Assembly: GCF_014243345.1 (NCBI RefSeq)
Contig: NZ_JACLZF010000002.1
Coordinates: 558,001 to 622,000, forward strand
Direction of reading: 5' to 3'
From: Robiginitalea sp. SC105
GTDB lineage: Bacteria; Bacteroidota; Bacteroidia; Flavobacteriales; Flavobacteriaceae
DNA length: 64,000 nucleotides
Shown here: positions 1 through 64,000 of the stretch, piece by piece
Position numbering within the stretch: position 1 is the stretch's first letter
Layout: each line of letters begins with the position of its first letter
Program-made: the position numbers and the translations under genes
Notes under the pieces: model-generated
Databases searched by the model: none
Told to the model about the DNA's origin: nothing
What the model saw: the letters and a program-made list of their open reading frames with translations, nothing else

Positions 1-789
1 GTAGTCGAGCGGGTAGTCCTGGACGGTGCGGTCTGCAAACAATGCCTCAGGCAACCCGTACCAGTGTTCCATACTCGTAAGGCCGGCCCTGGCGGAGTGC
101 AGGACATTCCACCGGGCCACGGCCAGCTGGGCGTGGTGGCAGGCCGAGCGAAGCCCCAGTTTTTTGTTCTCATCCAGGGCCGCCTCCATGATCGCGGGTT
201 CTGCCCCGAAAAACTTGATGCCATCGGCCCCCTTGGCCGCGTTGTCCCGCACCCACTTCCGTGCCTGTTCCGGGGTGGAAACCGGGTCGTCGTGACCCTG
301 TCCGAAGCCCGTATATACCTGGATTCGCGGCGCAATGATGCTGTTCTGCGAACTTTTGCGCTTCAGCTCCATCGCAAAATCGACCCCACGTCCGCTCGGC
401 TCCCTTACAGTGGTGATGCCATGGCCCATCCAGAGTTTGAAAACGTAGTCAGGTTCGGCACCCTGGGCGGTCCCTCCAATATGCCCGTGCATGTCCACAA
501 AACCCGGGAGGACATACATGCCAGCGGCCTGGATTTCCTTGCCGCCGGGCCGGAGCTTCGGGCGGTTGTCCGGATTGATCGCGACGCCCGGGAAGCCCAC
601 GTTTTCCACCCGGGTGATCCGGTTCTTTTCGATGACGATGTCTACCGGGCCCATGGGCGGGGCGCCGTTGCCGTTGATAAGTGTGGCCCCCCGGATGATC
701 AATTGGTCAAAAGGGCCCTCGGAAACGGGTTGCTGGCCCTGAAGGGACAGGGACAGGATCAGGAAAAAAAAGAGAAAGGTGTTGCGCAT
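1..789 (-). CDS. Amidohydrolase family protein, C-terminus cut by window edge
   Basis: The minus strand is open from an ATG at 789 to the left edge, giving 263 residues with no stop. It begins with a hydrophobic signal peptide (MRNTFLF..., Leu/Ser/Phe rich, then LQGQQP), so the product is probably exported. A predicted beta-rich start (LIIRGATLINGNG) leads to VDMHGHI near residue 97, the HxH metal-binding motif of the amidohydrolase superfamily, after the usual VLPGFVDMHGH context. The family hydrolyses C-N bonds in cyclic or peptide-like amides; the substrate cannot be told here. The remaining metal ligands lie mostly outside the window. The family call is firm, the substrate unknown. It sits 94 bases downstream of the M14 peptidase on the same strand. 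Confidence 0.85.
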   Translation of the reverse strand, partial: MRNTFLFFFLILSLSLQGQQPVSEGPFDQLIIRGATLINGNGAPPMGPVDIVIEKNRITRVENVGFPGVAINPDNRPKLRPGGKEIQAAGMYVLPGFVDMHGHIGGTAQGAEPDYVFKLWMGHGITTVREPSGRGVDFAMELKRKSSQNSIIAPRIQVYTGFGQGHDDPVSTPEQARKWVRDNAAKGADGIKFFGAEPAIMEAALDENKKLGLRSACHHAQLAVARWNVLHSARAGLTSMEHWYGLPEALFADRTVQDYPLDY

Positions 790-883
790 GTTTCGTATCT
801 AAGGTGTTTGAAATCGGCTTTTTAAGATCGGTATTCTGAGATCGGCTTCCCGAATCCTGGTACCTCGTTACAGGGGTTGAGAT

Positions 884-3394
884 TCATTCCGGGACCCGGA
901 TGTGGTTGCCAAGGAAAAGGGCGTTCAGGAACAGGCGGTTGGTACCGTACCAGCTGCCCCTGAAATTCGGGTTATCGGCAAAAAGGATGGCGCGGCCGCC
1001 ACCCATTCGGCTGACCAGCAGGGAGGCGGACCCCTTGGCAAATTCCTCCAGGTTTTTCCTGGTCAAAAATCCATCGATATGCGGGTTGTCGGTATAGGCG
1101 GCAACTGTGGCATACGGGTTATTGGCCGGGGCCAGCCATACTTCGTTGTTTTTGTAAACGGGTATTTCATCCTCGGTATACCCAAAGGCGAGCGGGTGGG
1201 TACGGTCCAGGTCCACCCTGAGTATCACCCCGCCCACGCTTTCCTTGCCCAGGTTTTCGGGCGCATCCACATAGGGCAGGCGTCCGCTGGTTTGCGTCGT
1301 GTCCTTTGCCGTCAGCTTTTCCTTGACCCACTCCTTTTCAATGATGTATTCGGAGGCCCCGGCGATGGTAATCAGGGTATTTCCGGCATCCACCCAGGCC
1401 TTTATTTTCTGTTGTTCCTGATCGGAGAGCCCGTAGCGGCCGCTTACCAGGACCAGTGTATTGTACTCCTCCAGGGATGCCCGGCCGAAATCCCGGAGCG
1501 GTATCTTGGTGATGGGCATGTGCACCCGCGTATCCAACAGGTGCCAAACCTCGCCAGCCTCATAGGATCGGACGCCTTCCCCTATGAGCATAGCAGCCTT
1601 TGGCTGTTCCAGCGGCTCCACATAACCGCTGCCCAGGTCGATGCCTTTCAGGTGATAGCCGGAGGTCACCCCGTAGGCCGGCACCCGGAATTCCTCCTGA
1701 GCCTCCCGCAGCAGGCGGTGGACCTCCTCCGGGGGTTTCGACTGGAGGTGGACCGGCAGCACGAGGGTCCCGTACCCGAAGCTCTTTTCAGCCTCCCCCA
1801 CACGGGTGGTAAAAGGTTTGAAGGCGCTGGCCAGAACCAGGCCCCTGGACTGGAGGGAATAGAGCAGGGCCGGGGCATTGTAATCGTTCCAGTCAATGAG
1901 GTAGGCGTAGTCGGAGCGCTCCACCGGGGCAACCGGGAAGAGCCCTTCCACGGTGGTGATTTCCTCCCCGAGGCTGAAACTGCGCACCGGGCGGTAATCG
2001 ATATTGTAAAAATTGGCTACGGACCAGGCCGATGCATCGTAGAATACGCTGTCACGGTACTGGTTATACGTTTCAAAAAAAGTCTGTACCATCCGGTACT
2101 GGGGCTGGCCCGAGGGGATGACAAAGCCCCCGTTGCCGTCTTCGTATACTTTTACCCGGTGCAGCAACAGCTTGTCCAGTAAAGCGCGCAGCCGGTTCTT
2201 GTCCGGTGAGTCAGGGAGCCGGTATGCCTGTGACCTGCCGGCAGCCGCATTTCTCAGGGCGCTGGTGAAAAAGTTCTTCTGGTACCTTTGCAGGTAGTCC
2301 TTGTTCTCGACGGCTGCCTTTACGGTGGCCATGCCGGAAACCAGCTGGTTGCGGATGGTAAAGGGGAAGGTGATCTTCCCGTAGGCGGTTTTCTGGGCGT
2401 GTCCCCGGGAACTCGCCTGTTCGAAAAGGAGTCCCAGCCCACCCTGCAGGTCCGGGTAGGAAGACCCGTAACCCGGATACGTCCCGTCAAAGACTTCCTT
2501 GCTGAAATAGAGCGAGCCCAGGCTGTCGTGGGATTTGACGAAATATCCGGCGAAGAGCTCGTTCAGGTCCTCGTAATTTTCCCTGGGCATGATCGGGTCG
2601 CGGGAGCCATTCATTTTCATCGGCTCGAAGAAATGCGTGCTCTGGCTCCCCATTTCGTGAAAATCGGTAACCACGTTCGGGTACCAGGTATGGTACCAGT
2701 CGAGCTTGCCGCGGCTTTCCGGGTTGATGGCCAGCAACCAGTCGCGGTTCAGGTCAAACCAGTAGTGGTTTGTACGGCCCCCGGGCCAGTATTCGTTGTG
2801 TTCTGCATCCTGCGGGTCTGCCACCAGGGGGTCTGCCCGGTAGGAATTGGCCCATTGTGTATGCCGGTCGCGCCCGTCCGGGTTGATGGCAGGGTCCACA
2901 AATACGACGGATTGTTCCCGGTAACGGCTGATGCGCGGATCTTCCGAAGCGACAAGGATGTAGGCCGTGAGCAGTGCCGCTTCCGAACTGGAGGGTTCAT
3001 TGCCGTGGACATTGTAGCCCAGGTTGATAAAGACGGGCAGTTCCGGGTCGGCGGCAAAAGGGGTGTCCGGGTTGGTAAAGACCAGGTGGCGCTCCCGGAG
3101 TTCCCCGATCTGGGCCAGGTTTTCGGGCGTGCTGATCCGCAGGATCACCAGGGGCCGCTTTTCGTGGGTATGGCCGTAGGTTTCAATACTGGCACGGTCG
3201 GAGGTTTCTGCCAGCACCTCGAGGTAGCGGACGATCCGGTCGTGGCGGGTATGGTACTCGCCAATGCCGTACCCGAGGAAAGCTTCCGGGGACGGGATGT
3301 CCGACCGGTAAGGGGCATATTGTTCCAGAAAGTAGTCTTGTGAATGCAGGAGTGTGCCGCAGAAAAGCAGCAACAGGATAAACGTATTTCGCAT
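884..3394 (-). CDS. Secreted M14-family zinc carboxypeptidase
   Basis: This 836-residue protein has a signal peptide (residues 1-18, ending near LLHSQ). The M14 domain follows: HGNE at residues 130-133 supplies the HxxE zinc ligands, NPDGRDR is the substrate-carboxylate/Arg region, and VTDFHEMGSQ carries the third zinc His. The C-terminal half (about residues 400-836) contains a region like a glutamine-amidotransferase or ThuA-type flavodoxin fold, with LVLVSGRYGL and a closing GRAILFADNPNF. Such long two-part M14 proteins are common in Flavobacteriia and probably degrade exogenous peptides in the periplasm or outside the cell. It may be cotranscribed with the amidohydrolase downstream. The peptidase class is well supported; the specificity is not. 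Confidence 0.9.
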   Translation of the reverse strand: MRNTFILLLLFCGTLLHSQDYFLEQYAPYRSDIPSPEAFLGYGIGEYHTRHDRIVRYLEVLAETSDRASIETYGHTHEKRPLVILRISTPENLAQIGELRERHLVFTNPDTPFAADPELPVFINLGYNVHGNEPSSSEAALLTAYILVASEDPRISRYREQSVVFVDPAINPDGRDRHTQWANSYRADPLVADPQDAEHNEYWPGGRTNHYWFDLNRDWLLAINPESRGKLDWYHTWYPNVVTDFHEMGSQSTHFFEPMKMNGSRDPIMPRENYEDLNELFAGYFVKSHDSLGSLYFSKEVFDGTYPGYGSSYPDLQGGLGLLFEQASSRGHAQKTAYGKITFPFTIRNQLVSGMATVKAAVENKDYLQRYQKNFFTSALRNAAAGRSQAYRLPDSPDKNRLRALLDKLLLHRVKVYEDGNGGFVIPSGQPQYRMVQTFFETYNQYRDSVFYDASAWSVANFYNIDYRPVRSFSLGEEITTVEGLFPVAPVERSDYAYLIDWNDYNAPALLYSLQSRGLVLASAFKPFTTRVGEAEKSFGYGTLVLPVHLQSKPPEEVHRLLREAQEEFRVPAYGVTSGYHLKGIDLGSGYVEPLEQPKAAMLIGEGVRSYEAGEVWHLLDTRVHMPITKIPLRDFGRASLEEYNTLVLVSGRYGLSDQEQQKIKAWVDAGNTLITIAGASEYIIEKEWVKEKLTAKDTTQTSGRLPYVDAPENLGKESVGGVILRVDLDRTHPLAFGYTEDEIPVYKNNEVWLAPANNPYATVAAYTDNPHIDGFLTRKNLEEFAKGSASLLVSRMGGGRAILFADNPNFRGSWYGTNRLFLNALFLGNHIRVPE

Positions 3395-3481
3395 GGGTTG
3401 GTGGTGGTTTGCTTTGGTCCGCCCTAAGATAGGAAATATTGATTGAAACCACCGGGCAGATGTTGGCCGGAGGTATGGGAA

Positions 3482-4726
3482 TCAGGCGATGGTATGGAAG
3501 GGGGCGTGGGTGACTTCCCGGAAACGGATGATGTAATTGGTTCCCTTCTTGGAAACATCCCGGATGACGGACCCCTTCAGTTGCCGGCTGAGGTTATGTA
3601 TAAGCTTCAGGCCCAGCGATTTCGAAGTCTTGTGGGAGACGGATTCCGGGAATCCCACCCCGTTGTCGCCAATCCTGAGGATGTACTCCGTCTTGTCCTC
3701 CCGCTCCAGGACGATGCTTATCTGCCCCTCGTCCTGTTCTTTAAACCCGTATTTCAGGGCATTGGTCACGGCTTCGTTGATCAGGAGGCCCAGGGGGATG
3801 GCCGTATCGATCCCCAGTTCGATCTGGGGGATATCGATATGCAGGTTGATCTTGTTCTGGGGGCCCTTGATCGAGCGTATCAGGTATTCGCCCAACTCCT
3901 GTACGTAGGAACGGTATTCGATCTTGGAGAGGTCCTCCCGCATATAGAGCATTTCGTGTACCATGGCCATGGCGACCACGCGGTTCTGGCTGCTGCGGAT
4001 CAGGCTCAGGGTGGCCGGGTCCTCGATGCTCCGGCTCTGCATCCTCAGGAGGCTGGAAACCGTCTGCAGGTTGTTCTTGACCCGGTGGTGCACTTCCTTG
4101 AGCAGCATTTCCTTTTCGCGCATCCGCTGCTCCATCTCGCCCTTGGTCCGGTAGAGCCGGTGGTGGGCGCTGAGCAGGTTGCGCCCGAAGACGCCCCCCA
4201 ACAGGTAGACCGAGAGCAGGATGCTCAAAAAGGCAAACAGGTTCCGGGAGTCCTCCGGGACCACATTTTCACCCAATACGCTGTCTCCGAAGTTCTGCGA
4301 AAAAATGATTGCCACAATCAGCAGGTTGATGGCGAGGTAGACCTGCCCGTAGGCCCGGGTGGTGACATAGCCCGCAAAAACGATAAGCGCCAGGATAAAG
4401 ATGAAGGGGCTGTTGATTCCCCCGCTGAACAGGACCACTACCACGGATCCTGCCAGCGCCATGATCGAGGCGATGTTATAGGTTACCGTCAGGCTCCTGT
4501 GGACCTGGTGGAGGGCGAGATTCAGCCCGTTGAGAAGTGCGAAGGACGCCAGCACCTGGGGGATTACCCGGGTGATATCCATGAGCTGCCAACAAAGAAT
4601 CGCAAAAGCAAGGCAACAGGCCGAGGCGATGATATTGATCCGATACAACAGCCGGGTTTTGTCCTGAAGCCGCTCCCGGTGCTTCTCGTTCTTTTTCATC
4701 TTCAGGAAAATCGGCTTGTCGGACAT
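3482..4726 (-). CDS. Membrane sensor histidine kinase, HisKA_2 type
   Basis: Of the 414 residues, about 30-185 form a membrane block of five to six hydrophobic helices with no recognisable periplasmic sensor domain. A short linker leads to KEVHHRVKNNLQ at residues 210-221, the phosphoacceptor motif of HisKA_2 (His_kinase_2) kinases. The HATPase domain follows, with the N-box NEAVTNALKYGF and G-box IGDNGVGFP. Kinases of this subgroup often phosphorylate stand-alone response regulators, but no regulator gene lies nearby, so this is an orphan. A start at Met10 is possible. Its stop lies 87 bases from the M14 peptidase start; no link between them is evident. Confidence 0.88.
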   Translation of the reverse strand: MSDKPIFLKMKKNEKHRERLQDKTRLLYRINIIASACCLAFAILCWQLMDITRVIPQVLASFALLNGLNLALHQVHRSLTVTYNIASIMALAGSVVVVLFSGGINSPFIFILALIVFAGYVTTRAYGQVYLAINLLIVAIIFSQNFGDSVLGENVVPEDSRNLFAFLSILLSVYLLGGVFGRNLLSAHHRLYRTKGEMEQRMREKEMLLKEVHHRVKNNLQTVSSLLRMQSRSIEDPATLSLIRSSQNRVVAMAMVHEMLYMREDLSKIEYRSYVQELGEYLIRSIKGPQNKINLHIDIPQIELGIDTAIPLGLLINEAVTNALKYGFKEQDEGQISIVLEREDKTEYILRIGDNGVGFPESVSHKTSKSLGLKLIHNLSRQLKGSVIRDVSKKGTNYIIRFREVTHAPFHTIA

Positions 4727-4808
4727 AGGCCAGATTGGGCTGGGACGGGCAACCCGCTTTTTACAGTAAAGCTAGCACTGTTTTCTCATAAAATCAAAAG
4801 GCAGGCGG

Positions 4809-7800
4809 TTATTCGTCCACAAGCACCCATTCCCCTTTGGCAATCAGGGGCTCCGCCTGTTTGAATTTCATCGATTTGTTTTCGCCCGAGAGGATATTCT
4901 TGATCGTCACCCGCTCGTTACGGCCAATTTTCGGTTTTTCGCGCACGATGGTCTCCGTCACCTGGGGCCGCTGGCCCCGGGTTTGCCCGGCTGCCCGGTT
5001 CTGGGCCGCGAGCTCGTCGCTGTTCGGGATTTCCTCCTTGCTGGTCTTCAGGTTTTCCTTGGGCTTTCGCACCTGCCGGGCTTCCTGGATCTGCTGCGTA
5101 TTGGAGGAGGGGAGTTCTCCCTTGAACAGGAAGGAAACCACATCCTTATTGACCTTTTCGATCATGGCCTTGAACAATTCGAAGGCCTCGAACTTATAGA
5201 TCAGCAGCGGGTCCTTTTGTTCGTGCACGGCCAGCTGGACGGATTGCTTGAGTTCATCCATCTTTCGCAGATGCGTCTTCCAGGCGTCGTCGATGATCGC
5301 CAGGGTGATGTTCTTTTCGAAGTCGGTGATCAGCTGTTTTCCGTTACTTTCGTAAGCTTCTTTCAGGTTGGTCACTACGTTCAGCGTCTTGATGCCATCC
5401 GTGAAGGGCACCACGATCCGCTCAAATTTGCTCGCTTCGTCCTCGTAGACTTTTTTGATAACCGGATAGGCCGTTTCGGCTGCCCGTTCCATTTTCTGCT
5501 GGTAGTGGCGGTAGATTTCCGCATAGATCTTCTGCGCCATTTCCTGGTACCCCATCTTGCCGAAATCGGTTTCGTCTATGGGGGCCGTAATGGAGAAGTA
5601 CTTGATCAGTTCAAACTCGAAGTTCTTGTAGTCGCCGGCGAGTTTATTGGTGTCCGCGATCACCTCGCAGGTATCGTAGATCATGTTGGCGATGTCCACC
5701 TTGAGGCGGTCGCCCTGCAGGGCGTGACGCCGGCGCTTGTAAACCACCTCCCGCTGGGCATTCATCACGTCGTCGTATTCCAGCAGGCGCTTGCGGATGC
5801 CGAAGTTGTTCTCCTCAACCTTCTTCTGGGCGCGTTCGATGGATTTGGTCATCATGCTGTGCTGGATGACTTCCCCCTCTTTCAGGCCCATGCGGTCCAT
5901 CATCTTGGCCACCCGTTCCGACCCGAATAAGCGCATCAGGTTGTCCTCCAGAGAGACATAGAACTGGGAGCTGCCGGGGTCCCCCTGCCGTCCGGAACGT
6001 CCGCGAAGCTGCCGGTCCACACGGCGGGAATCGTGCCGCTCCGTGCCGATAATCGCCAGTCCGCCTGCTTTCTTGACCTCCTCCGACAACTTGATGTCCG
6101 TACCCCGTCCCGCCATATTGGTGGCGATGGTCACGACCCCCGACTTCCCGGCCTCGGCCACGATATCGGCCTCTTTCTTGTGCAGCTTGGCGTTAAGCAC
6201 GTTGTGATCGACCTTGCGGATCCCCAGCATGCGCGAGAGCAATTCGGAGATCTCCACCGAGGTGGTACCGATCAGCACGGGGCGCCCGGCTGCTGACAGC
6301 TGGGTGACCTCGTCGATAATGGCGTTGTATTTTTCCCGTTTGGTCTTGTAGATCAGGTCCTGGCGGTCGTCCCTGGCGATGGGCCTGTTGGTGGGGATTT
6401 CCACCACGTCCAGTTTGTAGATCTCCCAGAATTCCCCGGCTTCTGTCACTGCCGTACCCGTCATCCCGGCCAGCTTCCGGTACATTCGGAAATAGTTCTG
6501 GAGGGTAATGGTGGCGAAGGTCTGGGTCATCGCCTCGATCTTCACGTTTTCCTTGGCCTCGATGGCCTGGTGGAGCCCGTCCGAGTACCGCCTGCCGTCC
6601 ATGATCCGGCCGGTCTGTTCATCCACGATCATGACGCGGTTTTCCATCACCACGTATTCCACATCCTTCTCAAACAGCGTATAGGCCTTTAGCAGCTGGG
6701 TCATCGTATGGATGCGTTCGCTCTTGACCGCAAAATCCTTGAAAAGGGATTCCTTCTTTGCCGCTTCTTCCTCTATGTCCAGGTCCTGGCTTTCGATCCG
6801 CGCAATTTCACTGCCAATATCCGGCATGATGAAGAAATCCTTTTCAGAATCTCCCGAAATGTATTCAATCCCTTTGTCGGTCAGCTCGATCTGGTTGTTT
6901 TTCTCATCGATCACAAACAACAACTCGGCATCCACGGTGGGCATTTCCCGGTTGTTGTCCTGCATGTAGAAGTTTTCCGTTTTCTGCAGCAGCTGCTTGA
7001 TGCCTTCCTCGCTGAGGTACTTGATCAGCGCCTTGTTCTTGGGCAAACCACGGTGCACGCGCAACAAGAGCAGGCCACCTTCCTTGGTATCGCCCTCGGC
7101 AATCTTCTTTTTGGCCTCGGCCAGGACGCCGGTCAGGTAGCGCTGTTGTTTTTGTACCAGCTCCGAAACCTTGGGGCGAAGTTCGTTGAATTCGTGCCGG
7201 TCGCCCTCGGGAACGGGCCCGGATATGATCAATGGAGTCCGGGCGTCGTCGATCAGTACGGAATCCACCTCATCGACAATCGCGTAATGGTGGGGCCGCT
7301 GCACCAGGTCGCCTGGGGTGTGGGCCATGTTGTCCCTCAGGTAGTCGAAGCCAAATTCGTTGTTGGTCCCATAGGTGATGTCCGCGTTGTAGGCCGCGCG
7401 TCTCCCCTCGGAATTCGGTCGGTGTTTGTCGATGCAGTCCACCGAAAGGCCATGGAATTCAAAAATCGGCCCCATCCAGGCGCTGTCCCGCTTGGCCAGG
7501 TAATCGTTGACCGTTACCAGGTGGACGCCTTTGCCCGACAGGGCATTGAGGTATACGGGCAGGGTGGCAACCAGCGTTTTCCCTTCACCGGTTTGCATTT
7601 CGGCAATCTTCCCCTGGTGGAGGGCAATCCCGCCGATGAGCTGCACATCGTAGTGCACCATGTCCCAGGTAACTTCTTTCCCGGCGGCATCCCAGGAGTT
7701 GCTCCAGATGGCTTTTTCCCCGTTCAGGGTAACATATTCGGCCCGCCCGGAAAGCTCCCGGTCGAATTCGCTGGCGGTTACCTCGATTTCGGAATGGGCT

Positions 7801-8171
7801 ACAAACCTCTTGGCCGTTTCCTTGACCACGGCGAATGCCTCCGGAAGGATTTCCTCGAGAATTTTTTCGGTTTGCTGGTACACCTGATCTTCCAGGTCGT
7901 CAATCTGACCGTATAAACTTTCATTCAGGTCGATGTCGTCCGAGGTGCGAACCTGTTCCTTCAGGGCTTCGATCTGCTCTTGGAGGTCCGCAACCCCCTC
8001 GCGGATGGTTGCCCTGAACTCATGCGTTTTGTTCCGGAGTTCGTCGTGGGAAAGCCCTTCCAGTTCCGTTTCGAACGTTTTTATCTGTTCAACGATGGGT
8101 TGCAGTGCCTTGACGTCTTTGCTGGCCTTGTCCCCGACAAAAGCCTTTAAGACCGTATTTATCAAACTCAT
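4809..8171 (-). CDS. secA: Preprotein translocase ATPase SecA
   Basis: SecA drives post-translational export of unfolded preproteins through SecYEG at the inner membrane. The protein has 1120 residues, longer than E. coli SecA (about 900) because of insertions in the N-terminal half, as is usual in Bacteroidota. Visible landmarks are the Walker A region MQTGEGKTLVATLP, the DEAD-type box IVDEVDSVLIDDARTPL, and the motif V/VI region TIATNMAGRGTDI followed by RQLRGRSGRQGDPG. The C-terminus ends in GEWVLVDE and lacks the CxCx8C[HC] zinc tail that binds SecB in Proteobacteria. It stands alone, with a leader of roughly 145 bases upstream. Confidence 0.98.
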   Translation of the reverse strand: MSLINTVLKAFVGDKASKDVKALQPIVEQIKTFETELEGLSHDELRNKTHEFRATIREGVADLQEQIEALKEQVRTSDDIDLNESLYGQIDDLEDQVYQQTEKILEEILPEAFAVVKETAKRFVAHSEIEVTASEFDRELSGRAEYVTLNGEKAIWSNSWDAAGKEVTWDMVHYDVQLIGGIALHQGKIAEMQTGEGKTLVATLPVYLNALSGKGVHLVTVNDYLAKRDSAWMGPIFEFHGLSVDCIDKHRPNSEGRRAAYNADITYGTNNEFGFDYLRDNMAHTPGDLVQRPHHYAIVDEVDSVLIDDARTPLIISGPVPEGDRHEFNELRPKVSELVQKQQRYLTGVLAEAKKKIAEGDTKEGGLLLLRVHRGLPKNKALIKYLSEEGIKQLLQKTENFYMQDNNREMPTVDAELLFVIDEKNNQIELTDKGIEYISGDSEKDFFIMPDIGSEIARIESQDLDIEEEAAKKESLFKDFAVKSERIHTMTQLLKAYTLFEKDVEYVVMENRVMIVDEQTGRIMDGRRYSDGLHQAIEAKENVKIEAMTQTFATITLQNYFRMYRKLAGMTGTAVTEAGEFWEIYKLDVVEIPTNRPIARDDRQDLIYKTKREKYNAIIDEVTQLSAAGRPVLIGTTSVEISELLSRMLGIRKVDHNVLNAKLHKKEADIVAEAGKSGVVTIATNMAGRGTDIKLSEEVKKAGGLAIIGTERHDSRRVDRQLRGRSGRQGDPGSSQFYVSLEDNLMRLFGSERVAKMMDRMGLKEGEVIQHSMMTKSIERAQKKVEENNFGIRKRLLEYDDVMNAQREVVYKRRRHALQGDRLKVDIANMIYDTCEVIADTNKLAGDYKNFEFELIKYFSITAPIDETDFGKMGYQEMAQKIYAEIYRHYQQKMERAAETAYPVIKKVYEDEASKFERIVVPFTDGIKTLNVVTNLKEAYESNGKQLITDFEKNITLAIIDDAWKTHLRKMDELKQSVQLAVHEQKDPLLIYKFEAFELFKAMIEKVNKDVVSFLFKGELPSSNTQQIQEARQVRKPKENLKTSKEEIPNSDELAAQNRAAGQTRGQRPQVTETIVREKPKIGRNERVTIKNILSGENKSMKFKQAEPLIAKGEWVLVDE

Positions 8172-8324
8172 AGTGTAATGTATTTTTTTGCGCCGTTCCG
8201 GAGTGGCAGTTCGTTTGGCGCCCGGAGCGGTATTCAGGGTCCCCTTGTGTGGCGAACCCGCACGACCTGACGTGCAAAAGATGTTCCAGAATCACGTTTT
8301 GCCGGAAGAATCCCCCGGGCCTGC

Positions 8325-8332
8325 CAAAATTA
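8325..8332 (-). promoter_or_regulatory. Candidate -7 element of the secA promoter
   Basis: Read on the minus strand this is TAATTTTG, an exact match to the Bacteroidota -7 consensus TAnnTTTG. The -33 position would fall inside the terminator hairpin of the upstream DUF2795 gene, where no TTG occurs, so the promoter would be weak or activator-dependent. It predicts a secA leader of about 145 bases containing the short inverted repeat GCACG/CGTGC near 8260-8275. Confidence 0.4.
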
Positions 8333-8335
8333 CAT

Positions 8336-8363
8336 AAAAAAAAGCCTCCGGAGAGGCTTTTTG
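8336..8363 (-). terminator. Rho-independent terminator after the DUF2795 gene
   Basis: GCCTC (8345-8349), a four-base loop and GAGGC (8354-8358) form a GC stem flanked by A9 on the left and T5 on the right. On the minus strand the hairpin is followed by a run of nine U, a strong intrinsic terminator 20 bases beyond the DUF2795 stop. The T-run on the plus side could also make it work in the other direction, although no plus-strand gene needs it. Confidence 0.8.
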
Positions 8364-8382
8364 CGGCGTGATGCCGGATATA

Positions 8383-8607
8383 TCAATATTCGTCCTCGTT
8401 CCAGAGGTAGTCTTCTTCCGTAGGGTAATCCGGCCAGATTTCTTCGATGGACTCGTAGATTTCCCCGCCTTCCTCTTCCATGGACTGCAGGTTTTCAACT
8501 ACTTCCAGAGGGGCCCCGGTGCGTATGGCATAATCTATCAATTCATCCTTGGTTGCCGGCCAGGGTGCATCACTCAGATAGGATGCCAGTTCTAATGTCC
8601 AATACAT
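8383..8607 (-). CDS. DUF2795 domain-containing small acidic protein
   Basis: This is a 74-residue cytoplasmic protein. The N-terminal half (LASYLSDAPWPATKDELIDYA) matches the DUF2795 pattern, a small helical domain of unknown function found in many bacteria. The C-terminal half is strongly acidic (EEEGGEIYESIEEIWPDYP, ending NEDEY). It has its own well-formed promoter and terminator, which suggests an abundant, independently expressed transcript. Function is unknown. Confidence 0.85.
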   Translation of the reverse strand: MYWTLELASYLSDAPWPATKDELIDYAIRTGAPLEVVENLQSMEEEGGEIYESIEEIWPDYPTEEDYLWNEDEY

Positions 8608-8634
8608 CTTAGTAGTTTGATTTTAAAATTTTTG

Positions 8635-8664
8635 CAAAAATAATTTTTAAACAAAAACAGCCAA
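8635..8664 (-). promoter_or_regulatory. Promoter of the DUF2795 gene
   Basis: On the minus strand TTG (8664-8662) is followed by exactly 19 bases and then TATTTTTG (8642-8635), a full match to the Bacteroidota vegetative promoter TTG-N19-TAnnTTTG. The surrounding stretch 8608-8739 is very AT-rich and otherwise empty. Transcription would start near 8629 and leave a leader of about 20 bases. Confidence 0.7.
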
Positions 8665-8739
8665 GAAAATTGACTGTTATTTACAGTAATTACAACAAAA
8701 ATCACAAACGGGCAAAAATAGAACGATCAAATTGCGAAT

Positions 8740-9318
8740 TTATTCGCGTGCGGTATCCGGAATCCATTTTCTTTCAACGGAACCCGTCGCGGCCGACAGG
8801 GACCGGGAAAGCACAAAGAGGTAATCCGACAACCGGTTGAGGTAGGCGAGCACGGTATCGGATACCGGACTGTGCTCGTTGAGGAGGGTCGTCATCCGCT
8901 CGCCCCGGCGGCAGACCGTCCGGGCTATATGACAGGTTGACACGGCCGGGTGCCCGCCAGGAAGCACAAAGTGGGTCATGGGTGGGAGGTCTGCCTCGAG
9001 TTGGTCGATACAGGCCTCCAGGTAGGTTACGTCGGCCGCCTCAAGTACGGGGATCTGCAGCCGTTGTTTCCCGTTTTTCAGTTGGGCTTTTTCAGGGTCC
9101 GTGGCCAGCATGGCCCCTGCGGTAAACAGCCTATCCTGTATCCGGAGCAGCGTATCCTCATACGGTCCGCAGGCTTCCTGGTCCCGCAGCATCCCGATCC
9201 AGCTGTTGAGTTCATCCAGGGTGCCGTAACTCTGTATGCGGATATGGTGTTTGGGGACCCGGGTACCCCCGAATAGGGCGGTGGTCCCGCCGTCGCCGGT
9301 TTTTGTATATATCTTCAT
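8740..9318 (-). CDS. Cob(I)alamin adenosyltransferase, PduO type
   Basis: This enzyme transfers the 5'-deoxyadenosyl group of ATP to cob(I)alamin or corrinoid to make adenosylcobalamin. The 192-residue protein starts MKIYTKTGDGGTTALFGG; the TKTGDGGxTxLxGG motif is the ATP-binding signature of PduO/MMAB-type adenosyltransferases. The C-terminal RTVCRRGER region carries the conserved arginines. The ATG at 9318 is chosen over an in-frame start at 9447 because the family begins at MKIYT and the earlier start would run through another gene. It lies 10 bases downstream of the 57-residue membrane protein gene, so the two are probably cotranscribed. The presence of this gene implies use of B12 coenzyme, relevant to the cobalamin-binding regulator at 43667-44569. 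Confidence 0.93.
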   Translation of the reverse strand: MKIYTKTGDGGTTALFGGTRVPKHHIRIQSYGTLDELNSWIGMLRDQEACGPYEDTLLRIQDRLFTAGAMLATDPEKAQLKNGKQRLQIPVLEAADVTYLEACIDQLEADLPPMTHFVLPGGHPAVSTCHIARTVCRRGERMTTLLNEHSPVSDTVLAYLNRLSDYLFVLSRSLSAATGSVERKWIPDTARE

Positions 9319-9328
9319 AGGGTGCAAT

Positions 9329-9502
9329 TCAATCCGGGCGCTTTTTGTCACCGGAGTCGCGGTCTTTCCGCCGGTCCCGCAGGCGCTGTCCTTCCATAAA
9401 ACTACGTGATTTCCGCTGCCGGCCTTTTTTCTTGTTGAAGGTCGCAATCAGGAAATACACCACCAGCAGGCCGCCCAGTATATAGAAAATGCTGTTGTTC
9501 AT
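9329..9502 (-). CDS. Small single-pass membrane protein, 57 residues
   Basis: An ATG at 9502 opens a 57-codon frame ending in TGA at 9329. The product has a short polar start (MNNS), one hydrophobic segment at about residues 5-21 (FYILGGLLVVYFLIA) and a very basic, Arg/Lys-rich cytoplasmic tail (NKKKGRQRKSR, then LRDRRKDRDS) ending KKRPD. The positive-inside rule puts the tail in the cytoplasm. The gene starts 19 bases beyond the divergently facing end of nothing else on this strand and ends 10 bases before the adenosyltransferase start, consistent with a shared transcript. No function is recognised. Confidence 0.7.
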   Translation of the reverse strand: MNNSIFYILGGLLVVYFLIATFNKKKGRQRKSRSFMEGQRLRDRRKDRDSGDKKRPD

Positions 9503-9521
9503 GGCCCCTAAAATTAGTGGT

Positions 9522-10025
9522 TTAATTCCGGATTCTAAAATGCTCAGGCGTTTGTTCCCGGCGGAAAAAGAGCAGGCCAGCGTAATAGTTTTCCAGGCTT
9601 ACCCGGACTTCTGGCAGCTCCCTTGCCCGTTGCCATTCGGGTTGCCCCCCGGGGTTCCTGAGCCCCCCGACATACACCACCGTATCGTTGTGGTAATTGG
9701 ACGGTTCCTGCAGCCATTCGTTCAGGGCCTGGCCCGGGGAGCCGAAGATGTACAGGTCGTAGGGAGGGGCTGCCTGCCGCAGCAATCCCGGGGGCAACAG
9801 CCGGAGCAGGCTGTCTGTGCTTCGGGAAGCAGGTCCGGTGGTGGCTTCGGCGCCTGCACGGGAAGGCCTGAAGTGGAGGACGGCGGCCTGGAGTAACCAT
9901 TGGGCCGGGTCAAGGCCCTTGCGGTCGCCGGCGTAATAGGATTGGTCCAGGAAGGCATAGATAAAGGGTGAGTGCGTCCCGTGCCGGTTGTTGGCACGCC
10001 ACCAGTAAAGGAACCGGCCTATCAT
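9522..10025 (-). CDS. Shortened methyltransferase-like protein
   Basis: This 167-residue protein begins RANNRHGTHSPFIYAF, like the start of a flavobacterial family of class I SAM-dependent methyltransferases (HG-HSPF). It ends VRVSLENYYAGLLFFRREQ, like the C-terminal beta-strands of that family. Those proteins are usually about 240 residues. Here the middle, which should hold the glycine-rich SAM-binding loop, is short and rich in Pro, Ala and Arg with no GxGxG-like motif. YDLYIFGSP may correspond to the DxxFIDxxH strand with its acidic residues lost. It is probably a degenerate, non-SAM-binding relative. Its ATG overlaps the ABC-F stop by 4 bases, so translation is likely coupled. Confidence 0.6.
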   Translation of the reverse strand: MIGRFLYWWRANNRHGTHSPFIYAFLDQSYYAGDRKGLDPAQWLLQAAVLHFRPSRAGAEATTGPASRSTDSLLRLLPPGLLRQAAPPYDLYIFGSPGQALNEWLQEPSNYHNDTVVYVGGLRNPGGQPEWQRARELPEVRVSLENYYAGLLFFRREQTPEHFRIRN

Positions 10026-11902
10026 GGGGCCTGGTCTTCAATGGCTGCCAGCTCGAACCAGCGTTCCGTTTTGTTTTCCAGGGCAGCCAGCAGCCCGGAG
10101 AGTTCCCGGGACAGCTGGTCCATGGCTTCCCCGGGGAGGGAAGGATCCGCAAATCCTTTCTCGATTTCCTTTTTGCGGGCTTCCAGTTCCCCGATCTCCT
10201 TTTCGAGTTGCCGGAATTCCCGCTCCTCCCGGTAATTCCGCTTGCCTTTCCGGGCCCCCGAACCGTTTGGTTCGTCCCCGCTTTCCGCAGGATCCTGGGC
10301 ATTGGCTTTCCCATCGGCCGCAGGGACATCCGCCTGCAGGCGATAATCCGAGTAATTCCCCGGAAAATCCCGTATACCGCCCTGGCCGTCAAAAACAAAC
10401 AGGTGGTCCGTGATCTTGTCCATGAAATAGCGGTCGTGGGAGACGATCAGCAAAGTCCCGGGAAAATCCAGCAGGAAATCTTCCAGGACGTTCAGGGTAA
10501 CGATGTCCAGGTCGTTCGTGGGTTCGTCCAGTATCAGGAAATTCGGGTTTTGGATAAGGACCGTACAGAGGAAGAGCCGCTTGCGTTCTCCACCGCTCAG
10601 TTTCTCGATAAAGTCGTACTGGGCTTTCCGGTCAAAGAGGAAGCGTTCGAGGAGTTGCTGGGCACTGAGTTGCCGTCCTTTCTTTAAGGGGATGTAATCC
10701 CCGAACTCCCGCACCGCATCGATCACCTTCATGCCGGGATCCGCCTGCAAACCCTGCTGGGTATAATATCCGAATTGCAGGGTTTCCCCGTGGACCACCT
10801 TGCCGGTATCCGTGGGTTCATTCCCGGTGACCAGGTTCAGGAAGGTGGTCTTGCCGCTGCCGTTGGGGCCGATCAGCCCGATGCGTTCGCCCCTTTTGAA
10901 GTGGTAATCGAACCCACTGAAAAGGCAGCGACCCCCATAGGATTTCGAAACATTGTGAAGCTCCACCACTTTGGTGCCCAGGCGCTCCATGTTGATTTCC
11001 AGTTCCATCTCCCGGTCCCTGCGCTTTCCGAGTGCCTCTTTTTTCAGGGACTCAAAATCCTCTATGCGCGATTTGGATTTGGTGGTACGGGCTTTTGGCT
11101 GCCGCCGCATCCACTCCAGTTCCCGTTTGTAAAGGGAATGCGTTTTCCTGGCGGTGGTCTCGGAAACCTGCTCCCGCGTCTCTTTTTCGGCCAGGTAATC
11201 CTGGTAATTCCCGGGATAGTGATACAGGTTCCCCCCTTCCAGTTCCAGGATATCCGTACAGACCCGGTCCAGGAAGTAGCGGTCGTGGGTAACCATGAGC
11301 AGGCTTATGGGCCGGTTGCTGAAGTACATTTCCAGCCATTCGATCATGTCCAGGTCCAGGTGGTTGGTGGGCTCGTCGAGGATCAGCAGTTCGGGCTCCT
11401 CGATCAGCGCATGCGCGAGGGCCAGCCGCCTGCGCTGGCCCCCCGAGAGGTCCCCCACCCGTTTTTTCTGGTCGTGGAGCTGCAGGCGGGAGAGAATCTG
11501 GGAAAACCGGGTTTCCAGGTCCCAGGCGTTGGCGCGTTCCATGGCTTCGAAGGCCCGCTGGTAGCCCCTGGTGTCCTCCGGGGAGGCAAGGGCCTCCTCG
11601 TATTGCGCCACGATCCGTACAGTTTCGTTCCCGGAGGCATACAGCGTCTGGGCAACCGTCAGTTCCGGATTGAGCTTTGGATGCTGTTGCAGGTAGGCCC
11701 GCCTGAGGCCTTTCCGGTAGGTCACCTGCCCGGAATCGGCCGTATCCTCCCCTGCGAGGATATCCAGCAGGGTGGTCTTGCCGGTGCCGTTACGCGCAAT
11801 CAGCGCAACTTTCTGCCCCTGGTTGATCCCGAACGTAAGGCCGGAAAAAAGGGTACGCTCCCCATAGGATTTGGAGAGATTTTCGGCGCTGAGCAAATTC
11901 AT
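10022..11902 (-). CDS. ABC-F family ATP-binding protein, Uup-like
   Basis: This soluble 626-residue protein has two nucleotide-binding domains and no membrane domain. NBD1 has ARNGTGKTTLLDIL and signature DLSGGQRRRLALAHA; NBD2 has GPNGSGKTTFLNL and signature KLSGGERKRLFLC. Both have Walker B with a catalytic Glu (LILDEPTNHLD and LILDEPTNDLD). A linker of about 80 residues separates them, and a charged coiled-coil tail covers about residues 545-626, as in Uup. ABC-F proteins act on ribosomes. The start at 11902 (MNLLSAENLSKSYG) is chosen because it overlaps the preceding stop as ATGA and matches the family. An in-frame start at 12037 would intrude into the upstream gene. Confidence 0.93.
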   Translation of the reverse strand: MNLLSAENLSKSYGERTLFSGLTFGINQGQKVALIARNGTGKTTLLDILAGEDTADSGQVTYRKGLRRAYLQQHPKLNPELTVAQTLYASGNETVRIVAQYEEALASPEDTRGYQRAFEAMERANAWDLETRFSQILSRLQLHDQKKRVGDLSGGQRRRLALAHALIEEPELLILDEPTNHLDLDMIEWLEMYFSNRPISLLMVTHDRYFLDRVCTDILELEGGNLYHYPGNYQDYLAEKETREQVSETTARKTHSLYKRELEWMRRQPKARTTKSKSRIEDFESLKKEALGKRRDREMELEINMERLGTKVVELHNVSKSYGGRCLFSGFDYHFKRGERIGLIGPNGSGKTTFLNLVTGNEPTDTGKVVHGETLQFGYYTQQGLQADPGMKVIDAVREFGDYIPLKKGRQLSAQQLLERFLFDRKAQYDFIEKLSGGERKRLFLCTVLIQNPNFLILDEPTNDLDIVTLNVLEDFLLDFPGTLLIVSHDRYFMDKITDHLFVFDGQGGIRDFPGNYSDYRLQADVPAADGKANAQDPAESGDEPNGSGARKGKRNYREEREFRQLEKEIGELEARKKEIEKGFADPSLPGEAMDQLSRELSGLLAALENKTERWFELAAIEDQAP

Positions 11903-13095
11903 TGGGGGCGTTTTAGCGGTTTGGCCCTGCGCAACTGTTGGAGCAGCAACAGGTACCTCAGGGCCAGGGCGGCCCAGATGACGGACACTATAGGGTGGAA
12001 TTCCTGCAACCCCGTGGCCCACAGGAGCAGGCAACACCCGATAAGGGCCAGAAGGCCGATCAGGTACCCCTGGAGTCGGGGGTCCGGCCTCTGGTCTTTC
12101 AGCAGGACGAAAGCCAGGGCGATATTCACCGGGAAAGCCCAGAGAATGTTGAAGTTCCAGACGGTGGAGGTATGGTCCGTAAAGAACCAGAGAAAGCCGA
12201 TCAGGAGCCCGGCCAGGCCGGTGAGCAGGAAAAGCAGAAAATCCAGCAGGCGGCTGCGCGAACCGTTGCGGTAATCAATCCAGCTGATGGTGGCGGTAAA
12301 GACCAGCAAAAGGAGGCACCAGAACAGGGGGGTGGCCGTCAAATACAGTTCGTACTTCGGGTTGGGCAGGTCCAGGATGACCCGCTCCCGCGGACTCAGC
12401 GGTTGGCCATCCAGGGTCGTATTTTGGATCAGCAGGCGTACGTTTTCGGGCAGGAACCGGTATTCATAGGGTTCCGCAACCCGGTCCACCACTGCCCCGA
12501 GTGCCAGGTCAATACCCAGGCTCGACCAGGTATTGGACTGCAGGTTTTGCTGGATAAGGTCCCGGAAACTCTCACCGCCCGAGGCGAAACCCGGGTCCAG
12601 GACCAGGTTCGTTCCCAGGACATCCGTGAGTACTTCCGGGATTTTTGTAGCGCAGTTCTCGTAGAGGAAATCGTACTGGTAATACCGGTTTTCCGGCCGG
12701 TTGTTTTCTTCCAAAAACCGGAAAAGGGCCATCCGCTGTCCCGGGTCCAGGCCCAGAAGTTGCTCCCGTACCCATCGACTTTCCAACTGGTAGGTGTAAA
12801 GGAAGGCGGCAAAGGTGGACCGGCTAAGGGCGTATTGCAGTTTGCCCCGGGCAAACTTCATGTAAAAGTTGGGGGTGTCAAAATCAAAGGTGCCGTAGTT
12901 GTAAACCCAATCAATGCCACTGTCCGGGTCCCGAACCCTGAACGCGCTGTGCCCGAACTGGGCATACAGGTCTGTGCCGGGCCCGCAGGTAATCACGCTG
13001 ATCTGGGCGTTGGGGCCAAGTGGTTCCACCTGCGCCGGGGCCACAGTCAGGCCCAGCAGGCAAAGGGTGAGTATAAAGAGGCGGAGATGATTCAT
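11899..13095 (-). CDS. Lnb-like (DUF4105) membrane protein
   Basis: This 398-residue protein has a signal peptide (residues 1-21), then a DUF4105/Lnb N-terminal periplasmic domain with FGHSAFRVRD and NYGTFDF, and DFLYENCATKI, which carries the conserved Cys. Family knowledge: Lnb in Gram-positive bacteria moves an acyl chain within lipoproteins using a Cys-His pair, and both residues (GHS, NCA) are present here. The C-terminal third (about residues 260-390) adds four or five transmembrane helices. The role in a Gram-negative flavobacterium is inferred only; lipoprotein or peptidoglycan-related chemistry is plausible. The stop overlaps the ABC-F start by 4 bases. Confidence 0.8.
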   Translation of the reverse strand: MNHLRLFILTLCLLGLTVAPAQVEPLGPNAQISVITCGPGTDLYAQFGHSAFRVRDPDSGIDWVYNYGTFDFDTPNFYMKFARGKLQYALSRSTFAAFLYTYQLESRWVREQLLGLDPGQRMALFRFLEENNRPENRYYQYDFLYENCATKIPEVLTDVLGTNLVLDPGFASGGESFRDLIQQNLQSNTWSSLGIDLALGAVVDRVAEPYEYRFLPENVRLLIQNTTLDGQPLSPRERVILDLPNPKYELYLTATPLFWCLLLLVFTATISWIDYRNGSRSRLLDFLLFLLTGLAGLLIGFLWFFTDHTSTVWNFNILWAFPVNIALAFVLLKDQRPDPRLQGYLIGLLALIGCCLLLWATGLQEFHPIVSVIWAALALRYLLLLQQLRRAKPLKRPQ

Positions 13096-13260
13096 TTGCC
13101 GGGTGCCTGTGGTGTGTCAGGATCCGGACAAATATCCAATATATTTCCGCAACTTGCAATGCAGCCGCTGCATCGGAACCCATCGCAACCGTGATATTTT
13201 CGGGAATTGACTAATTTTACGGAACCGGTTGGTACGGATGCCGGGTAATGGACCACCACT

Positions 13261-13998
13261 ATGAGAAACCTTCCCAATATGATTACCCTACTGAACCTGC
13301 TATTCGGGTCGGTCGCTGTCGTTTTTGCGGTCCTGGACCGCCTGGAATGGGCAGCAGCCTTTTTTCTGATGGGGGTTATCTGTGATTTCCTGGACGGCCT
13401 GGTAGCCCGGAAACTCGGCGTTCAGTCCGACCTGGGGATACAGCTCGATTCCCTGGCCGACCTGGTGACCAGCGGCCTGGTACCCGGACTGGTTATGTGC
13501 CAGTTACTGGGCATGTCCCTGAGCGGGGGATGGAGCAGCAGCAGTTTTTTTGCAGAGGCCCTGTCGTTCGGCGACTGGCCCCATGCCTGGCTGCCGTTTG
13601 CAGGCCTGGCCATCACGCTCTCATCCGCATGGCGCCTGGCGCGGTTCAACATCGATGAAAACCAGGTGAGCAGCTTCAAGGGGCTGCCTACGCCCGCCAA
13701 TGCACTGCTCATCCTGTCCCTGCCGCTCATCCTGCTGTACAATGGGAGTGAAACGACCAATGCCATTATCCTCAACCCCTGGTTCCTCTCCGGGCTGACG
13801 CTTCTTTCCGTCTACCTGCTGAATGCCCCGATCCGCCTATTTGCGCTGAAATTCGACAACTGGAGCTTCCGGGAGAACGGGTACAAATATATCTTCCTGA
13901 TCCTGGCCGGGGTGGCCCTGCTGACCCTGCAGTTCCTCGCCGTGCCGCTGATTATCCTGATGTACGTGTTGTTTTCCCTGTTTGTCAGGCCGGAATAA
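13261..13998 (+). CDS. pssA: CDP-diacylglycerol--serine O-phosphatidyltransferase
   Basis: This 245-residue integral membrane enzyme makes phosphatidylserine, the precursor of phosphatidylethanolamine. The CDP-alcohol phosphotransferase motif DGx2ARx8Gx3Dx3D is complete at about residues 43-65 (DGLVARKLG ... GIQLDSLAD). Six or so hydrophobic segments follow, and the N-terminal LPNMITLLNLLFG is typical of bacterial PssA of the Bacillus type. It is transcribed away from the Lnb-like gene; 165 bases separate the two starts and must hold both promoters. The 3' end abuts the convergent lptB with a two-base gap. Confidence 0.93.
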   Translation: MRNLPNMITLLNLLFGSVAVVFAVLDRLEWAAAFFLMGVICDFLDGLVARKLGVQSDLGIQLDSLADLVTSGLVPGLVMCQLLGMSLSGGWSSSSFFAEALSFGDWPHAWLPFAGLAITLSSAWRLARFNIDENQVSSFKGLPTPANALLILSLPLILLYNGSETTNAIILNPWFLSGLTLLSVYLLNAPIRLFALKFDNWSFRENGYKYIFLILAGVALLTLQFLAVPLIILMYVLFSLFVRPE

Positions 13999-14000
13999 CC

Positions 14001-14741
14001 TCAGAATAGCAGTTTTTTCTTGCGAAGTTCGAAATTCTGCCCCAGGTAGACTTTGCGGACCATTTCATCGGCCGCCAGGTCTTCGGGGATGCCCGACTTG
14101 AGGATGCCCCCTTCGAACATGAGGTAGGACCGCTCTGTGATGGCCAGGGTCTCCTGCACATTGTGGTCGGTGATCAGGATGCCGATGTTCCGGTTTTTCA
14201 GTTGGGCGACGATCCGCTGGATATCCTCCACGGCCACGGGGTCCACCCCGGCAAAGGGTTCATCCAGCAGGATGAATTTGGGGTCGGTGGCCAGAGCCCG
14301 GGCGATTTCCGTCCGCCGGCGCTCCCCCCCGGAAAGCAGGTCGCCCCGGTTTTTCCGGATATGGCCGATGCCGAATTCCTCCAGCAGGCTTTCCATCCGC
14401 ATGTGCTGTTCCTTTTTGCTTAAGGAGGTGAGCTGCAGGACGCTGAGGATGTTCTTTTCCACGCTGAGTTTCCGGAATACCGAAGCCTCCTGGGCCAGGT
14501 AGCCGATGCCGTACTGCGCACGCTTGTACATCGGGAATTTCGTGATTTCGGTCTGGTCCAGGTAGATACGGCCCCCGTTGGGTTTGATCAGGCCGACAAT
14601 CATGTAGAAAGAAGTGGTTTTACCCGCGCCGTTCGGCCCGAGGAGCCCGACGATCTCCCCCTGGTTCACTTCCAGGGAAATCCCCTTGACCACCTTGCGG
14701 CCCCGGTAGGATTTCATGATGTCTTCGGCTCTTAGTTTCAT
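14001..14741 (-). CDS. lptB: LPS export ABC transporter ATP-binding protein
   Basis: LptB powers extraction of lipopolysaccharide from the inner membrane by LptFG. The 246-residue protein shows Walker [17 protein letters not shown], signature [16 protein letters not shown], Walker [16 protein letters not shown] and the switch His in LITDHNV, all very close to LptB. The start at [16 protein letters not shown] (14741) is preferred over an in-frame ATG at 14756 since homologues begin there. It is the last gene of kdsD-tatC-CMD-lptB, about 60 bases behind the decarboxylase gene, so KDO synthesis and LPS export share a transcription unit. Confidence 0.95.
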
Positions 14742-14800
14742 GGGCGGATGTGCCAAACTTACTGCTTTTAAGGTGCGGTCGGAACCATTTTCGGATTTTT

Positions 14801-15148
14801 TTAACCCTTGTTTTCCAGGGTTTCCCAGAATTCGACTGCCCGCCTCAGGTGGGGGATGGTAATGGTGCCGCCCACCAGGGTAGCAATCCCCAGGGTCTCC
14901 ATCACCTCCTGTTGGGTAGCCCCGTGTTTGTAAAGGGTTTGCAGGTGGTAGCGCACGCAGTCGTCACACCTCAGGACGGTGGATGCCACCAGACCAAGCA
15001 GCTCCTTGGTTTTCACGTCCAGGGCGCCGGGGGCATAGGCATTGGTATCCAGGTTGAACATCCGCTTGATCAGGCGGCTGTTGCTTTCGAGCAACTTCTC
15101 GTTCATCCGTTCGCGGTAGGCGTTGAATTCATCAACTTGATCTGGCAT
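14801..15148 (-). CDS. Carboxymuconolactone decarboxylase family protein (AhpD-like)
   Basis: This 115-residue protein contains [19 protein letters not shown], the CxxC-x3-H pattern of the carboxymuconolactone decarboxylase/AhpD family, followed by [21 protein letters not shown]. AhpD-like members are thiol-dependent peroxidases or disulfide relays; with both cysteines present a redox role is more likely than true decarboxylation. The start overlaps the tatC stop by 17 bases, so translation is probably coupled. The substrate is unknown. Confidence 0.88.
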
Positions 15149-15968
15149 CCTTTTCGGCTTTAGCCTGTCGTTTCAGCACGACAGAGGAGATGTAAATACT
15201 GATTTGGTAGAGCACCAGCACCGGTACAGCAACGATGATCTGGCTGGCCACGTCCGGGGGGGTAATCACCGCAGAGACGATCAGTACGATCACCAGGGCG
15301 ATTTTCCGGTATTTCCGGAGGACTTCCGGAGTCACCAGGCCCACACGGGTCAGGAAATAGATGATTATTGGCAACTCGAACATCAGGCCGCAGGCAATGA
15401 CGGCAGCCCGGACGGTGGAAATAAAGGAACTGATGTCGATTTCGTTCAGTACCTCCTTGCTCACCTGGTAGGTACCCAGAAAGTTGATGGACAGAGGGGC
15501 CACCACATAGTAACCGAACAGCACGCCCATAAAGAACAGGGCGGACGCCACCAGGATGAAGCCCCGGGAGTGCCTGCGTTCCTTTTCATAGAGCCCCGGG
15601 CTGATGAACCGCCACAATTCGTAGAGGACATACGGGAATCCTACGATAAACCCGGCCCAGATAGAAGTCCAGATATGGGCGGAAAACTGCCCGGCCATGG
15701 TCCGGTTCTGAATGGTGAACGGCAGGGAATCCGCGCAAAAAGCCGATTCCAGCCCCATCCGCGTGGCGATATTGCAGAACAGGCGGTAGGTGGGGAAGGT
15801 CATTTTCTTCGGGCCGAAGATGACGGTGTCGAAAATAAAGTCCTTCATCAGGAAGGCGACCACTCCCAGCACCACGATGGCCAGGGTAGATCGGATCAGG
15901 TGCCAGCGCAGCTCTTCCAGATGATCCAGGAAAGACATTTCATTCGGGTCCTTGCGAGTTTTTGCCAT
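15132..15968 (-). CDS. tatC: Twin-arginine translocase subunit TatC
   Basis: TatC is the receptor subunit for folded proteins with twin-arginine signals. The 278-residue protein starts MAKTRKDPNEMSFLDHLEELRWH, and FLDHLEELR is the conserved cytoplasmic N-terminal signature. Six hydrophobic segments follow; PYVLYELWRFISPGLYEKE is the conserved loop, and the last helices contain PPDVASQI. Its ATG overlaps the kdsD stop (TGATG). No tatA is visible in the window. Confidence 0.96.
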   Translation of the reverse strand: MAKTRKDPNEMSFLDHLEELRWHLIRSTLAIVVLGVVAFLMKDFIFDTVIFGPKKMTFPTYRLFCNIATRMGLESAFCADSLPFTIQNRTMAGQFSAHIWTSIWAGFIVGFPYVLYELWRFISPGLYEKERRHSRGFILVASALFFMGVLFGYYVVAPLSINFLGTYQVSKEVLNEIDISSFISTVRAAVIACGLMFELPIIIYFLTRVGLVTPEVLRKYRKIALVIVLIVSAVITPPDVASQIIVAVPVLVLYQISIYISSVVLKRQAKAEKDARSS

Positions 15969-16933
15969 CAGAGTATTCCCTCCTTGATTAAGTTGTGAAT
16001 ATGTACGACCCCGACATACCTGCCGTCCTGTGTGGCCAGTAACTGTGAAATGTCATTTTCTTCCATCATCCGGAGCGCCTTGACGGCCAGGACGTCCGAG
16101 TCGATCGTTTTGGGCCCCGTGCTCATGATATCCCGGGCCCTGAGTTCGCCGATATTATCGTATTTGTTCAGCATCCGGCGCAAATCCCCATCCGTGATGA
16201 TCCCTGCGATCCGTTCCCCGTCCATCACCGCGGTAACCCCGAGCATTTTTTCCGAGATCTCAACGATGGCATCCTTCAAAGGCGTCTCTTCCGAAACCCT
16301 CGGGACCTGGTTCTGGGCGACGATGTCACCTACGCGCAGGTAGAGTCTCTTGCCGAGGGTCCCCCCGGGATGGTACCGGGCAAAGTCCCGGCTGCTGAAG
16401 CCCCGGAGTTCGAGCAGGCAGATGGCCAGGGCATCGCCCATCACAAGCTGGGCAGTTGTGCTGGTGGTAGGGGCAAGGTTATTCGGGCAGGCCTCTTTTT
16501 CAACGAAGGTGTTCAGCAGGAAATCGGCACGGCGGCCCAGGAAGGAATCCGGGTTCCCGGTCATCCCGATCAACGGGTTCCCTCCCTGCTTGATCAGGGG
16601 GACCAGCAATTTGATCTCCGGCGTATTGCCGCTTTTTGAAATACAGATCACCACGTCGTTTTTCTGGATGGTCCCCAGGTCCCCGTGGATGGCGTCTGCA
16701 GCGTGCATATAAATGGCCGGGGTGCCCGTCGAATTTAGGGTGGCCACAATTTTGGAGGCGATGATGGCACTTTTGCCGATGCCGGTGATCACCACGCGAC
16801 CCTCGGCTTCCAGGATGCAGGAAACCGCCCGGGAGAAATCCTCCGTGAGCAGGCTGGCAAGGTGGTGGATGGCATCGCCTTCCATGGCGATTGTTTGGCG
16901 TGCTATTTCGAGTATAGCCTTACTGTCCTTCAA
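15968..16933 (-). CDS. kdsD: Arabinose-5-phosphate isomerase, SIS plus CBS domains
   Basis: KdsD converts ribulose-5-phosphate to arabinose-5-phosphate, the first step to KDO for lipid A-core. The 321-residue protein has a sugar isomerase domain (about residues 35-175) with VITGIGKSAIIASKI, STGTPA and ICISKSGNTPEI, then YHPGGTLGKRL, then two CBS modules (about 205-321) that may sense nucleotides. Domain order and length match the KpsF/GutQ/KdsD family. As first gene of kdsD-tatC-CMD-lptB it probably has the promoter, in the AT-rich stretch 16934-17174 shared with divergent recQ. The alternative GutQ function is less likely in a cluster with lptB. Confidence 0.93.
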   Translation of the reverse strand: MKDSKAILEIARQTIAMEGDAIHHLASLLTEDFSRAVSCILEAEGRVVITGIGKSAIIASKIVATLNSTGTPAIYMHAADAIHGDLGTIQKNDVVICISKSGNTPEIKLLVPLIKQGGNPLIGMTGNPDSFLGRRADFLLNTFVEKEACPNNLAPTTSTTAQLVMGDALAICLLELRGFSSRDFARYHPGGTLGKRLYLRVGDIVAQNQVPRVSEETPLKDAIVEISEKMLGVTAVMDGERIAGIITDGDLRRMLNKYDNIGELRARDIMSTGPKTIDSDVLAVKALRMMEENDISQLLATQDGRYVGVVHIHNLIKEGIL

Positions 16934-17174
16934 CGTTTTGCATAAATTAACAATAGCCTTTCACAATCCTTAAAATGTGCATAAAATTGGGATTGTTTCT
17001 AAAAGATTGTGCTATATTTAAGAAAACAAAATTACACAAACTTAGTCAGAAACATTTCTAATTCCCCCGCATTTCACATCCGGCACATGAATTGCTATTA
17101 CCAGCATGTTTTATTTGACGATTGAAGCGTACCCGGACACCGGGGCTATGATGTTTGCAGAAATACCATGAGGC

Positions 17175-19376
17175 ATGATTTTGAATGAGACTGATCTGAA
17201 GGCTTCCCTGAAGAAATATTTTGGATTCTCCCAGTTTAAGGGCTTGCAGGAGGACGTGATTGAAAATGTGGTCCAGGGCAATGACACGTTTGTAATCATG
17301 CCCACCGGCGGCGGCAAGTCACTCTGCTACCAGTTGCCGGCGCTTATCGGGGCAGGCACTGCCATTGTGGTTTCGCCCCTGATTGCGCTGATGAAAAACC
17401 AGGTGGATGCCATCCGCGGCGTCTCCGACAATGACGGGGTGGCACATGTACTGAATTCCTCCCTGACCAAGGGCGAGATCAAAACAGTGAAGGAGGACAT
17501 CACCTCCGGCGTCACCAAACTGCTTTACGTAGCCCCCGAATCCCTGACCAAGGAGGAATATGTGGATTTCCTGCAGGGGATAACCCTGTCCTTTGTCGCG
17601 ATCGACGAAGCCCACTGCATCTCCGAATGGGGCCACGACTTCCGGCCGGAATACCGTAACCTGCGCTCCATCATCGACCGGCTCGGAAAGGATATCCCGA
17701 TCATTGCGCTGACGGCAACGGCAACCCCGAAAGTACAGGAGGACATCCTTAAAAACCTTGGAATCCCCGAAGCCAGGGTGTTCAAGGCATCGTTCAACCG
17801 GCCGAACCTCTATTACGAGGTGCAGCCAAAAACCAAGAACGTGGATGCGGATATCATCCGTTTTGTCAAAAAAAACGCCGGGAAATCCGGTATCATTTAC
17901 TGCCTCAGCCGGAAACGGGTGGAGGAACTCGCACAGGTCCTGCAGGTCAACGGGGTCAGTGCCGTACCCTACCACGCCGGTTTTGATGCCAAAACCCGCT
18001 CCAGGTACCAGGACATGTTCCTGATGGAGGAGGTGGACGTGGTGGTGGCCACCATTGCCTTTGGCATGGGGATCGACAAACCCGACGTGCGCTATGTCAT
18101 CCACCACGACATCCCGAAAAGCATCGAGAGTTACTACCAGGAGACCGGCCGGGCAGGCCGGGACGGGGGCGAAGGCCATTGCCTGGCCTTCTACAGCTAC
18201 AAGGATGTGGAAAAGCTCGAGAAGTTCATGGCCGGCAAGCCGGTGGCCGAACAGGAGATCGGCAATGCCTTGTTGCAGGAGATCGTCGCCTATGCGGAGA
18301 CGTCTATCTCCCGCCGGAAATTCATCCTGCATTACTTCGGGGAGGAATTCGACGAAGTCAACGGGGAGGGAGCCGATATGGACGACAACGTGCGGAACCC
18401 CAAAGAGAAGACGGAAGCCCGGGACGATGTGGTCAAGGTCATCCGGGCCGTGAAGGAGACCAAGGAAAAGTTCAAATCCAAGGAGATCGTCAAAACGCTG
18501 ACGGGGTCATCCAATGCGCTGATCGCCTCCCACAAGACCCAGGGGAAAGATGTTTTTGGCTCCGGGGCAGACCGCGACAAGCACCACTGGATGGCCCTGA
18601 TCCGCCAGATGCTCGTGGCGGGCCTGCTCAGGAAGGAAATCGAACAGTACGGCATCCTGCACGTAACGAAGGAGGGGGAAAAATTCCTCCGGAACCCAAC
18701 TTCTTTTATGATGACCCGCGACCACCGCTACAGTGAGGCACCGGAAAGCCCTTCGGGGGGGACTGTACGCCCGCGCTCCGGGGCCGGGGACGATACGCTG
18801 CTGAAGCTGCTGCGGGACCTCAGGCGGAAGGAGGCCGCCAAACTCGGCGTGCCCCCGTTTGTGATCTTCCAGGACCCCTCCCTGGAGGACATGGCCCTCA
18901 AATATCCCGTTTCCCACGACGAACTGGTGAATGTGCACGGGGTGGGCGAAGGCAAGGCCAGGAAATACGGCAAACCCTTTATGAAGCTCATCTCCGACTA
19001 TGTCGAAGAGCACGATATCACCCGGCCGGAGGACCTGGTCGTAAAAAGCACAGGGGCCAACTCCGGCCTCAAGCTGTACATCATCCAGAATGTCGACCGG
19101 AAACTGCCCCTGGACGATATAGCGGCGGCCAAGGGCCTGGAACTGCCCGAACTCGTTCGGGAAATGGAGCAGATCGTCTTCAGCGGCACCCGCCTGGACC
19201 TGGGGTATTACATCGACGATATCCTGGATGAAGACCAGCAGGAGGAGATCCATGACTACTTCCTCGAGGCGGAATCGGATGATATCGAAGAAGCGCTGAA
19301 AGAGTTCGAGGGGGAATACGAAGACGAGGAACTCCGGCTTTACCGCCTCAAATTCATGAGCGAGGTAGCCAACTGA
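17175..19376 (+). CDS. recQ: ATP-dependent DNA helicase RecQ
   Basis: This is a 3'-5' DNA helicase of recombination and repair. The 733-residue protein shows the RecQ motif 0 region FGFSQFKGLQEDVI, Walker A MPTGGGKSLCYQLP, the DEAH box with the aromatic loop AIDEAHCISEWGHDFRPEY, motif III LTATATPKVQ, and motif VI QETGRAGRDG. A winged-helix region follows, then an HRDC domain at about residues 540-620 (KLGVPPFVIFQD). The four-cysteine zinc site of E. coli RecQ is not visible after RRKFILHYFGEE; flavobacterial RecQ proteins generally look like this. It is divergent from kdsD. Confidence 0.96.
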   Translation: MILNETDLKASLKKYFGFSQFKGLQEDVIENVVQGNDTFVIMPTGGGKSLCYQLPALIGAGTAIVVSPLIALMKNQVDAIRGVSDNDGVAHVLNSSLTKGEIKTVKEDITSGVTKLLYVAPESLTKEEYVDFLQGITLSFVAIDEAHCISEWGHDFRPEYRNLRSIIDRLGKDIPIIALTATATPKVQEDILKNLGIPEARVFKASFNRPNLYYEVQPKTKNVDADIIRFVKKNAGKSGIIYCLSRKRVEELAQVLQVNGVSAVPYHAGFDAKTRSRYQDMFLMEEVDVVVATIAFGMGIDKPDVRYVIHHDIPKSIESYYQETGRAGRDGGEGHCLAFYSYKDVEKLEKFMAGKPVAEQEIGNALLQEIVAYAETSISRRKFILHYFGEEFDEVNGEGADMDDNVRNPKEKTEARDDVVKVIRAVKETKEKFKSKEIVKTLTGSSNALIASHKTQGKDVFGSGADRDKHHWMALIRQMLVAGLLRKEIEQYGILHVTKEGEKFLRNPTSFMMTRDHRYSEAPESPSGGTVRPRSGAGDDTLLKLLRDLRRKEAAKLGVPPFVIFQDPSLEDMALKYPVSHDELVNVHGVGEGKARKYGKPFMKLISDYVEEHDITRPEDLVVKSTGANSGLKLYIIQNVDRKLPLDDIAAAKGLELPELVREMEQIVFSGTRLDLGYYIDDILDEDQQEEIHDYFLEAESDDIEEALKEFEGEYEDEELRLYRLKFMSEVAN

Positions 19377-19397
19377 TTGCCTTCACTTTTCTATTTA

Positions 19398-19808
19398 TCA
19401 GGGTGCCAGTAACCGGAAGGGTTCCCAGGGGAGGTTCCGGAGAAGGGTAAAAACGAGGACGATACCGAGTACCAGCAACGGAGCCCGGGAATAGTCCAGG
19501 GGGCTTTTCCAGGCCCGACGGCCCGACCGGGCTGCCATCCGGGATACCACATGCCAGGCCAGTAAAACCACTACGGGCGGGAATAGCAGGTTGTGGCCCA
19601 GGGCACCGGCCACATCCAGGTGCAACAGGTCGTGCAGGGCCCGCTGGCTTCCGCAACCCGTGCAGAAAAATCCGGTTAGTTCATGGAAGGGACAGGCCGG
19701 GAAGCCGCCGCGTTCCGGGTTAATCCCGTAATACAGCAATACCAGGACCAGCAGGCCGGCCATACCGGCATAGCCGTACCACGGTATTTTCAGATCAGTA
19801 GCGCGCAT
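19398..19808 (-). CDS. DUF2752 membrane protein (first copy)
   Basis: This 136-residue protein has about three transmembrane helices. CPFHELTGFFCTGCGSQRAL is the DUF2752 signature, a CxGCGxQRA motif at the membrane boundary. Function of the family is unknown; the cysteines suggest metal or thiol chemistry. The start MRATDLKIPWYG (19808) overlaps the CD225 gene by 14 bases; an in-frame GTG/ATG further upstream at 19850 is less likely. It is the last gene of a four-gene membrane cluster and converges on recQ. Confidence 0.8.
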   Translation of the reverse strand: MRATDLKIPWYGYAGMAGLLVLVLLYYGINPERGGFPACPFHELTGFFCTGCGSQRALHDLLHLDVAGALGHNLLFPPVVVLLAWHVVSRMAARSGRRAWKSPLDYSRAPLLVLGIVLVFTLLRNLPWEPFRLLAP

Positions 19809-20073
19809 TCTCCATGATTCCGGCAAAAATGCCAAAACCAAACAGGGCAAGGTAGATGATCACACCAATCCCGCCGATGACCAGACCGACAATTCCCCAG
19901 GTCCGTGCGCTGCTGGAATATTGCTCGGCAAGGGTGTATTCGCCCCGGGCATAGGTCTCGTTCACGCGGGCTGCATAGACAATACTGACGATGCCTGCCG
20001 GCAGGCAACAGCACACTGTGCAAATGATGGCCAGTACCAGGTAGTTGTTCGGTTTCGGAGGTTGATTTTCCAT
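19795..20073 (-). CDS. CD225/dispanin family membrane protein
   Basis: This 92-residue protein has a proline-rich cytoplasmic start (MENQPPKPNNY), one hydrophobic segment with the cluster CTVCCCLPAGIVSIVYAARV, a polar loop (YARGEYTLAEQYSSSARTW) and a second transmembrane helix. That arrangement is the CD225 domain of dispanins, the family that includes vertebrate interferon-induced transmembrane (IFITM) proteins. Bacterial members are common in Bacteroidota and have no assigned function. It lies between the CCC-motif gene and a DUF2752 gene on one strand. Confidence 0.85.
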   Translation of the reverse strand: MENQPPKPNNYLVLAIICTVCCCLPAGIVSIVYAARVNETYARGEYTLAEQYSSSARTWGIVGLVIGGIGVIIYLALFGFGIFAGIMENARY

Positions 20074-20136
20074 ATCGGTCTGTTAGGTCATTGGTTTAAT
20101 TGCAAAAATATCCGGAAGGCGGATGGCTCCCTCGGG

Positions 20137-20469
20137 TTATTCTTCGATACCCCATTGTTCCATCATTTCACGGGATTGTTCCATCATGGCATCCCAGCCA
20201 CCCATCTGTTGGACGCGGAACAGGATAAATCCGAAATACAGTACGCCCACCACAATGGCAATGATTGCCAGGATACGGGCAGTCTTCCACTGGTTGTAAT
20301 TGATGTAAACCTCGGGGTTTTCCTCGTACTTTTTATAATCGGACCGCAACAGCAGGTAGGCAATCACGCCAAAAATAACCGAGGGGAGCCCCCAGATACA
20401 GCAGCAGAGGTAGCCGAGAATCGAAAGGACAATGGCGAGGGTTACATTCGGCAATTTCTTTTGTTCCAT
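20137..20469 (-). CDS. CCC-motif membrane protein
   Basis: The 110 residues begin MEQKKLPNVTLAIVLSILGY followed by LCCCIWGLPSVIFGVIAYLL, a triple-cysteine transmembrane segment related to the CD225/DUF4190 type. A second hydrophobic helix lies at about residues 66-84, then a charged tail (MMEQSREMMEQWGIEE). Flavobacteria carry many such proteins with no known role. It lies 10 bases downstream of the second DUF2752 gene and 63 bases upstream of the CD225 gene, so cotranscription is likely. Confidence 0.8.
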   Translation of the reverse strand: MEQKKLPNVTLAIVLSILGYLCCCIWGLPSVIFGVIAYLLLRSDYKKYEENPEVYINYNQWKTARILAIIAIVVGVLYFGFILFRVQQMGGWDAMMEQSREMMEQWGIEE

Positions 20470-20479
20470 GGTTGGTGGT

Positions 20480-20776
20480 TTACAGGGTGAGTTTAACGAA
20501 AAAATTGATGAGAATGGCTGCAGCCGTCAGGCCTGCCAGGAGGCTGATGATCCGCGTACCGTTCGGGATCCGCATCCAGCGGTCTGCCAGGATAAAACCG
20601 AAAAGGGCCATCATGGGCAGCAGGGCGGGGTACATCATGAAAGAATTGACGAGTTCCCCCTTCAGCAGCAGGGCAACGGCCCGCTGCAACCCGCAGCCGG
20701 GACAGGAAATGCCCAGCAGTTGTTTGCTCATGCAGGGCAGCATATCGGCTTCCGAAAAAATAGCAGATGGTGTCAT
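20480..20776 (-). CDS. DUF2752 membrane protein (second copy)
   Basis: About 98 residues with SCPGCGLQRAVALLL, the DUF2752 CxGCGxQRA motif, and three hydrophobic segments. An ATG at 20776 (MTPSAIF) is taken as start. MLPCMSKQ at 20743 is an alternative, since relatives often begin near MLPC. The frame stays open upstream to 21337, but that extension is antisense to other genes and is not credible. It is the first gene of the four-gene membrane cluster, divergent from the small membrane protein at 20834. The two DUF2752 copies share the motif but little else. Confidence 0.78.
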   Translation of the reverse strand: MTPSAIFSEADMLPCMSKQLLGISCPGCGLQRAVALLLKGELVNSFMMYPALLPMMALFGFILADRWMRIPNGTRIISLLAGLTAAAILINFFVKLTL

Positions 20777-20799
20777 ATGGAAAAAGGCCATTCCCGGGA

Positions 20800-20829
20800 T
20801 TCCCGATCGGTAAATTACTATTATTTTTG
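20800..20829 (+). promoter_or_regulatory. Promoter abutting the 20834 start codon
   Basis: TATTTTTG at 20822-20829 is an exact TAnnTTTG -7 element. Nineteen bases upstream is TTC (20800-20802), one base from the TTG -33 consensus. The ATG at 20834 is only four bases past the -7 element, so transcription would begin at or next to the start codon and give a leaderless mRNA. Confidence 0.5.
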
Positions 20830-20833
20830 GGCA

Positions 20834-21034
20834 ATGAAAATAAAAGCCCCCATTTATTTGGCAGCGGCTGCTGCCGGTGCCATCTGCCTGTTTGCAGGCC
20901 CTTACTGGTTGGGACAGGAGGTGGGTCTGGCCATCGGATTTGCCTTTTTGCTCTTTGGGCTTTACGGCCTCAGCCGGGGCGTTCCCGACGAAAAAGACCC
21001 CCGAAATACCAAGGACCATGGAGGGGGATCTTAA
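20834..21034 (+). CDS. Small two-helix membrane protein, 66 residues
   Basis: The ATG at 20834 opens a 66-residue frame. It has two hydrophobic helices (about residues 7-22 and 28-46, AAAAAGAICLFAG and VGLAIGFAFLLFGLYGL) joined by a short loop, then a polar tail DEKDPRNTKDHGGGS. A start within the upstream in-frame opening is rejected because the -7 element sits four bases ahead of this ATG. The stop overlaps the Smr-domain gene by 17 bases, so the two are probably coupled. No known family is recognised. Confidence 0.7.
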   Translation: MKIKAPIYLAAAAAGAICLFAGPYWLGQEVGLAIGFAFLLFGLYGLSRGVPDEKDPRNTKDHGGGS

Positions 21035-21569
21035 ACCGGGGGACCGGGTGCAATGGGTGGATGAAGACCTGGAAGGCGTGGTCCAGGCCGTGATCGGGGG
21101 CAGAATCCGTGTCCGCACCACCGACGGGTTTGAGATGGACGCCTCCCCTGGATCCCTGGTCCGCATCCCGGGGGGAACCGTTTTCCCGGTACCCCCTGAG
21201 GCTTCCCGGTCTTCCGGGGAATCCGACCCGAAGCCCGGCCCGACCCGCCGCAAGGGCAAGAAAGCGCGGTTCGGGCCTGCCCTGGAGGTAGACCTGCATA
21301 TCGAAAAACTGCATCCCGCCCCGAAACAACTGGACACTTACGAAATCCTCGACCTGCAGTTGGAAACGGCCAGGCGCCAGCTGGAATTTGCTCTCCGCAA
21401 GCGCATCCAGAAAATCGTCTTTATCCACGGGGTGGGGGAAGGGGTGCTCAAGGCCGAACTGCATACCCTGTTCCGCCGTTACGACCACCTGAAGATACGG
21501 GAAGCCGATTACCGGACCTACGGGTTGGGCGCAACCGAGGTTTACATCCCCCAGGAGGCCTTTTTATAG
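21018..21569 (+). CDS. Smr-domain protein
   Basis: The 183 residues comprise an N-terminal SH3/KOW-like beta region (LKPGDRVQWVDEDLEGVVQA and a following RVRTTDGFEMD), a proline-rich linker, and a C-terminal Smr domain with EVDLHIEKL (DLH motif) and IVFIHGVGEGVLKAEL (HGxGxG motif). Smr domains nick nucleic acids. Stand-alone versions differ from MutS2, and recent work links some to ribosome rescue or mRNA cleavage. Start at 21018 (MEGDLKPGD) fits the family pattern; a longer in-frame opening is in another gene. It follows the 66-residue membrane protein with overlap. Confidence 0.88.
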   Translation: MEGDLKPGDRVQWVDEDLEGVVQAVIGGRIRVRTTDGFEMDASPGSLVRIPGGTVFPVPPEASRSSGESDPKPGPTRRKGKKARFGPALEVDLHIEKLHPAPKQLDTYEILDLQLETARRQLEFALRKRIQKIVFIHGVGEGVLKAELHTLFRRYDHLKIREADYRTYGLGATEVYIPQEAFL

Positions 21570-21591
21570 TATCGTTTGGAATGGGTTCGTT

Positions 21592-22098
21592 TTAATTGGA
21601 CGTGGTGGTAAGTGTACCGAAATCGTCCACGCTGAGGTTGGTCAGGCGTTCGCCCCTGGAATTCACGAAGCTGATGCCCGCCAGCCGGATTTCGTGTTCG
21701 TATCGGGTGGTGTCCGAAGCATCCCGGAGGGTGGTGATCAGGACGCTGCCCGCCTCTGCCTCGATTTCATCGATGACGATCGGGGTCGCCGGGGGGATTT
21801 CCCCGCAAAAATAGGAGCTGCTGACATCCCCGTCGAAAACGCGGTAGGTCAGCTGGGAGTCACCGGGGATCAGGGACTCAATCTCCCCCCCGGAATCGGT
21901 ATTTGCCAGCAGGCCGGATTCGAGTTGCAGGATGAGTGCCTCGGAATCGTTCAGCTTGAAAAACAGCTCTGTTTCTGTGGTCAGGGTACCGCAGAACTGC
22001 ACATTCGCCTCATCGAAATCGATCGTCTCAATTTCCAAATCCCCGGTGGAACAACCCAATATCCCGGCGGCAATAAGTATGGACAGTGTCTTTTTCAC
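21592..22098 (-). CDS. Putative lipoprotein
   Basis: This 168-residue protein starts with a GTG codon (22098). It has a lipoprotein signal, MKKTLSILIAAGILGCSTGD, with the lipobox Cys at residue 16. The mature part is acidic, rich in Thr/Glu/Asp and predicted mainly beta-strand, with two cysteines (FCGTL, YFCGEI) that might pair. No known domain. TATCTTTG (22111-22104), a good -7 element, ends five bases before the GTG, favouring this start and a leaderless message. It converges on the Smr-domain gene. Confidence 0.7.
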   Translation of the reverse strand: MKKTLSILIAAGILGCSTGDLEIETIDFDEANVQFCGTLTTETELFFKLNDSEALILQLESGLLANTDSGGEIESLIPGDSQLTYRVFDGDVSSSYFCGEIPPATPIVIDEIEAEAGSVLITTLRDASDTTRYEHEIRLAGISFVNSRGERLTNLSVDDFGTLTTTSN

Positions 22099-22103
22099 AA
22101 AGC

Positions 22104-22111
22104 CAAAGATA
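22104..22111 (-). promoter_or_regulatory. Candidate -7 element for the lipoprotein at 21592-22098
   Basis: Minus-strand TATCTTTG matches TAnnTTTG exactly. A TTG lies 22 bases upstream (22136-22134), longer than the usual 19-21. The element ends five bases from the GTG start, so a leaderless or nearly leaderless transcript is predicted. Confidence 0.4.
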
Positions 22112-22211
22112 CCGGAAATGCCCCTGATTATCCCAAGCGGCAGGCGGTAATTTTAGGAGGATTTAACTTAATTGGGTACTTTTGACCCGTTAAAAATCAG
22201 CAGTGGGCAAC

Positions 22212-23363
22212 ATGGAAAAAGTGTATCTGGACAACGCCGCAACAACCTGTATCCGTCAAGAGGTCATTACCTGTATGCAGGAAGCCCTGGCAGGGTGCTA
22301 CGGAAACCCTTCCTCGACGCATTCCTTCGGGCGGACCGCTAAAACGGGCATCGAAAAGGCACGGAAAACGATCGCAGCGGGTCTGGGCGCCAGGCCGGGT
22401 GAAATCATCTTTACCTCCGGGGGGACAGAGGCGGATAATATGATCCTCCGATGTGCAGTCCGCGATCTGGGCGTCCGTACGCTGATCACCACACGGATTG
22501 AGCACCATGCCGTCCTGCACACGGCCGAAGCCCTGGCGGCCGAGACCGGGATCCGCCTGGAATTCGTCCCCCTGGACCCACTTGGAAACCCGGAACTGGA
22601 CGCCCTGGAACAACTGCTTCAGGCAGACGATTCACGCAAACTGGTTTCCCTGATGCACGTCAACAACGAAATCGGCAACCTGATCGACCTGCAGGCCGTT
22701 TCAGGCCTTTGCATCCGGTACGGGGCCCTTTTCCATTCGGATACCGTACAATCCATCGGGCATTTCCCCTGGGACATGCAGTCGGTACATGTGGATTTTG
22801 CCACGGCTGCGGCCCATAAATTCCACGGACCAAAAGGGGTCGGCTTTGCCTATATCCGCAAGGAGACCGGCCTGGGGCCGCTGATCGTGGGCGGCTCGCA
22901 GGAACGCGGATACCGGGCTGGCACCGAAGCCTACCACAATATCCTGGGGCTGGAGGCGGCTTTCGAGGCGGCCTACGCCAACCTGGATGCCGAACAGGAA
23001 TACGTCCGGGGGCTCAAACAGTATTTTATTGAAAAGCTTCGGGAATCCATACCGGGGGTGGCTTTCAACGGCCTGTCTGCCGACCCCGAAAAGAGTACCT
23101 ATACCCTGGTGAACGTACGCCTGCCCCTCAGCGAAGAACAGGGGCAACTGCTGCTCTTTCACCTGGACCTCAAGGGAATTGCCTGTTCCCGGGGCAGTGC
23201 CTGCCAGTCCGGCAGCTCAGGCGTTTCCCATGTGCTGGCCGAGATCCTGGGCCCCGAAGAAATGGCCAGGCCTTCCCTTCGCTTCTCTTTTTCCCATTTC
23301 ACCACGAGGGAGGAATTGGATTATACCGTTAAAGTACTCAGGGAATTTGCGCAGTCCCGTTAG
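22212..23363 (+). CDS. Cysteine desulfurase, NifS/IscS class
   Basis: This 383-residue PLP enzyme releases sulfur from cysteine for Fe-S clusters or other thio-cofactors. It begins MEKVYLDNAATTCIRQEV; the PLP lysine is in AAAHKFHGPKG, and the catalytic Cys lies in SRGSACQSGSSG, the long loop type of class I (IscS/NifS). Upstream at 22177-22184 is TACTTTTG, a good -7 element about 27 bases before the ATG. A GTG three codons upstream (22203) is possible but weaker. No isc or suf scaffold genes are nearby, so its acceptor is unknown. Confidence 0.92.
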   Translation: MEKVYLDNAATTCIRQEVITCMQEALAGCYGNPSSTHSFGRTAKTGIEKARKTIAAGLGARPGEIIFTSGGTEADNMILRCAVRDLGVRTLITTRIEHHAVLHTAEALAAETGIRLEFVPLDPLGNPELDALEQLLQADDSRKLVSLMHVNNEIGNLIDLQAVSGLCIRYGALFHSDTVQSIGHFPWDMQSVHVDFATAAAHKFHGPKGVGFAYIRKETGLGPLIVGGSQERGYRAGTEAYHNILGLEAAFEAAYANLDAEQEYVRGLKQYFIEKLRESIPGVAFNGLSADPEKSTYTLVNVRLPLSEEQGQLLLFHLDLKGIACSRGSACQSGSSGVSHVLAEILGPEEMARPSLRFSFSHFTTREELDYTVKVLREFAQSR

Positions 23364-23396
23364 GAGGGATACCCGGCAACCACTAAATCGGGTACC

Positions 23397-24035
23397 TTAC
23401 CTGCCTTCCTTGTCATAGGGGAATTTGCGAGCGGCCTTCTTCATCATCTTGTCGATCAGGTCGTCGGTGTCCTTGCCGGACTTCCGGCTGATTTCCTGTT
23501 CGTACTTCCAGAGCAGCTTGCCAGTATCCCCATCGCTGATCTTGATGCCGATGCGGCCGTAATCCGCGTCCCCCAGGATGTAGTCCAGGAAGCTGAAATC
23601 GGAGGGCACGCCATCCGAGAGCAGTACATTGACATCCAGGTTCCCGCTGATTATCCCGTCGACCCCGAGGATTTGGGCGAGTTCCCGGATCGTATACCGG
23701 TCGATGTTGTCGTAGGATATATTATTCTGGGCCAACAGGGCGTTTGTATCCTTGCTGTTCTGGAAATCCACACTGAATTTTTTCCGCTTTTTCCCCCTGC
23801 CAAAGTAGGTTTCCAGGGCATCCTGAACGGCATACCCCTCTTTTTGTTCCAGTCGCTGCTGTTCACCCCGGCTGAGTTCCTGGTCCAGGTCCAGGTGGGT
23901 GAAAAACGGGATGATGGCCAGCACCCGGTGGTCGCTGCTCAATTGGTCAAACCGGTTGCTCTGAAAGATATTTTTTTGGGCAGTCACCCCCGTGACGCAC
24001 AGGGCAAGTGTCAGCAGGGCCAGGATCTCTTTCAT
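23397..24035 (-). CDS. Secreted protein of unknown function
   Basis: This 212-residue protein has a signal peptide (MKEILALLTLALCVTGVTAQ). The mature part has HRVLAIIPFFTHLDLDQELS, AQILGVDGIISGNLDVNVLL and DTGKLLWKYEQEIS, a pattern similar to periplasmic CsgG/DUF799-like lipoprotein-associated folds that begin by combining a sub-domain and end with a KLLWKY strand. That resemblance is weak, so no function is assigned. An in-frame GTG two codons upstream (24041) is possible. It converges with the cysteine desulfurase. Confidence 0.65.
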   Translation of the reverse strand: MKEILALLTLALCVTGVTAQKNIFQSNRFDQLSSDHRVLAIIPFFTHLDLDQELSRGEQQRLEQKEGYAVQDALETYFGRGKKRKKFSVDFQNSKDTNALLAQNNISYDNIDRYTIRELAQILGVDGIISGNLDVNVLLSDGVPSDFSFLDYILGDADYGRIGIKISDGDTGKLLWKYEQEISRKSGKDTDDLIDKMMKKAARKFPYDKEGR

Positions 24036-24162
24036 AATCACAATGCTAGGGTATGGGTAGTTTCACAATCGAATACCGATTCCGCCTGGGCGGAATCACA
24101 GTGCAAAAATACGGAAAAATCCACTGTATTTCCCAAAAGCTAAGCGGGTTGGCACGGGAGGG

Positions 24163-25851
24163 TCAGCGCCGGAAAAAGGTGGCGGAATACCGGCTGGTGT
24201 TACCTGCGTTGTCGGTGACTTCCACCTCCAGTTCGCACTCCCGCGCATCGCCTATCCGGTCGTCGAAATTATAGGTGATCGTCTGGTTTTTGGGTTCGTA
24301 TTCCATCAGGATCCACTGGCCGTTGAGGGTGGCGCTGTAGGAGGCTATGCCGCTCAGGTCGTCGGCAATGGTCAGGCTCAGGTACCTGTAGTTTGTGAGC
24401 CATTGCCGGTGCTTGAAATTCCGGGGCCGGATGGTGGGTGCGATGCTGTCCGATGCCAGGGTAAACCTGCCGAGTTCCCGGCTTCGCATGCTGAAGGTGT
24501 TGCCCCGTTTGTATGTTTGGCAGAACTGCGGGTTGTCCCGGGCGTCCAGGCGGGCGATAAACATGCGCCTCCGTTGCATTTCCGGTATACCCGAAACATC
24601 AAAGCTAAGCGTAAAGTTCCGGTGCATGGGAACGGTAGGGTCGTGGAGCTTTACCGTATCGCCCACCCGTTCCAATTCCAGGAACATATTGTCGTAGAAG
24701 CTGCCCGCGGGGAAAAAAACCTGTGCCCCCTCCAGGTCAAAGCTTGCCGGTTTCTCTGCCCGGATGTAATAGGGGGTACGGGGCATATCCGGGGCCTGCA
24801 TATCGGCAGACATGCCCTTTAGCGGGATCAGAAGCACGGTTTCATTGCCCGCCACGTCCAGGATTTCAATGCGGACCTCGTGCCGGCTTCCCGGGGCCAC
24901 CGAGATTTTCCCATCCTTGTTGAGGGTGTTGTACAGGCTCAGTTTGTTTCCGGCGTCCCGGAAGCATTTCTGGATGCGGCGGTTGGATTTCGCGTAGTAG
25001 GGATAGTCGATCAGTGTATTGATATAGCGCGTTTCCCCGAAGGAGAACCTTTCGAAATCCAGGTCGGTGTAGGGTTCTCCGTCCACGAGTTGGCGGATGC
25101 GGAAAACCCCGTTGTGGTTGGCCGCCATATCCTGCCGGTCAAAGGTCTGAACCCCCAGGCCAATGGTGCCGGAGGCAACCAGGGTGTCTGCCAGGAAGGT
25201 ACCGTCTGCCTGCCGCCGGAACGACAATTCCACCCGTTGCGCGCTTCGGTTTACATGGGCCTCCGGGGACAGGGGGTAGGCAAATGCGGCCTCCAGTGTG
25301 GGGTTGGTGGCATCCCGGACCTCGATCCCGTAAAGGAGGGGATTTGCCGGTTTTTCATCCACACTGCTCCGGATCTCAAAATGCAGGTGCGGGCCGGATG
25401 ACCCGCCGGTATTCCCCGTATAGGCGATTATGTCCCCTTTTTTGACGGTCAGTTCCCCGTAGTCGGGGAAGGTTTCCACCTCATAGTCCCTGCGTTTGTA
25501 TTGCAGCCCCTTAACGTACTCTTCAATTCCCGGGCCGAATTTCTGGAGGTGGGCATACACCGAGGTATACCCGTTGGGATGGGCCAGGTAAAGCGCCTTC
25601 CCGTAACCCCAGTGCCCTACCTTGATCCGGCTCACCGTCCCATCGGCAATCGCATACACCGGAAGGCCTTCGCGCTGCTGGGTCTTGATATCGATACCGG
25701 AATGGAAATGGTTGGACCGGAGTTCCCCGAAGGTCCCCGCCAGGATGATTGGGATATCCAGGGGCGGATCAAACTGGGATTCTGCCGGCGCATACTGCGC
25801 CTGGGAAACCAATTGCGACAACAACAGGAAGGTCAGGAAGTAACGATTCAT
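24163..25851 (-). CDS. M23 family peptidase (LytM domain)
   Basis: This 562-residue exported protein has a signal peptide, then a LytM zinc-peptidase domain at about residues 35-190: SNHFHSGIDIKT gives the first His and Asp ligands, and SGPHLHFEIRS the HxH. The long C-terminal part is beta-rich and repeats an Ig-like or Gram-negative sandwich arrangement, as in other flavobacterial M23 proteins. Such enzymes cut peptidoglycan cross-links and often help remodelling or division; it lies just upstream of zapB/zapA, divergently. No transmembrane helix apart from the signal. Catalytic motifs are all present. Confidence 0.9.
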   Translation of the reverse strand: MNRYFLTFLLLSQLVSQAQYAPAESQFDPPLDIPIILAGTFGELRSNHFHSGIDIKTQQREGLPVYAIADGTVSRIKVGHWGYGKALYLAHPNGYTSVYAHLQKFGPGIEEYVKGLQYKRRDYEVETFPDYGELTVKKGDIIAYTGNTGGSSGPHLHFEIRSSVDEKPANPLLYGIEVRDATNPTLEAAFAYPLSPEAHVNRSAQRVELSFRRQADGTFLADTLVASGTIGLGVQTFDRQDMAANHNGVFRIRQLVDGEPYTDLDFERFSFGETRYINTLIDYPYYAKSNRRIQKCFRDAGNKLSLYNTLNKDGKISVAPGSRHEVRIEILDVAGNETVLLIPLKGMSADMQAPDMPRTPYYIRAEKPASFDLEGAQVFFPAGSFYDNMFLELERVGDTVKLHDPTVPMHRNFTLSFDVSGIPEMQRRRMFIARLDARDNPQFCQTYKRGNTFSMRSRELGRFTLASDSIAPTIRPRNFKHRQWLTNYRYLSLTIADDLSGIASYSATLNGQWILMEYEPKNQTITYNFDDRIGDARECELEVEVTDNAGNTSRYSATFFRR

Positions 25852-25987
25852 AGCAAAGGAATTCCCTGCGAAATTACGGATTCGAGCCGCAATATTGCAA
25901 CAGCCTCCCCGATTCGTGTAAAAATCGGGTCAACCCCCACCACCAGTGGCCCGGCCCGGGGTCTACCCGGAATAGTTGCGAAAACTA

Positions 25988-26018
25988 TTGCGAAGTCGCC
26001 CCCGGAGTGTTAACTTTG
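25988..26018 (+). promoter_or_regulatory. Promoter of the zapB-like/zapA genes
   Basis: TTG at 25988-25990, 20 bases, then TAACTTTG at 26011-26018: a full match to the Bacteroidota promoter. Transcription would begin near 26024, which excludes an in-frame GTG at 26007 and supports the GTG at 26043 as the start of the coiled-coil gene. Confidence 0.6.
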
Positions 26019-26042
26019 TGTAAATGCATTGAAATCTGCCAG

Positions 26043-26333
26043 GTGAGCGAATTGGTCGAAATCGTTGACTCCCTCGAGAACAAGATCAGCAAGCTGTTGC
26101 GGAAGCTCGAATTGCTGCAACAAAGCAGGAGGAACTTGGAGGAGGAAGTCGCAGCGCTGAAACAGGCGCGCGAGGACGCCCGGGTAGCCGCCGAAAAGTG
26201 GGAGGAGAAATACAACTCCCTTAAAATGGCGAATTCGATGCTGGGCAGTGAAACCAATAAATCAGAAGCCAAGCTCAAAATAAATGCGCTGATCAGGGAA
26301 TTGGACCAATGCATCGTTCAATTGGCTGAATAG
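26043..26333 (+). CDS. ZapB-like coiled-coil protein upstream of ZapA
   Basis: This is a 96-residue, mostly helical heptad protein starting with GTG (VSELVEIVDSLENKI...). It contains long charged runs (LEEEVAALKQAREDARVAAE) and ends LKINALIRELDQCIVQLAE, typical of the flavobacterial coiled-coil protein encoded just before zapA. By position and coiled-coil nature it is likely a ZapB-like partner of ZapA at the division ring. The GTG start is chosen because the promoter element ends at 26018. Confidence 0.75.
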   Translation: MSELVEIVDSLENKISKLLRKLELLQQSRRNLEEEVAALKQAREDARVAAEKWEEKYNSLKMANSMLGSETNKSEAKLKINALIRELDQCIVQLAE

Positions 26334-26350
26334 CAACCTAGTTCAGATTT

Positions 26351-26647
26351 ATGACCGAAAGGCTCAAGATAAAGCTATCCATTGCGGATCGCGTTTACCC
26401 GCTCACCATCGATCCGGCCCAGGAAGAGGGCCTGCGTAAGGCGGCAAAGAACATCGAACAGCTGGCCAAGAAATTTGAACAAAATTACGCCGTTCGGGAC
26501 AAGCAGGATGTACTCGCTATGTGTGCCCTGCAATTTGCCTCAAAGATCGAACAGGGCGGCATTGAGAAGCAGGAAGACAACCAGGAGGTAGTTGAAAGGC
26601 TCCGGTCGCTCAACGGCCTGATCGCTTCCACGCTGAGCTCGCAATAA
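26351..26647 (+). CDS. zapA: Cell division protein ZapA
   Basis: The 98 residues begin MTERLKIKLSIADRVYPLTI, then EEGLRKAAKNIEQLAKKFEQ, matching the ZapA pattern: a beta-strand head and a long C-terminal helix. ZapA bundles FtsZ filaments at mid-cell. It lies 17 bases downstream of the coiled-coil gene and is followed by the ssrS-like RNA and rny. Confidence 0.9.
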   Translation: MTERLKIKLSIADRVYPLTIDPAQEEGLRKAAKNIEQLAKKFEQNYAVRDKQDVLAMCALQFASKIEQGGIEKQEDNQEVVERLRSLNGLIASTLSSQ

Positions 26648-26721
26648 GTTCTTTAACATATCAAACGATACTGCCCACATTGGTATTATTTTTTTGACAA
26701 ACTCAACATTACTTTAATTAG

Positions 26722-26840
26722 AAAGGGTGAGTTTAGGTTGTAAAAGCAGGCCTTCCAGAAAGGATCCTTGAGCAGCCTGTTAGCCCTAAACCTGTTTATA
26801 GGAGTTTGTACAAAACTTCAATCAATGTGGGCTTTTTTTT
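26722..26840 (+). ncRNA. ssrS: Probable 6S RNA (ssrS)
   Basis: The 287-base gap between zapA and rny contains a long imperfect hairpin. GTTTAGG (26731-26737) pairs with CCTAAAC (26785-26791), and GCAGGC (26746-26751) pairs with GCCTGT nearby, around an unpaired middle with GGATCC. A second hairpin, AGTTT/AAACT (about 26803-26816), follows, and the transcript would end at GGGC plus T8 (26829-26840), a terminator-like end. A TTG at 26694-26696 lies upstream. From memory, 6S RNA sits between zapA and rny in related genomes, and next to zapA in E. coli; the rod-with-bulge shape fits. Boundaries are approximate. Confidence 0.6.
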
Positions 26841-26934
26841 GCCTTCGGGCCTGGTGTCCGGGGGTTGTTGCGAAGGCCCTCTTTTTGAATTGGGGAGCGC
26901 CACTGCCGATATCGCAAACTAAATTAAAAGCAAC

Positions 26935-28503
26935 ATGGACATTACAACGATAGCCATCGCCCTGGTCATCGGATTGGGAATCGGTTTTGCCATTGCCAAG
27001 CTCCTGGAGAAGGGGCAGGCATCCAAAACCCTTGCAGCCGCCAGAAAGGAATCTGCTGCCATCCTGAAGGATGCCCGGGCCGAAGGGGAGAATATCAAAA
27101 AGGAAAAGATCTACCAGGCCAAGGAAAAGTTCCTGGAACTTAAGGCGGAGCACGAGAAAGTCATCCTTGGCAAAGACAAGAAAATCACCGAAGCCGAAAA
27201 GCGGACCCGGGACAAGGAATCCCAGGTGAGCAGCGAGCTGGCCCGAAACAAAAAGTTGAACGAAGAGCTTGAAAACCGGTTGCGGGAAGTAGCGAGCAGG
27301 CAGGAATTTTTTGAAAAGAAGCAGGGGGAACTCGAGAAGCTCCACAAGAGCCAGGTACAGCAGCTTGAGGTGATCTCAGGACTGTCGGCCGAGGAGGCCA
27401 AGGGGCAATTGCTGGAATCCCTGAAGGAAACTGCCAAGTCGGATGCCATGGCCTTCCTGCAGACCACCCTGGAGGAAACCAAGATGACCGCCCAGCAGGA
27501 AGCCAAGAAAATCATCGTCAATACCATTCAGCGGATCGGCACGGAAGAGGCCATTGAAAACTGCGTATCCGTCTTCAACCTGGAATCGGACGATGTGAAA
27601 GGCCGCATTATCGGAAGGGAAGGCAGGAACATCCGCGCCCTGGAAGCCGTTACAGGGGTGGAGATCATCGTGGACGATACCCCGGAAGCCATCATCCTTT
27701 CCTGTTTTGATTCCGTCCGCAGGGAAGTCGCCAGGCTTTCCCTTCACAAACTGGTTACCGATGGCCGTATCCACCCGGCGCGTATCGAGGAGATCGTGCA
27801 CAAAACCGAAAAGCAGATCGAGCAGGAAATCGTGGAAGTGGGGAAACGCACGGTCATCGACCTGGGGATCCACGGTTTGCACCCTGAACTCATCCGTACC
27901 GTTGGCCGCATGAAATACCGTTCTTCCTACGGGCAGAACCTGCTGCAGCATTCCCGGGAAGTTGCGAAACTTTGTGGCGTCATGGCCGCCGAGCTTGGGT
28001 TGAATGCGAAACTTGCAAAACGGGCCGGGCTGCTGCACGATATCGGGAAAGTCCCCAATACGGAAGCCGAACTGGAAACCCCCCACGCCATCCTCGGGAT
28101 GCAGTGGGCGGAAAAGTACGGGGAAAAGCCGGAGGTCTGCAATGCCATCGGGGCGCACCACGATGAAGTGGAGATGAAATCCCTGATTGCACCGATTGTA
28201 CAGGTTTGCGATGCCATCAGCGGTGCCCGGCCGGGTGCGCGCCGGCAGGTGCTGGATTCATACATCCAGCGGCTCAAGGACCTGGAAGAAATTGCCTTTG
28301 GGTTCAGTGGGGTACAGAAAGCCTACGCGATACAGGCAGGCCGTGAATTGCGGGTGATTGTGGAGAGCGAGAAGGTCAGTGATGAAAAGGCTGCCCAGCT
28401 TTCCTTTGAAATTTCCCAGAAAATCCAAACGGATATGACCTATCCGGGCCAGGTCAAGATCACCGTTATCCGGGAGACCCGATCGGTGAACGTGGCAAAA
28501 TAA
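26935..28503 (+). CDS. rny: Ribonuclease Y
   Basis: This membrane-anchored endoribonuclease initiates mRNA decay. The 522-residue protein has an N-terminal transmembrane helix (residues 6-23), a long coiled-coil, the KH domain [16 protein letters not shown] (about residue 220), and an HD domain with GLLHDIGKV (about residue 365). The C-terminal part ends [14 protein letters not shown]. Length and domain order match RNase Y. It follows the probable 6S RNA by about 95 bases and so may be transcribed from that region or its own promoter. Confidence 0.96.
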
Positions 28504-28509
28504 CAGCGA

Positions 28510-29025
28510 TCAGATATTTACGAATTCGAAACCGGCCAGTGGGTCCTCCCGCAGGTCGGTTTCCTTTTCATTCAGCAGGATGCCGTGTTCCAGCCAGGCC
28601 TTCAGGTTGGCCAGCCAGAAAGTCCAGCCGGTACTGCAGCCGTAGTGATAGACCAGCTTGCTTTTCTCGTCTGTGGGGATGCCGTATTGCCTGAGGGTGA
28701 CAAGTGCCCTGCCGCCGGAGGCTTCCAGGCTTACGCGGACGCGGCATTCCCCGGCAAACTCAAAACCCAAACTACGGCCATCCTCTGCCTCGAAGATGGT
28801 GCCTGTTTCCTCCGCGTCGGAGTTATGCCATTTCCAGGCGTACCGGTCGCCGACCCGGGCCAGATCATGGCTACCGCGCCGCGTACCGGCCCCATGGTGA
28901 AAGGCGGCTTCCCTGAGGAACCAGGCACAGAGCCCTGCCTCCGTGGCCCAGCACCGGTAAATCTCCTCCACAGGTGCCTGTATGTAGATTTTTTTGGTGA
29001 ATTCCGAAAACGAAAGGCCTTCCAT
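28510..29025 (-). CDS. SRPBCC/AHSA1-like domain protein
   Basis: This 171-residue protein starts FSEFTKKIYIQAPVEEIYRC, the opening strand and helix of SRPBCC (START-like) folds, and follows with WATEAGLCAWFLREAAF, a pattern common in AHSA1-type proteins that bind hydrophobic ligands. The rest is beta-rich, ending NLKAWLEHGILLNE. No catalytic motif. It lies three bases downstream of the serine hydrolase, so the two are one unit. Ligand unknown. Confidence 0.8.
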   Translation of the reverse strand: MEGLSFSEFTKKIYIQAPVEEIYRCWATEAGLCAWFLREAAFHHGAGTRRGSHDLARVGDRYAWKWHNSDAEETGTIFEAEDGRSLGFEFAGECRVRVSLEASGGRALVTLRQYGIPTDEKSKLVYHYGCSTGWTFWLANLKAWLEHGILLNEKETDLREDPLAGFEFVNI

Positions 29026-29028
29026 CCT

Positions 29029-30189
29029 CTATTTTTTTGCCTGGATTTCATATTGGTGGACGGCGCGTCCCAGTGCGGCCAGGAACGGGATGCCAACCTC
29101 GTCGTACTCGTACTGGTCATCGTTGAAAATACCGTTCTCATTGACCAGGAGGGTTGCCGCCAGCAGAAATTCCACCCCATTTTCGCGGTCGGTGATGTAG
29201 GCACAATCTGTGAGGGTGCCATAGGCGAAACCCACCTTGTTGAAGATCCGGACGGATTCCGGAATCCGCTCTTCCGTGTCCCCGTACATAAAGAATTTGC
29301 AATATCCATCCGGGAAAAGCTCGGGATCGTATCCCGCCTCACGGGGTAACCGGGACATGGCCTCCAGCAGGAAGGTACGCTGATCCGGGGACAGGTCAAA
29401 CCGCTGATCAGCCGGGAAGGCCTCCGGGAAGATTACCCGTTTCAGGATGCCGTCCAGGCTCGGGAGGGGCAGGTAGTTTTTCAGGCTGAAATCGAAGGGC
29501 TTCCCGATGAGGCTGTCCCCGGACATATAGCCCGTTCCTTTCCGGATGCCGTTTAGCTCGAGCCGGTGAATGGGATTATTTTCAATTGGCAGCGTCTGGG
29601 CGGTAACCGAATCGTTTCGGTAGAGGACAAGCGGGCGGGTCGTGGTGTCGTCCCGGTGGTACCCCAGCCGGTGGGAAATCCGTGCCGGGCCAATGTTCCG
29701 GGAGGCAAGTCCCCGGTTGATGGCATCCTGTCCCAGGAATTCAAATAACCGGTTGTTGGCGTGGTTGTCGCTAATGGCAAAAACTGCACGGATATCCCCT
29801 GCGAAGGAGTCCTCCAGAGTGTCCCCCTCCACGTAATACCGCGTATCCCTGTCGATGCTGTCGATACGGCCCAATTTTTCCAGGGCGAGGACGGCGATGG
29901 GAAATTTGACCGTACTCGCCGGGTAGTGGTATTGTCCGGGATCTACCCGGAAATCATGGACTTCGAAACGCACCGAATCGCCTTCGCGGAAAATTCGGGT
30001 GTACCGGATCTGCAACTCGTACAATTCCGGGTTCTCCATGACCCGGACAATCGCGGGATCCCCGGCGGACAGGATTTTTTCCAACGGGTCTGCATCGGGA
30101 CCCGCTTCAGAACATCCCAGACACAGCAGTAAAGCAGCCGGGATGGTCAGCGAAGCAAACTTTTTCAAACAGGTATGAAGGCGTATCAT
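29029..30189 (-). CDS. Class A beta-lactamase-fold serine hydrolase, lipoprotein
   Basis: The 386 residues begin with a lipoprotein signal whose lipobox is LLCLGCSEAG. The domain has YHYPASTVKFPIAVLALEKL, with the Ser-x-x-Lys catalytic pair (STVK), an SDN-type motif in AISDNHANNRLFEF, and TDCAYITDRENGVEF near the third motif. These are features of class A beta-lactamase-like hydrolases of the PF13354 type. Flavobacterial members of this kind are usually of unknown substrate, so a lactamase activity is not implied. It probably sits on the outer or inner membrane via its lipid anchor. Confidence 0.8.
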   Translation of the reverse strand: MIRLHTCLKKFASLTIPAALLLCLGCSEAGPDADPLEKILSAGDPAIVRVMENPELYELQIRYTRIFREGDSVRFEVHDFRVDPGQYHYPASTVKFPIAVLALEKLGRIDSIDRDTRYYVEGDTLEDSFAGDIRAVFAISDNHANNRLFEFLGQDAINRGLASRNIGPARISHRLGYHRDDTTTRPLVLYRNDSVTAQTLPIENNPIHRLELNGIRKGTGYMSGDSLIGKPFDFSLKNYLPLPSLDGILKRVIFPEAFPADQRFDLSPDQRTFLLEAMSRLPREAGYDPELFPDGYCKFFMYGDTEERIPESVRIFNKVGFAYGTLTDCAYITDRENGVEFLLAATLLVNENGIFNDDQYEYDEVGIPFLAALGRAVHQYEIQAKK

Positions 30190-30229
30190 ATTCCTATTGC
30201 TGGCTGGGTCCGTTATTCCTTTTCAATTT

Positions 30230-30682
30230 TTAACCGGAAACGGATTCGCCGGTTTCCGCAAATCGCTTGAAGTCTTCGAGGTACTTCATCGATTGTTTTT
30301 TAAAGGCCCCTGGCATGAACCACCCCATCAATTTCAGCGGCAGGGATGAAAACTGGAATTCCGACTCCGAAATCCAGCGGGAGCTGTTTTCACCTACCTC
30401 CTCGAAATAGTTTTTCTGGATGTTGTGGACGCCCCGGGTGTCATAGGTGGTGTGCAGTTCATGTGGCGGGTTGTGCTTGATCAGCGTCTCCACCATGACC
30501 AGGTGCCTTTTTCCCATTTGGTATTCCAATTCCATCTGGGCCCCTTCCCGCCCCGGCACCCCGGAAAGGACCCGGTAGGATTTCAGGCCCTGCTGCCAGT
30601 GTTTCATGTTTTCCGGATTGTCCAGGAGGGCCACCATCTTGTCCCTCGGAAGATCAATGGCAATTTCGCAGGTATATTTCAC
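30230..30682 (-). CDS. SRPBCC family protein
   Basis: This 150-residue protein starts with GTG and has the SRPBCC opening MKYTCEIAIDLPRDKMVAL, then DNPENMKHWQQGLKSYRVL, and a beta-rich middle. It is separate in sequence from the AHSA1-like protein at 28510. Ligand and role are unknown; related proteins bind lipids or other hydrophobics. It lies 40 bases from the upstream end of the serine hydrolase gene. Confidence 0.8.
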   Translation of the reverse strand: MKYTCEIAIDLPRDKMVALLDNPENMKHWQQGLKSYRVLSGVPGREGAQMELEYQMGKRHLVMVETLIKHNPPHELHTTYDTRGVHNIQKNYFEEVGENSSRWISESEFQFSSLPLKLMGWFMPGAFKKQSMKYLEDFKRFAETGESVSG

Positions 30683-30763
30683 GATGGATTTTTAAATCCC
30701 AATTTACTAAAATTTTAGGATCAGGCTTGCCTGATAAAAATCTGTTAATCCAAAGCGGGCTGG

Positions 30764-30794
30764 TTTGCCCATGCGGTTGTTATTCTTATTTTTG
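30764..30794 (+). promoter_or_regulatory. Promoter abutting the 30799 start codon
   Basis: TTG at 30765-30767, exactly 19 bases, then TATTTTTG at 30787-30794: a perfect Bacteroidota vegetative promoter. Only four bases separate it from the ATG at 30799, so the message for the SurA-like lipoprotein should be leaderless. This also favours the 30799 start over an in-frame ATG at 30727. Confidence 0.65.
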
Positions 30795-30798
30795 CCCG

Positions 30799-31692
30799 AT
30801 GCGCACCCAGATATTTGCTACCCCGACCTTCCGGATGCTAATCCTGTCCATGGCACTCCTCGCGCTTTTCCCGGGATGCGACTCCCTGTTCAGGAAAGAA
30901 ACGGAGAAAACCCCGCTGGCGCGCGTGGGTGAGGAGTACCTGTACCGGGAAGATATCACCGGCCTGGTCGATTCCGACCTGAGCCCTTCGGACAGCACCT
31001 CGTTCGTGAACAACCTGATCAACAGCTGGGCCACCAAGCAGCTCCTCCTCCAAAAGGCCCGCATCAACCTGCCGCCTGCCCAGATCGAACAATTTGAATC
31101 CCTGGTATCCGATTACCGGGCCGACCTCTATACCAGGGCCTACAAGGAGGCATTGGTTGCCCAGGAGGCCGACACGCTGATCGGCTCCTCCGAGCTGCGT
31201 GAATTCTACGAAAGTGAAAAAGAGAATTTCCGCCTTCAGGAGAAAATTGTGCAGCTCCGCTTCCTGGAACTCCCCAGGCAGTTCATCAACCGGGATGAGG
31301 TAACCCAACGCCTCAGGCGATTCGATGCGGCAGATCAGCGGTTCCTGGATTCCGTGGGGGTACAGTTCAGGAAACTGAATTTCAACGATTCCATCTGGGT
31401 TCCTGCATCCCGGGTCATCGAGGAAATACCGCCCCTGACCTTTGAAAACCAGGATCAATACCTAAAAAAATCACAATTTTTTGAACTCGAGGATGATGCC
31501 GGGGTATATTTGGCTGAAGTGCGGGATGTCATGGAAGTCAATGACATCGCCCCGCTTTCCTATATAGAGCCTACCATCCGGCAGGTGCTGCTGAACCGCA
31601 GGAAACTGGGGTACCTGCAGCGACTTGAAAACGAACTGATCGATGAAGCCATTCAACAAAAGGAATTACAGATATATGAAGTCCGCAAATAA
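30799..31692 (+). CDS. SurA-like chaperone lipoprotein without a PPIase domain
   Basis: This 297-residue protein has a lipoprotein signal with lipobox ALFPGCDS. It begins VGEEYLYREDITGLV, like the N-terminal helices of SurA/PpiD-type chaperones, and is helical throughout (INSWATKQLLLQKARINL). It lacks a recognisable parvulin (PpiC) catalytic core. The gene overlaps surA by 17 bases and is clearly an operon partner. A periplasmic chaperone role in outer-membrane protein assembly is inferred. Confidence 0.75.
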   Translation: MRTQIFATPTFRMLILSMALLALFPGCDSLFRKETEKTPLARVGEEYLYREDITGLVDSDLSPSDSTSFVNNLINSWATKQLLLQKARINLPPAQIEQFESLVSDYRADLYTRAYKEALVAQEADTLIGSSELREFYESEKENFRLQEKIVQLRFLELPRQFINRDEVTQRLRRFDAADQRFLDSVGVQFRKLNFNDSIWVPASRVIEEIPPLTFENQDQYLKKSQFFELEDDAGVYLAEVRDVMEVNDIAPLSYIEPTIRQVLLNRRKLGYLQRLENELIDEAIQQKELQIYEVRK

Positions 31693-33130
31693 ATTTTTGC
31701 TTGCCATTTGTTTCACCATAGGCCTCTCAGGCCTGCAGGCCCAGGTCCGGGATTCGGTCCCGGATACGCAGATCGAGCCGCCCCGGGAGGAGGTCGCCCC
31801 CCAGGAAATCGCTTCCCTGGACCCGCCCGCGACTTCCGGGGAACGGAGGAAACTGGATGGGATCTCAGCTGTTGTCGGGGATTACGTGATCCTGGATTCC
31901 GATGTGGAAAAGACGTTGATCGACCTGAAGAACCAGGGCGCCACCAACGATGAAATATCCTTCTGCAGCCTTTTGGGCAAGTTGATGGAGGATCGGCTGT
32001 ATGCCCACCAGGCGGTCCAGGACAGTATTCTGGTGTCGGACGAAGAGGTTTATGCGACCAGCGACCGCTACCTGCAGCAACTGGAGCAGCGGCTCGGTTC
32101 CATGGAAAAGCTGCTGGAATTTTACAACAAGGAATCGGCGGAGGACCTCCGTGAAGAGCTCTTCCAGATCAATAAACTGCAGATGCTCTCCCAGAAAATG
32201 CAGCAAAAGGTGGTCGGTGACATCAAGGTGACCCCGGAGGAGGTCCGGCAATTCTACCGGGCGATCCCAGAGGACGAGAAACCGGTTTTCGGCGCCGAGA
32301 TGGAAATTGCCCAGATCGTCATCAAACCGGAAATCCCCCAGGCGGAGAAGCAGAAGGTCATCGACGAGCTCAACAAAATAAAGGCCGATGTGGAGGACAA
32401 CGGCGCGAATTTCCGGGTCAAGGCGATCCTGCATTCCGAAGATGAGGGTTCCCGGACCACCGGCGGATTTTACAGCCTTACCAGGCAAACGCAGTTTGTG
32501 AAGGAGTTCAAGGATGTGGCCTTCAGCCTCAGGGAAGGCGAGATTTCCGAACCTTTTGAAACCCAGTTTGGCTACCACATCCTCCTGGTGGAGAAAATAC
32601 GCGGTCAGGAACTGGATGTGCGCCATATCCTGATGCGGCCGGAAGTACCTTCCGCCGCCATGGAGGAAGCGCGCAAAAAACTGGATACCATCCGCAAACA
32701 GGTGATGGATGGAAAGTACACCTTTGCGGAGGCGGCACGGAATTTTTCGGACGAAAAGGAGACCAAGTTCGAAGGCGGGCTCCTGCGCAACCCGGAAACC
32801 TTCGACACCCGTTTCGAATTGACGCGGATGGACCCGGCCCTCTACAACCAGGTCCGGAACCTGAAAGACAATGAAATTTCAAGGCCCCTGCTGGAAGAAG
32901 ATCCCCGGGGTGGGCCACCCAGCTACAAGATTTTGCAGGTGACCAACCGCTACGATGAACACCAGGCGGATTTCGCGAGGGACTACCTGAAAATCCAGGA
33001 GCTAGCCCTGCGCGACAAACAGTATAAGGCAATCACCGAATGGATTGCCGAACGGATCGAGGATACCTACATCAGCGTAAATGAAACCTATCGGGATTGC
33101 GACTTCTCGAATAACTGGCTAAAGCAGTAG
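31676..33130 (+). CDS. surA: Peptidyl-prolyl isomerase SurA
   Basis: This 484-residue periplasmic chaperone has a signal peptide and an N-terminal chaperone region (KLDGISAVVGDYVILDSDVE). Two parvulin domains follow: about residues 180-285 (MEIAQIVIKPEIP, GFYSLTRQTQFVKEF, FGYHILLVEKI) and about 290-385 (DVRHILMRPEVPSAAMEE). SurA delivers outer-membrane proteins to BamA. The start MKSANKFLLAICFTIGL (31676) overlaps the preceding gene. A single base separates its stop from moxR. Confidence 0.92.
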   Translation: MKSANKFLLAICFTIGLSGLQAQVRDSVPDTQIEPPREEVAPQEIASLDPPATSGERRKLDGISAVVGDYVILDSDVEKTLIDLKNQGATNDEISFCSLLGKLMEDRLYAHQAVQDSILVSDEEVYATSDRYLQQLEQRLGSMEKLLEFYNKESAEDLREELFQINKLQMLSQKMQQKVVGDIKVTPEEVRQFYRAIPEDEKPVFGAEMEIAQIVIKPEIPQAEKQKVIDELNKIKADVEDNGANFRVKAILHSEDEGSRTTGGFYSLTRQTQFVKEFKDVAFSLREGEISEPFETQFGYHILLVEKIRGQELDVRHILMRPEVPSAAMEEARKKLDTIRKQVMDGKYTFAEAARNFSDEKETKFEGGLLRNPETFDTRFELTRMDPALYNQVRNLKDNEISRPLLEEDPRGGPPSYKILQVTNRYDEHQADFARDYLKIQELALRDKQYKAITEWIAERIEDTYISVNETYRDCDFSNNWLKQ

Positions 33131-33131
33131 C

Positions 33132-34085
33132 ATGTCGGACGTAGCCGCAATCGAACGCCTGGTAGAAAAGCACCGGGAGCTGAAAAAGGAGATCGCCCGC
33201 GTCATCGTGGGCCAGGACCAGGTGATCGACCAGATTCTCTGGAGCATCTATACCGGAGGACACTCCCTGCTGATCGGAGTGCCCGGCCTTGCCAAGACCC
33301 TCATGGTCAATACCATTGCCAGGACCCTGGGGCTCGATTTCAAGCGCATCCAATTCACGCCGGACCTGATGCCCAGTGACATCCTCGGGAGTGAAGTCCT
33401 GGACCAGAACCGGAATTTCGTGTTTGTGAAAGGGCCGGTGTTCGCCAACATCATCCTGGCGGATGAAATCAACCGGACACCCCCGAAGACACAGGCAGCC
33501 CTGCTCGAAGCCATGCAGGAACGGGCTGTCACCATTACCGGTAAGCAGTACAAGCTGGACCAGCCCTATTTTGTGCTTGCCACGCAGAACCCCATTGAGC
33601 AGGAAGGCACCTATCCGTTGCCCGAGGCGCAACTCGACCGTTTTATGTTCGCGATCGAACTCAAGTACCCCAGCGTGGAGGAAGAAATCACCGTGGTGCA
33701 GACCACTACGGACGACCGTACCACGGAGGTGCGCACCTTATTCCAGGCCAATGAAATCCTGGAGGTACAGCACCTGATCCGCCGGATCCCGGTACCGGAC
33801 AACGTCATCCGGTACGCGGTGGAACTGGTCCATAAAACCCGCCCCGGGCAGGCGGGGGCCTCCGAACTGGTCAACCAGTACCTGGATTGGGGTGCCGGTC
33901 CCAGGGCGTCCCAGAACCTGGTACTGGCCGCCAAGGCACACGCTGCAGTGGATGGTCGGTTTTCCCCGGACATCGCCGATGTTCAGGCCGTTGCCATGGG
34001 GATCCTGAGGCACCGGATCCTGAGGAACTACAAGGCCGAGGCAGAAGGAATTTCGGACGAGGACATAGTTGCGCAATTGCTCTGA
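33132..34085 (+). CDS. MoxR-family AAA+ ATPase
   Basis: This 317-residue ATPase has Walker A GVPGLAKTLMVNTIA, Walker B IILADEINRTPPKTQ and sensor LATQNPIEQEGTYPLPEAQLD, the hallmark residues of MoxR ATPases, with Arg finger RFMFA. MoxR proteins act as chaperones for protein complex maturation, often next to vWA-domain genes. None is present here; it lies one base after surA, so it may instead serve envelope biogenesis. Length and motifs match the family exactly. Confidence 0.93.
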   Translation: MSDVAAIERLVEKHRELKKEIARVIVGQDQVIDQILWSIYTGGHSLLIGVPGLAKTLMVNTIARTLGLDFKRIQFTPDLMPSDILGSEVLDQNRNFVFVKGPVFANIILADEINRTPPKTQAALLEAMQERAVTITGKQYKLDQPYFVLATQNPIEQEGTYPLPEAQLDRFMFAIELKYPSVEEEITVVQTTTDDRTTEVRTLFQANEILEVQHLIRRIPVPDNVIRYAVELVHKTRPGQAGASELVNQYLDWGAGPRASQNLVLAAKAHAAVDGRFSPDIADVQAVAMGILRHRILRNYKAEAEGISDEDIVAQLL

Positions 34086-34225
34086 TCCGGGGATGGTCCC
34101 CAGGTGACCCGTTCGGGAGGATGCTTCTTTTTTCGGTCGGTCCGTCTTGCAGATTTTTCGGTACGATGTAATTCAAATTTAAGAATGATCGAACCTGTAC
34201 TGTCCCCAAACGGAACCAAATAAAA

Positions 34226-34248
34226 AACCCGGCCTGAAAAGCCGGGTT
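34226..34248 (-). terminator. Intrinsic terminator between moxR and the lipoprotein
   Basis: AACCCGGC (34226-34233), a seven-base loop, GCCGGGTT (34241-34248) form an eight-pair stem. On the minus strand it is followed by TTTTTTATTT, so it ends the lipoprotein transcript. On the plus strand the T-rich tail is weaker (TTCTTCATTTATTT), but it may also stop moxR read-through. Confidence 0.75.
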
Positions 34249-34275
34249 CTTCATTTATTTGTTGTGCGGGTTTAT

Positions 34276-34755
34276 CTAGAAGGCATTGGAGCCGATATTC
34301 GCGCGGGCAATTACCCGGTCCATGCTCTGTTCGCTCTGGTAGATCAGCAGGTGGCCATCAAAGACCATGAGCTCGTCAAAGCTGATGCTGGTACCGTCGT
34401 CCAACTGGGTGATCACGGTTTCACTTACCTGGCACTCGCAATCATTTAGCGTAATCGCGATGGGGCCGCCTTCAGAAACACTGTTTTCGTGAACGGCTGC
34501 CGGGTGGAGGCCCTCCAGTGCATTCTCCAGTTCAATCAGGATGGTGGAGGTACCGTTGCTGTTCCGGATCAGGGTCGCTGTGCCGGTAACGCCTGAATCG
34601 TTGGCGCTGGTCAGATCGTACACCACACTTTCAACCGGGTCGGGGTCCGGATCGGGGTTGCTGTTATTTACGTCGGCGTCCTCACCTTTGCTGCATCCGA
34701 CCATAACGCTGCAGAAGAGGCAAATCATAAGGTAATGGGGCAAATTAATTTTCAT
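34276..34755 (-). CDS. Lipoprotein, possibly CHRD-like
   Basis: The 159 residues begin MKINLPHYLMICLFCSVMVG with lipobox Cys after VMVG. A Asp/Pro spacer (NSNPDPDPDP) tethers the mature domain. HPAAVHENSVSEGGPIAI resembles the H-x-H-x(n) core of CHRD domains, though most of the pattern is absent, so the name is tentative. TATCTTTG (34784-34777) is a good -7 element, predicting a leader of about 15 to 20 bases. The upstream ATG at 34779 falls inside the promoter. Confidence 0.6.
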   Translation of the reverse strand: MKINLPHYLMICLFCSVMVGCSKGEDADVNNSNPDPDPDPVESVVYDLTSANDSGVTGTATLIRNSNGTSTILIELENALEGLHPAAVHENSVSEGGPIAITLNDCECQVSETVITQLDDGTSISFDELMVFDGHLLIYQSEQSMDRVIARANIGSNAF

Positions 34756-35141
34756 AGGGGATCTCGTTGTTTTTACCAAAGATATTCAGATGCTGAAAAA
34801 CTGGCGTATAAATGGGGATAAAAACTATAAACAACCTGATTTTATCGCCCAAGTGATCGCTTTATTTTAAATCAGCTACCGGAAATCAGTTAAAAATGCC
34901 CTTATTTTCATTCAGCAAAAATTCTATTCAACTGTAAATCAAATAAATATATATTTTAGGAGTGATTTTGTAGTTTGAGGTCGGGACGAACCTTTTACCG
35001 AATGCTTTCAGTCAACCAGAATTTTGACGGAATGCCCGTAAAGTACCGGATAGTGCCGGATTTCTATCGCAATAAGTCTTTCAATTCCCTTTTGATTTTA
35101 CTATTTTTGGAGTTAGGCAAACAAGCAAAAACCAATAGCAC
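34756..35141. other. Non-coding stretch before acnA
   Basis: These 386 bases are AT-rich. They hold the -7 element for the lipoprotein on the minus strand (34784-34777) and a plus-strand promoter for acnA (35080-35109). Homopolymeric A/T runs and a TATATATTTT stretch near 34950 are visible, but I see no RNA gene or ORF with support. Confidence 0.6.
35080..35109 (+). promoter_or_regulatory. Candidate acnA promoter
   Basis: TATTTTTG at 35102-35109 matches TAnnTTTG exactly. The -33 position, 19 bases upstream (35080-35082), is TTC instead of TTG. Predicted start near 35115, leader about 27 bases. Confidence 0.5.
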
Positions 35142-37412
35142 ATGGCATTTGACATAGATATGATTAAAAAGGTCTACAAGGCCTTTCCCGGGCGCGTCGA
35201 CAAGGCGCGAGAACTGGTCGGCAGGCCACTAACCCTTTCAGAGAAAATCCTGTATGCGCACCTATGGGACGGCAAGACCTCCCAGGCATTCGTGAGGGGA
35301 AAGGATTACGTGGATTTTGCCCCGGACCGGGTGGCCTGTCAGGATGCCACTGCCCAAATGGCTTTGCTGCAATTCATGCATGCGGGGAAACCCAATGTTG
35401 CCGTGCCGACCACCGTGCATTGCGACCACCTGATCCAGGCGAAGGTCGGCGCCGAGAAGGACCTGGTACGTGCCAACGAAACCAGCAATGAAGTATTCGA
35501 CTTCCTGGAATCGGTTTCCAATAAATACGGGATTGGTTTCTGGAAGCCCGGAGCCGGGATCATCCACCAGGTGGTCCTTGAGAACTATGCATTCCCCGGG
35601 GGGATGATGATCGGGACCGATTCCCACACGGTAAATGCCGGGGGGCTTGGCATGATCGCCATTGGCGTCGGCGGGGCCGACGCGGTGGATGTGATGGCCG
35701 GGATGCCGTGGGAACTTAAATTCCCGAAACTCATCGGGATCAAGTTAACCGGCAGCCTTTCGGGCTGGACGGCTCCAAAGGATGTGATCCTGAAGGTGGC
35801 GGATATCCTTACCGTAAAAGGCGGAACCGGAGCAATCCTCGAGTATTTCGGGGAAGGAGCCACCTCCATGTCGTGTACGGGTAAAGGCACCATCTGCAAC
35901 ATGGGGGCCGAAGTGGGTGCCACTACTTCGACCTTCGGCTACGACCAGTCCATGGATCGCTACCTGCGCGCCACCGACCGGGTGGATGTGGCGGACGCCG
36001 CAAACGAAATTGCCCCTTACCTGACGGCCGACCCGGAGGTGTATGACGATCCGGAGACCTATTTTGACCAGGTAATCGAAATTAACCTGGATACCCTGGA
36101 ACCCCACCTGAACGGGCCGTTCACGCCGGATCTGGCAACCCCTATTTCGAAAATGGGCGAGGCAGCGCGGAAAAACGACTGGCCCCTGAAGGTGGAATAC
36201 GGCCTGATCGGCTCCTGCACGAACTCTTCCTATGAGGATATCTCCAGGGCGGCTTCCCTGGCCAGACAGGTTACCGATAAAAACCTGAAGACCAAATCCA
36301 ACTTCACCATTACGCCGGGCTCCGAACAGGTGCGCTACACCATCGAACGGGACGGCTTTATAGACACCTTCAACAATATTGGGGCCACGGTATTTGCCAA
36401 TGCCTGCGGCCCCTGTATCGGGATGTGGGACCGGTACGGCGACAATGCTACGGACGGACCCCGGAATACGATTGTGCATTCCTTTAACCGGAATTTTGCC
36501 AAGCGGGCCGATGGGAACCCGAATACGCTGGCTTTTGTCGGATCCCCCGAACTGGTCACAGCCATTGCCATTGCCGGCCGTCTGGATTTCAACCCGATAA
36601 CCGATAAACTGATCAACGAGGACGGGGAAGAGGTGATGCTCGACGAACCCCGGGGTTATGAATTGCCCCCGGAAGGGTTTGCCGTGGAGGATGCCGGGTA
36701 TATCCCGCCCAGGGAAGACGGCAGTTCCGTTGAAGTGAAAGTGGCAAAGGATTCTGAGCGCCTGCAGCTACTCGACCCTTTCCTGCCCATCGCCCCGGAA
36801 AGCCTGCAGGGGATGAAACTCCTGATCAAGGCCTTTGGCAAATGCACCACGGACCATATATCCATGGCCGGCCCCTGGCTTCGTTTCCGCGGCCACCTGG
36901 ACAATATCTCCAATAATACGCTCATCGGCGCGGTCAATGCGTTCAACAAAAAGACCAATTTTGTCAAGAACCAGCTTACCGGCGAGTATGGCGGGGTACC
37001 GGATACCCAGCGGGCGTACAAGGCCAAAGGGATCAAGACCATCGTGGTGGGGGACCACAACTACGGGGAAGGTTCCTCCCGGGAACACGCGGCCATGCAG
37101 CCGCGACACCTGGGGGTGGCAGCCGTGCTGGTCAAGTCTTTTGCGCGGATCCACGAAACCAACCTCAAAAAGCAGGGGATGCTGGCACTGACTTTTGCCA
37201 ATGAGACCGATTACGACAAGATACAGGAAGACGACACCTTTAATTTTACGGATATTGATTCCTTTGCACCCGATAAGCCATTGACCATCGAAGTGGTACA
37301 TGCGGACGGCAGCAAGGATACCATCAAGGCAAACCACACCTACAACCCAACACAGATCGCATGGTTCCGGGAAGGTTCTGCGCTCAATGTGATCAAAAAG
37401 GAAAACGCCTGA
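35142..37412 (+). CDS. Aconitate hydratase, mitochondrial type
   Basis: This 756-residue Fe-S enzyme interconverts citrate and isocitrate in the TCA cycle. Its three 4Fe-4S cysteine ligands are visible: [12 protein letters not shown] and [11 protein letters not shown], and the active-site Ser/Arg region is [14 protein letters not shown]. The Arg at [16 protein letters not shown] is conserved. Length and sequence match eukaryotic-like aconitases common in Bacteroidota, rather than AcnA or AcnB of E. coli. Own promoter and terminator. Confidence 0.95.
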
Positions 37413-37431
37413 TCCGGCAACCCAATGAAAT

Positions 37432-37455
37432 GCCCCCGGAAACGGGGGCTTTTTT
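37432..37455 (+). terminator. Rho-independent terminator of aconitase
   Basis: GCCCCCG and CGGGGGC form a seven-pair GC stem with a GAAA-type loop (37432-37449), followed by T6 at 37450-37455. It lies 20 bases after the aconitase stop. Confidence 0.85.
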
Positions 37456-37475
37456 GATCCCCCTAATCGCTGCCT

Positions 37476-38045
37476 ATGAAAATCAGACGTAAAACCCTGC
37501 TGAATATCCTGCTCATTGGCTTTGTCCTGTCTTTCTTTGTAACCCCGCTGGGGAACTATTCAAAAGTCTGGCTGATGCAGCTTTTTGCATTCGCCCCCAA
37601 CCCGATTGAAGAGCGTGAACGTGAGCGTATCCCCTCCTATGACTGGCGGCTGAAGGATGCCAACTGGGAATTTTTTAATTTCAGGGAGGCCCGGGGGCAG
37701 GTGGCCCTGATCAACCTGTGGGCTTCCTGGCGGCTTCCCTGCCTGCCCGAGCTCCGGGGCATCCAGTCGCTGTACGAGGATTACGGCGACCGCGTCCGGT
37801 TCTATATCATAACCGACGAGGAGCGGGAACCGGTCGAAGCCTTTATGCAGGAACACGGGTTTACCTTCCCGGTTACCTACCGGGTGGTGGGTGACCCTGC
37901 CCCTGTAGACCTCTCGGATCCCCCGAGGTCCTACCTGATCGACAAGAAGGGTTTCATCGTGGCAGCCGAAGAAGGAATCTCGGATTGGGACTCGGCCCGG
38001 GTGCGGGAACTGCTGGATCAGCTGCTTCAACAACCTTATCCCTGA
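37476..38045 (+). CDS. TlpA-like thioredoxin-fold protein lacking the CxxC pair
   Basis: This 189-residue membrane-anchored protein has a transmembrane helix at about 8-30 and a TlpA/redoxin fold: FREARGQVALINLWASW, then a break where the active site should be. Relatives read WCPPC; here the segment is WRLPC, so the first cysteine is replaced by Arg while the second remains. The family consensus around it (INLWASW, ELRGIQSLYEDYG) is otherwise intact, and the later PRSYLIDKKGFIV region is typical. A thiol relay through a CxxC is therefore impossible. It lies 20 bases upstream of the crtA-like gene on the same strand. Confidence 0.8.
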   Translation: MKIRRKTLLNILLIGFVLSFFVTPLGNYSKVWLMQLFAFAPNPIEERERERIPSYDWRLKDANWEFFNFREARGQVALINLWASWRLPCLPELRGIQSLYEDYGDRVRFYIITDEEREPVEAFMQEHGFTFPVTYRVVGDPAPVDLSDPPRSYLIDKKGFIVAAEEGISDWDSARVRELLDQLLQQPYP

Positions 38046-38065
38046 TCGGAATTAAGCTTTTGCCC

Positions 38066-38779
38066 TTGGTCACCACTTTGTCTTTTTATCAATTTTCTGG
38101 CTGGAGGGACATTCTGTGGGCCCTTGCCCAGAACCGGCGGGCTATCCGGCCGCTCTCCCAGGTTCCCGGGCTTCGTTTTTTTAAACTGATGGGCTCAGGA
38201 GCTGCCGGCTATCGCCTGACGCCGGACTGGAAAGTCTATGCCGTCCTGCAGGTCTGGGAAGACCTGTCCTCCGCTCAGGGCTATTTTGATTCCCATCCCC
38301 TGGCGAAATCATATGCCGAACGATCTGTTTATGACTGGCACCTGTATATGCACGCGCTAAGGGCCAAAGGTACCTGGGGGGGCGAAAACCCGTTTGAAGG
38401 GGACAATCCCGATATCGCCGCCACCGGTTATCTTGGGGTGCTTACCCGCGCCACCATCCGGAGGCGCTACCTGAGGCGATTCTGGAATTATGTGCCGCAA
38501 TCACAGCGGCCCCTCAACCGGGCACAGGGCCTGCTTTTCCACAAGGGGATCGGGGAGGTTCCCCTTTTGCAAATGGCCACCTTCAGCCTTTGGGACGGGG
38601 AAGCTGCGATGAAGGCTTTTGCCTATGGCAGTGCGGCCCACCAGACAGCCATCGCGAAAACCCGCCAACTGGATTGGTACCAGGAGGAACTTTTTGCCCG
38701 TTTCTCACCCTTTAAATCTGAGGGCAGCTGGCCCGGCGTCCCCCCCCTGGACGGCCTATCCCATCAGGATCTCCCGTAG
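38066..38779 (+). CDS. Spheroidene monooxygenase-like protein (CrtA family)
   Basis: This 237-residue protein starts with TTG at 38066 and reads VTTLSFYQFSGWRDILWA after it, the opening of CrtA-like proteins. Internal motifs include FFKLMGSGAAGYRLTPDW, ENPFEGDN and AVLTRATIRRR. CrtA inserts a keto oxygen into acyclic carotenoids in purple bacteria; in flavobacteria the substrate of CrtA-like enzymes is unclear. No credible ATG exists ahead of it. Its 3' end runs 24 bases into cruF on the opposite strand. It is read with the TlpA-like gene. Confidence 0.8.
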   Translation: MVTTLSFYQFSGWRDILWALAQNRRAIRPLSQVPGLRFFKLMGSGAAGYRLTPDWKVYAVLQVWEDLSSAQGYFDSHPLAKSYAERSVYDWHLYMHALRAKGTWGGENPFEGDNPDIAATGYLGVLTRATIRRRYLRRFWNYVPQSQRPLNRAQGLLFHKGIGEVPLLQMATFSLWDGEAAMKAFAYGSAAHQTAIAKTRQLDWYQEELFARFSPFKSEGSWPGVPPLDGLSHQDLP

Positions 38780-39415
38780 CGCCAGGGTTGCGAAAAACAG
38801 CAGCTGTGCAAGGAAAAGGTTCAGGGAAAACCTGAAGTTCCCCCGGATACCGGAAGCCTGATAGGCCATCTGAAAAACGGTAGAGAGCGCAAACCAGGAC
38901 AGGTAGTTTTTCAAAGGGGCGGAGCCGGCATCAAAGGCCCAGAAGTCAAAAACGGGGGCCACAGGTTCCAGGGCGACATCCAGGCCTGTCATCAGCGCTG
39001 CACCCAGGAGTACCCGCGTGGTCGGATATGCGGTTGTCCGGGTGGCAATCGCGCCCGACAGCATCCCAAGTACCGCCCAGTTCAAGCCGATCAGCAGGGG
39101 CACCCCGTAGGCCTTAAAGCCTAAATTCTCCCCGTAACTGTAGTTGCCAAACAACCACCCGGTATGCACGCCAACCCATTCCGCGGCCAGACCGGTCCCT
39201 GCAAAACCCAGAAAAAGCCAGAAGCTTCTGCCAGTCCGCACCGGGAACACCCACGCAAAAAGGAGTCCGCTCACCAACAGGTTAATCGGGGTTTTGGGGA
39301 TAAACCAGGAACCGTATCCCAGGAAAATACCCAGCAGGCCGCTCAGGTGGAAAAGCCAAACCACCCCGATGGCCAGGAGGGTCCGTTTGTTTTGTGTAAG
39401 GAGCGGATTATCCAT
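38756..39415 (-). CDS. cruF: Carotenoid biosynthesis protein, CruF-like (DUF422)
   Basis: This 219-residue membrane protein has about seven helices and the DUF422/CruF region AEWVGVHTGWLFGNYSYGE, with the PLLIGLNWAVLG stretch. CruF adds the tertiary hydroxyl to the psi end of gamma-carotene on the way to myxol and saproxanthin. Its start overlaps the crtD stop by eight bases, and its 3' end overlaps the crtA-like gene antisense by 24 bases. Family match is clear; the exact substrate is inferred. Confidence 0.85.
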   Translation of the reverse strand: MDNPLLTQNKRTLLAIGVVWLFHLSGLLGIFLGYGSWFIPKTPINLLVSGLLFAWVFPVRTGRSFWLFLGFAGTGLAAEWVGVHTGWLFGNYSYGENLGFKAYGVPLLIGLNWAVLGMLSGAIATRTTAYPTTRVLLGAALMTGLDVALEPVAPVFDFWAFDAGSAPLKNYLSWFALSTVFQMAYQASGIRGNFRFSLNLFLAQLLFFATLALREILMG

Positions 39416-40880
39416 TTTTCTCAGGAATGCATTCTGCCGTGATCCGGGCCGAAAGGAGGCAAAGGGGAATCCCTCCGCCCGGATGGACGGACCCGCCCGT
39501 GAAATAAAGGTTCTTCAGGCGTGAACTGAAATTGGGGTGCCTCAAAAAGGCCGCCAGGCGGTTGTTGCTCGCAGCGCCGTACAGGGCCCCCCGGTAAGAC
39601 TGCGTCCGGTCGGCGATGCCTGCCGGGGTTAGTACCTCTTCCACTTCGATGGCCTTTTCCAAATCCGTATCCAGGATTTCCCCGAGTTTTTGAAGGATGA
39701 TGCCCCGGGCCTGATTGGTTATTTTTTTCCAGTCCTGGCCATAATCCCCGGGGGCGTTGACCATCACAAACCAGTTTTCGCATCCTGCCGGGGCGTCGGA
39801 AGGGGTTTCCTTGGAGGTGATATTCACATAAACGGTCAGGTCCCCGGCAAGGCCTTTCTCCTCGAAGAGGCACCGGAATTCCTCCCGGTAATCCCGGCTA
39901 AAAAAAAAGTTGTGCAGGTCCAGCTCCGGGAAGGAATGCCGCATGCCCCAATAAAAGATCAGCGCAGAGCTGGAGCGTTCCTGCGACAGGGTTTGTTCCG
40001 GGGCCGGCTCGTCGGGCAGGAGCTTCCTGTAGGTCGGGACCACATCCATATTGGAGACGAATACATCGGCCGGGTGCCTCCCGTCCCCGGTTTGAATCGC
40101 AACGACGCTATTGCCCCGGGTTTCCAGCCGGTGAACGGCTTTTCCGAAATGGAAGCGGACACCCTTGCGGAGGGCCAGTTCGTATAGCGATCGGGTAATG
40201 CTGTGCATGCCATCCTGCGGGTAGTAGGTTCCCATTTCCATTTCCAGATGCGGGATCATGGACATGATGCCCGGGGTCCGGTAGGGGTCGGAGCCGTTGT
40301 AGGTGGCATACCGGTTAAAGAGTTGGACCAGTTTCGGGTTTTCAAAATTGTTCCGGTTGACCTGGTCCAGGGACTGAAGCATGCCCAAACCGGCACTGGA
40401 AGCAAGGGCTTTCAGGGTGGCTGCTGAGAGATAGGTGCCGATGCGGTGCAGGGATTTTTCAAGGAAAACAGGTGCTGTCAGTTCATATTTCTTTGCGGCT
40501 GCCTGCAGGTACGACCGGATGCGGGCCTCGGGTTCCGAAAATACCCGGGATGCTTCACGGACAAAGTTTTCGCGCCCGGCCGGGGCCTGAAATCGGGTGC
40601 CATCGTCCCAGAAATAGTGGCAGGTGGTCTCCATTTGGTGGTAGCGGAAATGCTCCCCGGGTTGTTCTCCCGAAAGCTCGAAAAGTTCATCTACCAGTTC
40701 GGGCAGCGTAAAGAGGGAAGGGCCGAGGTCAAAGCGGTACCCGCCCAGGGACGCCGCATGGACCTTCCCTCCCGGATAGGGGTTGGCCTCAAAGACATCG
40801 ACCTGATACCCCTTGGCGCGTAAACGAATGGCTGTCGCGAGACCGGCGATTCCGGCCCCGACTATGCCAGCTTGTGGCAT
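39408..40880 (-). CDS. crtD: Carotenoid 3,4-desaturase, CrtD-like
   Basis: This 490-residue FAD enzyme has GAGIAGLATAIRLRAKGYQ at its N-terminus and the GYRFDLGPSLFTLPE motif of the CrtI/CrtD family. C-terminal LYFTGGSVHPGGGIPLCL is the family signature. In this position in a myxol/saproxanthin cluster the likely reaction is 3',4'-desaturation of the hydroxylated psi end. It differs clearly from crtI at 42187. Six bases separate it from crtZ. Confidence 0.85.
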   Translation of the reverse strand: MPQAGIVGAGIAGLATAIRLRAKGYQVDVFEANPYPGGKVHAASLGGYRFDLGPSLFTLPELVDELFELSGEQPGEHFRYHQMETTCHYFWDDGTRFQAPAGRENFVREASRVFSEPEARIRSYLQAAAKKYELTAPVFLEKSLHRIGTYLSAATLKALASSAGLGMLQSLDQVNRNNFENPKLVQLFNRYATYNGSDPYRTPGIMSMIPHLEMEMGTYYPQDGMHSITRSLYELALRKGVRFHFGKAVHRLETRGNSVVAIQTGDGRHPADVFVSNMDVVPTYRKLLPDEPAPEQTLSQERSSSALIFYWGMRHSFPELDLHNFFFSRDYREEFRCLFEEKGLAGDLTVYVNITSKETPSDAPAGCENWFVMVNAPGDYGQDWKKITNQARGIILQKLGEILDTDLEKAIEVEEVLTPAGIADRTQSYRGALYGAASNNRLAAFLRHPNFSSRLKNLYFTGGSVHPGGGIPLCLLSARITAECIPEKNG

Positions 40881-40886
40881 ACCGGG

Positions 40887-41339
40887 TTATTTTTTAAAAT
40901 ATTTGAAGGGGACGAACAGCATTCCGAAACATTCGCCTTCTTCCTTGCCCAGGTGCTTGTGGTGCATTTTGTGTGCACGACGGATGCCGCGGGCATACCA
41001 GTTGTTGGCATTCCGGAAGAGCTTGAAGCGCTGGTGGATGAATATATCGTGGACAACGAAATAGGCGATACCGTAGGCCAGGATGCCCAGCCCTATGGGC
41101 CAGCCCTGCCAAAACGCAGTGTTTACGGCCATAGCTATAAAAGACATGGATACCACCGCGTAGAACAGGAAAAACGCATCGTTGCGCTCAAACCAGGAAT
41201 CATGGTCCTTCCTGTGGTGATCCCGGTGCAGGCTCCAGAGGAAACCGTGCATGATGTACTTATGGGTAAACCAGGCCATAAACTCCATAAAACAAAAGGT
41301 GGCCAGGAAAATTCCGATCCAAATCAGTTCCTTCATCAT
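40887..41339 (-). CDS. crtZ: Beta-carotene hydroxylase, CrtZ family
   Basis: This 150-residue di-iron membrane enzyme hydroxylates beta-ionone rings. The four histidine clusters are complete: HKYIMHG, HRDHHRKDHD, HDIFIHQR and HKMHHKH. Four hydrophobic helices. The start ATG at 41339 shares a base with the crtB stop (TGATG). CrtZ would make 3-hydroxy-beta rings for zeaxanthin, myxol or saproxanthin. Confidence 0.93.
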   Translation of the reverse strand: MMKELIWIGIFLATFCFMEFMAWFTHKYIMHGFLWSLHRDHHRKDHDSWFERNDAFFLFYAVVSMSFIAMAVNTAFWQGWPIGLGILAYGIAYFVVHDIFIHQRFKLFRNANNWYARGIRRAHKMHHKHLGKEEGECFGMLFVPFKYFKK

Positions 41340-42178
41340 CACACTAAATTTAATCGATATTTCACATAAGAGCGGGCCAACAACCCCACTTTTTGATAGT
41401 TCGGTACCCGGATGCGCGCATTGCGCAATTCCATGGATGGCGTCCGCTGCAATTTATGCAGCAGCTTGGAATAGTACCGGTAAGCCATATAAACCCCGAA
41501 CTTGGAGTCGCCCGGCAGGCGCAGGATGCCCCTGTAGCCCTGGCGGAAATCCTCCTCGATTTCCTCCACGATCCGGGCCTTGGAGTCTTCGTCGAGCTCC
41601 AGCAGGTTCGTATTCGGGAAATAGGTGCGCTCCAGCCCGTCGTGGTCGGCTTTCAGGTCGCGCAGGAAATTGACTTTCTGGAAGGCGGATCCCAGGGCCA
41701 TGGCCGAATCCCTGAGTTGCTCATACCGTTCCGCGTCCCCTTTTACGAAAACGCACAGGCACATCAGCCCGACGACATCGGCCGAGCCATAGATGTATTC
41801 CTTGTATTCTTCCTCACTGCGATATACCTTCTTGGACAGATCCATGCGCATACTTTTCAGGAAGGAGTCCACCAGGTGGCGAGGGATGCCGTATTTGTGG
41901 TAGGTTCCCTGGAAGGAATTCAGGATCGGATTCAGGCTGATCCGCTCTTCCAGTGCCAGTCCCAGGTCCTTTTCAAACCGGTCCAGGAGCGTTTCCTTGT
42001 CGTAGTCGTGAAAGGAATCCACAATTTCGTCGGCAAAGCGCACGAAGCCGTAAATATTGTAAATATCCTGCCGGATCCCCTTGGCGAGCATTTTGGTGGC
42101 CAGGGAAAAGGAAGTGCTGTAGCGATTGGTGGTCAGCTTGCTGCATGCTTCGGATACCGTGTCGAATAGTGCCTTCAT
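41339..42178 (-). CDS. crtB: Phytoene synthase
   Basis: This 279-residue enzyme condenses two GGPP to phytoene. The two Asp-rich regions are FVRFADEIVDSFHD and VNFLRDLKADHD, with the conserved YGSADVVGLMCL and YFPNTNLLEL. N-terminus KLTTNRYSTSFSLAT is typical. Coupled to crtZ by a one-base overlap and eight bases after crtI. Confidence 0.95.
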   Translation of the reverse strand: MKALFDTVSEACSKLTTNRYSTSFSLATKMLAKGIRQDIYNIYGFVRFADEIVDSFHDYDKETLLDRFEKDLGLALEERISLNPILNSFQGTYHKYGIPRHLVDSFLKSMRMDLSKKVYRSEEEYKEYIYGSADVVGLMCLCVFVKGDAERYEQLRDSAMALGSAFQKVNFLRDLKADHDGLERTYFPNTNLLELDEDSKARIVEEIEEDFRQGYRGILRLPGDSKFGVYMAYRYYSKLLHKLQRTPSMELRNARIRVPNYQKVGLLARSYVKYRLNLV

Positions 42179-42186
42179 CTGTTGCG

Positions 42187-43647
42187 TTACCTGTTGTGTT
42201 TGTCAATCATCTCGGAAACGAGCTTCCCGGAAATAAGTGCCGGCGGGACACCCGGGCCCGGGACCGTCAACTGGCCTGTAAAGTAAAGCCCATCCACCTT
42301 TTTGCTCTTCAGGCCGGGCCTGAGAAAGGCCGTTTGCCGCAACGTGTTGGCCATCCCGTAGGCGTTCCCCTTATAGGAATTGTATCGTTCTGAAAAATCC
42401 TTCACGCAGAAACTCTGCCTAAATATAATATTATTTCGCACCTGCTGGCCCGTTCTCAATTCGAATCGGTCCATGATTCGATTGAAACCGGACTCCCGCA
42501 ATTCGTCTGTGTCCTCCAGGCCGGGGGCCAGGGGCACGAGGAAGAACCCCGTTTCCTTGCCGTCCGGGGCCATTCCGGGGTCTGTGACAGAAGGGAAATT
42601 GGCATAGAATAAGGGGGAATCCGGCCATTTCGGGTTATCGTAGATCTCCCGGGCGTGCTTTTCGAAGTCGGTGTCAAAGAATAGGTTATGGTGCAGCACC
42701 TTATCCAGTTTCCGGTCGAACCCCACGTAGAACAGCAGGGAGGAGGGCGCAAACACCCGCTTGTCCCAGTAGGATTCGGAGTACTGCCGCAACGATTCGG
42801 GTAAAAGGGTTTCCGTATGGTGGTAGTCCGCACCGCTCAGGATCAGGTCGGCGGGGATGTCATTTCCCCCGATGGAAATCGCGCGTGCCCTGCCGTTTTC
42901 CACACGGATGGCATCCACAGGTGAATCCGTATGGATTTCCACGCCCAGGGATTGGGCCAGGCGGGTCATGGCTTCAACAATCCGGTACATCCCGCCTTTG
43001 GGGTGCCAGGTGCCCAGTCCGAAATCGGCATAGTTCATGAAATTGTAAAAGGCGGGCGTCACCGAAGGCTTTGCCCCCAGGAAGAGCACCGGGAATTCGA
43101 GGATGGAAATCAGTTTGGGGTTGGTGAAATCCCTGCGTACCTCCCGGCTGATGGTACTGAAGAATTGCCCCATCCTGCGCACGGTTTCCGGGGAAACGAG
43201 TTCCAGGGGCGATACCCCGGGCTTGTAAACCATTTTGTTGATGGCGATATCGTAGTTGGTGCGCGCCTTGCCGATAAACTTTCGCAATGGGCGGGAACTG
43301 CCGGGTTCAATCCGTTCGAATTCCTCACAGATTTGATCCATACCACCCCCTATGGTAACCGGTTCGTCCTGAAAAAATATCTGGTAGGCCGGGTCCAGTC
43401 GGTTGAGTTCGTAATAATCCGCTGGCGTTTTACCGAAATCGGCAAAGAACTTTTCAAAAATGTCGGGCATCCAGTACCAACTGGGACCCATATCAAAGGT
43501 AAACCCGTCGCGCTGGAGTTGGGAGGCCCGTCCGCCTGCCTGTTCGTTTTTCTCATACAGGCTTACGCGATAGCCTTTTTTGGCGAGATAACAGGAGGCC
43601 GAAAGGGCTGAAAATCCCGATCCGATAACAGCTATTTTTTTTTGCAT
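42187..43647 (-). CDS. crtI: Phytoene desaturase
   Basis: This 486-residue FAD enzyme turns phytoene into lycopene by four desaturations. The dinucleotide motif is IGSGFSALSASCYLAKKGYR; FDMGPSWYWMPD and GLYFTGQLTVPGPGVPPAL are the CrtI hallmarks. The ATG at 43647 is preferred to a TTG one codon before. It lies 19 bases behind the MerR-type gene, so both belong to one transcript. Confidence 0.95.
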   Translation of the reverse strand: MQKKIAVIGSGFSALSASCYLAKKGYRVSLYEKNEQAGGRASQLQRDGFTFDMGPSWYWMPDIFEKFFADFGKTPADYYELNRLDPAYQIFFQDEPVTIGGGMDQICEEFERIEPGSSRPLRKFIGKARTNYDIAINKMVYKPGVSPLELVSPETVRRMGQFFSTISREVRRDFTNPKLISILEFPVLFLGAKPSVTPAFYNFMNYADFGLGTWHPKGGMYRIVEAMTRLAQSLGVEIHTDSPVDAIRVENGRARAISIGGNDIPADLILSGADYHHTETLLPESLRQYSESYWDKRVFAPSSLLFYVGFDRKLDKVLHHNLFFDTDFEKHAREIYDNPKWPDSPLFYANFPSVTDPGMAPDGKETGFFLVPLAPGLEDTDELRESGFNRIMDRFELRTGQQVRNNIIFRQSFCVKDFSERYNSYKGNAYGMANTLRQTAFLRPGLKSKKVDGLYFTGQLTVPGPGVPPALISGKLVSEMIDKHNR

Positions 43648-43666
43648 CAATTAAGTGTCTGCAATT

Positions 43667-44569
43667 TTAATCAACCTGCTTCAGCAAATGCTCTATGCTG
43701 GTGAATGCCTTCACACCTTTCGGGAGCCTGTATCCCTCCAACAGGGCAGCCTGCCTGCCCAAAATCCACAGCTGGCTGTCGGATTTGTCCAGGTGGTGGG
43801 ATTTAAAGTCGTCCAGGTACTGCTGCAGTTCGTCTTTTTCGGGTTTTACCGTGAAGTAGGAGACGTAGATGGGGTTATCTACATACACGGACAGGTCTGC
43901 CAGGTTTTCCAAAGGGATGGTGGGGCCCAGGTAAATGGTCCGGAACCCGTGCATCAGCAATTCGTAGTTCAGGAAGAGCAGGCCGATTTCGTGGATTTCA
44001 TTTTCCGGCAAATACAGGACAAAGGTGTTTTCCCTGCGCGTCGGCTCAATGGTGTGCAGCTTTTCGGTACTCGTGTAAATTTTCTGCTTGATCAGGTGGG
44101 TAATAAAGTGCTCATGGGCCGGGCTGATGGTATCCGTCTGCCAAAGCAAGCCCAATTCCTCCAACAAAGGCAGGAAAACCTCCCAGAAAATTTCCCGGAA
44201 TGATTTTTCCGCGGAGAGCCCGGCATATGTTTTCTGAAACAGGGCCAGGTCGAAATTGATCATGGAGAGCTTGAAGGCGTTTATCGCATGGCTCTTGATG
44301 CTTTTTTCGGCAACCAGCGCACGCACGTGCTGCGGAATTTCCCCCTCCGGTATTTTGGCAATCTTGGAAATCTTCAGGCCGTTGTTGTACAACAGCGTAA
44401 TGTTGAGTAGTTTCTGCAGGCTTGACAGGCTGTACGTCCGGATATTTGTCGCGGTGCGTTCCGGTTCCAGGAGGTTGTAGCGCTTCTCCCAGATCCGGAT
44501 GGTATGCGCTTTGATACCTGTGAGGTTCTCAAGGTCGCGTATGCCGAACGATTTTTTAACGCTGTTCAT
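43667..44569 (-). CDS. MerR-type regulator with cobalamin-binding domain (CarH/LitR-like)
   Basis: This 300-residue regulator has a MerR helix-turn-helix at 7-75 (FGIRDLENLTGIKAHTIRIW and EKRYNLLEPERT). A helical domain with LLWQTDTISPAHEHFI carries the W-x9-EH motif that packs over the upper face of B12 in CarH. A Rossmann-like domain follows with NEIHEIGLLFLNYELL, a D-to-E variant of the DxHxxG motif whose His ligates cobalt. CarH proteins hold adenosylcobalamin, bind operators in the dark and release them in blue-green light to switch on carotenoid synthesis. That makes light-controlled derepression the leading idea, but binding and light response are inferred. It is the first gene of the crt operon. 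Confidence 0.88.
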   Translation of the reverse strand: MNSVKKSFGIRDLENLTGIKAHTIRIWEKRYNLLEPERTATNIRTYSLSSLQKLLNITLLYNNGLKISKIAKIPEGEIPQHVRALVAEKSIKSHAINAFKLSMINFDLALFQKTYAGLSAEKSFREIFWEVFLPLLEELGLLWQTDTISPAHEHFITHLIKQKIYTSTEKLHTIEPTRRENTFVLYLPENEIHEIGLLFLNYELLMHGFRTIYLGPTIPLENLADLSVYVDNPIYVSYFTVKPEKDELQQYLDDFKSHHLDKSDSQLWILGRQAALLEGYRLPKGVKAFTSIEHLLKQVD

Positions 44570-44590
44570 TCATTCATTATGAAACTTAAA

Positions 44591-44598
44591 CAAAAGTA
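44591..44598 (-). promoter_or_regulatory. Candidate -7 element of the carotenoid operon promoter
   Basis: Minus-strand TACTTTTG fits TAnnTTTG; no good TTG at 19-21 bases is seen, as might be expected of a regulated promoter. It lies about 21 bases before the MerR start, beside a triple ATGA repeat just ahead of the ATG. The 123 bases 44570-44692 are where a regulator-binding site would be sought. Confidence 0.4.
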
Positions 44599-44692
44599 TT
44601 AAAATAAAGGCAATACCCGAGCAGGCACTCGTTAAAATTCCGATAAAATATACTTTGGTGATTGGGGCAGGCCCTGGCAAGAGGCCAGTGAC

Positions 44693-45946
44693 TCATGTAA
44701 AACGGCGTTCAGGGCTCAGCATTTCAAGGGAAAGTGAGGTGGGGCTCCCCGAGATGACCTCCGAAATAAGTTTACCCGTCACCGGGCCCAGGCTCCATCC
44801 CATCATGGCGTGTCCGGTGGCCAGGGAGAGGTTTTGCCAATGGGCCACCCTGCCGATGTAGGGCAGGCCATCCGGGGTAACCGGCCGCAAGCCGCAGGCC
44901 GCCTGCTCCCTTTCTTCTTGCCGGATCTCCAGCCCTTCGTAATAGTCGCCCGCGGCCCTTGCGATGGCAGCCACCCGGTTCTGCCGTATCTCGTGGTTGA
45001 TTCCCGAAAATTCCATAGTCCCTGCAATCCGGGTAAATCCGCGCATGGGGGTAACCGCCACTTTGGATTCCATGAGTACGGCGGGGTATTTGATCGGGGT
45101 ATCCCTGTGGATGTCGATCCGGTAGCCCTTACCGGCCTGAAGGGAAATTCTCAGGTCGAGTTGCCTTGCGACCCCTGAGCTCCAGGATCCGGCTGCCAGG
45201 ACTACTTCATCCGCCTCGATAGCCTGGCTCCCGGAAGTTACCGCAAGCAGCCGGTTGCCCTCGGTGCGAAAGCCCTCTGCCGGGGTATGGGCCAACAAGC
45301 GGACCCCCGCATTTTTCAGGTATTTCTGTAGAAGCGGCATGACTTCGCCAGGGGTGGTATGCCGGTCGCACAGGTAGTGAATGGCGCCTTCTATGTCCGG
45401 GCTGAGGCCCGGTTGCAGGACGTCCAGCTCGGCCCGGTTCAGTGCAGTTGCCTCAAGGCCCAGTTCGATCGCCCGGTCCATCACCCGCCTTTCGGCATGG
45501 GCTGCCGGAAGCGATTTGTAGAGCATCAGGAGGCCGCTTTGTTCCAATTGGAAATCACCCAGGTCGCCGCTTTGGTGCATTTCCTGGTATAATTCGCGGC
45601 TCAGCAGGTTGATATCCGCGATCAGGGGCATGGCCCTTTCCACCTTATCCGTGGTGGCCGACCGGTAAAAATACCAGGCCCAGCGCAGGAAATCCTTGTC
45701 CAGGCGGGGTTTCATGTAGAAGGGGCTGCTGCTGTTGAACATCCACTTCAGGCCCTTCAACATCACCCCGGGAGCTGCGAGGGGCACGATATGACTGGGC
45801 GTAAGGTAACCGGCATTCACATAGGAGGCCCCTGCATCCATGCCCGATTGATCCATTACAGTGACCTGGTGCCCTTCCTTATGCAGGTAGTAAGCGCAGC
45901 TGAGGCCCATAATGCCTCCCCCGATCACAACAACTTTCTTTCCCAT
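44693..45946 (-). CDS. FAD-dependent D-amino-acid dehydrogenase-like protein (DadA family)
   Basis: This 417-residue protein has the FAD motif VVVIGGGIMGLSCAYYLHKE at residues 5-24 and the DadA/ThiO C-terminal region ACGLRPVTPDGLPYIGR with GHAMMGWSLGPVTGK. Members oxidise D-amino acids, glycine or hydroxyproline; no proline-catabolism genes lie beside it, so the substrate is open. An inverted repeat (45984-46010) upstream may regulate it. Its stop is 123 bases from the MerR start on the same strand, so it could feed transcription into the crt operon. Confidence 0.88.
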   Translation of the reverse strand: MGKKVVVIGGGIMGLSCAYYLHKEGHQVTVMDQSGMDAGASYVNAGYLTPSHIVPLAAPGVMLKGLKWMFNSSSPFYMKPRLDKDFLRWAWYFYRSATTDKVERAMPLIADINLLSRELYQEMHQSGDLGDFQLEQSGLLMLYKSLPAAHAERRVMDRAIELGLEATALNRAELDVLQPGLSPDIEGAIHYLCDRHTTPGEVMPLLQKYLKNAGVRLLAHTPAEGFRTEGNRLLAVTSGSQAIEADEVVLAAGSWSSGVARQLDLRISLQAGKGYRIDIHRDTPIKYPAVLMESKVAVTPMRGFTRIAGTMEFSGINHEIRQNRVAAIARAAGDYYEGLEIRQEEREQAACGLRPVTPDGLPYIGRVAHWQNLSLATGHAMMGWSLGPVTGKLISEVISGSPTSLSLEMLSPERRFT

Positions 45947-45983
45947 TGGAAAAACGGCTTGAGGGGCCTAAGGTAATGAAACG

Positions 45984-46010
45984 CCTTGAAAATGGATGGG
46001 ATTTTCAAGG
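45984..46010. repeat. Inverted repeat upstream of the DadA-like gene
   Basis: CCTTGAAAAT (45984-45993), seven-base loop GGATGGG, ATTTTCAAGG (46001-46010): a perfect ten-pair inverted repeat 38-64 bases ahead of the start codon. It could be an operator, a 5'-leader hairpin, or belong to the neighbouring repeats; no U-run follows. Confidence 0.7.
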
Positions 46011-46069
46011 GTCTCAGCCGGGGTATCTTCGGTTCGCGCTTCGCTGGCGCTCCTTCGTTGGCTACTCCT

Positions 46070-46110
46070 CTGGAGTACCTTCGCTTCGCTTGGTGCTCCA
46101 GACAATGCCC
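46070..46110 (+). repeat. 41-base direct repeat, copy 1
   Basis: Starts CTGGAGTACCTTCGCTTCGC and ends GACAATGCCC. An identical copy lies at 46227-46267, 157 bases downstream. Similarity continues after it (CCTGAAAA in both, with two mismatches between). CTGGAG near the left end pairs with CTCCAG near the right end, so each copy forms a stem-loop. A diverged fragment (TTCGCTGGCGCTCC) lies near 46040. Confidence 0.9.
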
Positions 46111-46136
46111 CCGCCTGAAAATACGGCCGAACGTTT

Positions 46137-46161
46137 GTAAAAGGTCCGGTAGACCTTTTAC
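46137..46161. repeat. Perfect inverted repeat between the two 41-base copies
   Basis: GTAAAAGGTC (46137-46146), five-base loop CGGTA, GACCTTTTAC (46152-46161). Ten perfect pairs; not followed by a T-run, so not a standard terminator. Confidence 0.8.
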
Positions 46162-46226
46162 AGTGAGGAGCGAGCCGGTGCGGTGGCGTTTGGGAGGTGA
46201 TGATTGAGCCGCTGCGGGCCGCAACA

Positions 46227-46267
46227 CTGGAGTACCTTCGCTTCGCTTGGTGCTCCAGACAATGCCC
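46227..46267 (+). repeat. 41-base direct repeat, copy 2
   Basis: Identical to copy 1 at 46070-46110. It ends 14 bases from the tRNA-Leu terminator hairpin. The whole stretch 45947-46320 has no gene: a 140-codon frame on the minus strand reads through the repeats and into the tRNA and is not believable. Confidence 0.9.
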
Positions 46268-46274
46268 ACACCTG

Positions 46275-46309
46275 AAAACAAAACCCCGCCCTCAAACGAG
46301 AGCGGGGTT
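46275..46309 (-). terminator. Terminator of tRNA-Leu
   Basis: AACCCCGC (46282-46289) pairs with GCGGGGTT (46302-46309) around a twelve-base loop. Read on the minus strand the hairpin is followed by TTTTGTTTT, an intrinsic terminator beginning 12 bases beyond the tRNA 3' end. Confidence 0.75.
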
Positions 46310-46320
46310 GTTGCTTTAAG

Positions 46321-46403
46321 TGACCACGACTGGAGTCGAACCAGCACGTCCTGAGGACACTACCCCCTCAAGGTAGCGCGTCTACCAATTCCGCCACGTG
46401 GCC
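46321..46403 (-). tRNA. tRNA-Leu (anticodon GAG)
   Basis: On the minus strand the acceptor stem 5' GGCCACG pairs with CGTGGTC (one G-U), discriminator A at 46321. The D-arm GGCGGAATTGGTAGACGC is that of bacterial tRNA-Leu, the anticodon stem-loop is CTACC-TTGAGGG-GGTAG, giving anticodon GAG, followed by a long variable arm (TGTCCTCAGGACG) and T-arm GCTGGTTCGACTCCAGT. The 3' CCA is not encoded. 83 bases. Confidence 0.95.
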
Positions 46404-46418
46404 CTGGAATAAGCGGCA

Positions 46419-46449
46419 CAAATATAACCCCCTTTTTGCCACCCGGCAA
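46419..46449 (-). promoter_or_regulatory. Promoter of tRNA-Leu
   Basis: Minus-strand TTG (46449-46447), 20 bases, TATATTTG (46426-46419): a full Bacteroidota promoter ending 15 bases before the mature tRNA 5' end. The rest of 46404-46610 shows nothing else. Confidence 0.65.
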
Positions 46450-46610
46450 AACCTTTTTATGGAAATCTCCTCCGGTGCGGTTACCCGGCAGGGGGCATGA
46501 CAATTATCAGCCCGGTCCCAATGCCGTATTTGTACATTTACCAATGGATTCCGATATTTTCCTTTTCGGGAAAATCCGTATTTTAAAATTCAAACCCCAT
46601 CTGGGCAGCT

Positions 46611-47501
46611 ATGGAATTCATCGATTACTATAAGGTCCTGGGCATCGGGCAGAAAGCCTCCCAGAAGGAAATTAAGAGTGCCTATCGGAAACTCGCCCGG
46701 AAGTACCACCCGGACCTGAATCCGGATGACCGGGAGGCGGAGCAGAAATTCAAGCAGGTCAACGAAGCCCATGAGGTTCTGAGCGACCCGGAAAAGCGGA
46801 AGAAGTACGACAAATATGGCAAGGACTGGCAACACGCCGAGGAATTTGAAAAGGCGGGTCGCTCCCGGAGCAGCGGGGAACCCTTTGGAAGCTACACCTA
46901 CAGCCAGGGTTCGGAACACGATTTTTCGGATTTTTTCGAATCTATGTTCGGGGGTTTTGGCGGGGGCCGGCAATCCCGGAGGCAGGGTTTTCGCGGACCT
47001 GACCTGAAAGCCAACCTGGAACTCGACCTTCGGGACGTGTATAAAACCCATAAACGCACCCTGACGGTCGGGGACAGGAACATCCGGATCACCATCCCGG
47101 CGGGGATCGAGGACGGGCAGACAATCAAAATCGCCGGGTATGGGGGCAAGGGCCGCAATGGCGGTCCGGACGGCGACCTGTTTATTACCTTCTCCCTGCG
47201 CAATTCCACTCCGTTCCGGCGGGAGGGTGCCAACCTGTATCGCACCGTGGACCTGCCCCTGACCACGGCCGTCCTGGGCGGAAATATCACCGTGGACACC
47301 TTTGACGGCAAGGCGAAAATGAAGGTAAAGCCGCTGACCCAGAACAATACGAAGGTAAAACTGAAGGGTAAGGGATTTCCCAGGTATAAAGCGGAAGGCC
47401 AGTTCGGCGACCTGATCCTCACCTACCAGGTAGCCCTGCCCACGAAACTGGATGAGGAACAGCGGAAGCTGTTCGAGTCATTGAAAAAAACTAACCTTTA
47501 G
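46611..47501 (+). CDS. cbpA: J-domain co-chaperone CbpA
   Basis: This 296-residue protein has a J domain (residues 4-70) with [20 protein letters not shown] and the HPD motif in [15 protein letters not shown] Gly/Ser/Phe-rich linker ([13 protein letters not shown]) follows, then the two beta-barrel DnaJ C-terminal domains. No zinc-finger CxxCxGxG repeats, so it is class B/CbpA. It recruits DnaK. Four bases separate it from cbpM. Confidence 0.92.
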
Positions 47502-47505
47502 AGGC

Positions 47506-47796
47506 ATGGACCAGGAACGGTATATTTTGATTCGGGATTTTTGTCAGGGGCATTCCCTCGATGAACAATTTGTCTTTGAGCTGCAGAAAGTGGAACTCGT
47601 CCGGATTGTCGAGGTGGGGCAGGACCCTGCCATTCCCCACAGCGAATTGCACCGCCTCGAACGGATGGTACGCCTGCACCGGGACCTGGATATCGGGCCG
47701 CAGGGGCTGCAGGCGGTACAACACCTGCTCGACCGCCTGGAGCGTCTGCAGGAGGAACTCCTGCAATTGCGGCGCAAAGTCAACCGGTATGAATGA
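47506..47796 (+). CDS. cbpM: Chaperone modulator CbpM
   Basis: 96 residues, all helical, opening YILIRDFCQGHSLDEQFVFE and containing HLLDRLERLQEELLQLRRKV. This is the CbpM pattern, a MerR-like winged helix and coiled-coil that binds the CbpA J domain and blocks DnaK interaction. Its position four bases after cbpA supports it. Confidence 0.85.
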   Translation: MDQERYILIRDFCQGHSLDEQFVFELQKVELVRIVEVGQDPAIPHSELHRLERMVRLHRDLDIGPQGLQAVQHLLDRLERLQEELLQLRRKVNRYE

Positions 47797-47825
47797 TTTT
47801 TCCGGCGTGAATACGTTTTCGGGTA

Positions 47826-48509
47826 TCAGGGGTTGCCGCCGACAATCCGGCCGTCGTCCATTTCCAGGATCCGGTCCGTTCGCCGCGCAAAGTCCTCGTC
47901 GTGGGTGACAATCAGCAGGGATAACCCTCTTTCTTCCTTTAGTTGCCTGAAAATCTGGAATACGTTCTCCGAATTGTAACTGTCCAGGTTGCCGGTGGGT
48001 TCATCCCCCATCAGGATCGCCGGATCGTTGATCAGGGCGCGGGCGATGGCGACGCGCTGCTTTTCACCTCCCGAAATCCGGGAAGCTTTTTTATCGGCCA
48101 GGTGGCCAATGTGCAGCGTCTTGAGTTTTTCATGGGCATCATGCCTGATTTCCGCCTCGCTTTTCCGGGCCAGTTTGCGCGCCGGGAGCATGACGTTATC
48201 CAGTACACTGAAATCCCCCAGCAGGTAATGGAACTGGAAGACGAAGCCGATGTGCTCATTGCGTATCCGGGAGAGCCGGTTGGGGGGTTTGCCGCTGAGC
48301 GATTCCCCTTTGAGCAGTAATTCCCCCCGGTAATCCGTATCCATCGTGGACAGGATATAGAGCAGCGTGGATTTCCCCGATCCGGATTTCCCCATGATGC
48401 TGGTAAATTCCCCCGGTGGTATCTGGAAGCTGATATCCTTCAGCACATGGAATTCCACGGGTTTCTTAAAAAACTTGTCGATATGTCTCGCTTCGAGTAC
48501 CGGGGTCAT
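47826..48509 (-). CDS. ABC transporter ATP-binding protein, LolD/MacB type
   Basis: 227 residues with Walker A MGKSGSGKSTLLYILSTM, Q-loop, signature RISGGEKQRVAIARAL, Walker B AILMGDEPTGNLD and H-loop LIVTHDEDFARR. Sequence is of the MacB/LolD/FtsE class, which drive periplasmic or lipoprotein transport without spanning substrate themselves. Nine bases after the permease gene. Confidence 0.93.
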   Translation of the reverse strand: MTPVLEARHIDKFFKKPVEFHVLKDISFQIPPGEFTSIMGKSGSGKSTLLYILSTMDTDYRGELLLKGESLSGKPPNRLSRIRNEHIGFVFQFHYLLGDFSVLDNVMLPARKLARKSEAEIRHDAHEKLKTLHIGHLADKKASRISGGEKQRVAIARALINDPAILMGDEPTGNLDSYNSENVFQIFRQLKEERGLSLLIVTHDEDFARRTDRILEMDDGRIVGGNP

Positions 48510-48518
48510 GGCTGTGTT

Positions 48519-49781
48519 TTAATTTCCGCGGATGATGCGCACCGGATCGATCTTCCGGGCCCGCATGGCGGGCAAATACCCCGCAATAAAGGTGGATAGC
48601 AAAGCGAAGGCGATGCCTATCAGGTAATAGACCGGATTGTGGTTGACCGGAAAGGTGGAAATGGTGGGCAAAGCTTCCGTATCAAAGGGCAGGGAATCGA
48701 TCAGGTGGCTCAGGCCCAATCCGATCAGCAGGCCCAGCAACCCACCCATCAGGCCGATCAGCATGGCCTGGCTCATGAAGATGTCCCGCACGTCATTGCC
48801 CGAAAACCCCGTAGCCTTCAGGATGGCGATATCGTTCATTTTCTCATATATCAGCATGTTCAGGATGTTATAGATACCAAAGCCTGCGACGATCAGCAGG
48901 GTAACGGAGACCGCATAGGTAATCAGGTTCCGGATACTTGTGCCCGTTTCGAACTGGGCGTTGGCTTCCTGTATGTCCCGGGCCCTTAACCGGAACTGGG
49001 ATTCCAGTTCCCGGGCCATGGGGACGGCCAGCCCGATGTCGTGTAGTTTGATATTGATGTCCGTGAGGTAATTCTGTGGTTTTCCCAGGATGCGCTGTAC
49101 CGTGTTTATCTGCGCAAAACTCCGGGCGTTGTCAATTTCGGCCAGCCCGCTCTGGTACAACCCGACAATCTTCAGCGGGAAGACCCCGCCCTCGGCCGTG
49201 GCCACCTGGACGCGGTCGCCCACCGCCAGGGATAACTTTTCCGCCAGGCCGATACCCAGGAGGATGCCGTTTTCCGTGTTCCGCAGGTCTTCCGGGCTCC
49301 CTTCCACGATGTAGTCGGCCATATTGGATAACCGGGCTTCCTCCATGATATCCACCCCAATCAATTGCCCGCCGAGGTCCAGGGACCCGGACAGGTAAAA
49401 GATATTGGCCAGCAGCTGGGGGGTTGCGCCCAGTACCCGCGGGTCATGCCGCAGGTAATCGAGGATGGGCAGGGCGTTGTGGATCTTCAACTGTCCGGTT
49501 TTCGGCCGGACGGAGCGGATGCGGAGCAGGTCGTCCGAAAATGCCGGGCTTCGCTCTATGGGCTGCACGTCGGAGGGTTCCAGCTCGTTATACAGGTGGA
49601 TATGGGGGGTTTGGTTCAGCACGAGGCTGTCCAGCATCCCGTTGAGCCCGGTCATGAAGCTGACCAGGGTGATGTAGGCGCCGATGCCGAAGGTCACCCC
49701 CAGGGAAGCCGTTACCGTCGATTTCATCTTGGTGTGCAGGTGGGTCCGCGCGATGCCCAGTATGAGTCCCCATTGTTTCAT
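48519..49781 (-). CDS. ABC transporter permease, FtsX/LolE-like
   Basis: 420 residues with a first transmembrane helix, a large periplasmic MacB_PCD domain (about 45-280), and three C-terminal helices of FtsX type with NDIAILKATGFSGNDVRDIF. LPAMRARKIDPVRIIRG at the end is typical of this family. With the adaptor and ATPase it forms a tripartite MacA-MacB-like or Lol-type exporter. Start overlaps the adaptor stop by 4 bases. Confidence 0.92.
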   Translation of the reverse strand: MKQWGLILGIARTHLHTKMKSTVTASLGVTFGIGAYITLVSFMTGLNGMLDSLVLNQTPHIHLYNELEPSDVQPIERSPAFSDDLLRIRSVRPKTGQLKIHNALPILDYLRHDPRVLGATPQLLANIFYLSGSLDLGGQLIGVDIMEEARLSNMADYIVEGSPEDLRNTENGILLGIGLAEKLSLAVGDRVQVATAEGGVFPLKIVGLYQSGLAEIDNARSFAQINTVQRILGKPQNYLTDINIKLHDIGLAVPMARELESQFRLRARDIQEANAQFETGTSIRNLITYAVSVTLLIVAGFGIYNILNMLIYEKMNDIAILKATGFSGNDVRDIFMSQAMLIGLMGGLLGLLIGLGLSHLIDSLPFDTEALPTISTFPVNHNPVYYLIGIAFALLSTFIAGYLPAMRARKIDPVRIIRGN

Positions 49782-50878
49782 GGCTGAGGTTTCAGGATTT
49801 CGCTCCCGCTGTCCAGTCCGGAAAGGATTTCCACCCGGTCAAGGGTTTGAAGGCCGGTTGAAACCTTTTTCGGCCCCTCCGGCGTGCGTACGCTATCCCC
49901 CTCCATGAGGTAGTTCCTGGGGATGGTCAGCGCGTTCTCCCGTCGGGCCGTCACAATATTCGCTTCGCCGGAAAGCCCCGGATACAATTTCCCGGGTGGC
50001 GACAGAAAGCGGGCTTCGGCCAAAAAGGTTTGGTTGCGTTCATCCTTCTGGGGATAAATACGGGAAAGGCTGGCCGTGAAGACCGAATCCGGGTAGGCAT
50101 CCAGGCTCACCAGGACTTCCTGCCCCACTTCCAGGCGGACAATATCCACCTCGTCTACCAGTAATTCCAGCACAAAGGAATCCGGTTTCCCCAGGGTGGC
50201 CAGCGGTTCGTTCGGTATCACCAGTTCGCCGGGTTCCTTAAAAAGGGCGTAAACTTCGCCGTCTATAAAACTCCGGACAGTAAATTCCTCGGCATTGGCC
50301 TGGTAGGATTCAAACGAATTCCGCGCCTGCTCCATTTTTGTCCGGAGTTCACGGCTAAGGCGCGCATATTCATTCCGCAGCTGCTCGAGCTGGTTCCGGG
50401 ATCGCTCGTACGCGAGTTTCCTGTTTTCAAAAGCCGTTCGGGAACCGATTTGCTGCGACCACAATTTTTCCTGTCGCCGGTAGTTGATGGAATCGTCGAC
50501 AAAACTCAGGCGGGCCGATTCGATCTGTGCCGCCAGGTCCTTCAGGGGGGTGGTGCTCCCCTGGTAATTGGAGGTTGCGAGTTCCATTTGCAGGCGGGCG
50601 TTCTCCTTGCTGAGTTCCGGGGTCCTGTCCGTGATTTTCAGCAAGGGCGTACCGGCGGTCACCAGGTCTCCCTCGCGTACCAGGTTTTTTTCGAGGATGC
50701 CGCTGACAGCCGCATGCACCTTGTACATGCTGTCGGGCTGGACGGTCAGTGAGGCATAGACCGATTCCGTGATGGTCGCCGTTTCCGGGTGGATACCGTC
50801 CGGATCGCCGGCACAGCCAATAGCCAGGAGGAGCCCCGGAATAAAGACAGCCGGGGAAACGCGCTTCAGGTTGCACAT
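49778..50878 (-). CDS. Periplasmic adaptor (HlyD/MFP) lipoprotein
   Basis: 366 residues with a lipoprotein signal (lipobox AIGCAG). AAVSGILEKNLVREGDLVTA is the first half of a lipoyl hairpin, followed by a coiled-coil (SKENARLQMELATSN, then RNQLEQLRNEYARLSREL), and a beta-barrel part (LGKPDSFVLELLVDEVDI). This bridges permease and outer membrane. First gene of a three-gene export operon; its substrate cannot be told. The 220 bases before it (50879-51098) have only AT-rich sequence. Confidence 0.9.
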   Translation of the reverse strand: MCNLKRVSPAVFIPGLLLAIGCAGDPDGIHPETATITESVYASLTVQPDSMYKVHAAVSGILEKNLVREGDLVTAGTPLLKITDRTPELSKENARLQMELATSNYQGSTTPLKDLAAQIESARLSFVDDSINYRRQEKLWSQQIGSRTAFENRKLAYERSRNQLEQLRNEYARLSRELRTKMEQARNSFESYQANAEEFTVRSFIDGEVYALFKEPGELVIPNEPLATLGKPDSFVLELLVDEVDIVRLEVGQEVLVSLDAYPDSVFTASLSRIYPQKDERNQTFLAEARFLSPPGKLYPGLSGEANIVTARRENALTIPRNYLMEGDSVRTPEGPKKVSTGLQTLDRVEILSGLDSGSEILKPQP

Positions 50879-50987
50879 AGTCAGGTGAATGATCCTTAAA
50901 TGTAGTCAAACCAGCAAAGCCCTGCCATGATATTTCTCAGCAAAATCAAGTGTTTGGCCTTTAGGCCCCTTTGAATGGTTAACAGGG

Positions 50988-51017
50988 GATTACCAAAGAT
51001 TAACAAAGGATTAAAAA
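50988..51017. repeat. Three near-identical 10-base tandem units
   Basis: GATTACCAAA, GATTAACAAA, GGATTAAAAA follow each other without gaps in the intergenic region between the adaptor and DoxX-like genes. Might be an array of binding sites; otherwise low complexity. Nothing else is recognised in 50879-51098. Confidence 0.5.
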
Positions 51018-51098
51018 TCTAAAGCCCCCGGTCCTGAACTGACAAAAATCATACATTCAGGCCACCAGTACCTGTAGTTTAAGACTCAAAACGCACGT

Positions 51099-51557
51099 AT
51101 GAGACATCGCACCGCGCTCCTCACAACCCGGCTCACGACACAACTCACCGCCCGTATAAACCGGTATACCATTATATCCATGGGCCTCGGCCTGGTTTAT
51201 CTCTGGTTTGGCCTCTTGAAATTCTTCAGCGGGCTTAGCCCTGCAGAGGACCTGGCGGGAAACACCATCGAAATACTGTCGTTCGGCCTGATTGGCCCCC
51301 GCTGGGGATTGCTCCTGCTGGCTGCCTGGGAATCCGCCATCGGCATCCTGTTCTTTGCAGGGATTTGCCGGAAGTGTGTCCTGCGGATGGCCCTGGTACA
51401 TATCAGTTGTACCTTTGCGCCCCTTTTTCTGCTTCCTGGTTTATGTTTTACGGAATTTCCCTTCGGATTGACACTGGTGGGGCAGTACATTATCAAGAAT
51501 GTGGTATTTGTCGGCGTCCTGCTGGTGTTGCTCCGCTCGGAGGGGACCCCGGGGTGA
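51099..51557 (+). CDS. DoxX-like membrane protein
   Basis: 152 residues with four transmembrane helices (about 25-40, 67-85, 95-112, 125-145). MGLGLVYLWFGLLKFFSG and LLAAWESAIGILFFAGI match the DoxX family pattern (GxxLLxxR/K near helix 1). Family function is poorly known; some members work with thiol oxidation. Convergent with thioredoxin, six bases between stops. Confidence 0.7.
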   Translation: MRHRTALLTTRLTTQLTARINRYTIISMGLGLVYLWFGLLKFFSGLSPAEDLAGNTIEILSFGLIGPRWGLLLLAAWESAIGILFFAGICRKCVLRMALVHISCTFAPLFLLPGLCFTEFPFGLTLVGQYIIKNVVFVGVLLVLLRSEGTPG

Positions 51558-51563
51558 TGAGGC

Positions 51564-51863
51564 TCAAAGCAGCGGTTTGATGGCTTTCAGGAGCGCATCC
51601 CTGGGCAGGACCCCCGACTGGCGCCAGAGAACCTTTCCCTTCTTGAACAGCACCATGGTTGGCACCCCGCGCACCTGGTACCGGCCTGCAAGCGCCTGGT
51701 GCTGGTCCACATCGATTTTGATTACTTTCAGGCGGTCGCCCAGGGCGTCCTTGACCTCCTTCAGTATGGGGGAAAGCATTTTGCAGGGCCCGCACCAGTC
51801 TGCATAAAAATCGACCAACACGGGTGTTTCGCTGCGGATGATTTCCGAAAATGAAGCCTTCAT
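51564..51863 (-). CDS. trxA: Thioredoxin
   Basis: 99 residues. VLVDFYADWCGPCKMLSPIL is the active site with CGPC; the cis-Pro is in GVPTMVLFKKG. Start at ATG 51863 (MKASFSEIIRSE); a longer in-frame start at 51920 gives a 19-residue extension with no counterpart in the family. A cytosolic disulfide reductase. Confidence 0.93.
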   Translation of the reverse strand: MKASFSEIIRSETPVLVDFYADWCGPCKMLSPILKEVKDALGDRLKVIKIDVDQHQALAGRYQVRGVPTMVLFKKGKVLWRQSGVLPRDALLKAIKPLL

Positions 51864-51974
51864 TGCTTTGCGATTTTCAAGTGAAATTACAAAACTTCCG
51901 TGCGAACTTTGCTGACCCATATCATATTTACCGGACGGCCGATGGCGTATTTTTATGTACTTTAAAGGCAGATC

Positions 51975-52820
51975 ATGAGTTTACGCATCGCCATTCCTAC
52001 CGATTTTTCACGCAATGCCGAAAAGGCGGCCCGTTTTGTGCTGGAGCTCTTCCGGGAGGAATCCCTTTGCGTTTTCCTGGTACACACCTACACGCCTTCC
52101 TTCCTCAGGGCCGAATACCTCATTCACAGCCCCGGGCAAATTGGCCTGGGCGATTCCTACAAGCAACGGGTCCTGGAGCGGTTGGCGAAATTCAGGGATT
52201 CCCTGAAACCCGTTACCGGGCCGGACTGTACCTTCTATACCCATGCTGCATTCAATACGCTGGATGTTGAACTGAACGAAATGGTCGCAAAAGAGGACCT
52301 CGACCTTATTGCCATGGGTACCCAGGGGGCCACCGGGGCCAGGGAAGTCCTTTTCGGTACCCACGCCGTGCAGGTACTCCACCGCGCGGATTGCCCGGTG
52401 CTCGTAATACCAGAAAATGCCGATGTGGAAAGCATACGGGACGTCCTGTTCCCTACGGATTACGCTGCCGATTACGACAGGCTTCCCCTTGCGGCCCTCG
52501 ACCGGATACTCAGGCGCCCGGGGACGCGCTTGCACGCCCTGCACGCCTATACGGAACTGGACGGGACCCCCGAGCGGGAAAAAGCCCGGGAACAGTTGCA
52601 ATCGCGCTTCAAAGACCGGTTGGACCTTACCGAAACCCGGGAGCAGAGCCTGGTGGAGGCCATCAACGGTTTTGCCGGCAGGCAACCCGTACAACTTTTG
52701 GTGATGGTGCGCAACCGGCATACGGCCCTTGAAAACCTGCTGGTCCGCCCTGTGGTGGACCGCATAGGCCTGCATACGCGTATTCCCTTCCTTGTTTTGC
52801 CGCCCGCAGAAGGGGACTAG
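51975..52820 (+). CDS. Universal stress protein with two UspA domains
   Basis: 281 residues. Domain 1 (about 1-145) starts LRIAIPTDFSRNAEKAARF and holds MGTQGATGAREVLFG, the G-x2-G-x9-G ATP-binding loop, then DCPVLVIPENAD. Domain 2 (about 150-281) starts RDVLFPTDYAADYDRL; its loop, RNRHTALENLLVRPV, has lost the glycines, so only one domain is likely to bind ATP. First gene of the operon with the nuclease and metallohydrolase, 22 bases ahead. Stress or starvation function is inferred from the family. Confidence 0.9.
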   Translation: MSLRIAIPTDFSRNAEKAARFVLELFREESLCVFLVHTYTPSFLRAEYLIHSPGQIGLGDSYKQRVLERLAKFRDSLKPVTGPDCTFYTHAAFNTLDVELNEMVAKEDLDLIAMGTQGATGAREVLFGTHAVQVLHRADCPVLVIPENADVESIRDVLFPTDYAADYDRLPLAALDRILRRPGTRLHALHAYTELDGTPEREKAREQLQSRFKDRLDLTETREQSLVEAINGFAGRQPVQLLVMVRNRHTALENLLVRPVVDRIGLHTRIPFLVLPPAEGD

Positions 52821-52842
52821 CGGTCCCTAAAAGACACATCCT

Positions 52843-53697
52843 ATGGCAAGAACGCGTACCAGAATCAAGAAAACATCCGGTGAAGAGGTTCCGTTTTCCG
52901 AGAAAAAACTACGGCGTTCCCTCTCCCGCAGCGGGGCGGACCCGGCAACCATCGATGAGATTGTCCGTACCCTTTCTGCTGAACTCTACACGGGCATGAC
53001 CACCCGGGAAATCTACAACAGGGCTTTTGCGCTGTTAAAGGGTCACGAAAAATCCTTCGCTGCGCGGTACAAGCTGAAAAAGGCCATTTACGAACTGGGG
53101 CCCACCGGGTTCCCCTTTGAGAAATTCGTGAGTTCGCTCCTGAACTATTCAGGCTACCATACCGTGACCAATCAGGTTTACCAGGGGGCCTGTGTGAAAC
53201 ATGAAATTGACATTGTAGCCCGCAACGGCGGTTCCCTGACGCTGATCGAATGCAAATTCCATTCAGAGGAAGGCAGGAATTGCACGGTCCGCGTCCCGCT
53301 CTACATCAACTCCAGGTACCGGGACGTGGCGGCCGGAAAAACCGTATCTGCCTCCCCGGAGCTGCGGTTGAAACCTGCCTGGGTCGTCACCAACACCCGA
53401 TTTACCTCGGATGCGCTGGCCTATGGCAAATGTGCAGGAATGTATTTGCTGAGCTGGAACCACCCCAGGGGGAATGGCCTCAAAGACCGGATTGACCGGC
53501 ACCGGCTTTATCCGATAACGGTAAGCGTCCTGCTGAGCGCAAGGGAAAAGGAATTCTTATTGAAGCGGGAAGTTGTCCTGGGCCGGCAATTGCTGGAGGC
53601 TCCCTATCTGCTGGACCACCTGGGCGTTTCCCAAAGCCGGAAATCCCGGATCCTGGACGAATTTGAGGTCCTTTGCAACCACAAGAAAAAACCATGA
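52843..53697 (+). CDS. ATP-cone plus Mrr-type nuclease
   Basis: 284 residues. An ATP-cone (about 5-85) with TSGEEVPFSEKKLRRSL and the helical TTREIYNRAFALL, the regulatory domain of ribonucleotide reductases and NrdR that binds ATP or dATP. After a joining segment comes a PD-(D/E)xK nuclease of the Mrr type: HEIDIVARNGG (D123) and LIECKFH (E136, K138). Arg-rich ends suggest nucleic acid binding. The fusion implies that DNA or RNA cleavage is gated by the nucleotide pool. A C-terminal helical domain (about 215-284) is unassigned. Coupled to the next gene by ATGA. Confidence 0.82.
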   Translation: MARTRTRIKKTSGEEVPFSEKKLRRSLSRSGADPATIDEIVRTLSAELYTGMTTREIYNRAFALLKGHEKSFAARYKLKKAIYELGPTGFPFEKFVSSLLNYSGYHTVTNQVYQGACVKHEIDIVARNGGSLTLIECKFHSEEGRNCTVRVPLYINSRYRDVAAGKTVSASPELRLKPAWVVTNTRFTSDALAYGKCAGMYLLSWNHPRGNGLKDRIDRHRLYPITVSVLLSAREKEFLLKREVVLGRQLLEAPYLLDHLGVSQSRKSRILDEFEVLCNHKKKP

Positions 53698-55058
53698 AGG
53701 CAAAATTACAGTTCTGGGGTGCGGCCGGATGCGTTACCGGGTCCAAATACCTGTTGGAATACGACGGGCACAAGGTGCTGGTGGATTGCGGGATGTTCCA
53801 GGGGCTCAAGGCTCTCCGCCTGCTCAACCGGGCAACCTGGCCGTCCGATCCGGCGGGGATTCATGCGGTAGTGCTCACCCATGGGCACCTGGATCACGTC
53901 GGGTTGTTGCCACGCCTGGTAAGGGACGGTTTCAGAGGGGAGATCTACGGGACGACCCCCACCCTGGCAATTGCCCGGATCGTGCTGGAAGACAGTGCCA
54001 AAATACAGGTAGAGGAAGCCGAAAGGGCCCGGGAGGAAGGGTACAGCCGGCATGCGGAGCCCGAGCCCCTCTATACCCCTGAGGATGTGGAGGCCTGCCT
54101 GCGGCTATTCGTGCAAACGGATAAGGACCGGTGGTATTCCCTGCCCCCAAAAGCATGGCGGTTCCGGATGCGGTATAACGGGCATATCCTGGGAGCCTGT
54201 TTTGTAGAAATGGAGTTGGGGGCAACCCGTGCGGTATTCTCCGGCGACATTGGAAGGCCGGCTGACCCGCTCCTGTTCCCGCCGGAACGCCCCCGGCAGG
54301 CAGAGGTGTTGCTGCTGGAGAGCACCTATGGCAACCGACTCCACCCCGGCCTTGATATGGAGGAAGCGCTTGCATCGGAAATCAACGGGACCATTGCAGA
54401 CCGCGGCACCTGTATCATCCCCTGTTTTGCAGTGGAGCGGCTGCAGGTGGTCATGCTCTTGTTGCTAAACCTGCGCCGGCGCAACCGGATTCCCCGCATA
54501 CAGGTTTATGTAGACAGCCCGATGGGTAGCAATGTACTGGAATTGTTCGGCCGTTTCCCCGAATGGCACAAACTGTCCCCAAAGGATTTTCATGCGATGA
54601 AGGCCGAATTCACGTTGATCGAAAGCTACCGGGATACCTGGAATGCGATCGATGACAGTCGTCCCAAGGTGGTCATTGCCGGTAGCGGGATGCTTAGCGG
54701 GGGAAGGGTGCTGGCCTACCTGAGCCAGTTGCTGGACCGTACCGAAACGCGTATCCTCCTGATGGGGTACCAGGCAGAAGGCACCCGGGGGCGCAACCTG
54801 CTGGACGGGGCCCATGAATTGAAAATATTTGGAAAGTACGTGCCGGTTAAAGCAATGGTCCGCCATTATGAGTCCCTTTCCGCCCATGCGGACCAATCCG
54901 AAATCCTCTGGTGGATTTCCGAACTCGAAAAAGCCCCGGACCGCGTCTTTCTGATCCATGGGGAACCCACTGCCCGTGATGCACTCCGGGTAAAACTCCG
55001 GGATACCCGGGGCTGGATTGCGGAGCTTCCGGAAATGAACGAAGAGATTATTCTCTGA
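53694..55058 (+). CDS. MBL-fold metallohydrolase with beta-CASP and RMMBL domains
   Basis: 454 residues. Motif 2 THGHLDHVG at 62-70 gives the HxHxDH zinc ligands, YNGHILGACFVEMELG contains the following His and FSGDIGRPADP the Asp. The beta-CASP region (about 205-330) has ESTYGNRLHPG and VIAGSGMLSGGRVLAYL, and the end ALSAHADQSEILWW and VFLIHGEPTARDAL are the RMMBL His motifs. This is the CPSF73/RNase J-like architecture that cuts RNA. Start at 53694 overlaps the nuclease stop. Confidence 0.92.
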   Translation: MKAKLQFWGAAGCVTGSKYLLEYDGHKVLVDCGMFQGLKALRLLNRATWPSDPAGIHAVVLTHGHLDHVGLLPRLVRDGFRGEIYGTTPTLAIARIVLEDSAKIQVEEAERAREEGYSRHAEPEPLYTPEDVEACLRLFVQTDKDRWYSLPPKAWRFRMRYNGHILGACFVEMELGATRAVFSGDIGRPADPLLFPPERPRQAEVLLLESTYGNRLHPGLDMEEALASEINGTIADRGTCIIPCFAVERLQVVMLLLLNLRRRNRIPRIQVYVDSPMGSNVLELFGRFPEWHKLSPKDFHAMKAEFTLIESYRDTWNAIDDSRPKVVIAGSGMLSGGRVLAYLSQLLDRTETRILLMGYQAEGTRGRNLLDGAHELKIFGKYVPVKAMVRHYESLSAHADQSEILWWISELEKAPDRVFLIHGEPTARDALRVKLRDTRGWIAELPEMNEEIIL

Positions 55059-55162
55059 CCCCTCCTGACAATAATCATCGCCATCCCGGTGTTTTCTCCT
55101 TACCTTATACATCGTATAGCGCGCGTTTCAGTTGCGAGCCGATACCCTGAAAACCCTTTGCC

Positions 55163-55810
55163 ATGAAAACCTGGATATTCCCCCTGCTGATCGGTACCCT
55201 GCTTTTACAGGGTTGCAGTTCCGTCCAACTGGAGGCGGAGTACAAAGACCCGGATACCGTCTTGTTCCATTCCAACAAACTGCTGATTGTAGGAATGACT
55301 GCGGACCGGGAAGTCCGGCAGGAATTTGAAACCCGGTTACAGGAGGTATTCACCGATGCCGGGATTGAAACCTTCCGGAGTATAGACCTGTTCGACGTGG
55401 CTTTTACCGAAACCGAGCAGTCGGAAGAAGAGCTGGACCGGGTAGAGGAACAATTGCTCGACAAGGACTTTGACGCCATCCTGTTTACCAAGGTAGTCGG
55501 ATCGGAAATGCACACATCCCTGGTGCGCAAATTGCGGGAAATCGGTAATACCTACGAAGGTTTCGGCGAAGACTATGTACTCCACCAGGGGATCTACACC
55601 GGGCAGGCAGACTACGACGGGGCAACAGACTACCATACGGAAACCTCCCTCTATTGCATCTGTGTGGGCAAGGAGCGCAGCCTGATCTGGCGAAGTAATG
55701 TGCTGATCTCCAACCCGCGGAACCCGGATCGTGCGATCCGGGATTATATCCGCCTGATCCGGGGCGAATTGAAGAAAAACCACCTCCTGCTGGGCACGGA
55801 TATCTTCTGA
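55163..55810 (+). CDS. Lipoprotein of unknown function
   Basis: 215 residues with a lipoprotein signal, LLLQGCSSVQLEAE. The mature protein is alpha/beta: KLLIVGMTADREVRQEFETR, then an acidic helix (TETEQSEEELDRVEEQLL), then SLIWRSNVLISNP near the end. The first part is like outer-membrane-associated lipoproteins with a DUF4136-like fold, but no clear match. It lies 104 bases after the metallohydrolase on the same strand and may belong to that operon. Confidence 0.65.
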   Translation: MKTWIFPLLIGTLLLQGCSSVQLEAEYKDPDTVLFHSNKLLIVGMTADREVRQEFETRLQEVFTDAGIETFRSIDLFDVAFTETEQSEEELDRVEEQLLDKDFDAILFTKVVGSEMHTSLVRKLREIGNTYEGFGEDYVLHQGIYTGQADYDGATDYHTETSLYCICVGKERSLIWRSNVLISNPRNPDRAIRDYIRLIRGELKKNHLLLGTDIF

Positions 55811-55815
55811 GGCTT

Positions 55816-57216
55816 TCAAAGCACCGGGCTGAGCACCCTTGCAGCGCCTTCCGCCAGTTGGTGCAGCCAGGGCCGCTGCCGGAACGACTCGTAGTCCAGC
55901 TGCAGGCTTTGCCGGCTGTCCGAAAGGAAGTCCTCCTTCAGGCTGATCGCTATTTCGGGGTCGTACAGAACGGCATTCACCTCATAGTTGTGCTGGAAAC
56001 TCCGGTTGTCCATGTTCGCGGTGCCCACAGTGGCGATCCGGTCGTCCACCGTAATGACCTTGCTGTGCAAAAAGCCTTTTGGGTAGAGGTAAATCCGGAT
56101 GCCGGATTTCAGGAACCGGTGGAAATAGGAGCGGATACACCAGGTCACCAACCGGCTGTCGGCCCTGGCAGACAGCAGTATCCGTACATCCACCCCGCCA
56201 AGGGCAGCGGTTTGCAGGGCCAGTTGGATGGCCTGGCTCGGAATCAGGTAGGGGTTGGTGATATAGATGTGGTGGCGGGCGTTGTTGATCAACAGGAAAA
56301 ACAATTGTTCCATCAGGGGGAAATCGTCGTCGGGCCCGGTTGCCAATATCTGGGCGGGGCTACTTCCCGAAAGTTCGGGGGGCAAGGCAGCCGGGTCGGG
56401 CAGGGGCAGGTGCTGCCCGGTTACCAGCTCCCAGTCGTTCAGGAACACCGTGTCCAGGTGGGCGGCAGCCGGGCCCTGCAACATCAGGTTCATGTCGTGC
56501 CACATGCCCAGGTTCTGGTCCCCCTTCAGGTATTTATCCGAGATGTTGATGCCGCCCGTAAAAGCGGTCTTGCCATCCACAACAATAATTTTCCGGTGGT
56601 TGCGGTAATTCAGGGAACTCAGGAATTTACCAAAGCGAAACGGCAGGAAGGCATGGGGTTCGATTCCCGCCTCCCGCAATCGCTTCAGATAGGGTTTGCT
56701 CAGGGAAAAACTGCCAATGCTGTCGTACAGCAGGCGGACCTCCACCCCCTGGGCCTCTTTTCTGGTAAAGAGTTCCAGCAGCCGATCGGCCAGTTCCCCC
56801 TCTTCAAAGATATAGTACTGGACATGGATGGTTTCCCGTGCGGTTTCCAGGGCTTTAAAAATCCGCTCAAAGGTGATTTGCCCGTCTTTCAGCAATTCCG
56901 CCCGGTTGTGCAGGGTAAGCGGAAAATCCGTGTTGATCCCGATGATCCGGCGAATCATCTCGGAGGGACCGCCTCCCGGCCACTTTTCGGAGTCTGCAGG
57001 ACCCGGGACAGGGGTTCGTCGATGCTGGCTGTACACCTTGAATTTTCGCCGGTTGCGGCCCACCAGGAGGTACAGCAGCATGCCCCCGACGGGTATGGTG
57101 AAAATAGCCAGGAGCCATGCAAGGGTTTTCGACGGACGCACGCCGTTGAGCAGCAGGCTTACCACGATGGTCAGGGCGAGCAGGATGTAACCTGCAATCA
57201 GGACGATATACCACAC
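55816..57216 (-). CDS. cls: Cardiolipin synthase
   Basis: 466 residues with two N-terminal transmembrane helices and two phospholipase-D motifs HxKx4D: HRKIIVVDGKTAFTGG and HSKVITVDDRIATVG, each followed by N/D-type residues. It joins two phosphatidylglycerols into cardiolipin at the inner membrane. Length and arrangement match ClsA. Convergent with the lipoprotein, five bases apart; 23 bases behind tonB. Confidence 0.93.
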   Translation of the reverse strand: MWYIVLIAGYILLALTIVVSLLLNGVRPSKTLAWLLAIFTIPVGGMLLYLLVGRNRRKFKVYSQHRRTPVPGPADSEKWPGGGPSEMIRRIIGINTDFPLTLHNRAELLKDGQITFERIFKALETARETIHVQYYIFEEGELADRLLELFTRKEAQGVEVRLLYDSIGSFSLSKPYLKRLREAGIEPHAFLPFRFGKFLSSLNYRNHRKIIVVDGKTAFTGGINISDKYLKGDQNLGMWHDMNLMLQGPAAAHLDTVFLNDWELVTGQHLPLPDPAALPPELSGSSPAQILATGPDDDFPLMEQLFFLLINNARHHIYITNPYLIPSQAIQLALQTAALGGVDVRILLSARADSRLVTWCIRSYFHRFLKSGIRIYLYPKGFLHSKVITVDDRIATVGTANMDNRSFQHNYEVNAVLYDPEIAISLKEDFLSDSRQSLQLDYESFRQRPWLHQLAEGAARVLSPVL

Positions 57217-57239
57217 AGGCGATAGGGTTTCCCCCTAAA

Positions 57240-57962
57240 TTACATCAATTTAAAATTGATGGGAATGCTATAGGGAACCTTGACGTTCCGGTTGCGCTGC
57301 CTGCCCGGTTTCATTTTTGGCAGGGCAGCTATAATGCGCCTGGCCTCTTTCTCCAACAGGTGGTCGGGTCCCCGGGCCACGATATCGGTGACCTGTCCGT
57401 CGGAACCGATTGAGAAGAGTACATACACCCTGCCCTCGAGGCCCAGCTCAAGGGCGGTTTTGGGATAGGTGAATTCGTCGGCCACAAATTCCTGGATTTT
57501 TTGCTGGAAGCAGGCCCGTTGTTCTGCCTTGGGGACGTTTTCACAGCCGGGGAAAACAGGGACCTCCTCGATCACGGCAAAGGGGACGATGATTTCCTCC
57601 TCCTCTTCGACCACTTCGATGTCGGAAGCCTCCAGTTCCACATCGGCCACTACGGTTTCCTGGGTCATTTCCGTACTCTCGATGACGGTTTCCTCAATTT
57701 CCTCGGTATTCTCTACCACCTCGATCACTTCGGGTGCTGCCGGGGGGGGAGGGGGGGGAGCAGTCCGGATTTGTTCTGTCTGGGGGACGTCCTCCTGGAG
57801 GTTGTCCAGGCTCACCAGTTCTATCAGTTGTTCCTGGGGATCATCGTAGCTCTTGTATTCCAGGGCCCTCCAGGTGATGAAGAGCACAATGGTCAGACCT
57901 ATCACGAAAAACAGACCGCGGTCCCGGTCGAGGTCGGCGCTTGGATTTTTCTTGACTTGCAT
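57240..57962 (-). CDS. tonB: TonB energy transducer
   Basis: 240 residues. A transmembrane helix (about 13-31) leads to a short proline stretch (RTAPPPPPPAAPEV) and a long acidic Glu/Val/Thr spacer (VENTEEIEETVIESTEMTQE). The C-terminal TonB domain (about 155-240) has GRVYVLFSIGSDGQVTDI and PGRQRNRNVKVPYSIPINF. It links the proton-motive force to outer-membrane TonB-dependent receptors. No exbB/exbD in the window. Confidence 0.92.
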   Translation of the reverse strand: MQVKKNPSADLDRDRGLFFVIGLTIVLFITWRALEYKSYDDPQEQLIELVSLDNLQEDVPQTEQIRTAPPPPPPAAPEVIEVVENTEEIEETVIESTEMTQETVVADVELEASDIEVVEEEEEIIVPFAVIEEVPVFPGCENVPKAEQRACFQQKIQEFVADEFTYPKTALELGLEGRVYVLFSIGSDGQVTDIVARGPDHLLEKEARRIIAALPKMKPGRQRNRNVKVPYSIPINFKLM

Positions 57963-58086
57963 GGCTAAACGTTTTTATACCATTAAGTTACAAGCATCCT
58001 GCACACAAAAACATGATATTCATCAGGTTGGGGAACGCCTGGGGGGAATGGAAGTCGGGGCCGCTGGCGCAGCCATGGAGTGGGCA

Positions 58087-58590
58087 CTAATCGAAATGGG
58101 CGCGGAAGCGGCCATCGGCCAGGGTAACTTCCTCTTTGCTGACCGATGAAGTCACATGGGCGATAAAGGTACCCTCCACATACTGGTCGGAAACGTGAAA
58201 GATGATGATGCGGCCTTCGTGGGCAAAGTCGGTTTCCACCCCCTCCCGTCCCGTGGAAAAGGCTACCCGGTATTCGGTAGGCTTCCCGTCCAGGGCTACC
58301 TCATGCGCCCCTTTGGTCACATTTAGGGGCAGGTAGAGCGTTATCGGCGTGTTTTCCGGGTAGATCCGGGCAGAGTTGGCTTCCGGGTAGATGCGCGCTG
58401 TACCATTGGAATTGCTTTTGTCGGCGTAACGGCTTGTGGTGAGGTTCTCGAAAAAGTACTCCGTCCCGTCAATGGTGAATCGGATAAACGTCTCCTGATC
58501 CGGGTACCCGGTATCGGGTTTGGAGCAGGATTGGATCAGCAGGGAGCCAACTAAAGCCAGTGTTGCGAAAATTCGGATACGCGACTTCAT
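58087..58590 (-). CDS. Lipoprotein with repeated RIYPE segment
   Basis: 167 residues from ATG 58590, with signal FATLALVGSLLIQSCSKP and lipobox Cys. Mature part is beta-rich. TARIYPEANSARIYPENT has two copies of RIYPE nine residues apart, a small internal duplication. C-terminus runs EVALDGKPTEYRVAF and QYVEGTFIAHVTSS. No known family. An in-frame ATG at 58620 would add ten residues. Confidence 0.6.
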   Translation of the reverse strand: MKSRIRIFATLALVGSLLIQSCSKPDTGYPDQETFIRFTIDGTEYFFENLTTSRYADKSNSNGTARIYPEANSARIYPENTPITLYLPLNVTKGAHEVALDGKPTEYRVAFSTGREGVETDFAHEGRIIIFHVSDQYVEGTFIAHVTSSVSKEEVTLADGRFRAHFD

Positions 58591-58849
58591 AAAGACTACA
58601 TAATAAGTAGGAAAATACAACGATTTAAAACAAATGAATCGTATATGAAATGCAGATTTATTCGATGAAATGCACTACCGGGACGGTTTCGCAGCCAAAC
58701 CCTGTCAAAAATTCTCAGGTGCCGGCACAATCTTGAAATCCTTTATCAGTCGTCGCACTGGGCAAGTCCCCCCAGGATTTGTCAACAGAATGGGTCCCTG
58801 TATCTTATGGGAATGTACTATCTTTCTGAAAACCTTCAAACTTTAAATC
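58591..58849. other. Intergenic stretch
   Basis: About 259 bases between two divergent genes. TATCTTTC near 58820 resembles a -7 element for the NIPSNAP gene, with a poor -33. No RNA gene or other signal recognised. Confidence 0.5.
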
Positions 58850-59596
58850 ATGCGCAGACTGACCCTATGGATTTTCGCCCTGTTGACATGTTCCGGATCC
58901 CTTTTGGCCCAGCAGCAGGTCTATGAATTCCGCACCTACGAGCTCGAATTTTTCCGTCCCGCCGATGTGCTCCACAAATATTTTGAAAATGCGCTCATCC
59001 CGGCCCTGAACCGGCAGGGAATCCGCAATATCGGGGCCTTTGAAGAGACCGGGGAGGCGTTGCCGAAAAAGGTATACCTCCTGATTGCCTATGACGATAT
59101 ACAGGCGTTCCAGGGTTCCAAAACCGCTTTGCTGGAGGATGCCCAATACCTTGCGGACGCCGAAGGCTACCTGACGGCTGACCCCCAATCCATGCCCTAC
59201 AAGCGGTATTCCACCAACCTGATCCAATCCACTACCGGTTTTCCGGTTCTGACGGCACCGGAAGGGGAGGCGGGGTTGTTTGAACTGCGGATCTACGAGA
59301 GTTACAACGAGGATGCCCTGAGGCGCAAGGTTAAGATGTTCAACGAAAGCGAATTCGGGATTTTCAAGGACGTGGGCCTGCCGGTGGTCTTTTTCGGATC
59401 CAATATCGCCGGGGAACAAATGCCCTGCCTGACCTATATGCTGGCCTTTAAGGACAAGGCAGACCATGCGGCGGCATGGGCGCGTTTCGGTCCCCACCCT
59501 GAATGGCAGCGGATCACCAAACTCGAGGAGTACTTTAATGCGATGGACGATATTACCAGGGTGTTCCTGAAGCCGCTTCCGTATTCCCAGTTATAG
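58850..59596 (+). CDS. Secreted NIPSNAP family protein
   Basis: 248 residues with a signal peptide (RLTLWIFALLTCSGSLLA). Two ferredoxin-like NIPSNAP domains: QQVYEFRTYELEFFRPADVL with NALIPALNRQGIRNIGAFEE, and GLFELRIYESYNEDALRRKV with GHPE-type end RFGPHPEWQRITKLEEY. Family function is unknown; members may bind lipids or small molecules. Own transcription unit. Confidence 0.88.
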   Translation: MRRLTLWIFALLTCSGSLLAQQQVYEFRTYELEFFRPADVLHKYFENALIPALNRQGIRNIGAFEETGEALPKKVYLLIAYDDIQAFQGSKTALLEDAQYLADAEGYLTADPQSMPYKRYSTNLIQSTTGFPVLTAPEGEAGLFELRIYESYNEDALRRKVKMFNESEFGIFKDVGLPVVFFGSNIAGEQMPCLTYMLAFKDKADHAAAWARFGPHPEWQRITKLEEYFNAMDDITRVFLKPLPYSQL

Positions 59597-59701
59597 TCCG
59601 TCCTGTCCCGGATCGGGAACTTTCCGCGAAGGTCCAGGCATGAAAAATGCTATACGGGCCGGTTAGCCGGAGCCTAATCTGCCTAATGGGGCGTGACTGG
59701 T

Positions 59702-60550
59702 CTAATCCAGCTGGCCGTATTGTTGGAGATGGCCCAGCACGGCTGCTTCCACCTCCCCGTAATTCCCCTGCACAAGCCAGTGCCCGCCGTCCAGGGGCAG
59801 GAAGGTGTAATCCCCTTTCATGTACCCGGCGTTCGATTCGGCGGCAAAGGCCCCGATGGCAACGTCTTTTTTCCCCCAGATAAACAGGGTGGGGACGGTA
59901 ATATCCCCCAGGGGCTCGTTCTTGCCCCGCCCGATGTTTGCCCGGTAGTAATTGAGGGCGGCAGTCAGGCTTTCCCGCCTGCGGAAGACGCTGAGGTAGT
60001 TTTCGACCTCCTCGGGAGCACTTCGTTTCCAAAGCTGCCTGAATTTCCGGAAATCCTTTTTGCGGATCATCATTTCCGGCACCCAGGGCATCAGGAACCA
60101 CCTGATATACCCACTTCTTTTCTTTTGATCCGGGTCCTGCCGGAATGCCTTGCTGAAGGCGCGGTTGTGGGGTACGGACAGGGCGGTCCAGCTCAGGATC
60201 CTGTCCGGGTGGTGGCCGGTAACATGCCAGCCGATGGCCGCGCCCCAGTCGTGGCCAATAAGGTGGAACTTCTCACGTCCAAAAGCAACTGCGATATCCA
60301 GGACGTCCTGCCGGAGGTTCCCGATCCTGTAGGCGCTGACCCCTTTCGGGCAGGCATTCGGGCTGTAACCCCGCATATTGGGGGCGATACAGTAGTAGCC
60401 CCGGGAAACCAAAGCCGCCATAAGCCGTCGCCACATAAAAGAGGTTTCCGGGAAACCGTGGAGCAGCAGTACTGCCTCGTGGTCCGGGTCCCCGGCCACC
60501 AGGCAATCGAACTGGAGGTCTTTGACGGTGATTTGCCGGGTATTGATCAT
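59702..60550 (-). CDS. Alpha/beta hydrolase, epoxide hydrolase/haloalkane dehalogenase-like
   Basis: 282 residues with HGFPETSFMWRRLMAALV as oxyanion loop, RGYSPNACPKGVSAY, and the nucleophile elbow LIGHDWGAAIGWHV, whose Asp places it with epoxide hydrolases and dehalogenases. The catalytic His is in LDGGHWLVQ near the end. Substrate unknown; no signal peptide. Confidence 0.9.
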   Translation of the reverse strand: MINTRQITVKDLQFDCLVAGDPDHEAVLLLHGFPETSFMWRRLMAALVSRGYYCIAPNMRGYSPNACPKGVSAYRIGNLRQDVLDIAVAFGREKFHLIGHDWGAAIGWHVTGHHPDRILSWTALSVPHNRAFSKAFRQDPDQKKRSGYIRWFLMPWVPEMMIRKKDFRKFRQLWKRSAPEEVENYLSVFRRRESLTAALNYYRANIGRGKNEPLGDITVPTLFIWGKKDVAIGAFAAESNAGYMKGDYTFLPLDGGHWLVQGNYGEVEAAVLGHLQQYGQLD

Positions 60551-60595
60551 CTTTCCTTTTTTTGTCTAATCCATATTCCTCTGGGAGTCCGGGTT

Positions 60596-61522
60596 TCAGC
60601 GTTCGCCATTCCCGGTTTTTCCTTCCCCCATCTGCACCGTGGGGATACGGATGATTTCCACGGTGGAAGACGCCAACACCACCTTCCCGTTCGTCTTTTC
60701 GATGGCCTCCCCGATCAGGCTGTTGAGCAGGTGCTTGGTATACCGCCGTTTTTTGTAATCCACTATGTAACGGAGGTTAAACCGGATCCAGTTGTCGGTC
60801 AGTGTCAGGGCCAGGGCAGGCTCCACCAGGGCATCCTCGATATAATAACGGTTGACTACCGTCTTCCATTGGGCAATGGAGCTGTTGACATATTCGGACA
60901 ACTGTTCCGAGGCAATGCGGATGATGATTTCCTTGGCGAGTTCGATATCCGAGCCATAGCGGATGGGCAGGTCAAATTCGTCCCAGATAAAGGGAAAGTC
61001 CCTGGAGTAGTTGTATATGGGGCCCTTGAAAACAAAGGCATTGCTCAGCTTGACGATCCGGCCGCTGTAGTTGTCGCTGCTTACCCATTCCCCAATCTCC
61101 ATCATGGTGGTGTAGATGCTGTCGATATCGATCACATCCCCTTTGATGCCCGCTATTTGGATGCGGTCCCCGGGCTGATAAACCTTTACAAAAAAAATGT
61201 AGAAGGAGCCGGCGATGCTCAGGATGAGTTCCTGCAGCGTAATGGTGATTCCGGCGGTAAGGAGGCCAATGGCCAGGGTAAAGTCCTTTATATTCCCTGT
61301 AAAATAGGAGATGCCCAGCAGGAGGATGACGATGTAGCCGATAACCTCGACGCCCTTCTGGGACTTGTAGCGGACGGATGTGTTGGGCAGGTTTTTTCGC
61401 AGGAACCGCCTCAGCAGGCCCATGGCGATCACGATGAGGATGACCCAGACGACAAACCGCAGGACTGCGGTTGCTATGGGATGTGCCTCCGTCCATTCCC
61501 GGAATAGGTCGATTATTTCCAT
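60596..61522 (-). CDS. Mechanosensitive ion channel, MscS family
   Basis: 308 residues with three N-terminal transmembrane helices, the last rich in Gly/Ala as in MscS TM3 (AGITITLQELILSIAGSFY), then the beta domain VYQPGDRIQIAGIKGDVIDI and a C-terminal alpha/beta vestibule. A pressure-relief valve in the inner membrane. No other channel genes nearby. Confidence 0.9.
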   Translation of the reverse strand: MEIIDLFREWTEAHPIATAVLRFVVWVILIVIAMGLLRRFLRKNLPNTSVRYKSQKGVEVIGYIVILLLGISYFTGNIKDFTLAIGLLTAGITITLQELILSIAGSFYIFFVKVYQPGDRIQIAGIKGDVIDIDSIYTTMMEIGEWVSSDNYSGRIVKLSNAFVFKGPIYNYSRDFPFIWDEFDLPIRYGSDIELAKEIIIRIASEQLSEYVNSSIAQWKTVVNRYYIEDALVEPALALTLTDNWIRFNLRYIVDYKKRRYTKHLLNSLIGEAIEKTNGKVVLASSTVEIIRIPTVQMGEGKTGNGER

Positions 61523-61596
61523 GCAGTGCCCTGGGGTGATATGGTTTGACCTTCAATTTAGGGAAAATTCTTCAGGGACGGGTCCGGGCCGCGGAC

Positions 61597-62409
61597 TTAA
61601 CGCATGGGCTCCATTTCGGACCGGATAATCTCGAGGATTCGCTCGATTTTTTCCCTCAGGCCCATGGCCTGCTGATTGGTTACCCGGCACATCCCGTCGA
61701 TCTGGATCAGGTAATTGGAAAACACATAATCCCTCAGAAGCCTTCGGAATTCCTCCGGCTCGTAGTTCCTGGTTATAGGATCAAAGTCCTCTGAATAGCG
61801 ATTCTTACTGAGCATAAAGGACTGGCTGTATCTATCGGATAGCCCATTTTCCCGGAGCTCCCTCAGGTTATACCCCTGTATGAGGAATAGCCTGAAATTG
61901 GATGATATCGCCTGAACCATGAGTTGTTCTTCTTCAATGACCTTCTGGGTGGTTCCCTGCCAGTTGGTCAGGTTCGTCCTTAATTCCTGGTTTCGGATGA
62001 GGTGCAATTTGCCGGAGTTGAGGATTTGGTTGGTAACCCCATTGGCCCCGTCGAAAGTGGGGGTAAGGCCTACCCGGCTTAAGTGCATGCCGACGGAATC
62101 CAGGGAAACCGTATCGATTCCATGGTCGATATAACCGAAAAGTGCCTGTATGGAGGCCAGCATCCCGTTGCGCATGTATATTTTTTCATTGACTTCCGCC
62201 AGGTTCTCCAGGTAGTCCACTTCCAGTTGCGCAAGCAACTCCTGCTCCTCCCGGTTATTCTGTTGTTCAATGTTCCAGTTGTTCACCTGCAGGGCCAGTA
62301 GGATACCGATCATGACAAGCACGATTTCGCCCAGGGCGTACAACAGGTACTGCCTGGTTTTGCTTTGGCCCAAAAGGCCCATTCTGATTTTGTTGAAGAG
62401 TTTGATCAT
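61597..62409 (-). CDS. DUF6090 membrane protein
   Basis: 270 residues. N-terminus MIKLFNKIRMGLLGQSKTRQ followed by a single transmembrane segment (YLLYALGEIVLVMIGILLAL) and QVNNWNIEQQ, the DUF6090 signature. The rest is helical and charged, outside the membrane. Flavobacteria have these in many copies with no known function. Start chosen at MIKLFNK (62409); a longer opening to 62442 is possible. A second member is at 63090. Confidence 0.82.
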   Translation of the reverse strand: MIKLFNKIRMGLLGQSKTRQYLLYALGEIVLVMIGILLALQVNNWNIEQQNNREEQELLAQLEVDYLENLAEVNEKIYMRNGMLASIQALFGYIDHGIDTVSLDSVGMHLSRVGLTPTFDGANGVTNQILNSGKLHLIRNQELRTNLTNWQGTTQKVIEEEQLMVQAISSNFRLFLIQGYNLRELRENGLSDRYSQSFMLSKNRYSEDFDPITRNYEPEEFRRLLRDYVFSNYLIQIDGMCRVTNQQAMGLREKIERILEIIRSEMEPMR

Positions 62410-62462
62410 ATAATGTCGCTTGGTTATGGGAAAAGGTCCCATGATTGTCTGCAGGAAGACCT

Positions 62463-62894
62463 TTATCCTGAGTAAAAGACCTTTTTTCGGAGAACGATGT
62501 TCAGGAGTACCCGAATTACGAAGTACAATCCCAGGACCATAAAAAACCCATTGAATTGAAACTGGAAAATCATATCTGTGAATGGCCAGAAAACCTTATT
62601 GAAAAGAGGCCCGGTAATATGTATGTGGAGTAAAAGCCAGACGGCAATTGCCAGGACCTCAAAGAGTACGTTTTTAGATTTGGTTAAATTCTGAAGGCCA
62701 TACTTGAGGCCAAACACCACCAAAAGGAACGACATGTAAGAAGCCGTTGAAAACCCCAGCCAGTACCACGGGTGTTTTTGGAATACTGTATCGGTCCTCA
62801 GAATGTGTTCCAGGTAATCGAAGATGAACAGACCACTTGCCATTAGGAACAGATAAAAATCAAATTGTCGGTAATAAGCTACCCGTTCAGGCAT
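62463..62894 (-). CDS. Unknown four-helix membrane protein
   Basis: 143 residues from MPERVAYYRQFDFYLFL. Four hydrophobic helices (FYLFLMASGLFIFD, SYMSFLLVVFGL, LAIAVWLLLHIHI, FNGFFMVLGLYFVIRV). No domain recognised. In-frame starts further up (62957 or 63080) would add a poorly supported extension. It precedes the 61597 DUF6090 gene on the same strand with 53 bases between them, so they may be cotranscribed. Confidence 0.55.
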   Translation of the reverse strand: MPERVAYYRQFDFYLFLMASGLFIFDYLEHILRTDTVFQKHPWYWLGFSTASYMSFLLVVFGLKYGLQNLTKSKNVLFEVLAIAVWLLLHIHITGPLFNKVFWPFTDMIFQFQFNGFFMVLGLYFVIRVLLNIVLRKKVFYSG

Positions 62895-63089
62895 GGTGAA
62901 AAGGCTATTATTTTGAAGTCGTGATAATCGGGATTGAAACAATGACGCTTGTCCCATAAGCAACAGGTGCCAATTTAGGTAAATATCCCCATGGGTATTT
63001 AAAGTAACAGGCAAATTGTCCAATTTCGCGCCCTGAAGAAATCCCCTGGTTTTCTTTACCTTGATGCAGATAACAACCAACAGCCAGCC

Positions 63090-63845
63090 ATGTTCCGTTT
63101 TTTCCGCATGCTCCGTCAGCGCCTTTTGGCTGAAAACCGCTTCGGCCGATATATGATTTATGCAATTGGTGAGATCGTCCTGGTGGTCATCGGGATCCTG
63201 ATTGCACTGCAGATTAATAACTGGAATGAATTGCGCAAGAAAGCACTGGAAGAATACACCATTCTGGATGAACTGGCCACAACCTTAGGTGGAGATCTGG
63301 AACACCAGAAAGACATGATCGGTAAAAATAAGGCATCCCGGGAAGCCATTGCATTTCTTCTGACGTATCTGGAGGGGGATTTACCCTGGAGTGACAGTAT
63401 TGCGACCTACTTTACCCGGGCACACAGCCGCGGTCATGGTCTGGCCAGGGCACACGCCTATCAGAACGCAAAAGCCCATGGACTGGACTTCCTGCAAACT
63501 GATTCCCTGAAAGAACTGCTTACCTGGACCTACGAAGTCAATACGGACTGGCTGGCCGAACTGAACAGCCGGAACAACCTGTACGAAAGCGAGACGGTAA
63601 TTCCGCTCACCACCCGGTTATTCCGGGAGACCCATATCTCGGATATTTACGTAGATCTGGGAAGGTCCATGTATCCAATGGATTTTGAAGGGCTCAGAGG
63701 AAATGCCGTCTACCTCAGCGTGCTCAGGACCACCGATTATAAACGGCAGGAGTTCCTTTATTTCCAGGAGCGGAGATACCGCAGGATGCTTCGCCTCAGG
63801 GACATGTTGCAGGAAGAGCTGGCATTGAAGCAGGCAGAATTATAA
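63090..63845 (+). CDS. DUF6090 membrane protein (second copy)
   Basis: 251 residues opening MFRFFRMLRQRLLAENRFGR, then YMIYAIGEIVLVVIGILIAL and QINNWNE, the same DUF6090 signature as at 61597-62409. Helical charged C-terminal part. The first 45 residues resemble the other copy closely and the rest only loosely. Divergent from the four-helix protein, 195 bases apart. Confidence 0.82.
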   Translation: MFRFFRMLRQRLLAENRFGRYMIYAIGEIVLVVIGILIALQINNWNELRKKALEEYTILDELATTLGGDLEHQKDMIGKNKASREAIAFLLTYLEGDLPWSDSIATYFTRAHSRGHGLARAHAYQNAKAHGLDFLQTDSLKELLTWTYEVNTDWLAELNSRNNLYESETVIPLTTRLFRETHISDIYVDLGRSMYPMDFEGLRGNAVYLSVLRTTDYKRQEFLYFQERRYRRMLRLRDMLQEELALKQAEL

Positions 63846-63974
63846 GGCTCCTGAGCCCTTCCGTCTGGACGTATTCCAAAGTCCTGAAGATGCTTCAATC
63901 CGGTTCTCAGGTGACCCGAAGAAACATTGGTTTTTCCTGTACCGATCTGCTTATTTTCGCTACCTTGATATGTT

Positions 63975-64000
63975 ATGTTTCCAAGGAGTTTTTTACTACT
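63975..64000 (+). CDS. Possible start of a gene cut by the window edge
   Basis: ATG at 63975 starts MFPRSFLL..., which could be a signal peptide; TACCTTGA (63961-63968), similar to the promoter-like TACCTTGA before the DUF6090 gene at 63057, is just upstream. Only eight codons are visible, and an ATG at 63970 in another frame is equally possible. The stretch 63846-63960 has nothing else. Confidence 0.25.

Follow-up and report, generated by a model that had tools for sequence, protein, structure and literature searches.

A putative energy-stress operon of Robiginitalea sp. SC105 contains a conserved pair of genes for an ATP-cone nuclease fusion and a beta-CASP metallohydrolase

We analyzed a 64,000-nt stretch of DNA from Robiginitalea sp. 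SC105 (hereafter, the window), in which positions 51975-55058 encode a two-domain universal stress protein (USP), a fusion of an ATP-cone with a PD-(D/E)XK nuclease (FUS) and a beta-CASP/RMMBL metallohydrolase (Table 1). FUS and the beta-CASP protein are encoded together in many bacteria, and the pair looks like an undescribed link between the energy state of the cell and nucleic acid breakdown. We tentatively favor, as quite possible, the reading that the three genes form a CRP/FNR-controlled energy-stress operon, in which a nucleotide-sensing nuclease and an RNase would turn over nucleic acid. An initial sequence-only reading had placed three genes with these domains on one strand, and the gene positions and domain assignments hold, all three lying on the plus strand. 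The 4-base overlap (ATGA) that it reported between FUS and the beta-CASP gene is real, because the beta-CASP ATG at 53694 overlaps the FUS stop codon TGA at 53695-53697; the open reading frame listing also gives an alternative, longer beta-CASP start, TTG at 53673.

Table 1. Features in and around the studied region of the window
Feature	Positions	Strand	Details
Divergent thioredoxin	51564..51920	-	Accessory neighbor, retained in many related loci
CRP/FNR-type palindrome TGA-N6-TCA, TGACCCATATCA	51913..51924		Candidate regulator site
Two-domain universal stress protein (USP)	51975..52820	+	281 aa; Pfam
ATP-cone/PD-(D/E)XK nuclease fusion (FUS)	52843..53697	+	284 aa; Pfam, structure model
ATP-cone domain of FUS	52861..53070	+	Residues 7-76; Pfam, model aligned to NrdR ATP-cones, Z 10-12
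Mrr_cat nuclease domain of FUS	53107..53433	+	Residues 89-197; Pfam
FUS catalytic codon D123	53209-53211	+	
FUS catalytic codon E136	53248-53250	+	
FUS catalytic codon K138	53254-53256	+	
Beta-CASP/RMMBL metallohydrolase	53694..55058	+	454 aa from ATG; Pfam
HGHLDH of beta-CASP	53880-53897	+	Residues 63-68
Lipoprotein-like ORF	55163..55810	+	No confident Pfam match

Both domains of FUS scored above the Pfam cut-offs, the ATP-cone (PF03477) with 29.4 bits (cut-off 25.8) and Mrr_cat with 21.7 bits (cut-off 21), so that the latter is marginal by sequence alone. The putative catalytic residues D123, E136 and K138, previously noted as intact, are invariant across all 78 FUS sequences. Conservation extends to the ATP-cone positions K10 (76 of 78 sequences), G13 (75), K22 (77), T54 (73) and Y76 (78), which we take to be the ligand-contact positions. 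In the AlphaFold model (pLDDT 89.4, pTM 0.84), the ATP-cone domain aligns with the ATP-cones of NrdR and ribonucleotide reductase with Z 9-12 over 71-79 residues, including NrdR 9gex_D (Z 11.2, 2.0 A over 79 residues) and the ATP/dATP-bound NrdR 9fvr_C (Z 10.9), which supports an ATP-cone fold. FUS is a putative nuclease with a likely ATP-sensing domain, predicted to bind ATP/dATP and to cleave nucleic acid. PD-(D/E)XK enzymes often cut DNA, so that its substrate may be either DNA or RNA. The ATP-cones of NrdR and ribonucleotide reductase share the domain fold but control a repressor or a reductase, whereas the FUS cone, with its predicted ligand, is joined to a nuclease.

The nuclease and C-terminal part of FUS aligns over nearly the whole chain of AF1548 from Archaeoglobus (PDB 1Y88; E 2.7e-47), and the model matches this structure with Z 22.4 over 183 residues. 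According to the accessible part of its description, AF1548 is a predicted restriction-type endonuclease with predicted catalytic D, E and K (PMC1821046). Its solved chain of 199 residues, unlike FUS, lacks an ATP-cone, and the function of AF1548 is itself only predicted. No fusion of an ATP-cone with a PD-(D/E)XK nuclease was named in limited literature searches, in agreement with the earlier statement that no system with this combination was known. A paper by Aravind and others from 2000, reportedly the founding description of the ATP-cone, may mention such fusions. Automatic annotation already labels proteins of the FUS type "ATP cone domain-containing protein".

In the third protein, the Lactamase_B, Beta-Casp and RMMBL domains all exceeded the Pfam cut-offs. 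The HGHLDH motif is intact, as had been reported, and the general form HxHxDH is present in 49 of 50 FUS-linked beta-CASP proteins. Among solved structures, the nearest relative is the RNase TTHA0252 (E 6.7e-67), which has the same combination of RMMBL and HxHxDH and for which RNase activity has been reported (PMC4229858); in the accessible part of that report, TTHA0252 appears without an ATP-cone nuclease partner, unlike the protein in the window. Assignment to Cas14 of type VII CRISPR was rejected, with 346.6 bits against the NCBIfam equivalog cut-off of 800.

The survey of the fusion covered the phylum of the window, plasmids, phages, viral contigs and the best 80 loci of one genome scan. 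From the FUS searches we omitted ATP-cone-only second matches in G151, G250 and G286, the window's own matches and a repeat of G182, and two pieces of G223 were counted as one region. FUS was present in 49 of the 296 genomes of the phylum, and a beta-CASP gene lies directly 3' of FUS on the same strand in 49 of 78 loci, 12 of these 49 pairs showing the -4 overlap (with start codons chosen by script). The same order was found in 79 of the best 80 named loci, which, as the top matches of one genome scan, are biased to near kin. Among the phylum samples, at least five family groups (f1, f2, f4, f23 and f53) contain the pair, and plasmids of Pontibacter and of Criblamydia (Chlamydiota) carry both genes. 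In a tree of 77 beta-CASP proteins, a single branch (SH-aLRT 99) separates 52 FUS-linked sequences from 25 free ones, the latter comprising 20 hand-picked regions below the linked group among the phylum matches and 5 plasmids; one Chlamydiota plasmid protein falls within the 52-member linked side. We rejected a chance neighborhood because of the adjacency in 49/78 loci and in 79 of the best 80 named loci together with this split of the tree. Furthermore, all 31 genomes (of 296) with a beta-CASP match of at least 430 bits also hold FUS. Three genomes have two linked copies apiece; within every such copy, the nearest kin of FUS and of beta-CASP match, and therefore FUS and beta-CASP moved as pairs in those three. 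Neither gene needs the other, because 18 of the 49 genomes with FUS lack a linked beta-CASP and wider-family beta-CASPs occur without FUS. One genome of the genus Robiginitalea, G298, has neither FUS nor beta-CASP; there, a USP-like ORF (41% identity), possibly a USP paralog, adjoins a PLD gene.

The USP is a family-level, variable partner of FUS. Pfam recognized Usp in two stretches, as had been claimed, and the G-2x-G-9x-G-T motif was found at residue 115 in domain 1 and not in domain 2. A USP gene is located within three genes upstream of FUS in 25 of 78 loci, mostly in the window's own family. Thus, of the neighbor conservation raised in the sequence-only reading, the FUS/beta-CASP part extends beyond this lineage, whereas the USP comes and goes. 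Gene orders show stress-type and metabolic genes flanking FUS loci, and the lipoprotein-like ORF is often the next downstream gene (cluster c7, 15 of 78 FUS loci); these neighbor clusters are rough Louvain groupings, and cluster 4 (kinases) is mixed.

The palindrome TGA-N6-TCA (TGACCCATATCA), a predicted CRP/FNR-type site, is centered 56 nt upstream of the USP start and is common to the divergent thioredoxin gene, an inner Met of which is probably the true start. Of 63 USP-led FUS operons, 55 carry this pattern at a distance of 45-75 nt from the start on the upstream side, against a mean of 0.49 in shuffles, and it also precedes 33/39 other USP-led and 6/9 Hsp20-led operons. FUS-led operons mostly lack the site (present in 6 of 38), and it precedes only 2 of 41 FUS operons led by other genes. 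Control operons from the same loci also exceed the shuffles (77/597 against a shuffled mean of 5.45), which makes them an imperfect control. In the SC105 genome, a REC-cNMP-HTH_Crp protein is a candidate regulator of the predicted site; its gene and that of a histidine kinase are located close to genes for USPs, Pta, AckA and Hsp20. Pta and AckA are themselves located beside USPs in this genome. The proposal that the region is a stress module gains partial support from the CRP/FNR-type site before USP-led operons and the stress-type neighbors, but a USP is present in 25 of 78 loci only; the nucleotide gating and the shut-down or dormancy role in that proposal are hypothetical.

Several other readings can be considered. 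The nuclease could be an abortive-infection or anti-plasmid effector fired when a phage alters the nucleotide pool, as sensed through ATP/dATP. The PD-(D/E)XK domain of FUS aligns with the CRISPR ancillary nucleases Cdn1, Card1 and Can2 (Z about 10), in which a ligand-binding domain is likewise joined to a related nuclease fold; their sensor, according to PDB titles a CARF domain for cyclic oligoadenylates, stands where FUS has an ATP-cone. PADLOC, a library of described systems only, returned weak matches to CARF-PDDEXK models (best E 0.002) but no strong match for USP, FUS or beta-CASP. We consider a role in defense very unlikely given that no defense-island pattern was noticed in the gene orders at FUS loci, which feature stress and metabolic neighbors, and that the promoter site is common to USP and Hsp20 genes. 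No FUS relatives were found in phage records or among 24 pattern matches in viral contigs, which carries little weight either way. It is distinctly unlikely, in our estimate, that the locus serves ordinary RNA turnover, with beta-CASP as a housekeeping RNase, FUS as a loose passenger and the USP promoter reflecting stationary-phase bundling. Beta-CASP homologs are indeed widespread (189 of 296 genomes of the phylum), and the beta-CASP query gave only one strong match in the SC105 genome, but the FUS-linked proteins form a clade of their own, and the tree needs only one switch between linked and free. In addition, FUS and beta-CASP traveled jointly when second copies were gained, and a passenger would not be expected to follow its neighbor in these ways.

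DNA repair or recombination, with the ATP-cone coupling cutting by an AF1548-like nuclease to dNTP supply after stress and the RNase as a separate partner, also appears unlikely. The nuclease half of FUS aligns with EndoMS (5gke, Z 10.2) and a Pyrococcus repair endonuclease (2vld, Z 10.9), and ATP-cones of ribonucleotide reductase and NrdR read ATP/dATP, according to the accessible parts of two reports (PMC4390871, PMC12051234), which we counted in favor of this role. However, the closest steady partner of FUS is an RNase-type beta-CASP protein, and no repair genes were found among the annotated recurrent neighbor clusters, a minority of all clusters.

In the preferred reading, a stress operon for nucleic acid turnover, the gene order, the shared history of the pair, the invariant catalytic residues, the ATP-cone and AF1548 folds of the model and the predicted promoter site are seen in the sequence, and we infer that FUS binds nucleotides, how this gates it and in which direction, the FUS substrate, the cue and the benefit. 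FUS and beta-CASP would constitute a conserved two-gene nucleic acid turnover unit that came, along with USPs, under the control of a CRP/FNR-type stress regulator in the window's family. Firing of the regulator, probably cued by low oxygen or low energy, by analogy, would lead to production of the operon. The ATP-cone would then read the adenine-nucleotide state (ATP versus dATP, or ATP versus its loss) and switch the PD-(D/E)XK nuclease, probably via a change of oligomeric state, while the beta-CASP enzyme would degrade RNA alongside. As a result, transcripts or other nucleic acid would be removed and nucleotides returned while the cell cannot grow.

A comparable arrangement, the microoxia-regulated operon bll3115-bll3117 of Bradyrhizobium diazoefficiens, encodes an MBL-fold protein, PRPP synthase and thymidine phosphorylase (PMC6515984, PMC9104804). 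It resembles FUS operons in that, according to the accessible text, a gene for an MBL-fold protein belongs to a low-oxygen regulon marked by a FixK2 motif of the TGA-N6-TCA type; that text mentions no FUS gene, and the likeness is one of gene type, motif and neighbors. Thymidine-phosphorylase and PRPP-synthase genes neighbor FUS on two plasmids and at four chromosomal loci. A more specific version, which we regard as quite improbable, casts FUS and beta-CASP as the core of a mobile module for energy rescue, serving as its gate and its shredder: upon a fall in ATP, the two enzymes would break open cellular nucleic acid as fuel, and enzymes encoded nearby in some loci (thymidine/AMP phosphorylase, PRPP synthase, phosphoketolase and acetate kinase) would turn sugar phosphate into ATP. 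This version is unsupported in Robiginitalea sp. SC105, because its genome has no close island-type thymidine/AMP phosphorylase, the only match showing 23% identity over residues 105-267 (E 1.9e-7), although Pta and AckA are encoded there.

The known roles of ATP-cones are to control ribonucleotide reductase and its repressor. If the proposed operon function is true, the pairing of an ATP-cone nuclease with an RNase would bring nucleic acid destruction, too, under adenine-nucleotide sensing, and FUS, a single protein of 284 aa, makes this directly testable. Likewise, the large USP stress clusters in Flavobacteriaceae, the roles of which are, to our knowledge, poorly known, would in part gain a concrete job.

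An ORF check placed the three genes of the window where the sequence-only reading had put them: a two-domain universal stress protein (USP), an ATP-cone/PD-(D/E)XK nuclease fusion (FUS, 284 aa) and a beta-CASP/RMMBL metallohydrolase. Pfam returned the domains it had named, and the 4-base overlap that it had reported between FUS and beta-CASP is ATGA. No NCBIfam equivalog scored above cut-off for the window genes; the beta-CASP protein remained below it for both Cas14 (346.6, cut-off 800) and aCPSF1 (237.2, cut-off 580.2). The nearest solved structures are 3loq for USP (E 1.2e-8) and, for the beta-CASP protein, RNase TTHA0252 (E 6.7e-67), which is reported to degrade RNA and, when disrupted, to alter many mRNAs (PMC4229858); RNase is thus the most probable function of the beta-CASP half. 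A lipoprotein-like family without a confident Pfam match recurs directly downstream of the beta-CASP gene.

Features of the window and the second stress locus of its genome
Feature	Position	Strand	Remark
TGA-N6-TCA site TGACCCATATCA	51913-51924		56 nt before USP
USP	51975-52820	+	
FUS	52843-53697	+	
beta-CASP	53694-55058	+	
Lipoprotein-like gene	55163-55810		
Second stress locus (L239)	G000:C2:80001-98000		with TGA-N6-TCA sites

A profile of 31 FUS proteins matched AF1548 (1Y88; E 2.7e-47, profile positions 90-277) and, weakly, NrdR (E 0.22 and above). The AlphaFold model, for which the window protein together with 41 relatives served as input, was confident (mean pLDDT 89.4, pTM 0.84). In VIA-align its residues 86-281 aligned with 1Y88 (Z 22.4, 3.4 A, 183 residues), and its N-terminal cone with NrdR (9gex_D, Z 11.2; ATP/dATP-bound 9fvr_C, Z 10.9; 9fxk_A, Z 10.4) and the Leeuwenhoekiella NrdB ATP-cone (5olk_A, Z 9.8). 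Because several unrelated-looking nucleases also score near Z 10, nuclease matches at that level indicate the same superfamily fold only. D123, E136 and K138, described earlier as intact, are present in all 78 FUS sequences (the window's own, 24 of relatives and 53 of the phylum sample), and D, E and K were named catalytic for AF1548 in a published prediction (PMC1821046). The cone residues are likewise kept (K10 in 76, G13 in 75, K22 in 77, T54 in 73 and Y76 in all 78).

In the genome-level survey, which covered the phylum of the window, FUS was found in 49 of 296 genomes and 24 of 140 genera, as well as in 24 of 60 relatives and 9 of the 10 genomes from the genus of the window. Two of 72,556 plasmids carry FUS, and no match was found among 50,697 phage records. 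A genome scan confirmed at least 590 stretches, of which the best 80 are all titled flavobacterial or Bacteroidetes-like.

The beta-CASP neighbour is conserved: it lies directly after FUS, on the same strand, in 49 of 78 loci and within two genes in 50 (32/53 phylum sample, 17/24 relatives, and the window), and it follows FUS in 79 of the best 80 of at least 590 stretches. Searched at E 1e-60, beta-CASP had matches in 189 of 296 phylum genomes; the 33 matches of at least 430 bits fall in 31 genomes, all with FUS, and 18 of the 49 FUS genomes have no such match. In a quick ML tree of 77 beta-CASP proteins, one branch (SH-aLRT 99) parts the 52 adjoining FUS from 25 hand-picked free ones, a split with none as low in 500 label shuffles. 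FUS and beta-CASP protein distances correlate (Pearson 0.83; 0/1000 permutations as high), as is also expected from shared descent of the species. Stronger evidence of pairing comes from three genomes with two linked copies, where FUS and beta-CASP of each copy share nearest loci; this comparison makes L070, L067, L125 and L127 one island type. Separately, L071, L076 and L122 hold FUS without beta-CASP, adjoining ABC-exporter-type genes, in genomes with another FUS copy, and at L204 the beta-CASP gene is directly followed by another FUS-like ORF, which runs in the opposite direction.

The proposed membership of USP stood in part: found within three genes upstream in 25 of 78 loci (the window, 9/53 in the phylum sample and 15/24 among relatives), all but one of which also have beta-CASP, and in 62 of the best 80 of at least 590 stretches, it is a regional partner outside the FUS/beta-CASP core. 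Scanning 147 upstream regions for spaced palindromes, with no preset motif, gave TGATA-N2-TATCA and TGAT-N4-ATCA as top palindromes; TGA-N6-TCA, of CRP/FNR type, occurs in 89 regions, compared with between 5 and 12 in each of five shuffled sets. With near-copies removed and the site 45-75 nt before the start, it precedes 55/63 USP-led FUS operons (100 shuffles gave 0.49 on average and at most 3), 33/39 other USP-led, 6/9 Hsp20-led and 20/24 thioredoxin-led operons, the last mostly through the same intergenic site. It is rare before FUS-led operons (6/38), and precedes 2/41 FUS operons led by other genes, 1/24 operons of three other neighbour families and 77/597 unassigned operons. The site therefore belongs to USP-type promoters, and FUS comes under it where placed behind USP.

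A response regulator that combines REC, cNMP-binding and HTH_Crp domains (read from one cluster member) recurs near FUS in 17 of 78 loci by cluster, and lies within six genes upstream in 16 of the best 80 of at least 590 stretches. The genome of the window encodes a single protein of this kind (41% identical), in the second stress locus, where Hsp20, Pta, AckA, three USPs and a PAS/GAF kinase accompany it within 18 kb. TGA-N6-TCA occurs there ahead of Hsp20 (at 69 nt), of the USP on the reverse strand (56 nt) and of one further USP (about 58 nt), the distances being counted to script-chosen start codons. This regulator is a candidate for binding the site.

Thymidine-phosphorylase-family and PRPP-synthase genes follow FUS/beta-CASP at chromosomal L070, L078, L125 and L127 and on both FUS plasmids; the Criblamydia plasmid locus additionally carries phosphoketolase, glycogen phosphorylase and acetate kinase. 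Pseudomonadota plasmids have related beta-CASP genes without FUS, in some near thymidine-phosphorylase/PRPP-synthase-type genes, in one with USPs and Fnr, and in another with neither gene set. By published gene content, the FUS islands resemble a Bradyrhizobium diazoefficiens operon of MBL-fold, PRPP-synthase and thymidine-phosphorylase genes, described as microoxia-responsive with a FixK2 motif (PMC6515984, PMC9104804). These neighbours and this operon suggest a low-oxygen or low-energy role.

RNR and NrdR ATP-cones are reported to respond to ATP and dATP and to act via oligomer state (PMC4390871, PMC12051234); by analogy, the FUS cone would most likely be a nucleotide/oligomer switch of this type acting on the nuclease, with loss of ATP or the presence of dATP as candidate triggers and RNA or DNA as the candidate substrate. 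FUS/beta-CASP is a real, conserved ATP-cone nuclease/RNase pair, apparently undescribed so far: each single domain is known, and the domain combination and promoter setting are new.
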